From positions 1 through 36,471 of the forward strand of contig CAIQWB010000114.1 of the NCBI GenBank assembly GCA_903875465.1: a stretch of DNA of 36,471 nt. Direction: 5' to 3'. Each line of letters opens with the position of its first letter. Positions within the stretch are counted from its first letter, which is position 1. The position numbers were made by a program, and so were the translations under genes. The notes under the pieces were generated by a model. It did no database searches. It had not been told where the DNA came from and saw only the letters and a program-made list of their open reading frames with translations. Shown here piece by piece: positions 1 through 36,471 of the stretch. The DNA comes from an uncultured Verrucomicrobia subdivision 3 bacterium. GTDB taxonomy: Bacteria; Verrucomicrobiota; Verrucomicrobiia; Limisphaerales; UBA11358.

Positions 1-262
1 AGCGTCTCGATTATCAAGCCTGCGTCAGGCGTCGCTACGCGACGCAGGGGGCGGTTTGGGTTTTAATGCGTGGGTTGAAACCCACGCCTACCATCGGGAG
101 GTCGCTACGCGACTGGGGGAAGGGGGGAATGAAGAAGCGGCGGAAAATCGGCTCTGGGCTCTGGGCGGGTAAAAGGGGGCAGGCACGAAACATGGACGGG
201 CATGGGCACGACGGGCGAAAGAGCACAAGCCCGGTTGGGGTTGGAAGGTATATTGGCGCGGT
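1..262. repeat. Direct repeat, copy 1 (cut by window start)
   Basis: This stretch recurs almost unchanged at 370-632, differing by a handful of substitutions and one extra G in a G-run. It contains nested palindromes. GCGTGGGTT/AACCCACGC lies near 68-87, and GTCGCTACGCGAC occurs twice. Open frames through it have repetitive, low-complexity translations, so it is taken as non-coding. The left boundary is unknown because the window begins inside it. Confidence 0.9.
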
Positions 263-369
263 CAAGGGAGTGATCAATGATCCGTTGGCAGCCACCGAAG
301 GCCGGGGTGGGTTCTGGCACCCCGCCGGGTTGAAGGCGCATGATTTGTGTTGGGCCATTTCGATTAACA

Positions 370-632
370 AGCGTCTCGATTATCAAGCCTGCGTCAGGCG
401 TCGCTACGCGACGCAGGGGGCGGTTTGGGTTTTAATGCGTGGGTTGAAACCCACGCCTACCATCGGGAGGTCGCTACGCGACTGGGGGGAAGGGGAGAAT
501 GAAGAAGCGGCGGAAAATCGGCTCTGGGCTCTGGGCGGGTAAAAGGGGGCAGGCACGAAACATGGACGGGCATGGGCACGACGGGCGAAAGGGCATAACC
601 CCGGTTGGGGTTGGAAGGTTTATTGGCGCGGT
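370..632. repeat. Direct repeat, copy 2
   Basis: Second copy of the 1-262 sequence, offset 369-370 bases, with about 107 bases of unique DNA between the copies. It ends sharply where a different hairpin family starts at 634. The high identity points to recent duplication or ongoing homogenisation. No gene is seen between 1 and 847. Confidence 0.9.
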
Positions 633-633
633 T

Positions 634-691
634 ACCCAGGGTAGCGCGGGCCTCGCAAACCTGGGCTAGAGGACGGAATCCCTTTGGGATT
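634..691. repeat. Intergenic hairpin pair (REP-like)
   Basis: Two short inverted repeats lie side by side. CCCAGG at 635-640 pairs with CCTGGG at 660-665. AATCC and GGATT flank CTTTG at 677-691. The arrangement resembles the short extragenic palindromes scattered through genomes of this phylum, which is from memory. No coding potential is seen. The stretch to 847 holds nothing else recognisable. Confidence 0.55.
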
Positions 692-847
692 TGGCAATCC
701 AGCAGCCAACCCGAATTTTAGCGAAAACAGCGAGGAAGCAAATTCGGTGGAAATTCAGCAAACCCCGTCAACCCCCTCACCTCAAGGCTTGGAGCTTGAA
801 GTTTCTCTGAATTTTGAGGTTGGGAGTTTGAGTTTTCTCCGCCCTCC

Positions 848-2464
848 TCACTCCCTGGCCGTCTGCACCGGCAGAGACGAAATCGGAGTATTCGGATTGG
901 TTTCGCCAAAGTAGTTGGCGGACCATTCGTTCTCGAACAGGATGACGGGGTTGTTGCCCATGTCGTAGGCCAGGCGGGCACCGGTGGGGAGGGAAAGGGT
1001 GTCGAGGGTATCTTCCTTGATGTCCGTGGGCAGCCAGCGGACGACTTTCCACGGGGCGGCTTCGAGACGGGATTCCGCGCCGTATTCGCTTTCCAACCGG
1101 AACTGCACGACTTCAAATTGCAGCGGTCCGACGGCGGCGAGCAGGGGAATTTTGGCGGCGGTGTGGCGCAGGCTCAGGGCCTGAATGACGCCTTCCTGCA
1201 ACAACTGGTCGAGGCCCTGGCGGAATTGCTTGTACTTGGCGGTGTTGGGATTGTGGAGATGGGCGAAGGCCTCCGGGGTAAACCGGGGGATTTCCTTGTA
1301 GAGAATCGCGGGATCGGTGGTGAGGGTGTCGCCGATGCCAAAGCTATCGTGACCGACCAGGCCGATGACGTCGCCCGGGTAGGCCAGGTCCACGGTTTCG
1401 CGTTCGTTGCCGAACAGTTTGTGGGAGCTGGAGAGGCGGACTTTTTTGGCGGAGCGCGAATGATGCACGGACATGTCGCGCTCAAATGTGCCGGAGCAGA
1501 CGCGGAGAAAGGCAATGCGGTCGCGGTGGCGCGGGTCCATGTTGGCTTGAATCTTGAAGATGAAGCCGGAAAAGGCGGGGTTCTCGGGGGCGATGGTGAT
1601 GCCGGACATCAGGCGCGCCTTGGGGGCGGGGGAATGTTGCAGGAAACCATCCAGCAGCAACTGGACGCCGAAATTATTCACGCCGCTGCCGAAAAACACG
1701 GGGGTGGTCTTCCCGGCGAGCACCTCAGACTCGTCAAAGGCCTCGCCGGCGATATCGAGCATTTCAAGTTCTTCGACGGTTTTGCGGTAGGTTTCGTCGT
1801 TGAGCTGGCCGCGAATGACGGGGTCTTCCAGACCGCCCACGCTCACGGGGGCGCGGTATTTGCCGCCGATGGTGCGCTCAAACAAATGCATTTGTTTGGT
1901 GCGGCGGTCGTAAACGCCTTGAAATTCAAAGCCATTGCCGATGGGCCAGTTCACGGGAAACGCGCCGATGCCGAGGACGCGCTCCAGTTCATCGAGCAGG
2001 GCGAGCGGCTCCTTCATGGGGCGGTCGCACTTGTTCATGAAGGTGAAAATGGGCACACCGCGCTGGCGGCAGACTTCAAACAACTTGCGGGTCTGGGGTT
2101 CGATGCCCTTGGCGGAATCGATGACCATGACCACGGCGTCCACGGCGGTGAGCACGCGGTAGGTGTCCTCGGAAAAGTCCTTGTGACCGGGGGTGTCGAG
2201 CAGGTTGATGCGGTAGCCGTCGTAATCAAACTGGAGCACGGTGGAGCTGATGGAGATGCCACGCTTCTTTTCCAATTCCATCCAGTCGGAAGTGGTGGCG
2301 CGCTGGTTTTTGCGCGCGGTGACGGAGCCGGCGAGCTGCACGGCACCGCCGTAGAGCAGGAGTTTCTCGGTCAGCGTGGTTTTACCCGCGTCTGGGTGCG
2401 AGATGATGGCGAACGTGCGCCGGCGTTGGATTTCAGATTCAATGCTCACAGAATGCAGGAGCAT
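848..2464 (-). CDS. prfC: Peptide chain release factor 3 (RF3)
   Basis: RF3 is a translational GTPase that recycles RF1 and RF2 from the ribosome after peptide release. The protein carries the G1 loop SHPDAGKT, the switch region SDWMELEKKRGISI, G3 DTPGH and G4 NKCD (usually NKLD). These are followed by the RF3-specific stretches GFIFKIQANMDPRHRDR and AVGPLQFEVVQFRLESEY. The match to E. coli RF3 runs end to end at about 538 residues. The ATG at 2464 is preferred, with GTG at 2449 as an alternative. An upstream GTG at 2608 would add a 48-residue tail unlike the family. No convincing Shine-Dalgarno site precedes any of these starts. The gene is divergent from the histidine kinase. Confidence 0.95.
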   Translation of the reverse strand: MLLHSVSIESEIQRRRTFAIISHPDAGKTTLTEKLLLYGGAVQLAGSVTARKNQRATTSDWMELEKKRGISISSTVLQFDYDGYRINLLDTPGHKDFSEDTYRVLTAVDAVVMVIDSAKGIEPQTRKLFEVCRQRGVPIFTFMNKCDRPMKEPLALLDELERVLGIGAFPVNWPIGNGFEFQGVYDRRTKQMHLFERTIGGKYRAPVSVGGLEDPVIRGQLNDETYRKTVEELEMLDIAGEAFDESEVLAGKTTPVFFGSGVNNFGVQLLLDGFLQHSPAPKARLMSGITIAPENPAFSGFIFKIQANMDPRHRDRIAFLRVCSGTFERDMSVHHSRSAKKVRLSSSHKLFGNERETVDLAYPGDVIGLVGHDSFGIGDTLTTDPAILYKEIPRFTPEAFAHLHNPNTAKYKQFRQGLDQLLQEGVIQALSLRHTAAKIPLLAAVGPLQFEVVQFRLESEYGAESRLEAAPWKVVRWLPTDIKEDTLDTLSLPTGARLAYDMGNNPVILFENEWSANYFGETNPNTPISSLPVQTARE

Positions 2465-2590
2465 ACCAGAAATGGGGCGGGGAACAAGTGTGGAGAAAAC
2501 GGCCCGGGGCAAGCACCCAGGATCAAGGAAGTGGCGCTGGCGGTTGAAAAACTTGAAAATCATGGGCTGGCCGTTACGCTGCTGCCATTC

Positions 2591-4876
2591 GTGAAGACGG
2601 CAAGCCACCTAAACACCCAGCCACAACGCCCCCGCACGGCCGCCCGCAGCCAGGGCGGGTGGGGGTGCTTTTGGCTGGCGGTGGTGTGGCTGGCGCTGGC
2701 CTCGAGCGGTTGGGCCCAGGAACCAGTCAAAAAAATCCTGATGGTGTTCAGCGAATCGCGCGATTTGCCGGGCAATGCCATGATGGAACAGGCCTTGCGT
2801 GCGGAAATGAACAAGGACTGCACCAACCGCCTGGATTTTTACGTGGAGAACCTGGAATTCAGCCGGTTCTCGGATGAAAATCATGCGCGGTTGTTCCGGG
2901 AATTTCTCCAGGAAAAATACGAGGGCGAGCATTTGGACCTGGTGGTGGCCTTCATGGGGTCGGATTTCAACCTGACCAACGAACTGCCGGACAAAGTATT
3001 TGCCGGCATCCCGGTGATTTTCGTGGCGGTGAGCGAGTTGGATATTCCGGCAGCCCTGCAGCAGAGCGATTTTAGTGGCATTGTACAACGCTATGACATC
3101 TCGGGCACCCTCAGCCTGATTTTCCGGTTGCAGCCAGAGACCCACCGGGTGGTGGTGGTGGGCGGGGTTTCCGCCACGGACCACCTGACGATGAACCGCA
3201 TTAAGATCGCCGCCGCGGGAATGGATGGGATTGAATTTGAATTCTGGACCAACCGTCCCCTCGGCCAGCTGGGACAGGGACTCGCGACGCTGCCCAAAGG
3301 CACGGCGATTCTGCTGAGCACAGTGCAACGCGATTCGGCGGGTCAACCTTATTTCAGCCTGCAAGTGGCGCAAATGGTGGTACCGCATGCGAATGCGCCG
3401 GTTTATGTACTGGGGGCCAGCACCGTGGGGAGCGGGGTGGTGGGGGGGGCGGTGGTGGACTTTGAAAGCCTGGGCACCCGGGCGGGCCAACTGGCCGCGG
3501 AACGCCTGCGCGGAATGCCGGCCAAACCAATTCCGGTGGAAGTGCGCACGGTGGGGACTCCCATGGTCGACTGGCGGGCTCTGCTGCGCTGGAATATCAG
3601 CCAGAACCGCCTGCCCTATGATACGCGCATCCGGTACCAGCCCCATTCCACGTGGGAGGATCACAAGGGTCTGATTTTAACCATCACCGGGGTTTTTCTG
3701 GCGCAGGCGATTACCATCGCGGGTTTGCTGATCAACCGCCACCACCGCCAGCAAGCCGAGAACCGGGCCCGGGTCAACCAGGAGGCGAGCGCCCTGGTGG
3801 CGGCGATTGTGGAGTCTTCGGAGGACGCCATTATTCGTAAAGATTTGAATGGTAATATCATTACTTGGAACCGGGCGGCGGAACGATTGTTCAAATTTGA
3901 TGCGGCCGAGGCGATTGGCAAACCCATTACGATCATTGTGCCCACCAGTCACATCGCCGAGGAATTGGAAATTCTCGAACGCGCGCGCCGGGGCGAGCCG
4001 GTGCCGAACTATGAAACCATGCGCCAGGCCAAGGGGGGGCAGTTGATCCAGGTTTCCGTTGCCATTTCCCCTATTTTTGGGGAAGACGGAAAAGTCATCG
4101 GGGCCTCAAAAATCTGCCGCGACATCACGAGTAAAAAGCAGGCGGAGATGGAGATCCGCCAGCAACGGTCGGAACTGGCACATGTCTCCCGGGTTTCCAC
4201 CCTGGGACAGTTGACGGCCGCGCTGACGCATGAATTGAACCAGCCACTGGGGGCCATTCTGCGGAATGCCGAGGCGGCAGAGCTGTTTTTGCAAAATGAA
4301 CGGCCGGATCTGAATGAAATTCGCGCCATCCTGGCCGACATTCGCAAGGATGACCAGCGGGCGGGCCAGGTCATTGAGCGGATGCGGTCCCTGCTCAAGC
4401 GCCGCAGCCTGGTTTCCGACCCCCTCGACCTGCGCGAGGTGGTGACGGACACCGTCGCTTTGGTGCGCCCGGACCTCCAGGTGCGGGAGGTGAAATTAAC
4501 CCTGGAGTTGCAGGACCAGCTGCCATTGGTGCTGGGCGACCGCGTGCATTTGCAACAAGTCTTGCTGAACCTGATTTTGAACGGCTTGGATGCCATGAGC
4601 ACCACCCCGGCAGAAGAGCGGGCGCTGACGGTTCGGGTGCGGCAGAAAGTGCCCGGCTGGCTGGAGGTGGCCGTGAGCGATGGCGGCAGCGGCTTCGCGC
4701 CGGATGGCGCCAACCTGTTTGAGCCATTTTACACCACCAAACCGGGCGGCATGGGCATGGGTCTGGCCATTTCCCGCACCATTATTGAGGCCCATGGCGG
4801 CAAAATCCGGGCGGAAAACCATGGGGCCGGCGGCGGGGCCACCTTCAGCTTCACATTGCCGACGGGCGCGAGGTGA
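2591..4876 (+). CDS. Hybrid-sensing histidine kinase (periplasmic ABC-binding-like domain + PAS + HisKA/HATPase)
   Basis: Membrane sensor kinase of about 761 residues. A charged N-terminus and hydrophobic stretch ending near SGWAQ form a signal peptide. Residues about 40-350 resemble the ABC_sub_bind family of extracytoplasmic binding proteins. One transmembrane helix lies near 359-382 (LTITGVFLAQAITIAGLLIN). A PAS domain covers about 400-515. HisKA has phospho-acceptor His547 in LTHELNQPLG. The HATPase has an N-box near 660 and glycine boxes DGGSGFAP and GGMGMGLAIS. The start is uncertain: GTG at 2591 is chosen because the frame upstream is the shadow of prfC. The response regulator follows after 64 bases, so the two form a two-component pair. 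The kinase core resembles the FixL/DctB group. The ligand is unknown. Confidence 0.85.
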   Translation: MKTASHLNTQPQRPRTAARSQGGWGCFWLAVVWLALASSGWAQEPVKKILMVFSESRDLPGNAMMEQALRAEMNKDCTNRLDFYVENLEFSRFSDENHARLFREFLQEKYEGEHLDLVVAFMGSDFNLTNELPDKVFAGIPVIFVAVSELDIPAALQQSDFSGIVQRYDISGTLSLIFRLQPETHRVVVVGGVSATDHLTMNRIKIAAAGMDGIEFEFWTNRPLGQLGQGLATLPKGTAILLSTVQRDSAGQPYFSLQVAQMVVPHANAPVYVLGASTVGSGVVGGAVVDFESLGTRAGQLAAERLRGMPAKPIPVEVRTVGTPMVDWRALLRWNISQNRLPYDTRIRYQPHSTWEDHKGLILTITGVFLAQAITIAGLLINRHHRQQAENRARVNQEASALVAAIVESSEDAIIRKDLNGNIITWNRAAERLFKFDAAEAIGKPITIIVPTSHIAEELEILERARRGEPVPNYETMRQAKGGQLIQVSVAISPIFGEDGKVIGASKICRDITSKKQAEMEIRQQRSELAHVSRVSTLGQLTAALTHELNQPLGAILRNAEAAELFLQNERPDLNEIRAILADIRKDDQRAGQVIERMRSLLKRRSLVSDPLDLREVVTDTVALVRPDLQVREVKLTLELQDQLPLVLGDRVHLQQVLLNLILNGLDAMSTTPAEERALTVRVRQKVPGWLEVAVSDGGSGFAPDGANLFEPFYTTKPGGMGMGLAISRTIIEAHGGKIRAENHGAGGGATFSFTLPTGAR

Positions 4877-4940
4877 GCTGTGGTTTTTGGCTTGGCAAGG
4901 ACTGGTTTCCGCCCGCAAGCTCAGTTAACGTACTAACTCT

Positions 4941-5630
4941 ATGAATACCACTCCCAGCGGGTCAGGGTCCAAAGGCAATGTCTACGTGGTGGATGACAAT
5001 GCGTCCTTCCTGCTTTCCGTATCGCGTCTGCTGCGGGCGGCGGGCTACACCGTGGAGACCTTCCCAGCGGCGGCCGATTTTCTGGCGCGCCTGACGCCGG
5101 AACTCCGCGGCTGCGTGGTGGCCGATTTGCAAATGCCGGGCATGAACGGATTGGAATTACAGGCCGCCTTGCAAAAAACGGGCAATCCCCTGCCCGTGAT
5201 CTTTATGAGTGGCCAGGGGGACATTCCCAGCACCGTGCGGGCCATGCGCCAGGGAGCGGAGGATTTTTTGACCAAAATCGCCCCCAAGGAAGATTTGCTG
5301 GCGGCCATCACCCGCGCGCTGGAGCGCGACTCCACAGAGCGCCAGGACCGCCAGCGCTGTGCCGAATTATTCACCCGGCTGGACCGGCTCAGTGAACGGG
5401 AACTGGAAGTGCTGGGGCAGGTGGTGCTCGGCAAATTGAACAAGCAAATTGCGGCGGAATTAGGAATTAATGAACGGACGGTAAAACTGCACCGCACCAG
5501 CATCACCCGCAAACTGGAAGTACCCTCGGTGGCCGAACTGACGCGGCTGACCCAAGAGGCGCGTTTGTTTAAAAATTACGCTCCCGCCTCCGACTCGCTC
5601 AAAAAATTACTCAACTGGCCCGTTGCCTGA
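4941..5630 (+). CDS. FixJ-type two-component response regulator (REC + LuxR HTH)
   Basis: A receiver domain spans about residues 13-128, with the acidic pair Asp18/Asp19, phospho-acceptor Asp62 in VADLQMPGMNG, Ser90 and the conserved Lys112. A LuxR/GerE helix-turn-helix covers about 148-205 (LSERELEVLGQVVLGKLNKQ, ending in NERTVKLHR). The length of 229 residues and the MPGMNG/FMSGQGDI motifs place it with FixJ/TtrR-like regulators. It lies 64 bases behind the histidine kinase, its likely phosphodonor. Its targets are not evident, as no obvious inverted-repeat operator was seen nearby. No good ribosome site precedes the ATG. Confidence 0.9.
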   Translation: MNTTPSGSGSKGNVYVVDDNASFLLSVSRLLRAAGYTVETFPAAADFLARLTPELRGCVVADLQMPGMNGLELQAALQKTGNPLPVIFMSGQGDIPSTVRAMRQGAEDFLTKIAPKEDLLAAITRALERDSTERQDRQRCAELFTRLDRLSERELEVLGQVVLGKLNKQIAAELGINERTVKLHRTSITRKLEVPSVAELTRLTQEARLFKNYAPASDSLKKLLNWPVA

Positions 5631-5768
5631 GCCGGCAATCCGCTGTCAAATGCCTGCAATCAATGGGTTTTGACCGCCTGCCCCAAAGGGCACTTGGCAA
5701 ACAGGAAATCAGTGATTAACTGGACCCATCGCTGGCGGAAGTTGTTTACCCGCAAGCGTTCACAACTT

Positions 5769-5838
5769 GATCCGGGCGGCGGTCGTTTCTTCAGCGGGGT
5801 TCTCCACCCCCACCTCCTTGGCGGCTGCCGCCCGGATC
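5769..5838. repeat. 12-bp perfect inverted repeat in intergenic region
   Basis: GATCCGGGCGGC at 5769-5780 is the exact reverse complement of GCCGCCCGGATC at 5827-5838, with a 46-base spacer. It lies in the 305-base gap between the response regulator and the convergent Spy-like gene. It could be a long-loop hairpin acting in termination, or a repeat remnant. It has no T-run on the plus-strand exit side. Nothing else is seen at 5631-5870. Confidence 0.6.
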
Positions 5839-5870
5839 GTTGGTGACCAGGCATTTTATCAAATGGGCCG

Positions 5871-5906
5871 GACAAAAAGGAAAAAGGGACGGCGGCAAGC
5901 CGTCCC
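5871..5906 (-). terminator. Rho-independent terminator of the Spy-like gene
   Basis: Read on the minus strand, a 7-bp GC stem (GGGACGG/CCGTCCC, 5886-5906) with a 7-base loop is followed directly by a T-rich tract, TTTTTCCTTTTT. It begins about 30 bases after the stop codon at 5936. Structure and placement fit a classical terminator. Confidence 0.85.
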
Positions 5907-5935
5907 GGGAGACAGAACCAAGCACTGGGCCAGGC

Positions 5936-6355
5936 TTATTGTGGCGTGGCGGCGGGCGCAGGTCCTGCAGGACGACGGCCGGAAGTCATTTTTTGATACT
6001 TCGCGAATTGTTCGGGGGTCAGAATTTCTTTCAATTTGGCCGTGGCCTCATCGCGGATGGTTTTGCTTTTCGCACGGCGATCCTCCTGGGAGAGACTGGC
6101 ATCCCCCCGCAGTTCGCGCATTTGCTTCTGCTGCGCATCGATCACGACCTTGGCTTTGGGCTTCTGGTCATCAGTCAATTCCAACTGCTTGGCGATGGCC
6201 TCAAAGTTGGGACGGCCGCGGACGGCGGGCGGGGCACCAGCGGGCGGCGTGGCGGCCGGAGCATTGGTTGCATCTTGCGCATTCAAGGCCGTGCCAAGGG
6301 TCAGGAGGCTGCCCATGGCGAGCGCGGCAATTAACGTCAGCTTGTTCAATTTCAT
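5936..6355 (-). CDS. Spy/CpxP-like periplasmic LTxxQ-motif protein
   Basis: A 139-residue exported protein. Its signal peptide is probably cleaved after about residue 26 (TALNA/QD). A Pro/Ala-rich linker follows, then a mostly helical, charged body. Two LTxxQ-type motifs, LTDDQ at 60-64 and LTPEQ at 112-116, are the hallmark of the Spy/CpxP superfamily of small periplasmic chaperone or stress proteins. The C-terminus is again Pro/Ala-rich. It is a single-gene transcription unit with its own terminator. Family membership is reasonably clear, but chaperone activity is inferred. Confidence 0.75.
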   Translation of the reverse strand: MKLNKLTLIAALAMGSLLTLGTALNAQDATNAPAATPPAGAPPAVRGRPNFEAIAKQLELTDDQKPKAKVVIDAQQKQMRELRGDASLSQEDRRAKSKTIRDEATAKLKEILTPEQFAKYQKMTSGRRPAGPAPAATPQ

Positions 6356-6457
6356 AATTTCGTTTGGTATAGGTTGCAGGCCACGGCTGATAAATGGTTG
6401 CTGTGGACTACCATAGGAGACGAGGGCAGGACCAGACAGGTTACAAAATTGAACTTT

Positions 6458-7768
6458 TCAAAGCTGTTTCATGACCCGGGCGGCGGCGGCGACAGTTTGG
6501 TCAATATCGGCTGGAGAGTGCGCGGCGGAAAGGAATCCGGCCTCAAACTGGGAAGGGGCCAGGTAAACCCCGGCCGCCAGCATCCCCTGGAAATATTTTT
6601 TAAACCGCTCCCGGTCGCTGTGCATAGCATCAGCTAGGTTGTGCACGGGGGTGCTGGTGAAGTAGCCGCAAAACATGGAGCCGCAGCGGTTAAATTGGAC
6701 GGGAATGCCCGCCTGCCGGGCGGCATCCGCGAGCCCAGCCTGAAGCTGGGCGCCCAGTTCCTCCAAACGTTGATAAGCGGCTGGCTGGGGGCTGGCAACG
6801 TCCGATCCCAACACGCCGAGTTCCTCGAGAGCGGCAATCCCGGCGGCCATGGCCAATGGGTTGCCGCTGAGGGTGCCGGCCTGGTAAACCGGACCCAAGG
6901 GAGCCAAGTAATCCATAATATCGGCCCGTCCCCCAAAAGCACCCACCGGCAGCCCGCCGCCGATAACCTTGCCAAAACAACTTAAATCGGGTTTGATGCC
7001 GAAGCGTTCCTGCGCCCCGCCCCGGGCCAGCCGGAAACCGGTCATCACTTCATCAAAAATTAGCAAGGCGTCCTCGGACCGGGTGATTTCGTGTAAAAAC
7101 TGCAAATAGCCGGGCCGCGGCAGATAAAGGCCGGCATTGCCGGGAACTGGTTCCACAATAATGCCGGCGATTTGGCCGGGGTTGGCGGCAAACACCGCCC
7201 GCACGGCGGCCTCATCATTGTAAGGCACCACGATGGTGTGCTGGGTAAAGGCGGCGGGAATGCCAGCGCTGTCTGGATGACCAAAGGTCAGCGCGCCGGA
7301 ACCCGCTTTTACCAGCAAGGAATCCACATGCCCGTGATAACAGCCATCAAATTTGATGATCTTTTCCCGGCGGGTGAAGCCACGAGCGAGGCGGATGGCG
7401 CTCATGCAAGCCTCGGTGCCGGAACTGGTCATGCGGACTTTTTGCACACTGGGCACCAGGGAACAAATCAAGCGGGCCATGGTGACTTCCAGCGGATTGG
7501 GAATCCCAAAGCTGGTGCCGTGGTCGGCGGCGGACTTCACGGCGGCGATGATTTTGGGATGGGCATGGCCGAGAATGGCGGGTCCCCAAGTGAGGACATA
7601 GTCAATGTAGTCATGGCCATCCACATCCCAGACCCGGCTGCCCCGGGCGCGGTTCACAAAGAATGGCTGGCCGCCCACGGCGCGAAAGGCCCGGACCGGG
7701 GAATTGACGCCACCGGGAATATAATTCAGGGCCTCGGCAAAGAGGGCTTGGGATTGAGCCTGGGACAT
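6458..7768 (-). CDS. hemL: Glutamate-1-semialdehyde 2,1-aminomutase
   Basis: Converts glutamate-1-semialdehyde to 5-aminolevulinate in the C5 pathway to tetrapyrroles, using pyridoxal phosphate. The 436-residue protein is full length. It shows the family N-terminus [12 protein letters not shown], the phosphate-binding [14 protein letters not shown], the cofactor aspartate in [12 protein letters not shown], and the PLP lysine Lys267 in [17 protein letters not shown]. The preceding DUF192 lipoprotein gene ends only 4 bases upstream on the same strand, so the two are co-transcribed. No functional link between them is known. Confidence 0.97.
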
Positions 7769-7772
7769 AAGG

Positions 7773-8288
7773 TTATTTGTGCAAAAACGTATCGGCCAGC
7801 GAACCCCGCTCCGTTTGAATGGCCATGCCGGGGGTCACATGATGGCGGTCAAACCAGCCATCACTGGTTTCCAGGACGAATTGAATGTTTTCCGAGGCGG
7901 CGATCACGCCATTGGTGTCCTCCTTTTCCAGATGATGAATTTCCGCAATGACGCCATCGGGGCTAATGTAAGCGGCCGAAATGGATTCGGGGCAATGATA
8001 CATCCAAAAATCGGCCCGCTGGGAGAAGGGCAGCACAAAGATCATGGCATCGGATTCCTGGATGTTCGTGCGATACATCATGCCCGTTTCCTCCTGCTCA
8101 GGAGAAAGGGCCATTTCGGCGGCCAGGGTTTCGGCGCCAAGGTAAAGCTTGATCGTGGCCAGCTTGGGTTGGGCGTGGGTGGGGTATTGATGCGGCTCCC
8201 CGGCGACCGGCGGTGGGACATCCGATTTCTGACAACCCGCCAGCCCGACGGCAGCCAGAACCAACCCGAGGAGCATGATCCGTTTCAT
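7773..8288 (-). CDS. DUF192-family lipoprotein
   Basis: The ATG at 8288 gives 171 residues with a type II signal peptide and lipobox LAGC, Cys19 being the lipidation site. An in-frame ATG at 8327 would spoil the signal peptide. The body carries the DUF192 (COG1430) signatures [14 protein letters not shown] and [22 protein letters not shown]192 proteins are small extracytoplasmic proteins without an assigned biochemical role. It is the first gene of an operon with hemL, 4 bases apart. Confidence 0.85.
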
Positions 8289-8391
8289 AGGAACAGCTTG
8301 CAAAATCCGGCTGGGGAATTCAATCAAAGGTTATGCCAAGGTGACAAGCGCGCTTGCAAGATCGGGACGGGACGGCTATTATAAGGCAGTT

Positions 8392-8468
8392 GCGCCCGTA
8401 GCTCAGCTGGATAGAGCATCCGCCTTCTAAGCGGACGGTCGTGCGTTCGAATCGCGCCGGGCGCGCCA
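8392..8468 (+). tRNA. tRNA-Arg (anticodon TCT)
   Basis: All four arms fold. The acceptor GCGCCCG (8392-8398) pairs with CGGGCGC (8458-8464). The D-arm is GCTC/GAGC. The anticodon stem TCCGC/GCGGA has loop CTTCTAA, with anticodon TCT at 8426-8428, reading AGA. The T-arm is GTGCG/CGCGC with TTCGAAT. The discriminator G is followed by an encoded CCA (8466-8468). Confidence 0.97.
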
Positions 8469-8505
8469 CTTTTCCCGAACGGCCGCGGCCGGAGATAGTT
8501 CATTT

Positions 8506-9393
8506 ATGCTCAAGCTTGAACAGTTGGCCGAATTGCTGGACCACCACCGGGCAGCCGCCAGCGCCGTGGTGCGCGAATTCACCGTAGGCGGCCGGCATTT
8601 CCCCTTTAATACCCGTCCCGCGGTAATGGGCGTGGTCAATCTCTCGGCGGATTCCTGGTATCGGGAAAGTGTGTGCCTGACGGCCGCCAGCGCCATTCAG
8701 CGGGGCATCACACTCGCGGCCCAAGGGGCCGATATGGTGGATGTGGGGGCGGAATCGACTCTGGCGCAGGCGGCGCGGGTGGATGAGGCGGCCCAAAACT
8801 CCCAACTCCTGCCGGTGATTCGGGAATTGCGCGCGGCCAAGGTGCTGGTTTCGGTGGAGACGTATCAGCCCGCCGTGACGCGGGCCTGCCTGGAGGCGGG
8901 GGCCAATATTCTGAATCTCACCGGCACGGATCGCAGTGACGAACTATTTCGGTTGGTGGCGGAGCATGACGCGGCGGTGATCATTTGCCATGTGCAGGGT
9001 AAAAATGTGCGGGAGGTGGGGGACTTTGATTTTGGCAGTGATCCCACGCAGATGTTGCATGATTACTTCGCGCGCCAGATTGAGCTGGCCCAGAAAAACG
9101 GGGTCGAGAAAATCTTCATTGATCCCGGGCTGGGGTTTTATTACCGCAATTTGCAGGACAGCGCGGTGCGGGTGCGGCATCAAATGAATGTATTCTTAAA
9201 TACCTTCCGGCTGCGCACTCTGGGCTTTCCGGTGTGTCATGCCCTGCCCCACGCGTTTGAATATTTTGGCGAGGAGGTGCGGTGTGCGGAACCGTTTTTT
9301 GCGGTGCTGGCGGCGCTGGGCAAAACGGATTTGTTTCGCACGCACGAAGTAAGCCGGGTCCGGGGGGTGTTGGACACCTTGCGGGTTTTCTGA
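8506..9393 (+). CDS. Dihydropteroate-synthase-like TIM-barrel protein with altered active site
   Basis: A 295-residue protein of the pterin-binding family. MGVVNLSADS (41-50) matches FolP MGILNVTPDS. VDVGAEST (78-85) matches IDVGGEST. FIDPGLGF (204-211) matches LLDPGFGF. RTHEV (278-282) matches RVHDV. Comparison with E. coli FolP, made from memory, shows losses. The Arg after GEST is Leu86. The pterin-site Asp is Glu118. The SRK motif that binds substrate phosphate and p-aminobenzoate is replaced around 243-249 (VCHALPH). An extra N-terminal 35 residues precede the domain. The ATG at 8506 has a weak GGAG upstream. It may be a non-folate paralogue or a highly diverged synthase. No folate genes adjoin it. 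Confidence 0.75.
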   Translation: MLKLEQLAELLDHHRAAASAVVREFTVGGRHFPFNTRPAVMGVVNLSADSWYRESVCLTAASAIQRGITLAAQGADMVDVGAESTLAQAARVDEAAQNSQLLPVIRELRAAKVLVSVETYQPAVTRACLEAGANILNLTGTDRSDELFRLVAEHDAAVIICHVQGKNVREVGDFDFGSDPTQMLHDYFARQIELAQKNGVEKIFIDPGLGFYYRNLQDSAVRVRHQMNVFLNTFRLRTLGFPVCHALPHAFEYFGEEVRCAEPFFAVLAALGKTDLFRTHEVSRVRGVLDTLRVF

Positions 9394-9410
9394 GAGCCGG
9401 CCAGCAATAA

Positions 9411-10394
9411 TCAAATTCGGCGGCAGAGAAAGACGCCTTCTTCGGTGGATGGGGTGATCCACTGTTGCAGGACTTGCAGTCCATGGGCGGCCAGGGCGGA
9501 CTGAACCCGGTCCGGGGTGTAGCGATAGGAGAAGAAGAGGCGAACGGCGGAGCCGGTCGGAAATTCAAAAACGTCGGTTTCGATTTCGATGCGGCAGGGA
9601 CGGGTGAAGTGAAATTGTCCGACCAGGCGTTGCAGTCCGCTGGCGGGATCGGCTTCGATCTCGAAGCGAAATTCCCCATCGCCACGTTCCACGCCCAAAT
9701 CCAGCAGGAAGGTGAGCAGCCACTCGCGGGTGGGGGCATTATCATACTGGGGGAAAATTTTTTGGACGCCGGCGGTATAATCGGGGCCAGGAGCTAAATT
9801 AGCGCTAAACAGCATAAAATCGCCGATTTTCAGCAAGGAGGCGAGGCGGGGAAGGATGCTGGAGGGCTCGAAATTGGGGATCATGCCGAAGAAAGTGAAC
9901 AGGCGGGTGGCCTGGGGGGCCAAGGTTTCGGCGAAGACTTCCGGGAGGTCGGTGGCGGCGGCCAGGTCGAAAACGAGGGGGTGACAGCGCTCCGGGGGGA
10001 CCACGGCCAAGGCGGCCTGGCGGGCGATCAGGACGAGGGCACTGGCGACATCGCAGGGGGCGTACCCGGCGGTGTGACCGGCGGCGGTCAGTTGTTTGAG
10101 CAGGCGGGTGTCTTTCTGGCCGCCACCACAGCCAAGGCCGACGACAACGACTTGAGGGGTCGCGATTTGGGCGGCGGCGGCGGAGAAGCTTTGTTCGTAA
10201 ACGGCCAGGCAATCGGCGTCGTTGCGGGTGGGGGAGTAGATTTGATGCAGGGCGAGCCACTTTTGGGCCTGCTTCACGCTGTCGTAATGAAACTTGTGGT
10301 TTACCTGACGGGTGCGCAGGGAGTTCAGCAGGTCCTGCCGGACTTGGTCCGGGAACTGGCTGGGGTGGATGGCGAGGTGGACGAGGGGGTTCAT
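9411..10394 (-). CDS. EgtD-like SAM-dependent methyltransferase (Methyltransf_33)
   Basis: A 327-residue protein resembling the histidine-specific methyltransferase family (EgtD and relatives). It has an N-terminal FHYDSVKQAQKWLAL region. The SAM loop is GLGCGGGQKDTRLLKQL (86-102). FTFFGMIPNFEP (167-178) is the counterpart of the EgtD glycine-asparagine loop. The C-terminal beta-rich section includes VFEFPTGSAVRLFFSYRY. EgtD trimethylates histidine for ergothioneine, but no egtB-type sulfoxide synthase is nearby and the substrate-pocket residues cannot be confirmed by eye. The ATG overlaps the toxin stop codon (ATGA), which suggests translational coupling. An in-frame extension upstream would overlap the whole 3' end of the toxin gene. 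Confidence 0.75.
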   Translation of the reverse strand: MNPLVHLAIHPSQFPDQVRQDLLNSLRTRQVNHKFHYDSVKQAQKWLALHQIYSPTRNDADCLAVYEQSFSAAAAQIATPQVVVVGLGCGGGQKDTRLLKQLTAAGHTAGYAPCDVASALVLIARQAALAVVPPERCHPLVFDLAAATDLPEVFAETLAPQATRLFTFFGMIPNFEPSSILPRLASLLKIGDFMLFSANLAPGPDYTAGVQKIFPQYDNAPTREWLLTFLLDLGVERGDGEFRFEIEADPASGLQRLVGQFHFTRPCRIEIETDVFEFPTGSAVRLFFSYRYTPDRVQSALAAHGLQVLQQWITPSTEEGVFLCRRI

Positions 10395-10891
10395 GGGGAG
10401 ATGGGTCCGGCTGGTCGCCGGTTTTGGTCGCGAAGCAGTGCCGCACGCATCAATTCCGGATCGAGCCGGACATTCGTTAGGCGCAACTTGGCGATGACGG
10501 CGGGAAGGTCGATCAGGTCGCGGGCGGCCGCCAGTTCCAACAAGCCGATGGTGCCGACCACCGCAAGTCCGCACTGGATTGCGGCTCTTCGCCCGGCACG
10601 GTCATCGATTAAAATGGCAGCGGCATGAATTTCCTGGGCTAGAGAAATCGCCTCCGTTTCGCCGGGATCAATATTCAGGGTTAGGTTGAGCGCCTTGGGC
10701 GACTGCACCGATACCCAATCGGGCAAACTGGCTGCCCATTGGCGCATGCTTGGCGGGGTATTCGCCTGCTGAAGTTCCCGAAAAACGGTTGGAGTAATGA
10801 TGATGTGCCGGAAGAGATCCGGCAGGAGACCCTCCGCACCGCATAAGACCAGATAATGCAGGGGGGAAGTATCAGAAACCACCACGCTCAC
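10391..10891 (-). CDS. PIN-domain toxin (DUF3368 type)
   Basis: A 166-residue PIN-domain ribonuclease of the DUF3368/COG2405 group. The acidic metal ligands are recognisable: Asp7 in VVVSDTSPL, Glu39 in VFREL, Glu78/Glu80 in DPGETEAISLA, and Asp96/Asp97 in ILIDDRAGR. The family motif VVGTIGLLELA follows at 111-121. The start is a GTG that overlaps the antitoxin stop (GTGA). Position behind a UPF0175-type gene matches the known UPF0175/DUF3368 type II toxin-antitoxin arrangement. RNA cleavage activity is inferred from the family. Confidence 0.85.
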   Translation of the reverse strand: MSVVVSDTSPLHYLVLCGAEGLLPDLFRHIIITPTVFRELQQANTPPSMRQWAASLPDWVSVQSPKALNLTLNIDPGETEAISLAQEIHAAAILIDDRAGRRAAIQCGLAVVGTIGLLELAAARDLIDLPAVIAKLRLTNVRLDPELMRAALLRDQNRRPAGPISP

Positions 10892-11154
10892 GAAGGCGAG
10901 AGGAGGTTGGCCAAAGTGACCTGGTCGGCAGCCAAATCTTCGGCAGAATAATTCAACAGGACAGCATGTTCGTTTAAGAACGTTTCCGTTTGCCAGTAAT
11001 CAAGCCCCAGCAGCATCCCGACTTGCCGCTGTGTGAGGCGACCAGTCCGATATCCCTCCACGGCGGCATCTGCCATAACATGGCGACCGACTGCGGCTGG
11101 GGTTCCACCCCATTGCCGCGCGATGTGATCGGGCATTTCCATGATGACCTGCAT
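10888..11154 (-). CDS. UPF0175-family antitoxin
   Basis: A small protein of 88 residues beginning at the ATG at 11154 (MQVIMEMPDHIARQW). The helical body YRTGRLTQRQVGMLLGLDYW and a hydrophobic, acidic C-terminus with NYSAEDL are typical of UPF0175 (COG2886) antitoxins. The helix-turn-helix-like segment probably binds the operon's own promoter. The frame stays open upstream to 11298, but that stretch is Pro-rich and unlike the family. It overlaps the toxin start by four bases. Autoregulation is inferred, and no clear operator was identified. Confidence 0.8.
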   Translation of the reverse strand: MQVIMEMPDHIARQWGGTPAAVGRHVMADAAVEGYRTGRLTQRQVGMLLGLDYWQTETFLNEHAVLLNYSAEDLAADQVTLANLLSPS

Positions 11155-11201
11155 AGACGTGAAACGATAGCACAACTCTGGCATCCCGTGCAATTTGCTT
11201 C

Positions 11202-12581
11202 TTAGTGATGGCCAACCCCCAAGCGGGGGCGGTTTTGGTATTTTTCGTAGAGCCGGGTGTGGCGGCTGGAGAGGTTGATTTCGTGGCCGGCTATCCACAG
11301 GCGCTGCACGCTGGTCTGGAGGTCGAAGATACTGCCGTTACAAATGAAGAAGGTGGCGTCGCGCCCGGGCTCGAGGGTGCCGAGGCGGTCGGCGACGCCC
11401 AGGCATTGGGCGGGGTAGAGGGTCAGGCCTTTAAGGGCTTCCTCCTCGGGATAACCAAACGCGATGGCCTGGGCGGCGTGGTACGGGAGGTTCCGGGCCA
11501 TGGCGGCTTCAAAGGCGCTGCCGCCGGTGGAAAAGATCACGGTCACCCCGGCCTGCCGCAAGACTTCCGGGGCGGTGTAGTGGACATCCAGCGGTTCGGT
11601 GTCCCGGACGGGTTGGGTGAAGACTTGCTCGTAAATTACGGGGATGTGGTTGGTGGCCAGCAGACGGGCGACCCGCCAGGCATCCATGCCCCCGGCCAGC
11701 ACCATCTGGAGATGGTTGGTGAGGGACCAGTTGACGGCGGACTTAATCTGGCGGAGTTCCCCGGCATGAATGACCACGGGAACCTCACCACGCAACGCGG
11801 GCAGCATGCCTTCCCACGCGGGCACCAAGGTGGGGGGATGGGCACTGCTGCGGGCGCGGGCGTAGGCGCGGGCATCATCGAAGAAGTTTTGGATGGCGGC
11901 CACCCGGCGGCGGCGTTCCTTGTCCTGATCGGCCAGGGAGGTGGCTTTGGCGGGATCGGCCAATTTTTCCTTGGGGGTGGTATCCAGGCCGAACTCGGGC
12001 CAGAACAGGTGCAGGGCGACCGGTCTTTTCACGAGCATTTGTTCCCAGGTCCAGCCGTCCATGGACATCAGGGCGGACTGGCCGGCGACGATTTTGCCCT
12101 GGGGCACAGGCTCGAAATAGGTGATGCCGTTGGCGCGGGTAACGGGGAGGAGTTCGGAATCGGGATTGACGGCGATCCAGGATTCCACATCCGGCGTGAA
12201 ATCGCCGACTTCGTTCAAATCCTGGCTGGCCCGGATGGCTTCGACTTCGGTGAGGCCGAGGGCGGAATCGACGGCGATGAGGCCGGGATAGAGCTGGGCG
12301 CCTTTGAGGTCGATGGTGGTAGTGTCGGCCGGCAAGGCGGGTGGGGCTTCGCCGCGAGCGGGATCGTAAACGCCGGTGATACGGTTTGAGGAGACTAACA
12401 AAATGCCATTGGTCATCGTGCCGTGGCTGGCGGTATGGATGATGCCGTTGGTGAAGAGGAGGGTTTGGGCGCGGAGTACAGGAATGGGGGCAAGGGATAG
12501 GAAAGCCAAAAGGAGGGCCAAGCGGAAAGGGATGCCGAGGGTGGTCGGGTGGTTATTTCGTGGCAACTGGCTGCGGGTCAC
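11202..12581 (-). CDS. Secreted amidohydrolase-family protein lacking the HxH metal motif
   Basis: A composite-domain amidohydrolase (COG1228-like) of about 459 residues. An N-terminal hydrophobic segment (RLALLLAFLSLAPIPVLRAQ) is a signal peptide. The beta-sandwich parts (GILLVSSNRITGVYD at the front, LGTLEPGRDATFFI at the back) and the barrel are recognisable. Where active members have PGxIDxHxH, this one reads YPGLIAVDSALGL, and the late catalytic Asp is also not evident (VTVIFSTGGS). The start is uncertain. GTG at 12581 is chosen, with TTG at 12566 and 12521 possible. The frame upstream runs through an intergenic hairpin element and is discounted. It follows the larger amidohydrolase gene on the same strand after about 220 bases. 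Confidence 0.75.
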   Translation of the reverse strand: MTRSQLPRNNHPTTLGIPFRLALLLAFLSLAPIPVLRAQTLLFTNGIIHTASHGTMTNGILLVSSNRITGVYDPARGEAPPALPADTTTIDLKGAQLYPGLIAVDSALGLTEVEAIRASQDLNEVGDFTPDVESWIAVNPDSELLPVTRANGITYFEPVPQGKIVAGQSALMSMDGWTWEQMLVKRPVALHLFWPEFGLDTTPKEKLADPAKATSLADQDKERRRRVAAIQNFFDDARAYARARSSAHPPTLVPAWEGMLPALRGEVPVVIHAGELRQIKSAVNWSLTNHLQMVLAGGMDAWRVARLLATNHIPVIYEQVFTQPVRDTEPLDVHYTAPEVLRQAGVTVIFSTGGSAFEAAMARNLPYHAAQAIAFGYPEEEALKGLTLYPAQCLGVADRLGTLEPGRDATFFICNGSIFDLQTSVQRLWIAGHEINLSSRHTRLYEKYQNRPRLGVGHH

Positions 12582-12703
12582 AGACCCGGGCTCCGGGGTG
12601 CGGCGCCCGGACGGGAGGTGGACGACGCATTGGGCGGGGCGGGCGGAGGCAAAGCGCTGCCGGCTGCCAGCCGGCGATACCGCCGATTGACAATCGGCGC
12701 TAC
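12571..12703. repeat. Intergenic hairpin cassette, copy 1
   Basis: An ordered set of palindromes: CGGGTC-ACA-GACCCG, then GCCGGCTGCCAGCCGGC (12659-12675), then GCCGATTGACAATCGGC (12682-12698) followed by GCTAC. The same order and intervening words such as GACGGGAGGT recur at 15951-16085. It may overlap the very 5' end of the downstream amidohydrolase gene, depending on the true start. Confidence 0.8.
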
Positions 12704-12763
12704 GGTGGAGATGGTCTCGGGGGTGGTTGGTGATCCCCATGTGCATGGTGCTAGCGACGGGCT

Positions 12764-12799
12764 GCGGGTCACCGACCGGCGCTCCGGAGGCAAAGGGGG
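12764..12799. repeat. Partial hairpin cassette copy
   Basis: GGGCTGCGGGTCACCGACCG and the following GCTCCGG repeat the first part of the cassette at 12571 and 15951. It stops just before the stop codon of the large amidohydrolase gene at 12800. Only the first palindrome is present, so this is a fragment. Confidence 0.5.
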
Positions 12800-15781
12800 T
12801 CATTGGGCACCTCCCTGGTGGTTTTGCTGGTCGAGGCAGTCGCGGTCGACGTTATCGTATTGGTGTTCGAGGGACACAGTGAAGAACGATTTCCCATGGT
12901 CGCCGCCGCCATCGCCGCCGCCACCGCCGGAAAGTTTGGCAATTTTTTTAGCTTTGGCGAGGAGGGCGTCATATTCCGGTTGCAAGCGGAGGGTGCGGGC
13001 GGCATCCAGTGCGCGGTCGAAATATTGCCGGCCATCGATCCACGTTTGCTGGCAGATGGTGGTGGAAGCGAGCGGGGCCTGCGACCAGAGGACAAAGTCG
13101 GCGTCCTTGCCGGGTTCGAGGGAACCGGTGAACTGGTCGATGTGCAGTTGCCTGGCGGCATTGAGGGAGACAAATTTAAAGGCCTCGGCGGGCGGGGTGC
13201 CGCCGTATTTCACGGCCTTGGCGGCTTCCAAATACAGGGTGCGGGCCAGCTCGGAGGAATCGGAGTTGAAGGTCACAGTCACCCCGTGATCATGGAGCAA
13301 ACTGCCGTTGTACGGGATGGCGTCGTAGACTTCAAACTTGTAGGCCCACCAGTCGGAGAAGGTGGAGACGCCGATGCCGGCGGCGGCGAGTTCATCGGCA
13401 ATTTTATAGGCTTCCAATCCGTGCTGGAACGTGGCGATGCGCACGCCGAAACTTTGCATGAGGCGGGTGAGCATGAGGAGCTCATCCTGCCGGTAGCCAT
13501 GGCAATGAATGAGGCGGGTGCCGTTGATGATTTCACCGATGGCTTCCAATTCCAAATCGCGGCGCGGGGCCAGGCCACCGTTACGCCGGTAATGGTCCCA
13601 GGCAGCGAGATATTGCCGGGCGGCGGTGAAGCGGTTGTTGTCGAACGTTTGCACGCCCATGCGGGTTTGGGGAAACCGGGTGACGAACTTCTCGCCCCAG
13701 TTGGATTGTTTCACATTTTCGCCGAGGGCAAATTTGATGCCTTGGGGGGCATGGGGATAAATCAAGTCGTCAGGGCCATCGCCGTCGCGGAGTTTGATGA
13801 CACAATTCTGGCCACCGATGGGATTGGCGGAGCCATGGAGCAAATTCACCATGGTCACCCCGCCGGCGAGCTGGCGGCGGAGGTTGGGGCTTTCGGAATT
13901 GACCACGTCACGAATGCGAACCATGGCGCTGGAGGGCAGCGTGGATTCGTTGACGAGGCCAAGAATATCGCTATGACTGTGGCAGTCGATGATGCCCGGG
14001 GTGAGGGTGCCGCCAGCGGCATCGAGGATGAACGCATTCGCAGGAATGTCGGAAAGATGCGGGCCCACGGCAATGATCTTGCCGCCGGAAGCCAGCAGGT
14101 CGGCGTTGGTTAAAATGCCTTGCGGTCCCTCGGTCCAAATGATGGCGTGGCGCACCAGGACCGCCGGCGGGTTGGTAATGGCTCCCCGCCCCTCCAGGGG
14201 CGAATGAGCCACCCGGATTTTCTGGGCGTCACGTAATTTATCGGCGTCCGATTTTTTATTTTCATCGGTTTTGCCAGCGATGGTATTGGTTCTCGAGTTG
14301 GTGCTGGCACCCACGGCGACCTGGTTGGTGGGACTATCGCTTTGGGCTGTGGAGGCAGCGGGCGGCTTCTCGCCTTCGGGGGGCAGCGGGAAATTGCGGC
14401 CATCCACCCAGACGGCGGTAACTTTGGCGGCGGGGTCAAAATAACTGCCGCCGGTGACCACCGTGAGATTGGCGATGCGGCCCGGTTCCAGTGTGCCGAG
14501 CACCTGATCCACCCCGCACAACCGTGCGGGCACAGTGGTGAGGGCAGCGAGTGCGTCGGTCTCACTCAGGCCACGGTCGAGCGCGAGCCGGAGGTTGGGG
14601 CGGAAGTCCTTGGGGTCGGCCAAGCCGCGCGTGGTGAGGGCGATGTCGAGGCCCTGCTGGCGGAGCACGGCGGGGTTTTCCGGGGCCCAATCCCAGGCGC
14701 GCAAGGGTTCCAAGGTGACTTGGGTCCAGTCGTCCTCATCGGGCATTTGGGGGAGCGTGGGGAAATTGACAGGGACGATGAAGGTGGCTCCGGTGTGTCT
14801 GGCCAAATCGGGCCGGCGCCATTCCTGGCCGCTGGCAAGGAGGGCGAAGTTCAGGCGCAGTTCCCCGGCGATCCGGGCGGCACGGTCATCCATCAAGACA
14901 CTGCCGGGCTCGAACAGGACGGGCATTTGGCGCTGGGCGGCGGGAGTGAGGGCCTCGAGGGCGGGATTATACTCGGGACGCGGGCGGCCGGTGGGGTGTT
15001 GCTGATAATCGGCGTGGTTGGCGAGATAATATTGGGTGTCGAAAAAAGTTTGGCGCACGGCGGCGATCACCCCCATGAGGGAACCGGGGAACGTGGCATC
15101 GTCGTTATCGTGGGTGTCGAAGGCAATGTGTTGGAAAACGTCGGGCCGGAGGATGGCGTCGTTGGGGTCGCCGTCGGATAATTGGACGAAGGCGCTGGTG
15201 CCTTGGAAGATGCCCCGGCCAGGCACGACGAGCGCGGCGGTGAAACCGAGTTCGCGCAGGCCGGCGACATTTTTTGTCGTGGGAGAATAGGTGCGGGCGG
15301 CACGGTATTCCGGGGTAAAACCGGGCCAGAAAGCGCCGGGGCTGGATTTGGCGGCGGCATTGTTCTCGGTGGTGGTGCCGAAAAAGCGGTAGCCACCGGC
15401 CGTCAAACTCGCATGGGAAACCGGTTCGATGTCATCCGTATTGACCGGAGCACGGGCATTGCCGGGCACGAAGTCCGATTCGATAAAGCCGGCGTAGATG
15501 GTATTGCTGTGCATGTCCCAAACCCGGGCGTCATCGGGAATGGCAATGTTGGCGCCGACGGCCTGGATGTAACCATCGCGCAGCAGGAGCGTGCCATTGG
15601 TGATGGTTTCGCCGGGACGGACGACCACATTGCCACCGACGAGCGCGTGGATGCCGGGCGGCAGCGGGCGGAAGCCGGGGGGGCGCAATTCGTCAGCCTG
15701 GGCGATCCCCAGCGTACAAAGAAAGGTGAGGCTGCCCTGGAGGAGGGATACCAAACGCCATGGCCGGTTGAAACTAGTCAC
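12800..15781 (-). CDS. Secreted tandem-domain amidohydrolase (degenerate N-half, intact C-half)
   Basis: About 993 residues from the GTG at 15781, with a signal peptide ending near IAQA/DE. Two amidohydrolase modules are fused. In the N-terminal module (about 35-465) the metal-binding HxH position reads YAGFIESDF. The second module (about 535-925) has TPGIIDCHSHSD with His601/His603, His759/His761 in LIHCHGYR, His787 in TFQHGLEA and Asp841 in FNSDSS, a full ligand set. A Ser/Asn/Lys-rich linker joins them. The C-terminus has a Gly/Asp-rich patch (GGGGGDGGGDHGK). A TTG at 15832 is an alternative start. The substrate is unknown; the family includes imidazolonepropionase- and prolidase-like enzymes. 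It is followed by a second degenerate family member. Confidence 0.85.
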   Translation of the reverse strand: MTSFNRPWRLVSLLQGSLTFLCTLGIAQADELRPPGFRPLPPGIHALVGGNVVVRPGETITNGTLLLRDGYIQAVGANIAIPDDARVWDMHSNTIYAGFIESDFVPGNARAPVNTDDIEPVSHASLTAGGYRFFGTTTENNAAAKSSPGAFWPGFTPEYRAARTYSPTTKNVAGLRELGFTAALVVPGRGIFQGTSAFVQLSDGDPNDAILRPDVFQHIAFDTHDNDDATFPGSLMGVIAAVRQTFFDTQYYLANHADYQQHPTGRPRPEYNPALEALTPAAQRQMPVLFEPGSVLMDDRAARIAGELRLNFALLASGQEWRRPDLARHTGATFIVPVNFPTLPQMPDEDDWTQVTLEPLRAWDWAPENPAVLRQQGLDIALTTRGLADPKDFRPNLRLALDRGLSETDALAALTTVPARLCGVDQVLGTLEPGRIANLTVVTGGSYFDPAAKVTAVWVDGRNFPLPPEGEKPPAASTAQSDSPTNQVAVGASTNSRTNTIAGKTDENKKSDADKLRDAQKIRVAHSPLEGRGAITNPPAVLVRHAIIWTEGPQGILTNADLLASGGKIIAVGPHLSDIPANAFILDAAGGTLTPGIIDCHSHSDILGLVNESTLPSSAMVRIRDVVNSESPNLRRQLAGGVTMVNLLHGSANPIGGQNCVIKLRDGDGPDDLIYPHAPQGIKFALGENVKQSNWGEKFVTRFPQTRMGVQTFDNNRFTAARQYLAAWDHYRRNGGLAPRRDLELEAIGEIINGTRLIHCHGYRQDELLMLTRLMQSFGVRIATFQHGLEAYKIADELAAAGIGVSTFSDWWAYKFEVYDAIPYNGSLLHDHGVTVTFNSDSSELARTLYLEAAKAVKYGGTPPAEAFKFVSLNAARQLHIDQFTGSLEPGKDADFVLWSQAPLASTTICQQTWIDGRQYFDRALDAARTLRLQPEYDALLAKAKKIAKLSGGGGGDGGGDHGKSFFTVSLEHQYDNVDRDCLDQQNHQGGAQ

Positions 15782-15950
15782 GGGATGGCAGAGTGGGAGG
15801 AAATCCGCGAAAAGGCAAGCGGCTTGAAACAAAGCGGGGTGGTATAAGAACTGTGAAGCTGACTGCGGGGCTAAGAGGCGGTTAGCTTACGCGGCAGTCA
15901 AGGGTGGGGTACGTCGGCTGAGGTTCGGACTTTTGCTGGTTGGTCAACGG

Positions 15951-16085
15951 GCTGCGGGTCGCGGACCCGCGGTCCGGCATGCTTCTCATAGACGGGAGGT
16001 AGAAGGTGCATCGGGCTTGGTGGGTTGACTTGAGGCTATGCCGGCTGCCAGCCGGCGGTACAGCCGATTGCCAATCGGCGCTACG
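15951..16085. repeat. Intergenic hairpin cassette, copy 2
   Basis: The same order of palindromes as at 12571: CGGGTCGCGGACCCG (15955-15969), GCCGGCTGCCAGCCGGC (16040-16056), GCCGATTGCCAATCGGC (16063-16079), then GCTAC. The stems are conserved while the spacers vary, as expected of an extragenic structural repeat. It occupies the 533-base gap between the amidohydrolase and hypothetical genes. The rest of the gap holds only the hairpins at 16151-16195. Confidence 0.85.
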
Positions 16086-16150
16086 TGGCAGGTGGTCCGC
16101 AGACACACCAGAGAGCAATGTTGGGATAGCAATTTTACGTTGAACATTAA

Positions 16151-16195
16151 CACCGGGCGGGACGCCCGGTGCCACGGCAGGCAGGATGCCTGCCG
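16151..16195. repeat. Double hairpin (REP-like)
   Basis: Two perfect 9-bp stems with three-base GGA loops stand next to each other: CACCGGGCG/CGCCCGGTG (16151-16171) and CGGCAGGCA/TGCCTGCCG (16175-16195). No T-run follows either, so a terminator role is not obvious. The design differs from the cassette at 15951. Confidence 0.8.
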
Positions 16196-16314
16196 CTACA
16201 GGAACGGATAGTCATGCGGCGTTAGGATGGAGGTGATGGGAGGTTGGCCGCCATCTTCGTAACAACGCGCGCAGTTCGGCCGGGCAAAACTCGACAAATG
16301 GCGGCGGGCAAGCC

Positions 16315-16935
16315 ATGCTGGCGGGGATGGCATTTGAAAACGATTCACCACTGGACTCCCTGTGGAAGGAATACGGCCGGGCGTTCAAAGATTTTGATGA
16401 TCTGAGCCTGGCCCGCTGGCTGGCCCAAACACTGGGGCAGTTGGAGGGCAAGGTATGGCGGTTGTCGCATCCGCTGGTGGGGGCGTACCGGCTGGCGGCG
16501 ATGCTGGCGCATGAGCGCCAAGTGTGGTTCAAACGCATGGCGACGCCGCCGGCGGCTTATGGGGAATCCAATTGCTGCCGCGCACCTTTCCTGCCGCTGC
16601 TCACCCGGGATGTGAAGGAATCGGGGCTGATCTGCCAGCATTGCAATGAAACACTGCTGCCCTTTGACGAAATCAATGCGGAGGTGCGCGGTGACCTGGA
16701 GGCATGGGCCCGGGATTACGCGCCGGTGCATGCGGTGGCGCATTGGGACGATCATCAGCGTCGCCGCACGCGGGATTATGAGCATGCGTTTGAAAACGCG
16801 GCGGAATCCGCCGAGCGGCTGCTGGTTTACGAGGGCCAGACGCTGGCGCCCAAATTATTGAATTTTTATCCGGCCATTATCTGGGAGGATCAAGATGAAT
16901 GCCTGGAGGTGCGGCCGGAGGATGTGGGGTGGTGA
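16315..16935 (+). CDS. Hypothetical protein with Cys-rich centre
   Basis: A 206-residue soluble protein that I do not recognise. An ATG at 16327 would shorten it by four residues. The N-terminal half is helical. The middle has Cys-Cys in ESNCCRAPFL and, about 25 residues later, CQHC in LICQHCNETLLPFDEIN. Together these four cysteines could hold a zinc ion, as in a zinc ribbon. The C-terminal half is acidic and aromatic (FYPAIIWEDQDECLEV). No signal peptide or membrane segment is seen. It stands alone between repeat-rich DNA and the AsmA-like gene. Composition and codon use look like its neighbours, so it is probably real. Confidence 0.7.
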   Translation: MLAGMAFENDSPLDSLWKEYGRAFKDFDDLSLARWLAQTLGQLEGKVWRLSHPLVGAYRLAAMLAHERQVWFKRMATPPAAYGESNCCRAPFLPLLTRDVKESGLICQHCNETLLPFDEINAEVRGDLEAWARDYAPVHAVAHWDDHQRRRTRDYEHAFENAAESAERLLVYEGQTLAPKLLNFYPAIIWEDQDECLEVRPEDVGW

Positions 16936-17047
16936 GGGGAGAAGGGAGAAGGCGGAATGAAGCAACGGGCGGCAGTCAAAAGCCAGATTGGCTGGTGATG
17001 CACCTTGGGAAGACCTGACAGGGGATCGATAGTGGCAACGCAGGTGG

Positions 17048-17764
17048 GTGAACAGAGTGATCAAGTTTATATTTAAATGGGTGTTCCGGTTGTGCCTGCT
17101 GGCGGTGGTGCTGGTGGTGGTGGTGGTGCTTTCGCTGGATTCGGTGCTGCGGGTGGTGATGGAGCACCGGATTCGCGCGCAGACGGGGATGGACGCGGAA
17201 ATTGGCCGGGTGTCGTTTGGGCTGCTGGAACCGCGGGTGGAAATCATTGATCTCAAACTGTATAACCCGCCGGATTTTGGCGGCACGCCGTTCCTCGATA
17301 TTCGGGAGATTCATGTGGAATATGACCGCATGGCCCTGGCAAGTCACACACTGCACTTGACGCTGGTGAGGTTCAATCTAGGGGAGCTGGACATTGTGAA
17401 AAACGAGGCGGGGCAGACGAATATTTTCGCCCTGGGGTTGGGGCTGCCGACCAAACCGGCCCCCAACCGCGCGGCCAACCCGGCGGTGGCAGACTTTCAG
17501 CGGCAGACGGGGATGAAGTTTGAATCGGTGGACGCGTTGAATGTGTCCATCGGGACGTTTAAGTATATCGACCTGAAAAATCCGGCGCACAACCGGACGC
17601 AGAAAATCGGGATTGATAATTACGTGATGAAACACGTGAAAGGTCCGGGGGACGTGGCGGGGCTGGCGTTTTTGATTACGTTGCGCAGCGGGGATTTTTT
17701 CACGTCGCTCGTGGATCCAAAAAGCGGGTCGAGCGTGCCGGAGTTGATGAAGCTGTTGTTTTGA
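17048..17764 (+). CDS. AsmA-like N-terminally anchored membrane protein (short form)
   Basis: A 238-residue protein with a GTG start. It has a basic N-terminus and one strongly hydrophobic helix at about 10-30, rich in Val and Leu. The sequence then reads EHRIRAQTGMDAEIGRVSFG and PRVEIIDLKLYNPPDFGG, the pattern found at the start of AsmA/DUF748-type proteins. In those, a repeated beta-groove lies in the periplasm. This protein is far shorter than typical AsmA proteins, so it holds only the N-terminal chorein-like part. It stands alone. A role in outer-membrane lipid handling is only a family-based guess. Confidence 0.65.
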   Translation: MNRVIKFIFKWVFRLCLLAVVLVVVVVLSLDSVLRVVMEHRIRAQTGMDAEIGRVSFGLLEPRVEIIDLKLYNPPDFGGTPFLDIREIHVEYDRMALASHTLHLTLVRFNLGELDIVKNEAGQTNIFALGLGLPTKPAPNRAANPAVADFQRQTGMKFESVDALNVSIGTFKYIDLKNPAHNRTQKIGIDNYVMKHVKGPGDVAGLAFLITLRSGDFFTSLVDPKSGSSVPELMKLLF

Positions 17765-17863
17765 GCGGAGGGGATTTTCAGATTTGGTTTGAGGCAACGC
17801 GGAGGCGCTCCCGCAGGCAGCGGGACTGCGCTCGGGGGGGCGAAGAGATCCGGCAAAGCCGGC

Positions 17864-18619
17864 TTATTTGACCTGGATGTTCAAAGGGGCGAGGCCCTGG
17901 ATGCGGGCTTCGAGGCGGTCGCCGGGGGCGAGGGGGCCGACGCCGCTGGGGGTGCCAGTAAGGATGACGTCACCGGGCAACAGGGTCAGATTCGTGGAAA
18001 TAAAACTGACCAGGTGCGGAACTTTGAAAATGAGCTGCTTGGTGTTGGAATTCTGGCGCAACTGGCCGTTTTGGAAGAGCTGAATGCTAAGGTCGGCGGG
18101 GTCCACCTGGGTTTCCACGTAAGGCCCAAGCGGGGTAAAGGTATCGAAGGATTTGCAGCGGGCCCATTGGGACTCGGCTTTTTGAATGGTGCGGTCGCTA
18201 ATGTCCAGGCCGGTGGTGTAACCGAAGATATAACGGGCGGCGGCGGCCGGGGCGACGTTGCGGATTTTCCGGCCGATGACGATGGCAAGCTCGACCTCGA
18301 AATCGGTCCGGTGATCGGGAAAGGGAATTTCAATTTTTCCGCCATCCGCCAGGAGTGAGGTGGTGGCCTTGAACCAGATCAAAGGTTCCTTGGGCAGTTC
18401 CCGGCCCATTTCCTGGGCGTGGTCGAGGTAGTTGACGCCGACGGCGATGATTTTGGAGGGCACGACGGGCACGAGAGTTTTCAGGCCCTTGCGCGGGGTG
18501 GGTTGGCGGGCAAAGGCGGGCGAGCCAAAGATATCGCCTTCAGCGCGGAACAATTCGCCCTCCACTACTTTGGCATGGAAAATGTCGTTACCTTTTTGGA
18601 ACCGGCCAATGGCAGCCAT
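17864..18619 (-). CDS. Fumarylacetoacetate hydrolase-family protein
   Basis: A 251-residue cytosolic enzyme of the FAH superfamily, hydrolases and isomerases acting on beta-diketo acids. Motifs include VGVNYLDHAQEMG (60-72), WFKATTSLL, the metal-binding Glu108 and Glu110 in DFEVELAIVIG, Asp139 in TGLDISDRTIQ, and KSFDTFTPLGPYV. The C-terminal TGTPSGVGPLAPGD is diagnostic. The start ATG at 18619 begins the N-terminal domain, and an upstream in-frame start at 18694 is less likely. The exact substrate (acylpyruvate, homoprotocatechuate product or other) cannot be told from sequence. It is divergent from the Minf_1886-type operon. Confidence 0.9.
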   Translation of the reverse strand: MAAIGRFQKGNDIFHAKVVEGELFRAEGDIFGSPAFARQPTPRKGLKTLVPVVPSKIIAVGVNYLDHAQEMGRELPKEPLIWFKATTSLLADGGKIEIPFPDHRTDFEVELAIVIGRKIRNVAPAAAARYIFGYTTGLDISDRTIQKAESQWARCKSFDTFTPLGPYVETQVDPADLSIQLFQNGQLRQNSNTKQLIFKVPHLVSFISTNLTLLPGDVILTGTPSGVGPLAPGDRLEARIQGLAPLNIQVK

Positions 18620-18722
18620 ATATGGAAGAATACGATAGCAAAGCGGATGGGTTATCGCAAGTTTAAAGGCCGGGTGAGAATCTGGGGGTTGCACATTGGG
18701 GTGGAGGGACTATACTGAAAGG

Positions 18723-18854
18723 GTGAATTGCCTGACTACTCAGGAGAAAAAAGTTTTGATCATCGTCATGATGTTGCTCGCGATCGGCGGACTGGTAAAG
18801 GTGTACCGGACCAGCCATCCTGAGGCAGTAACCACCCAACCGCACCCCGCTTAA
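18723..18854 (+). CDS. 43-residue single-pass membrane peptide
   Basis: GTG at 18723, preceded by GAAAGG, opens a 43-codon frame ending TAA at 18852-18854, one base before the ATG of the Minf_1886-type gene. The translation begins VNCLTTQEKKVLIIVMM, continues LLAIGGLVKVYRTSH and ends in a short Pro/Thr/Gln tail. It has a single hydrophobic helix of about 17 residues flanked by lysines. The tight spacing and credible membrane topology argue that it is translated. The opening LTTQEKKVL resembles short N-terminal segments of verrucomicrobial competence-type membrane proteins, but that comparison is from memory. The function is unknown. Confidence 0.55.
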   Translation: MNCLTTQEKKVLIIVMMLLAIGGLVKVYRTSHPEAVTTQPHPA

Positions 18855-18855
18855 C

Positions 18856-19293
18856 ATGCAAGAAGTGAATTTTGACGAAGTGGTGACGCTGATTCTGGTG
18901 CAGGATGGCCGTTATAGTCGCGATGCTTATTTATTTTTGCGCGAGGGGCTGGATTTCACCCAAAAGCTCATTAGCAAAGAAAACCGCGGAGCGACCCGCC
19001 ATGTGACAGGGCAGGAACTGCTCAGCGGACTCCGGCAATTTGCCTTGCAAGAATTTGGTCCGATGGCGAAAACGGTACTGGAGGAATGGGGCATCCAGCG
19101 CTGCACAGACTTTGGGAATATTGTGTTTAACATGGTGGAAATCGGATTGCTGGCCAAGACAGACAAGGACAGCCATGATGATTTTCAAAATGGCTATGAT
19201 TTCACCGATGCTTTTTGCAAACCCTTCTGGCCGGCGGCGCGCCGGGAGGCCGCCCGAAAAGAAGGCGGCCCGGTGGAAGAGTTAAAGGGTTAA
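18856..19293 (+). CDS. Minf_1886-family protein (Verrucomicrobia/Planctomycetes-restricted)
   Basis: A 145-residue soluble protein. The N-terminus VNFDEVVTLILVQDGRY, the helix YLFLREGLDFTQ, VTGQELLSGLRQFALQEFG and the C-terminal KDSHDDFQNGYDF match the pattern I recall for the Minf_1886 family. This family of conserved uncharacterised proteins is found mainly in Verrucomicrobia and Planctomycetes. It starts one base after the small membrane peptide's stop and is followed 14 bases later by the TatD-type gene, so the three probably form an operon. The biochemical role is unknown. Confidence 0.8.
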   Translation: MQEVNFDEVVTLILVQDGRYSRDAYLFLREGLDFTQKLISKENRGATRHVTGQELLSGLRQFALQEFGPMAKTVLEEWGIQRCTDFGNIVFNMVEIGLLAKTDKDSHDDFQNGYDFTDAFCKPFWPAARREAARKEGGPVEELKG

Positions 19294-19307
19294 CGGGTTG
19301 ACTTATT

Positions 19308-20114
19308 GTGACCCCGCGTTTTTACGATGCGCACAATCACTTGCAAGATGAGCGCTTCGGTGACCGGGCGGCGGAACTGTTGACCGCCTGTCGGGCCGGC
19401 GGCGTGGTCCGCATGGTGGTGAATGGAGCGTGTGAAGCGGACTGGCCGCAAGTGCATGCGCTCGCGAAATGTTTCCCGGAAGTGCTGCCGAGCTTCGGTT
19501 ATCATCCCTGGTATCTCCACGAACGGACGCCCGACTGGCTAACTCATTTGCAACAAATGTTGGAGGCGGTGCCAGCGGCAGTCGGTGAAATTGGGCTGGA
19601 TCGCTGGAAGCCGAATTTGCCGTATGAAGGCCAAGAGGAAGTCTTTTTGGCGCAGCTGGGACTGGGGGCGGAACGCAACCTGCCGGTGAGCATTCATTGT
19701 TTGCAAGCCTGGGGGCGGATGCTGGAACTGTTGCAGAACCATCGGCGACCCGAGCGGGGGTTTCTTTTGCACAGTTACGGCGGACCGAAAGAGATGGTGA
19801 AAGTATTCACCGAACTGGGGGCCTATTTTTCTTTTCCCGGTTACTATGCGCACCCACGCAAGGAACGCCAGCGAGAAACGTTCCGACACATTCCTTTTGA
19901 CCGGCTCTTGATCGAGACGGATGCGCCGGACCAACGGTTGCCGGATGAGCTGAATCGGTTTCCGCTAGCGGAGCTGGCGACAGGAAAAGCGATCAATCAT
20001 CCGGCCAATGTGGGGTCTATTTACGAGTATGCGGCGGAGATGCGCGGGGTGACGGTGGCGGAGTTGGCCGGGCAGATGGAGGAGAATTTTATGCGGTTGT
20101 TTGGGGGGTTATAA
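19308..20114 (+). CDS. TatD-family metal-dependent hydrolase
   Basis: A 268-residue TIM-barrel metalloenzyme with a GTG start. TatD proteins are Mg/Mn-dependent DNases or exonucleases. The family motifs are in order: FYDAHNHL with His9 and His11, GYHPWY, AVGEIGLDRW, VSIHCLQAWG, FLLHSYGG and LLIETDAPDQ. The length is normal and the protein is cytosolic. It lies 14 bases behind the Minf_1886-type gene in the same orientation and probably shares its transcript. Family assignment is secure, but whether the substrate is nucleic acid is inferred. Confidence 0.9.
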   Translation: MTPRFYDAHNHLQDERFGDRAAELLTACRAGGVVRMVVNGACEADWPQVHALAKCFPEVLPSFGYHPWYLHERTPDWLTHLQQMLEAVPAAVGEIGLDRWKPNLPYEGQEEVFLAQLGLGAERNLPVSIHCLQAWGRMLELLQNHRRPERGFLLHSYGGPKEMVKVFTELGAYFSFPGYYAHPRKERQRETFRHIPFDRLLIETDAPDQRLPDELNRFPLAELATGKAINHPANVGSIYEYAAEMRGVTVAELAGQMEENFMRLFGGL

Positions 20115-20129
20115 GCCAAGGAATGGCAC

Positions 20130-20224
20130 GGTCCTACAGACCTGGGAACAATTTGGGACAGGTTCCTAGGCCTGCGCTCGCAGGCTCGCTAGGACCCAGC
20201 TGGTATGAGGCGGGCCTTTGGCCC
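20130..20224. repeat. Hairpin cluster downstream of TatD-type gene
   Basis: Nested palindromes. An outer GGTCCTA (20130-20136) pairs with TAGGACC (20190-20196) around an inner GCCTGCG/CGCAGGC hairpin (20170-20185). A separate GGGCC-TTT-GGCCC follows at 20212-20224. It sits between the TatD-type stop codon and the MITE-like element. It could end transcription of the TatD operon, though no T-run follows directly. Confidence 0.7.
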
Positions 20225-20244
20225 TGGGCAGGGAGGATTTTTAG

Positions 20245-20479
20245 TTTAACCCGAACTCCGCAATTAAAACAGCCGGTCTGCATCAATCTCTTGGGCATAA
20301 ACACTTTGGAAAATTGGCTTCCCAAGCCGCTGCCAATTCGTTGCCCATTAAAGGATGCGCGCTTCGCGCAGCGGCAGTCTCACCAGACCACTGCGGGTAT
20401 GTCGGCGATTTTTCCAAAGGGTTTCTGCTCCAACATCTTGACACATCCCAGCCATTTTACTTTTGGAGTTCGGGTTTAA
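20245..20479. mobile_element. MITE-like element, copy A (235 bp, terminal inverted repeats)
   Basis: The left end reads TTTAACCCGAACTCC and the right end, reverse-complemented, reads TTAAACCCGAACTCC: a 15-bp terminal inverted repeat with one mismatch. The interior is roughly 90% identical to 35606-35840, with one single-base indel near 20296. No transposase is encoded, so it would be a non-autonomous element mobilised in trans. Its right end contains the stop codon of the rhamnosidase gene (20476-20478). Clear target-site duplications could not be assigned by eye. Confidence 0.75.
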
Positions 20480-23400
20480 TTTGCGCGGAAATGGTAGGTG
20501 CCCGAAGCGACGCCAAAGACAGTGACGTCGCCTTCCTGGCGCAAGAATTTCACGCCCTCGGCTTGGGAGGCGGGCTGGCCACCCTCGGTCACGTGGCCGG
20601 CCGCGTGGGCTGGGACGTATACGGTGGCGGTGGTGTTGGCGGGGATGGTCACCCAGAGGGTGAACTGGTCGCCGGCACTTTGCCAACGGCTGGCAATCCG
20701 GCCGTGCAGGGATTGGTAACTGGCGGAGCACCAGGTCACTTCCTTGGTCGGGCGGGGATGAATGGTGAAGGCCTGGTAGCCGGGATGTTGTTCGTCAGGA
20801 TTGAGACCGACGACATTGCGCCAGAGCCATTCGTTGATGGCGCTGTGGGTCCAATGGTTGAGGGAGAGGTTCTTTTTATCGGCGTCAAACGCCTCCCAGA
20901 AGGTGGTGCCGTGATCGGCCATGTAGCCCCAGGAAGGGGCGTCATGCTGGTTCAGCATTTCGGCGGCATCGGGGTGATAACCATGATCAGACAAGGCCAG
21001 GAGTAATTCCACGCTGCTCCAAAATCCGGTGGTGGGATGACAACCATTCTGCAATACCAATTGGTCCAGCCGGCGGGCGGCCCGGGAACGCAGGGGTTCA
21101 TCCAAGAGACCGAAGTGAAGGGCGAGGGCATAACTGCCCTGGGTATCGCCCCCGTCCGTGGCGTCATAACCATAGCTGGCAGCAACGATCTTGATGGGCT
21201 GGCCGGACAAGTCCAAGGTGCTGCCTTCGGCAAACTGATCCTGGCGGGTTTCGCTGCCCGTGAACCAGCTCAGGTGCAGGATTTTCTTTTTATTCAACGC
21301 TGGATCCCCGCCCAGCCGATCGTTCTGCACGGCCAAAGTGAGGCGATTGCCTTTCACCAAGCCGCGGAGGATATCGGTCACATCACGCATGGCGGGCGGA
21401 CCCGCAGGCGTGCCGCCGATGATGGCGTCCGGGCTGACGTACGCATTCACAAAAGCCTGCCGGATGCCTTGGAACAAGGCTTGGTATTGAGCGGCCTCGG
21501 CGGGACGCCCCAACACAGTGGCCATCCGGGAAACAAGGTCGGCGGAGTGGGCAAAGAAAGCCGTGGCACCGATTTCCTTGGGCGTGGCGGGACCGGCGCT
21601 CAGCCAGTCGCCCCAGTCCATGCCGCGATTATTGCGCCAGAGCAAATCGGGATTGCTGGCGTGAATAACGTCAATCCAGCGCCGGGCTGATTCAAAATGG
21701 TCGGCCAGCAAGCGCCGGTCGCCGGTATTCACATAGACATCCCAGGGGAGTGAGACACCGGCATCCGCCCAGCCAGGGGAGCCGACGCAGGTGTCGGTGC
21801 CACGCAGATGGGCCTGGGGCGTGATGTCGGTGTAGCGACCATCAGCATGCTGATCATCGCGCAAGTCACCGGTGTATTTGGTCAGCAGGGCCACGGCATC
21901 CACATTGAATAACAAAGAGGACACGCAGGGGCGGATGTCGCCAGTCCAGGCGAGGCGTTCGGCCCGGGCGGCGCAGCCGGCAGGGACGTCGAAGAGCATG
22001 TTATCCTGAGTCTGGGCGGCGGCCCGCTGGATGCGGTTGTAGAGGTCATTCGAGCATTCGAACTGGCCAATGACGGGGGCATCGGTGCGGAGGTTGACCG
22101 CCACGAGGGTGTCGGGTGGCAAGGCCCCGGGCAGCCCGGTGAGTTCCACATAACGAAAGCCGTGACAGGTGAAATGCGGTTCCAAGGTGCGCGGCCCATG
22201 GCCATCCAGAATATAATCCTCTTGCTGGAGCGTGCCCCAGAGATTATCCACGTTGAGGCTGCCATCGGCCGCAACCAATTCGGCGTGGCGCAGGCGGACG
22301 TGGGTGCCGGCCGGGCCATCCACTTTGAGCCGGCACCAGCCGGCAATTTCCTGACCAAGGTCAAAGACGTATACGCCGGGCTTTGCTTCCTTCACGGCCA
22401 CCGGGCGCAATTCGCGGATGGGACGGACCGGCTGGCTGCGTTGCCAGACCAAGGGCACATTGTCCCGGGGTTGCGACCACGCAGGTTGCCAGGCGTGATC
22501 GTCGAAACCCGGCTGGTCCCAACCGGGCAGTTCCCGGCGGCAATCATAGCCTTCGCCATCGAGCAAATCCGACCAGCGGACGGGTCCATCCAGGGTACTG
22601 CGCCACTGGCCATCCGTGCCCAGGCTGAGATGGGTGCCATCCTCCAGTTCAACATCGAGTTGAGCAAGGAACTGGGGGAAATAGCCATACATGCACCGCA
22701 TCTCAAAGAGATTCATGTGCCCGGCGTACCAGCCGTAACCGAGCAGAGCGCCGAGGGCGTTGGTTCCCGGCCGCAGCAGCGTGGTGACGTCGTGGGACTG
22801 GTATTGGAGGCGGACGCCATAGTCCGTGTACCCCGGGGCGAGCAGTTCATCGCCGACCCGCTGACCGTTGAGATGCAATTCATAGAAACCGCGGGCGGAA
22901 CCGTACAGGGAGGCGTGACGGATTGGGCCGGGCAGGACAAATTCGCGGCGCATAAAGGCGACGCGTGACACGGTGAAGTTCGCAGAGGCGTCGGGCATAT
23001 CGGTGGCCAACGCCGGTGGCTGGCCGGCAATGGCCACGTCCAAATGGCCAGCGACCAAATAGCGCTTGGAGCAGGACTCGGTTTCGAGGGAATCGGAACA
23101 CGCAACGGCGGCGCCGGTGGCGATGGACTGGGAACCGTCGAACAAGGCCAAGCCGCCCAGGGCGACGCCAAAATCATGGCCATCCCAAAGCGCCAAACGG
23201 GTGATGGTAAGTCGCACATAGCGGGCAGTGACAGCGGGGAAGGCGAAGCGGCATTCATTATGACGCGGGCTCGGCAGGTCGGCCGCGGTTTGATCCACGG
23301 CGAGCCGGGCATCGCTAAAATCGGGGTGACTGGCAGTTTCCACCTTGAAACGCAGAGGAAACATCACGGTGCGAAAGTCGCTGTTCTGCCCCGGGGGACG

Positions 23401-24006
23401 GGCGGGCTGGAGATCGACGGCATCCATCCGCCGGGTGGTGCCCAGATCGAGCACGATCCATTTGGGGGCATCGGGCCGGGAGGCGAGTTCGCTGCGGTAG
23501 CAGTGGATGGGGGTGAGCGGGCGATTTGCCGGGTCGGCCAGGAGGGGATCGCTGATCCAGGCGGCGGTCCAGTCGGACGATTTTAGCAGGCCGGTGCTCC
23601 AGGTGGCGGTCGGACTCCAGGCGGACGGCTGGCCGTCGCGATCCCAGATCCGGACCCGCCAGTAACACTGGGTGTGGGAAGGCACGGCTGGCCCGGCGAA
23701 TGCGACTTGGGCGGAAGCTTCCGAAAGGACCTTGCCGCTGTCCCACAGATCCCCCTGGCCAGCGAGGAGTTTTTCCGAGGTGGATGCAACCAAAACCTGG
23801 TATGCCGTCTGACGCTCGGCGCGGCGGCCGGATTCGATAACCCAGCTCAAACGGGGTTGCGGAACGTCCAAGCCCGCGGGGTTGTGCCGGGACTCGCATT
23901 GCAAATCGGTAAGAGTGAGGGCCGCAACAGCTTTAAAGGAAAGGGCGAGGAGGACGAGCAAAGACAGCAGCCAGGCCCGGAACGGGCCGATTAAAAAATC
24001 AAGCAT
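20476..24006 (-). CDS. Secreted GH78 alpha-L-rhamnosidase with inserted discoidin-like domain
   Basis: A 1176-residue exported enzyme removing terminal alpha-L-rhamnose from polysaccharides or glycosides. The signal peptide spans about 1-29. An N-terminal Ig-like domain follows. An F5/8C (discoidin)-like insert lies at about 170-300 (KWIVLDLGTTRRMDAVDL to YVRLTITRLALWDG). Next comes the rhamnosidase N domain (about 350-520) and the alpha/alpha barrel. GH78 catalytic residues appear as Asp673, Glu683 and Asp690 in DVPAGCAARAERLAWTGD, and Glu1038 in GTTFWEAFDAD. A C-terminal beta domain ends the protein. The stop codon lies inside the terminal repeat of a MITE-like element, so the original C-terminus may have been altered slightly. 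It stands alone without neighbouring rhamnose genes. Confidence 0.93.
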   Translation of the reverse strand: MLDFLIGPFRAWLLSLLVLLALSFKAVAALTLTDLQCESRHNPAGLDVPQPRLSWVIESGRRAERQTAYQVLVASTSEKLLAGQGDLWDSGKVLSEASAQVAFAGPAVPSHTQCYWRVRIWDRDGQPSAWSPTATWSTGLLKSSDWTAAWISDPLLADPANRPLTPIHCYRSELASRPDAPKWIVLDLGTTRRMDAVDLQPARPPGQNSDFRTVMFPLRFKVETASHPDFSDARLAVDQTAADLPSPRHNECRFAFPAVTARYVRLTITRLALWDGHDFGVALGGLALFDGSQSIATGAAVACSDSLETESCSKRYLVAGHLDVAIAGQPPALATDMPDASANFTVSRVAFMRREFVLPGPIRHASLYGSARGFYELHLNGQRVGDELLAPGYTDYGVRLQYQSHDVTTLLRPGTNALGALLGYGWYAGHMNLFEMRCMYGYFPQFLAQLDVELEDGTHLSLGTDGQWRSTLDGPVRWSDLLDGEGYDCRRELPGWDQPGFDDHAWQPAWSQPRDNVPLVWQRSQPVRPIRELRPVAVKEAKPGVYVFDLGQEIAGWCRLKVDGPAGTHVRLRHAELVAADGSLNVDNLWGTLQQEDYILDGHGPRTLEPHFTCHGFRYVELTGLPGALPPDTLVAVNLRTDAPVIGQFECSNDLYNRIQRAAAQTQDNMLFDVPAGCAARAERLAWTGDIRPCVSSLLFNVDAVALLTKYTGDLRDDQHADGRYTDITPQAHLRGTDTCVGSPGWADAGVSLPWDVYVNTGDRRLLADHFESARRWIDVIHASNPDLLWRNNRGMDWGDWLSAGPATPKEIGATAFFAHSADLVSRMATVLGRPAEAAQYQALFQGIRQAFVNAYVSPDAIIGGTPAGPPAMRDVTDILRGLVKGNRLTLAVQNDRLGGDPALNKKKILHLSWFTGSETRQDQFAEGSTLDLSGQPIKIVAASYGYDATDGGDTQGSYALALHFGLLDEPLRSRAARRLDQLVLQNGCHPTTGFWSSVELLLALSDHGYHPDAAEMLNQHDAPSWGYMADHGTTFWEAFDADKKNLSLNHWTHSAINEWLWRNVVGLNPDEQHPGYQAFTIHPRPTKEVTWCSASYQSLHGRIASRWQSAGDQFTLWVTIPANTTATVYVPAHAAGHVTEGGQPASQAEGVKFLRQEGDVTVFGVASGTYHFRAN

Positions 24007-24061
24007 GACGAGAAAAAATATAGGATAAACAAGGGCGTGGTGACAGAGGCAAATGGGGATT

Positions 24062-24850
24062 TCAAGCCGGCGAGGGACCCGGTGAGGCGATCATTTTTAC
24101 CATTTGAGCGGCGGCGGCGAAGCCAAAGGCACCGGTGAGGAAGCAGGCCGTCCCGTAGCCACTGCGGCAGTCGAGGCGCAGCGTGGAGCCGGGTTCACGG
24201 GTAGCGCAGACAGTGCCATCGGCGGCGGGAAAAACCTGGGCTTCGATGGAATAAACGCAGGGCACGTGGAATTCGGCCTGGGGGTCGCGGGGAAAGTTGT
24301 GGTCGTCACGGAGCAGTTTGCGGGTGGCGGAGAGCAGGCCATCATGACTGGTGCGGGCGAGGTCCGCGACGCGAAGGGCCGTGGGGTCGCGCCGGCCACC
24401 CGCCCCGCCGGTGGTAACGATGGGAATGGCCAGTTCGCGGCAACGGGCAATCAGCAGGGCTTTCATGGGGGTTTGGTCGATGGCATCCACGACGCCGTCG
24501 AACTTCGCCGCCAAAATCGGGGCGGCGGTGGTGGCAGTAAACAGGGATTGCAGGGCGTGGATCTGGCAGTCCGGCTGGATGAGCCGGATGCGGTCGGCCA
24601 TGACATCGACCTTGGGCCGGCCAAACTCACCGGTAACGGCGTGCAACTGGCGGTTGACGTTGGTGATGCAGACGTCATCCAAATCGACCAGGGTAAGGGT
24701 GCCAATGCCCGTGCGGGCCAAGGCTTCCACGGCCCAGGAACCGACCCCGCCGACGCCCACCACACAGACGTGCGCCCGGGCCAGCCGGGCCTGGCCGTCC
24801 ACCCCGTACAACCGCTGGATGCCGCCGAAGCGCGCCTCGTAATTATTCAT
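24062..24850 (-). CDS. tcdA: tRNA threonylcarbamoyladenosine dehydratase
   Basis: A 262-residue E1-like ATP-dependent enzyme that cyclises t6A at position 37 of ANN-decoding tRNAs. It opens with RFGGIQRLYGVDGQARL and has the nucleotide-binding GVGGVGSWAVEALARTGIG. DLDDVCITNVNRQLHA, VVDAIDQTPMKALLI, IVTTGGAGGRRDPT and VYSIEAQVFPAADGTVCA all align with E. coli TcdA. A start at 24850 (MNNYEARFGG) matches the family better than an upstream in-frame start at 24880. The gene is divergent from thiH, with a short gap. The fold resembles ThiF, but the motifs identify it as TcdA. Confidence 0.92.
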   Translation of the reverse strand: MNNYEARFGGIQRLYGVDGQARLARAHVCVVGVGGVGSWAVEALARTGIGTLTLVDLDDVCITNVNRQLHAVTGEFGRPKVDVMADRIRLIQPDCQIHALQSLFTATTAAPILAAKFDGVVDAIDQTPMKALLIARCRELAIPIVTTGGAGGRRDPTALRVADLARTSHDGLLSATRKLLRDDHNFPRDPQAEFHVPCVYSIEAQVFPAADGTVCATREPGSTLRLDCRSGYGTACFLTGAFGFAAAAQMVKMIASPGPSPA

Positions 24851-24983
24851 CGCCCCTCGAAATACGGAGGGCGGCCACAATTCTCAAGACAAACTTGCCA
24901 GGGAATTGGCCGGGGGCGGACCGCGACCGGAACCGGCAGGGGTGATGGCTCGACTTTGGCGGGTGGTTTGGTAGGCTGGGCGG

Positions 24984-26180
24984 GTGAGTTTTGTTGCTGA
25001 ATTTAATTCCCTGCCGCTGGCGGCCCTGGTGAAACGTTCCCAGAGCACGACCCTGGCGGCGGCGCGGGAAAGTTTGACGAACGAACGGCGGGTGCTGACG
25101 GACTTTGCCCAGTTGATTTCGCCGGTGGCGGGCTCGTTACTGGAGGAAATGGGCCGGCGGTCGCAGGCCCTCACGCAAAAGCGGTTTGGCAAGGTGATCC
25201 GGCTGTTTGCACCACTGTATCTTTCCAATGAATGCGTGAACAACTGCAAGTATTGCGGGTTTTCGCGGGACAATCCAATTTTGCGGGTGACGCTGTCGCT
25301 GGACGAGGTGCGGCGGGAGGCGGCGGAACTGCAACGGCAAGGCTTTCGTAATGTGTTGCTGGTGGCGGGGGAACATCCGAAGTTTGTCTCCAATGGTTAC
25401 CTGGCGGACTGCGTGACGGCGGTGCGGGAATTTGCCCCGAGCGTGTCGCTGGAAGTGGGGCCGATGGAGACGGCGGAATACCAACCGCTAGTGATGGCGG
25501 GCGCCGATGGCCTGGTGGTGTACCAGGAAACCTATGACCGGCCGGTGTATGATGACATGCACACGGCGGGGCCGAAGAAAAATTTTGACTGGCGGCTGGA
25601 AACGCCGGAGCGGGCGTATGCCGCCGGTTTTCGCCGGCTGGGGCTGGGAGCCTTGTACGGATTGGCCGACTGGCGGGCGGAGGCGCTGGCGGTGGCGGCG
25701 CATGCGGATTATTTGCTGCGCAATTGCTGGAAGGCGCAAATCACCATCTCCCTGCCCCGGCTGCGGCCGTGCGCGGGAGAATTCCAGCCGTTGACCCACA
25801 TGACCGACCGGGAACTGGTGCAATTGCTGTGTGCGTTCCGGCTGATGTTTCCGGATGTGGGTCTGGTGCTCTCCACGCGGGAATCGCCCAAACTGCGGGA
25901 CGGGTTATTTCCCCTGGGCGTGACATTGATCAGCGCAGGGAGCCACACGGAGCCGGGCGGTTATACTGGAGCCGGGCGCGAGACCATTCACCAGACCGTG
26001 CGCGGCCGGATCGTGGAACGCGGAGCCAGCGAATGGTCAGGCCCCGCAGCGGAAGGCGTGAATGCCACCGGACAGTTCCAGATTGCAGACGAGCGTTCCC
26101 CCGAGCAGGTGGCGGCGTTCCTGCGGCAGATTGGGTATGAACCCGTCTGGAAAGATTGGGATGCAGCCTTGATGGCCTGA
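24984..26180 (+). CDS. thiH: 2-iminoacetate synthase (radical SAM)
   Basis: ThiH cleaves tyrosine to 2-iminoacetate (dehydroglycine) and p-cresol for the thiazole half of thiamine. This 398-residue protein has the radical-SAM cluster Cys84-x3-Cys88-x2-Cys91 in SNECVNNCKYCGFSRDN. It is followed by LLVAGEHPKF, VVYQETYDR, RLETPERAYAAGFRRLGLGA and LSTRESPKLRDGLFPL, as in E. coli ThiH, and by the usual C-terminal WKDWDAAL. The start is GTG, preceded by a G-rich stretch. thiS begins three bases after the stop. thiG, thiE and thiC are not in the window. Confidence 0.95.
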   Translation: MSFVAEFNSLPLAALVKRSQSTTLAAARESLTNERRVLTDFAQLISPVAGSLLEEMGRRSQALTQKRFGKVIRLFAPLYLSNECVNNCKYCGFSRDNPILRVTLSLDEVRREAAELQRQGFRNVLLVAGEHPKFVSNGYLADCVTAVREFAPSVSLEVGPMETAEYQPLVMAGADGLVVYQETYDRPVYDDMHTAGPKKNFDWRLETPERAYAAGFRRLGLGALYGLADWRAEALAVAAHADYLLRNCWKAQITISLPRLRPCAGEFQPLTHMTDRELVQLLCAFRLMFPDVGLVLSTRESPKLRDGLFPLGVTLISAGSHTEPGGYTGAGRETIHQTVRGRIVERGASEWSGPAAEGVNATGQFQIADERSPEQVAAFLRQIGYEPVWKDWDAALMA

Positions 26181-26183
26181 GTT

Positions 26184-26384
26184 ATGACGATTATTGCCAA
26201 TGGCCGGCCCATTGAGGCGACCCTGCCCTGCACCCTGGAGGCCTTTCTGGTCGCCCAAGGGTTGTTACCGCGCAGTGTGGTGGTGGAGCACAACGGCGAG
26301 GCGGTGGCACCGTCGGAATTTTGCGGGCGCTGGCTGGCGGCCGATGACCGGCTGGAGATTGTGAAAATTGTGGCGGGGGGCTAA
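26184..26384 (+). CDS. thiS: Sulfur carrier protein ThiS
   Basis: A 66-residue ubiquitin-like sulfur carrier for thiazole synthesis. It ends in the obligatory Gly-Gly (KIVAGG), the residue that is adenylated and thiocarboxylated. It opens with the ThiS pattern MTIIANGRPIEA and has VVVEHNGEAVAP in the middle. It starts three bases after thiH, so the two are co-transcribed. A dedicated ThiF is not seen here. Confidence 0.92.
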   Translation: MTIIANGRPIEATLPCTLEAFLVAQGLLPRSVVVEHNGEAVAPSEFCGRWLAADDRLEIVKIVAGG

Positions 26385-26412
26385 CCCCGACTGGATACAC
26401 GTTGTTGAAACC

Positions 26413-27714
26413 ATGAAGTGGCGATTTGAGTGGGTTTATCGGCTGGGGCTGGCAGCGCTGCTGGGGCTGGCGTTCTGGGCGGTTTGGGCGGAAGCCGAGG
26501 AACCAGGCCGCACCAATGTCCCGGCCCCGAGCGTGACGCACACCAACTGGGTGGAGCAGGTACGCACCCATTGGAACGAGCAGACGAACACTGTGACCTT
26601 TGGCCTGGACAAGATTTCGTTGCTTAAGGAAACCCTGGTGCTGGAACAACCTTTGTGGAAGTACCTGGCCTCGCTAATTTATATTGTTCTGGCCTTTCTG
26701 GTGGCCCGGCTGATTGATTATCTGGTCAACTTCTGGCTCAAGCGCCTGACGGTCAGAACCAAAACCGACAAGGACGACCTCCTCCTCGAACTCTTGCACG
26801 GGCCGGTGAAGATGATCACTTTCGTGATTTTTCTGCACATTGGGTTAAGCCTGTTTGACTGGCCGGATCACGCGCAATTATTAATGTCGCGGGGCCTGAT
26901 TGTGGTGGTGGCGTGGTCCATCACGTATCTGACGCTCAAGCTGGTGGATTTGCTGCTGGGTTTGTGGCAGGAGCAAATCGTGGCGCCGCAAGACAAGACT
27001 TTTGCCAAGCAATTGATTCCATTGGTGAGCAAGGTGTCCAAGACCGCCCTGATCATCGCCGGAGTGTTATTGACAGCGGACAACCTGGACATCCGGATTA
27101 CCAGCGCACTGGCGGGATTGTCCGTGGGCGGTCTGGCGCTGGGTTTGGCGGCGCAAGACACGGTGGCCAACCTGTTTGGGGCAGTGGCGATTTTCATGGA
27201 CAAGCCGTTTTACCTGGGCGACCGCATCAAGGTGGAATCCGTGGATGGCACGGTGGAAAGCATTGGCCTGCGCAGCACGCGGGTGCGCAATCTGGATGGA
27301 CATCATGTCACGATACCCAACAAATTAATGGGCAACGCCATCATCACCAACATTACCCGCCGGGCGACCATTAAAACGGAGATTAATCTGGGCCTCACCT
27401 ACGACACCCCGGCGCCCAAGGTGGCGCGCGCCGTGGCCTTGTTGGAGGAAATTTTCCGGGCCAATCCCCGGACGGCCGACGTGGTGATCAGTTTTAACAA
27501 GTTTGGGGAATCCGCCTTGAATATCCTGGTGGTCCATGACTGGTCCGGGACGGAGGCGAAGGCGCATTTTGCTGATTTACAGGCATTCAATCTGAAAATC
27601 AAAGAACGGTTTGAAGCGGAACAAATCGAGTTCGCTTTCCCAACCCAGACGGTTTATCTCAAACCGGCGGCCCCGACCACGGACGGGCCGGCTAAAATGG
27701 GCGATGCTGGATAG
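26413..27714 (+). CDS. MscS-family mechanosensitive channel
   Basis: A 433-residue inner-membrane channel that opens under membrane tension. It starts at the ATG at 26413; an earlier in-frame GTG would overlap thiS. An N-terminal hydrophobic segment looks like a signal peptide (LAALLGLAFWAVWAEA). Several membrane helices follow, then the pore-lining TM3 (LAGLSVGGLALGLAAQDTV) and the MscS beta domain (YLGDRIKVESVDGTVESIGL, VTIPNKLMGNAIITN). It is longer than E. coli MscS by an N-terminal periplasmic stretch and one or two helices. It lies 28 bases downstream of thiS and overlaps or nearly touches the next gene. Confidence 0.93.
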   Translation: MKWRFEWVYRLGLAALLGLAFWAVWAEAEEPGRTNVPAPSVTHTNWVEQVRTHWNEQTNTVTFGLDKISLLKETLVLEQPLWKYLASLIYIVLAFLVARLIDYLVNFWLKRLTVRTKTDKDDLLLELLHGPVKMITFVIFLHIGLSLFDWPDHAQLLMSRGLIVVVAWSITYLTLKLVDLLLGLWQEQIVAPQDKTFAKQLIPLVSKVSKTALIIAGVLLTADNLDIRITSALAGLSVGGLALGLAAQDTVANLFGAVAIFMDKPFYLGDRIKVESVDGTVESIGLRSTRVRNLDGHHVTIPNKLMGNAIITNITRRATIKTEINLGLTYDTPAPKVARAVALLEEIFRANPRTADVVISFNKFGESALNILVVHDWSGTEAKAHFADLQAFNLKIKERFEAEQIEFAFPTQTVYLKPAAPTTDGPAKMGDAG

Positions 27715-27730
27715 GACACTGGAATTTTTT

Positions 27731-28138
27731 ATGCCTGGCAACCTGCATGCGATACTGGCCGCCGGCCCCATTCTGGGCCTGGATTGGGAGAGATTTTGGA
27801 CGCTGACTGGCTGGCTGGCCAACGTGACTTTTTCATCGCGCTTTTTGGTGCAGTGGTATGCCACGGAAAAGCAGAAACAGGTGACGGTGCCCGTTTTATT
27901 CTGGTGGCTGAGCCTGGTGGGTTCCCTGCTATTTCTGGCGTATGCAGTTTTTTATGACCAGCATCACGTGATCATTTTCGCCTACGCGTTTTCGTGGATT
28001 CCTTACATTCGCAACCTCGTGATCCACCGCCGGCATAAGAATGCCGAAAAGAGCTGCTCCCAGTGCGGGGTAAAAAGCAGCCCCAAGGCAAAATTTTGTG
28101 CCGAGTGCGGGACGCGGATGCCGCTCACCGCGCCGTGA
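27731..28138 (+). CDS. Lipid-A-biosynthesis N-terminal (LABN) domain protein with C-terminal zinc ribbon
   Basis: About 135 residues. Residues 20-100 match the LABN domain (PF07578), with the hallmark FSSRFLVQWYATEKQKQ, then WWLSLVGSLLFLAYAVFY and IFAYAFSWIPYIRNLV. It spans the membrane with two or three helices. LABN usually precedes LpxB or a glycosyltransferase; here it is followed instead by a zinc ribbon with two CxxC pairs (CSQCG and CAECG, 12 residues apart). ATG at 27704 is an alternative start that would overlap the MscS gene by 11 bases. The stop codon abuts, with no gap, the stop of the convergent small gene. Confidence 0.8.
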   Translation: MPGNLHAILAAGPILGLDWERFWTLTGWLANVTFSSRFLVQWYATEKQKQVTVPVLFWWLSLVGSLLFLAYAVFYDQHHVIIFAYAFSWIPYIRNLVIHRRHKNAEKSCSQCGVKSSPKAKFCAECGTRMPLTAP

Positions 28139-28459
28139 TTACTTCTTGCCGGCCGGAGGCGGAACGAGGCCATTTTTGATCATGACCTGCTGCTGAAAAT
28201 CCGGATGGGTCTGGCCAAAGGCACCGAGCTGGTTGAGAAATTCGCTCAAGACTTTGCGATTGTCGGCCATGGCGTTGATGACCTGCTGATTGGCTTCGAT
28301 GTCTTTGTGCAGGAGGCTGGCCTGACGGTACAGGTAGCCGGTAAGGGTGCCACTAACAACGATCAGAGCCAGCAACAAGGACAATAACTGGCGCTCCAGC
28401 AGTGCCAATTTTTCCTTCAACAGGGAGGTCGACTGATCGGGGGATTCGGGGGAGGCCAT
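28139..28459 (-). CDS. Small membrane protein with coiled-coil tail
   Basis: A 106-residue protein. The N-terminal 25 residues are polar and predicted cytosolic. One transmembrane helix follows (LLSLLLALIVVSGTLTGYLY, about 25-45). A helical extracytoplasmic segment (IEANQQVINAMADNRKVLSEF, about 54-74) and a Pro/Lys end complete it. It is not assigned to a named family. It lies five bases downstream of a similar small membrane gene, and the two look like an operon and possibly partners. Confidence 0.65.
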   Translation of the reverse strand: MASPESPDQSTSLLKEKLALLERQLLSLLLALIVVSGTLTGYLYRQASLLHKDIEANQQVINAMADNRKVLSEFLNQLGAFGQTHPDFQQQVMIKNGLVPPPAGKK

Positions 28460-28464
28460 AAAAA

Positions 28465-28722
28465 TTATTTCGCAGCAGGTTTGGGCTGAATGGTCTGGAG
28501 GATCTTGGTGAGCTCCGGGCTGGGATACTTTTGATTGTAAACGGCCACTTCATTGGCGAGGGCCTGAATGCGCCCGAGCACCTGTTGGTCCATCGAGGCC
28601 TGCGGGGAAATCATCCGGAGTTCCCGCGTGCGCGAGAAGGTCAGGACCGAAAATATAAGCCCGCAGATGGCCAGCACCAGCAGCACAAAGTTTAAAATGG
28701 TGGTTGTTGCGTCAGGTTTCAT
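28465..28722 (-). CDS. Small membrane protein
   Basis: An 85-residue protein with one N-terminal transmembrane helix (ILNFVLLVLAICGLIFSVLT, about 9-28). A basic patch, a helical region rich in Gln/Ala/Val (QQVLGRIQALANEVAVYNQK, about 46-65) and a Pro/Lys tail ending PKPAAK follow. Architecture and composition parallel the gene at 28139, which starts five bases downstream. I do not recognise a family. The two ends in PPAGKK and PKPAAK suggest a shared design. Confidence 0.6.
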   Translation of the reverse strand: MKPDATTTILNFVLLVLAICGLIFSVLTFSRTRELRMISPQASMDQQVLGRIQALANEVAVYNQKYPSPELTKILQTIQPKPAAK

Positions 28723-28786
28723 ACTTAATGCCTCAATTTAAACCAACCGGGATGGAAGTCCAATCGATTTTCACCCCGGTGGAAAG

Positions 28787-29791
28787 TCACTTCAACAATT
28801 CCTCAGCAATTTGGACGGCGTTAAGTGCCGCCCCTTTGAGAAGTTGATCGCCACTCACCCAAAAGCACAGGCCGTTGTCCAAGGCACAATCGAGCCGGAT
28901 GCGGCCAACCTCGCAGTTATATTTCTCGGAGGTGAAGAGCGGCATGGGATATTTTTTATTGGCCGGGTCATCGACCAGGTCCAGACCGGGGGCGTTCAGA
29001 AAAACTTCCCGGGCGGCGGCAACCGTCACAGGCTTTTCAAATTCTGCGCTCACGGCCACCGAGTGGGAGCGGTACACCGGCACGCGCACACAGGTGACGC
29101 TGGCACGAAACGCCGGATGGTGCATGATTTTGCGGCCTTCGTTTTCCATTTTCATCTCCTCCTTGGTGTAACCGGAGGGCAAAAAGGAATCCACGTGCGG
29201 CAGCACATTGAAGGCGATTTGATGGGGATAAACCTCCTTGGTGACCGGCTGGCCATGAACGACCTGCCCCACCTGGCGTTCGAGTTCCTCAATCGCCTTG
29301 GCACCGGTGCCGGACACCGCCTGGTAGCTGGAGGCGAAAACGCGTTTCACCCCGAAAGCCTGATGCAACGGATACAAAGCCATCAAGGTGATGGCCGTGG
29401 TGCAGTTGGGATTGGCAATAATGCCCGAGTGCCATTTGACATCGGCAGCATTCACTTCGGGCACCACCAGCGGCACTTTGTCGTCCTGCCGGAAGGCACT
29501 GGAATTATCGACCACCACACAACCGGCGGCGGCCGCGAGGGGCGCGAAGGCGCGGGAGATATCCCCGCCCGCACTGAAGAGGGCGATATCGATGCCGTGG
29601 AATGAATCCTTGGTCAGTTCCTGAAGGGTGAGGTCAGCGCCGCGAAACTTCAGGGTTTTGCCCGCCGAACGGGCCGAGGCGAGCAACGTCAGTTTGCCCA
29701 CCGGAAAATTGCGCTTTTCCAGGGTCTTGATCATTTCGATACCCACGGCACCCGTCGCGCCGACCACCGCCACATGAGGATGTTGGTTCAT
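28787..29791 (-). CDS. asd: Aspartate-semialdehyde dehydrogenase
   Basis: Reduces aspartyl phosphate to aspartate semialdehyde with NADPH, on the path to lysine, threonine, methionine and diaminopimelate. The 334-residue protein has the nucleotide loop VVGATGAVGIEM (9-20), DNSSAFR, the catalytic Cys130 in NPNCTT, SSYQAVSGTGAKAIEEL and catalytic His243 in VPVYRSHS. Length and motifs are normal. The gene stands alone. The helicase gene is divergent, starting 130 bases away. Confidence 0.97.
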   Translation of the reverse strand: MNQHPHVAVVGATGAVGIEMIKTLEKRNFPVGKLTLLASARSAGKTLKFRGADLTLQELTKDSFHGIDIALFSAGGDISRAFAPLAAAAGCVVVDNSSAFRQDDKVPLVVPEVNAADVKWHSGIIANPNCTTAITLMALYPLHQAFGVKRVFASSYQAVSGTGAKAIEELERQVGQVVHGQPVTKEVYPHQIAFNVLPHVDSFLPSGYTKEEMKMENEGRKIMHHPAFRASVTCVRVPVYRSHSVAVSAEFEKPVTVAAAREVFLNAPGLDLVDDPANKKYPMPLFTSEKYNCEVGRIRLDCALDNGLCFWVSGDQLLKGAALNAVQIAEELLK

Positions 29792-29921
29792 AAAAGGAGA
29801 TTCAACATAGCAAAATTCCGGGAGGCGTCAATCATCCCCATACGGGTGGCAGTGCTTTTTCTTTGCATTTCTGATTGACCCGCCACGCGGCGTATGAGGA
29901 AATGATAACCTATTATTTCTA

Positions 29922-32900
29922 ATGCCGAAGATTCCTGTGAGAAATGGAAACGGCCCGCGGTCGGGCACGACAAAGTACGACGCGCACCACAAGGTGCTCT
30001 CGCAAACGTATGGGGCTTTCGCGGACCTGCGCCGGGAACTTTCCGATTCCAAGGCCACCGTCAGTGAGCGGGAAGAGTTGTTGAAAAGCTTTGCGACCTG
30101 TCCGGATTCCCAGCGCTCCTGGCTCCTGCTGGAGGATTATTTTGAAAAGATCCTGCTCTCCCGCAAAGATTTTCCGGATACCAACTGGTGGCCACGCCTG
30201 CTGAACGCGGCGGGCCGGGTACGGCTGGAGGAGCTGGCCTTTCTGTTTTTACGCGCGAAACGTTCGGTGCCGCCGGAATTGCAAAGTTACGCCTGCCTGG
30301 ATCGTTTTGCCCAGGCGGAAGAGGCCGAGCAGGAGGAAAATCTCGTCAAGGAACTGGAGCACTGGCTGGCCCCGCCCGCCCTGCCCTTGCTGGAGACGCC
30401 CCGGGCGAATTTGCGGGTGGTATGCTCCCCGCAACCGGACGCCGAGGAACCTTCGCGCTACCGGCTGACGGTGCAGTTTTTATTGTCCCGCCCGCGCACG
30501 GGTGAGAAATCCCGGACGCTGCGCGAATTGATTGACCTGGTGGTCCGCGCCACGCACGAGCAGGAATTATTCCCCCCCGCCGACTGGGAATTTATCCAGT
30601 GGCTGGCGGAGACCCACCGGCACCGCCATGATGGCGCGGAGGCACTGATACTCTCAGATGCGGAATTATTGTTATGGCTCGCCCGCTGGGGGCATACCCA
30701 GCGATTGGAATCGGCAACGACCGGCAGTGCTCTACAATTTAATGGCCAGGTCGTCAGTCTCACGCCGCACCTGGAGACCGTGGCCCAGGAACTTAATTTC
30801 ACCCATCAAATTGTGCTGCCGGGGGGCGAGCAACAACTGGTGGCCGAGGTGAAGTTTTTTAACCAGCAACCGCCGCTGGCGCTGGTGGGGGGCAATTTTT
30901 ATTTATTGCGCAATGCCCCGCCGGCCAAGGTCCTGAAGTATCTGGCGGGCAAACCCTCGGTGCCCGTGCGGCGCCTGAGCCACCGCCTGCTGTTGCATCT
31001 GCGCAAGACCCAGTCCAATCATGGTTTGAATTGGGAATCGCTGTGCGTGGCCCACACGGCGGGGCCCCAATTTGTTTTTGAATTGCTGGATGACACGGTG
31101 CGCCTGCGTTTGCTGGCCCGAAGTGGCCGCGACGAAAGCGTCTGGTTTTGGAACGGCTTCGAATGGGTGCCCAACGACCCCAAAAAGTTGCCCGGCAACA
31201 AGCCGGAAATTCTGGATGACCCCCGGCTGGACCCGGCGACCCATTGGCTGCGCCGGCTGGACTGGTTCACCCCGGAGCCCGGATTGTGGATTGGCGATGC
31301 GAATGAAAATTTTCTGGGGGCGCTGGCCACGGCCTGGGACCAGCGTCCGGCCGAGGCCGAATTCCTGGGCAATCCCGCTTTTCACCGACTTTTCCTGCAA
31401 CCGCGCCAGATTCGGCCGCGCCTCGTGGTCAAAGGCAGCGGCATTGACTGGCTCGCAGTTTCCGCAGAATGGGAGGCCGAAGGATTGCGCCTTTCCAAGG
31501 CAGATTTGGAACGGCTCGCCGCGGCCACCAGCCGCTTTGTGAAACTGCCCAATTCGGGCTGGGTGGAACTGGATACCGAAGCGGTGCAGGGCGCGCACGA
31601 GGCCATGGCCGACATGGGGGTGGACGGGCTGATTGCCGTGCCGCAAAAGGTTGGCCTGGAACACGTGGCCCATCTGGATGAGGAAGATTTTGGCCGGTTT
31701 GCGGACTCGCCCGAGGCCCAAGCCCTGCGTGAGCGGGTGGCGGAATTTAAAGGCGTGCCGGCCACGGATCTGCCGGCGTCCCTACAAGCAGAACTCCGCC
31801 CCTACCAGAAAGATGGCTTTGATTTCCTGGCCCACCTAGTGCAAATCCGGCTCGGTGGTATTCTGGCCGATGACATGGGCCTGGGCAAAACCCTGCAAAC
31901 CCTCACCTGGCTGGCCTGGTTAAAAGACCGGCATGAAAAGAATCACAAGCCCTCGCTGGTGATTTGCCCGGCCTCCGTGCTGCACAACTGGCGGCGCGAG
32001 GCGGAAAAATTCACCCCCGGCCTCAAGGTGCTGGTGCTGGAAAGCGGCGCGGCGCGGCACAATCTCCGCAAACAAATTCCCCAGCACGATTTGATCGTGA
32101 CCAATTACGCCCTGTTGCGCCGCGACTTGGAGGAACTCCAAAAGTTCTCCTTCCGCGCGGTGATTTTGGACGAGGCGCAATTCATCAAGAACCCGGGCGC
32201 GCAGGTCACTCAATCGGTCAAACAACTCAAGTGCGAGCACAAGCTGGCCCTCACGGGCACCCCCTTGGAAAACCGGTTGCTGGATTTGTGGAGCATTGTG
32301 GATTTCATCCAGCCCACTTACCTCGGCACGCAGGAACAATTTCTGGAGACATACGAACCGCGTGGCGAAAATGCCGAGGCGGCCCAGCGCATTGCCCGCC
32401 GCCGCCTCTCGGCCCGGTTGCGTCCCCTGCTCCTGCGCCGCTTGAAAAAGCATGTGGCGAAGGATCTGCCCGACCGCATCGAGGAACGCCGTGACTGTCC
32501 GCTGGGCGATGAGCAACGGAAACTGTACCTCGCCGAGTTGCGCCGCAGCCGTGACCAAATCATGCATGCGGTGGCCGAGCAGGGCCTGAACAAGAGCAAG
32601 ATGCATGTGCTCGCCGCGCTCACCCGCCTGCGCCAGGTTTGCTGCCATCCCTCGCTCGTGGGGAGCGACACTGCCTCCGGCAAGACCGAGACGCTGTTTG
32701 AATTACTGGACCCCCTGGTGGCCGATGGCCAGAAGGTGCTCGTGTTCAGCCAGTTCGTCCAGATGCTGCAAATCTTGGAGAAGGAATGCCGCGCCCGCAA
32801 CATCACCACCCACATGCTCACGGGGCAAACGAAAGACCGGCAGCAGGTTGTCAATGCCTTCCAACACGACACTGGCGCGGGGGTCTTCCTGCTCAGCTTG

Positions 32901-33185
32901 CGCGCGGCGGGCACGGGTTTGAACCTGACCAATGCCAGCTATGTGGTGCTGTACGATCCGTGGTGGAACCCGGCCGTGGAAGCCCAGGCCATTGACCGTT
33001 CGCACCGGATTGGGCAGACCCAGACCGTCAATGCGTACCGGCTGATTGCGCCCGGCACGGTGGAGGAAAAAATTTGGGAGCTGCAACAAAGCAAGGCCCA
33101 AACCATCGCCGATGTGCTGGGCGAGGAAGGTTTCGCCCGGAGTCTCACGGCCACGGATTTGGAATACTTGTTCGCGGAGGACTGA
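29922..33185 (+). CDS. SNF2-family DEAD-like helicase/translocase
   Basis: A 1087-residue ATP-dependent DNA translocase of the bacterial RapA/HepA-like SNF2 group. The N-terminal 600 residues are poorly conserved, with a helicase-associated region (STGWVELDTEAVQ-like segment near 540). The SNF2 core has motif I DDMGLGKT (650-657), Ia CPASVLHNW, motif II DEAQ (750-753) and III LTGTPLENRLLDLW. Helicase C motifs are VLVFSQFVQML, LSLRAAGTGLNLT and QAIDRSHRIGQ. The start ATG at 29922 gives a basic N-terminus. No methyltransferase or nuclease partner is next to it, so it is likely a housekeeping transcription or repair factor and not a defence gene. Confidence 0.9.
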   Translation: MPKIPVRNGNGPRSGTTKYDAHHKVLSQTYGAFADLRRELSDSKATVSEREELLKSFATCPDSQRSWLLLEDYFEKILLSRKDFPDTNWWPRLLNAAGRVRLEELAFLFLRAKRSVPPELQSYACLDRFAQAEEAEQEENLVKELEHWLAPPALPLLETPRANLRVVCSPQPDAEEPSRYRLTVQFLLSRPRTGEKSRTLRELIDLVVRATHEQELFPPADWEFIQWLAETHRHRHDGAEALILSDAELLLWLARWGHTQRLESATTGSALQFNGQVVSLTPHLETVAQELNFTHQIVLPGGEQQLVAEVKFFNQQPPLALVGGNFYLLRNAPPAKVLKYLAGKPSVPVRRLSHRLLLHLRKTQSNHGLNWESLCVAHTAGPQFVFELLDDTVRLRLLARSGRDESVWFWNGFEWVPNDPKKLPGNKPEILDDPRLDPATHWLRRLDWFTPEPGLWIGDANENFLGALATAWDQRPAEAEFLGNPAFHRLFLQPRQIRPRLVVKGSGIDWLAVSAEWEAEGLRLSKADLERLAAATSRFVKLPNSGWVELDTEAVQGAHEAMADMGVDGLIAVPQKVGLEHVAHLDEEDFGRFADSPEAQALRERVAEFKGVPATDLPASLQAELRPYQKDGFDFLAHLVQIRLGGILADDMGLGKTLQTLTWLAWLKDRHEKNHKPSLVICPASVLHNWRREAEKFTPGLKVLVLESGAARHNLRKQIPQHDLIVTNYALLRRDLEELQKFSFRAVILDEAQFIKNPGAQVTQSVKQLKCEHKLALTGTPLENRLLDLWSIVDFIQPTYLGTQEQFLETYEPRGENAEAAQRIARRRLSARLRPLLLRRLKKHVAKDLPDRIEERRDCPLGDEQRKLYLAELRRSRDQIMHAVAEQGLNKSKMHVLAALTRLRQVCCHPSLVGSDTASGKTETLFELLDPLVADGQKVLVFSQFVQMLQILEKECRARNITTHMLTGQTKDRQQVVNAFQHDTGAGVFLLSLRAAGTGLNLTNASYVVLYDPWWNPAVEAQAIDRSHRIGQTQTVNAYRLIAPGTVEEKIWELQQSKAQTIADVLGEEGFARSLTATDLEYLFAED

Positions 33186-33455
33186 GCCGGAACCAGGCCA
33201 GAGAAAGGCTGCGTTTGCCTGGTCTTTTTGGGCAAGGACTTCGTCGTGAACCGCTGCCAGATCCAAAAAGGACAGGCGGCGCGGCTCACGCCTCGCCTGG
33301 CACAAAAATCCACAGCGCAACCACTTGCCTTTCTATGGCATGGATCCGGCTGAGTCCCTTTCAATTCAGCGTCTCGTTGCTTCGCCAGGATGGGTTCTAA
33401 TAGTAACCGCCGAGGCGGCGGCGCCGTCTGAACTGACGAAACTGATATCGCTGTA

Positions 33456-35354
33456 ATGAAAATCTCCATGAATTCACGCACTTTCCGGTGGCTACCGGCA
33501 GTCATTTTGCTTGTCCTGACGGCCGCCCTGCACGCGGAGGAAGCGCTGCCGCCGGGCCGGGCGGCGGAACTGGCGGCAAGGCTGCCGGCGCAACCCGCCG
33601 GCTTTGCCTGGCCCATCACCAATCGCGCCACCTGGGAGCAACTGGCCACCGACGAAGCCTATGCGAACACCATCGCCAATGCGGATAAAATCCTAAAGCA
33701 ACCGCTGCCCGTCCAGCCGGACAGTTTGTATCTCGAATTTTCCCAGACTGGCAACCGCACGCACTGGCAGGCGGTGGCCAGTCAGCGCCGGGGCCGCATT
33801 GAAAAATTCACCCTGGCGGAGGCCTTGCAAAATCAGGGCCGCTATCTGCCCGCGCTGGAGGCCACCATCACCGCCCTGTGCCAGGAAAAAACCTGGCTGA
33901 TGCCGGCGCATGATGGTGGCTTGCGTAATTTTCATGGCCAGGAAATCACTCCCGACCTGGGGGCTACCGGCCTGGCGGCGGATTTGGCCGAGGCCGATTA
34001 TGTGCTCGGCGACCACCTCTCGCCGGCGACGCGGCAACTGATCCGGGACAATATCCGGCACCGGGTCCTGGATCCCTTTCGCGCCATGATTGAGGGCCGC
34101 CAGAAAGCAGCGTTTTGGGTGCGCACGCCGATGAACTGGAACGCGGTGTGCGTGGGCAACACCGTCTTTGCCGCGCTGGCGCTGCTCGATTCGCGCGAGG
34201 ACCGCGCCTTTTATGCCACGGCGGGCGAGCATTGCATTCAGTATTTCCTATCCGGCTTCACCCCGGATGGGTATTGCGCCGAGGGAGTGGGTTATTGGAA
34301 TTATGGCTTTGGCCATTTCATTTTGCTGACCGAGACCCTGCGCCAGGCCACGGGCGGCCAACTGGATTTGCTGGCGAATGACCGGGCCATTGCCGCAGCG
34401 CGATTCTGCCAGCGCAGTGAAATTTTGCCGGGTATTTTCCCCACCATCTCGGATGTCAACCCCGGCACCAAACCGAGTTCGCAACTGGCCGCTTATGTGG
34501 GCCGCCGGCTGGGCTGGCCGACCACCGCGAAATTGACTGGTGCCGGCGATGGTCTGGCCATGAACCTGATGCTCGCCAGCCTGCCGGCCAACGTACCGGT
34601 GGCCCGCCAGCTGGAAGCCAGCGGCGACAACCCGCTGCGCAGCTTTTTTCCCGGTGGGGGCGTGCTGATCGCCCGCAACACCCCGGAGCAATACCCGGCT
34701 TTCGCGGCAGCGCTCAAGGGCGGCAACAACAATGAACCGCACAACCATAATGACGTGGGCAGTTTCAGTGTGGTTCTGGGACGGAACATGGTCGTTTGCG
34801 ATCCGGGTGGCGAGGTGTATACGGCGCGCACATTCGGGCCGCACCGTTATGACAGCAAGGTACTGAGCAGCTACGGGCATGCCGTTCCAGTGGTGGCCGG
34901 ACAACTGCAAAAAGCGGGAGCCGACGCGCGCGGCATTATTCTTACCAGCAATTTCACGGCGAAGGCGGATACCTATGGCCTCGACATCCGCTCTGCCTAC
35001 GCGGTGCCGGACTTGCAATCCCTGGTGCGCACCTTTGTGTTTCAGCGCGGGGCCACGCCTGCCCTCGACGTAAGCGACGCGTTTAAATTCACTGCTCCGG
35101 AAGCGTTTGCCAGCACGCTCATCACCTGGGGCACGGTCCAGTCCGCCGGTCCGACCGCACTGACCATCACCGATGGCGACAACAGCGTCCGGGTCACCAT
35201 TGACACTCAGGGGCACCCCTTCCAATGGCATGAGGAGATCATCCACGAGGACGTGGACACCAAACGCAAGCCGGTGCGCGTGCTCATTGAGCTGGCGGAT
35301 AAAATCGCGGAGGGGACAATCACCCTGCGCATTGAGCCGGTGGCAGGCAAGTAA
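33456..35354 (+). CDS. Secreted heparinase II/III-family polysaccharide lyase
   Basis: A 632-residue exported protein. The signal peptide ends near LHA/EE, and ATG at 33468 (Met5) is an alternative start. The N-terminal alpha/alpha toroid (about 60-380) carries TPMNWNAVCVGNTV and GFTPDGYCAEGVGYWNYGFG. The heparinase II/III beta domain has NNNEPHNHNDVGSFSVVLG with His429 and His431, followed by VVCDPGGEVYTARTF. Members eliminate uronic-acid-containing glycans such as heparin-like, alginate or related polymers; the substrate is not deducible. It fits the polysaccharide-degrading lifestyle suggested by the GH78 gene. The 270 bases upstream show no other gene. Confidence 0.85.
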   Translation: MKISMNSRTFRWLPAVILLVLTAALHAEEALPPGRAAELAARLPAQPAGFAWPITNRATWEQLATDEAYANTIANADKILKQPLPVQPDSLYLEFSQTGNRTHWQAVASQRRGRIEKFTLAEALQNQGRYLPALEATITALCQEKTWLMPAHDGGLRNFHGQEITPDLGATGLAADLAEADYVLGDHLSPATRQLIRDNIRHRVLDPFRAMIEGRQKAAFWVRTPMNWNAVCVGNTVFAALALLDSREDRAFYATAGEHCIQYFLSGFTPDGYCAEGVGYWNYGFGHFILLTETLRQATGGQLDLLANDRAIAAARFCQRSEILPGIFPTISDVNPGTKPSSQLAAYVGRRLGWPTTAKLTGAGDGLAMNLMLASLPANVPVARQLEASGDNPLRSFFPGGGVLIARNTPEQYPAFAAALKGGNNNEPHNHNDVGSFSVVLGRNMVVCDPGGEVYTARTFGPHRYDSKVLSSYGHAVPVVAGQLQKAGADARGIILTSNFTAKADTYGLDIRSAYAVPDLQSLVRTFVFQRGATPALDVSDAFKFTAPEAFASTLITWGTVQSAGPTALTITDGDNSVRVTIDTQGHPFQWHEEIIHEDVDTKRKPVRVLIELADKIAEGTITLRIEPVAGK

Positions 35355-35605
35355 GGGCTTTTTAAAGCCGGATTTGCCGGCATACGTCTCACCAGCCTGC
35401 GGGTCAAAGGGCGTTCATGGCTCAAGGCATCGGACGGGCATAGTTAACCAACGCAGGCAAAGCGGCGAAACACCTGGAATTTCAGGCAATGGAAAACGAG
35501 TCCGACCTGCATGCCGAGGGCTTCCGGCAACGCTTGGGAACCATGCGGCAGGGAAGGCATACCTCGGAGCTGGAGGGAAAACCACGCCGGTTGCCGGTTT
35601 TAAGG

Positions 35606-35840
35606 TTTGAACTCGAACTCCGAAATTAAAACAGCCGGTCTGCATCCATCTCTTGGTTTAAACGCTTTGGAACATTGGCTTCCCAAGCCGCTGCCAATCA
35701 GTTGCCCATTTAAGGGTGTGCGCTTCGCGCAGCGGCAGTCTCGCCAGACCACTGCGGGTATGTCGGCGATTTTTCCAAAGTGTTTCTGCTCCAACATCTT
35801 GACGCATCCCAGCCATTTTACTTTCGGAGTTCGGGTTTAA
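35606..35840. mobile_element. MITE-like element, copy B (235 bp, terminal inverted repeats)
   Basis: Same orientation and length as copy A at 20245-20479. Ends: left TTTGAACTCGAACTCCGAAA; right, reverse-complemented, TTTAAACCCGAACTCCGAAA, so about 19 bp match with two mismatches. The interior is about 90% identical to copy A. No transposase. The right end is directly followed by a truncated gene. Between the lyase gene and this element (35355-35605) only short weak hairpins just after the lyase stop are seen. Confidence 0.75.
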
Positions 35841-36031
35841 AAATTAATGACCAAGTGGCTTTTCCAGCGGAGGAAATTTCTGACTGGATGTTTTTGGAGG
35901 ACCGGCAAATTGTTGGCGGATTTACGATTCGCGGGCTGCGGAAGCACACGAGCGTTCAGGATGGCGCCATTTTTGACAGCCGTCGGCAATTCAAACAATC
36001 AATCTGCGGCAAAAACCGGGGCGAAAATTGA
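35841..36031 (+). pseudogene. 5'-truncated DUF2314 gene remnant
   Basis: Directly after the element's right end an open frame reads KINDQVAFPAEEISDWMFLE and then DRQIVGGFTIRGLRKH, ending at TGA 36029-36031. This is the C-terminal signature of DUF2314 (G/N-D-x-V-x-F/V-x-x-x-x-I-S-D-W-M ... GG-Y/F-T-I-R). The N-terminal half of the family (about 60-80 residues) is absent and is not found upstream of the element, so the gene is broken. It could only be translated using a start inside the element. The remaining C-terminal tail looks natural. Confidence 0.55.
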
Positions 36032-36039
36032 TTTGCCGT

Positions 36040-36471
36040 TCAATCATCATCCACCAGCTTCACCGCCCAAACCGGATACGGCACTTGAGAGCCTTTCACG
36101 GAGCGCCAGATTATCCGGTTGAGGAGGTCTTCAGGGCATTGATCCTCCTGCTTGAAGTTCAGCCGGGCGGAAACATAGGCGTCCTGGCGCAACACGGGAT
36201 CCTTGATGGCTTCAGGCCGGGCATTTAATTTGTCCAATGGCACCTGGTTGGTGAGGGCGGTGTAAGCGGTGAAATCGGGTGTGTTGGTAAAGCAATCGAA
36301 CATCGGGGTGGCGGTGGCATCCATCTGGTTCATGGGCGGCAGTCCGAGGATGAGTTCCATGGTGCGCAACAGGCTGGTTTGGTTGTACTGGGTGCTCACC
36401 ACGGTGTGGCGCCTGGTGTAAGGGCTTACCACGTAGGCCGTGGTGCGGTAACCGCTCACGTGATCCCAGCC
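36040..36471 (-). CDS. Phosphoesterase-family protein, C-terminal part
   Basis: Only the last 143 residues lie in the window; the frame is open to the edge (GWDHVSGYRTTAYVVSPYTR). The sequence TSLLRTMELILGLPPMNQMD and ATPMFDCF is typical of the C-terminal end of the alkaline-phosphatase-like phosphoesterase domain found in YncE-type beta-propeller fusions and phospholipase-C-like proteins. The catalytic metal site and any propeller or signal peptide would be beyond the window. It ends 8 bases from the DUF2314 remnant, in convergent orientation. Confidence 0.75.
   Translation of the reverse strand, partial: GWDHVSGYRTTAYVVSPYTRRHTVVSTQYNQTSLLRTMELILGLPPMNQMDATATPMFDCFTNTPDFTAYTALTNQVPLDKLNARPEAIKDPVLRQDAYVSARLNFKQEDQCPEDLLNRIIWRSVKGSQVPYPVWAVKLVDDD

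Follow-up and report, generated by a model that had tools for sequence, protein, structure and literature searches.

The window analysed here, i.e. the whole stretch of 36,471 nucleotides from a contig of an uncultured Verrucomicrobia subdivision 3 bacterium, contains an open reading frame (ORF) of 295 codons exactly at positions 8506-9393 of the forward strand. Its product resembles dihydropteroate synthase (DHPS, FolP), and it is faced on the opposite strand by a gene for a putative methyltransferase related to EgtD. The two features, referred to from this point onwards as the DHPS-like and the EgtD-like genes, are the following:

8506..9393, + strand: DHPS-like protein, 295 aa (ORF list, Pfam, AF2 model, alignments); altered acceptor site: L86, E118, Y120, C244, P248; retained: N45, T85, N137, D206, R278, H280.
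9411..10394, - strand: EgtD-like SAM-dependent methyltransferase (Methyltransf_33; Pfam PF10017, E 1.7e-19), convergent with the DHPS-like gene.

For the EgtD-like gene, the ORF list gives 9411-10574; the shorter version above begins at the Met of MNPLVHL, a start proposed from the alignment. The stop codons of the two genes are 17 bases apart and, since the genes are convergent, they do not form an operon. Upstream of the DHPS-like gene, positions 6458-8327 hold hemL (glutamate-1-semialdehyde aminomutase) and an ORF for a DUF192 protein, relatives of the latter being present in 8 of 48 DHPS-like loci (the window and 47 fetched loci holding the gene, whose products are called the 48 members below). 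On the other side, upstream of the EgtD-like gene (10391-11298, - strand), there are two small overlapping ORFs, 10391-10891 and 10888-11298, which we take to resemble a PIN-type toxin with a UPF0175-like antitoxin. Two consecutive exported-amidohydrolase-like ORFs of 1010 and 533 aa occupy 12800-15832 and 11202-12803 on the same minus strand, the 533-aa one, the sole member of the pair scanned, matching PF01979.

The DHPS-like protein matches the Pfam family PF00809 (Pterin_bind) from residue 41 with an E-value of 4.1e-35 (122 bits against a cut-off of 25.5). Its AF2 model, for which the window protein was combined with 57 homologues (pLDDT 86.4, pTM 0.88), is best matched in VIA-align by the DHPS 3tyz (Z 29.2, rmsd 2.4 over 260 residues), and the closest folds listed (50 entries; Foldseek and VIA-align) are DHPS or Sul enzymes. 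The ORF is therefore not a chance one, and the DHPS fold implied by the original prediction, made from the DNA letters alone, is confirmed. As seen from both the Pfam span and the model, nothing of domain size lies outside the barrel. The score in the DHPS equivalog model TIGR01496 (135.6 bits) stays below the cut-off of 162.6; the archaeal DHPS-like model TIGR00284 is not reached either (29.9 bits against 256.65), and the NCBIfam models of Sul1-4 give 59.5-65.7 bits against cut-offs of 475-600. A remote match was found to 2vp8, the structure of the mycobacterial FolP2 (Rv1207), with an E-value of 9.9e-16, the likeness being one of score and description.

Concerning the active site, the window protein and 13 relatives were aligned with 22 canonical FolPs, namely that of E. 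coli and 21 from related genomes, the latter ORFs having been picked by a script whose pattern includes STRP and thereby touches on R63 and P64 themselves; all loci passed it. The E. coli residues R63, P64, D96, S219 and K221, each invariant in 22/22 canonical rows, are all replaced in the window protein. R63 corresponds to Leu86, P64 to Ala87, D96 to Glu118 and S219 to Pro248, while K221 stands opposite Glu252 within the gapped stretch 213-256, the least certain part of the alignment; in this alignment, none of these residues is conserved at a shifted position. The original statements that the Arg of GESTRP, the pterin-site Asp and the SRK motif have been exchanged are thus borne out. Among the 14 family rows, the equivalent of Arg63 is Leu, with Val in one row, and at position 86 of the 48 members Leu was found 43 times, Val three times and Ile twice, position 87 being variable (Pro in 4/48). 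Further replacements in the 14 rows concern F28, which has become W51, and the DGG of loop 1, now R53, E54 and S55. Conversely, N22, N115, D185, R255 and H257, i.e. the pterin and diphosphate/Mg residues, are kept in 14/14 rows as N45, N137, D206, R278 and H280 and are present in 48/48 members, and position 85, the equivalent of T62, is occupied by Thr in 31 members and by Ser in the other 17. The residues invariant in the 48 members comprise W51, Y52, E54, Q97, E118, Y120, T139, R169, Y213, N215, R222, Q226, C244, A246, L247, P248, E262, R278 and H280.

It should be pointed out that E. coli F28, P64, F190, K221 and T62 are presumed to be the equivalents of S. aureus Phe17, Pro53, Phe172, Lys203 and Thr51, respectively. 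In the S. aureus enzyme, the first four of these form the pABA pocket of DHPS and Thr51 of loop 2 binds both the pABA amine and PPi (PMC6057106). At the mapped positions, F28 (W51), P64 and K221 are replaced, whereas F190 (F211) and T62 are kept. As judged by sequence, the part of the site that handles the pterin and the leaving group is preserved, and the part for pABA has been remodelled in a largely fixed manner. The DHPS-like proteins thus have in common with FolP (TIGR01496, PF00809) the TIM barrel, the Asn/Asp of the pterin pocket, the equivalents of N22, R255 and H257 and the Thr/Ser of loop 2, but differ from it in R63, P64, D96, S219, K221, F28 and the DGG of loop 1.

The DHPS-like protein also coexists with FolP. 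The genome from which the window originates possesses a separate canonical folP scoring 283.9 bits (G000:C5), in addition to metH (C10), so that the DHPS-like gene is not the only folP homologue present. Among 59 genomes around the genus and order of the window, 55 (own included) carry the DHPS-like gene, the four without it being G016, G040, G044 and G058, and 52 of the 55 carriers have a second, FolP-like match (none was found in G004, G014 and G030); canonical residues were confirmed in all 20 of these 52 matches that were read. Elsewhere in the class, a FolP-sized match of at least 197 bits occurs in 25 of 28 carriers, the exceptions being G365 (76% complete), G372 and G389, the last two of which have genus mates with such a match. 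The folP gene was fetched from 20 genomes, and in all 19 of these that carry the DHPS-like gene, the DHPS-like protein is closer to the copy in the window's genome than FolP is to its own counterpart there (means of 73.9 and 65.6% identity, the two values coming from two programs, blastp in the case of FolP). This conservation above FolP in 19/19 genomes, together with the invariance of Glu118, Pro248 and many other new residues in the 48 members, indicates on sequence grounds that the DHPS-like gene is no decaying copy and is under strong purifying selection. The doubt originally raised about ordinary folate synthesis is supported by the coexisting FolP and by the replacement of the pABA-site residues, several of them by invariant ones. 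A few genomes contain an extra Pterin_bind match of 55-78 bits in frames of 300-406 aa (G346:C21, G365:C347, G355:C13 and G402:C71), lying outside FolP, MetH and the DHPS-like family and possibly representing a methyl-carrier transferase.

With regard to distribution, the DHPS-like gene (E <= 1e-50) was found in 7 of 288 genomes drawn across the phylum (own included) and in 51 of 141 genomes of the class, of which 23 (own included) belong to the window's order and 28 to other orders. Eleven of the latter 28 form one family, f27, with genomes of 2.2-2.5 Mb, which we infer to be Methylacidiphilaceae and to belong to or lie near the genus of M. infernorum; each of these genomes has one FolP match and one DHPS-like match, and a MetH-like PF00809 match is absent from all of them (G130, G323 and nine others). 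Methylacidiphilum strain SolV is described as having two folP genes, the alternative one being constitutively expressed (PMC3404531). Since every f27 genome has one FolP and one DHPS-like protein, the alternative folP of SolV would belong to the present family, provided that the assignment of f27 holds. A scan of named genomes by two peptide patterns yielded 502 relatives, the best 80 of which all bear verrucomicrobial or unspecific titles, such as Pedosphaera, Limisphaerales, Verrucomicrobia subdivision 3 and similar. Several contigs titled Akkermansia muciniphila or Methylacidimicrobium fagopyrum (L100, L108, L125, L140 and L147) contain a gene 74-78% identical to that of the window, and these titles seem not to fit.

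Outside the phylum, one relative was found among the matches listed, encoded on a 49-kb plasmid of Roseibium porphyridii and exhibiting 40% identity over 98%. It shares with the family Y52, R53, E54, GEST without the Arg, E118, Y120, R169, R222, Q226, R278 and H280, and is without W51, N215, C244 and P248. Its gene is placed in a row of folB, DHPS-like and a FolM-like SDR (L162:19507-21663), and the annotations of the flanking genes point to hydroxyproline breakdown and nitrate assimilation. This was the one clear relative among 15 matches listed in a search of plasmid records that ended at 5000; a search with the Roseibium protein itself, ending at the same number, gave, among 40 matches listed, none between that protein and FolP-level matches, and 11 pattern stretches in viral contigs included no relative. 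In the evolutionary tree, the DHPS-like family is joined with the Roseibium protein on a single, very long branch (100/100; 4.99), which falls within the verrucomicrobial FolPs, a position that may possibly reflect long-branch attraction. The MetH from the window's genome, a single row with a very long branch, stands apart from the DHPS-like protein, which groups with FolP.

The DHPS-like gene tracks the EgtD-like methyltransferase and, outside the window's order, an SDR. An EgtD-like gene (E <= 1e-15) is present in 40 of the 141 class genomes, i.e. in 39/51 carriers and 1/90 non-carriers (Fisher p 5.8e-23), and the SDR in 26, i.e. in 24/51 carriers and 2/90 non-carriers (Fisher p 5.9e-11), at a line of 250 bits set after a gap from 256 to 164 bits had been seen; in large genomes, only 19 (SDR) or 15 (EgtD-like) first-look candidates were scored. 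These counts ignore shared ancestry, which is addressed only by a manual tally of genome families, with EgtD-like in 18/26 carrier families and 1/21 others (p 5e-6), and they have one control of the same kind, a neighbour gene from some order loci, which exhibits no link (18/51 carriers, 26/90 others, p 0.45). The 23 order genomes gave no SDR reaching 250 bits, and six of them have weaker matches of 142-158 bits; a reduction step would therefore be performed there by another enzyme, or be absent. Neither partner occurs in 10 of the 51 carriers, nine of these being from the window's order. Conversely, G368 (75% complete) has both the SDR and the EgtD-like gene with no DHPS-like match, and G402 has the SDR, likewise with no DHPS-like match in the genome and with no DHPS-like sequence in the surrounding 13 kb.

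The adjacency of the genes follows several patterns. Of 18 loci from outside the order, six, covering five families, have the DHPS-like gene and the SDR back to back in the same orientation, with a 4-base overlap in five of the six pairs (that in L077 depends on the start chosen). The EgtD-like gene adjoins the DHPS-like one in 13 of 30 order loci, the convergent pair of the window included, and in G413, from another order, the two are on the same strand. Where a genome has both partners, these are neighbours in 13 of 23 cases: divergent in the 11 f27 genomes, on the same strand with 62 bases between the matches in G354, and convergent in G406. In f27, the DHPS-like gene is located 9 to 33 kb from the SDR/EgtD-like pair on the same contig in 10 genomes and on another contig in G385. 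It should be noted that 20 later loci were picked for holding the SDR or the EgtD-like gene, so that the family counts of these two genes come out too high and do not serve as evidence.

Further genes were considered as partners and set aside. In the neighbour count over the 48 loci, with antisense shadows of the DHPS-like gene left aside, the most frequent clusters are an SCO1/DUF420 group (16) and the EgtD-like gene (15), followed by cytochrome oxidase genes. The members of this oxidase cluster, recognised by eye as SCO1, DUF420, COX1-3 and heme A synthase, come almost all from the window's order when beside the gene, and the arrangement was taken as synteny. In L034, L039, L040, L047, L053, L080, L081, L199 and other order loci, the DHPS-like gene, often along with the EgtD-like one, is found by this cluster, and in G057 the EgtD-like gene is still there, the DHPS-like gene being 176 kb off on the same contig. 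In four families, an NAD-dependent epimerase is located close to the genes; it was discarded as a partner because 114/141 genomes have it, regardless of carriage. FolB is found in 130/141 genomes, with a second match in two (one a fragment) and no extra copy in carriers as a group. Neither FolA nor the aromatic hydroxylases proved to be a correlate of the DHPS-like gene.

As to the nature of the partner proteins, the catalytic Ser of the SDR is exchanged for Asp in 7/7 aligned sequences, and D139, Y154 and K158 (numbering of A4) are invariant in all seven. We take this Asp to occupy the position of the catalytic Asp of PTR1, i.e. to be of the pteridine-reductase type, and that of the Roseibium SDR aligns with those of FolM and PTR2. 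The linked SDR thus resembles PTR1, FolM and PruA in having Asp for the catalytic Ser and in being linked with pterin genes. The motif TGX3RXG, given for PTR1/FolM in PMC1971073, is present in the Roseibium SDR, whose best match is FolM (E 2.7e-39), but absent from 6/6 verrucomicrobial SDRs, four having TGX3GXG and two a two-residue insert; the best solved relatives of these six are FabG-like reductases and an acyl-CoA dehydrogenase, with no pteridine reductases. The EgtD-like protein belongs to the same Methyltransf_33 family as the histidine N-methyltransferase EgtD, of which it is a remote homologue (best E 1.7e-11), its score in TIGR03438 being 53.1 bits against a cut-off of 290.9. The Asn, Tyr and Ser of the EgtD amino-acid site align in it. 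The Glu and Met of 4pim, which are Ala and Val in 4pip (presumably a designed EgtD variant), correspond here to Phe and Gly/Ala/Val. Because the Asn/Tyr/Ser align and the Glu position is Phe, the predicted substrate is probably an alpha-amino acid other than histidine.

Based on the above results, we hold with moderate confidence that the DHPS-like gene is a neofunctionalised DHPS paralogue of a pterin pathway not leading to folate, its product attaching a pterin-methylene group to some acceptor different from pABA, because the DHPS fold and the pterin and diphosphate residues are kept, the pABA clamp is rebuilt, a FolP coexists, selection acts on the gene and partner genes accompany it. The protein would bind 6-hydroxymethyl-7,8-dihydropterin diphosphate in the kept pocket, and the substrate would ionise and expel diphosphate, leaving a pterin-methylene cation as in DHPS, the mechanism of which is described as SN1, diphosphate leaving ahead of the attack by the nucleophile (PMC10328974). 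The cation would then be captured by a nucleophile which is not pABA and which is aligned through Thr/Ser85 and kept in place by the new residues. An amine or hydroxyl appears the likeliest acceptor group, since Thr/Ser85, the equivalent of the Thr aligning the pABA amine, is kept. In the lineages having one, the SDR would reduce the dihydropterin ring to the tetrahydro form, and the EgtD-like enzyme may N-methylate an alpha-amino acid that is the acceptor or a part of the product, the combined product being a conjugated tetrahydropterin distinct from both folate and methanopterin. More tentatively, the three genes might together make a coenzyme or metabolite of a third pterin-methylene type, in addition to folate and methanopterin. 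Its C6-methylene would be joined to an acceptor outside the pABA-type arylamines, perhaps an N-methylated amino acid, and its pterin would be reduced by the dedicated SDR where this is present.

It is unlikely that, instead, a free tetrahydropterin of the monapterin kind is made or salvaged, the barrel hydrolysing or rearranging the dihydropterin diphosphate without any organic acceptor and the SDR converting the product by reduction into a cofactor or antioxidant, in the manner of FolX and FolM of E. coli. The retained diphosphate site, the SDR with the pteridine-reductase-type Asp beside the DHPS-like gene in 6/18 loci and the folB and FolM-like SDR of the Roseibium row would all suit such a pathway. 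However, pterin-dependent aromatic hydroxylases, the usual users of a tetrahydropterin cofactor, are found (PF00351) in 0/51 carriers and 8/90 non-carriers, the many invariant residues of the rebuilt acceptor region would hardly be needed by a mere hydrolase, and the methyltransferase would be left without a role. A second, divergent but ordinary DHPS, for example a sulfonamide-tolerant one, seems even less probable. The fold, the 135.6 bits in TIGR01496 and the kept equivalents of F190 and T62 agree with it, and the sulfonamide-resistant Sul1/2/3, likewise divergent with a remodelled pABA region, are described as remaining DHPS (PMC10328974). The DHPS-like gene, however, unlike an acquired resistance gene, resides in 55/59 relatives; its product is far under the Sul1-4 cut-offs and below that of TIGR01496, R63, P64, D96, S219 and K221 are replaced, 52/55 and 25/28 carriers have a FolP or FolP-like match besides, and a methyltransferase and a reductase are associated with it. 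The mycobacterial FolP2 is comparable in being a second folP that does not act as DHPS, the M. leprae folP2 failing to complement (PMC1971073); it clusters in high-GC Gram-positives with cell-wall genes, the DHPS-like gene being linked to the methyltransferase and, in part of the class, the SDR.

The original prediction had suggested a different pterin reaction or one related to methyl carriers; the former part is sustained by the linked SDR with its pteridine-reductase-type Asp and by the Roseibium row, while the latter part finds no such backing. Enzymes of the MtrH/AcsE/MetH kind, which would use a methyl-tetrahydropterin, belong to the same family PF00809, and a loss of pABA residues is expected there too. 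Still, Arg278-x-His280 of the DHPS diphosphate site and Asn45 are kept in 48/48 members, the 50 closest folds listed are all DHPS or Sul, and M. infernorum, to which f27 is related by inference, is reported as unable to make cobalamin (PMC2474590), so that a methyl-carrier transferase appears very unlikely. Least probable of all is a stand-in for the dihydrofolate reductase FolA, although this has been proposed in print for the FolP of Methylacidiphilum infernorum by Hou et al. 2008, by analogy with the bifunctional Helicobacter enzyme (PMC2474590, PMC3404531), and although FolA (PF00186) has no match in 11/11 f27 genomes. As 32/51 carriers do have FolA (21/23 in the order, own genome included), as do 66/90 non-carriers, its replacement is not general. 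Moreover, the Helicobacter DHPS/dihydropteroate reductase has an extra reductase domain, for which a single barrel of 295 aa with Pterin_bind from residue 41 has no room, and the linked SDR is the better reductase candidate; it could be the missing dihydrofolate reductase in f27.

The literature searched gave no earlier description of such a presumed functional variant of DHPS accompanied by two co-distributed genes; in that mostly open-access literature, no paper was found that connects a DHPS paralogue both with an SDR and with a methyltransferase of the EgtD-like kind. Public records label such genes as dihydropteroate synthase, whereas the present data point to a separate enzyme. If a non-folate pterin conjugate is made, Verrucomicrobiota of soil and freshwater would contain a cofactor or metabolite that has so far escaped notice, and the third coenzyme, if true, would be widespread in a class of this phylum that is rich in uncultured members.
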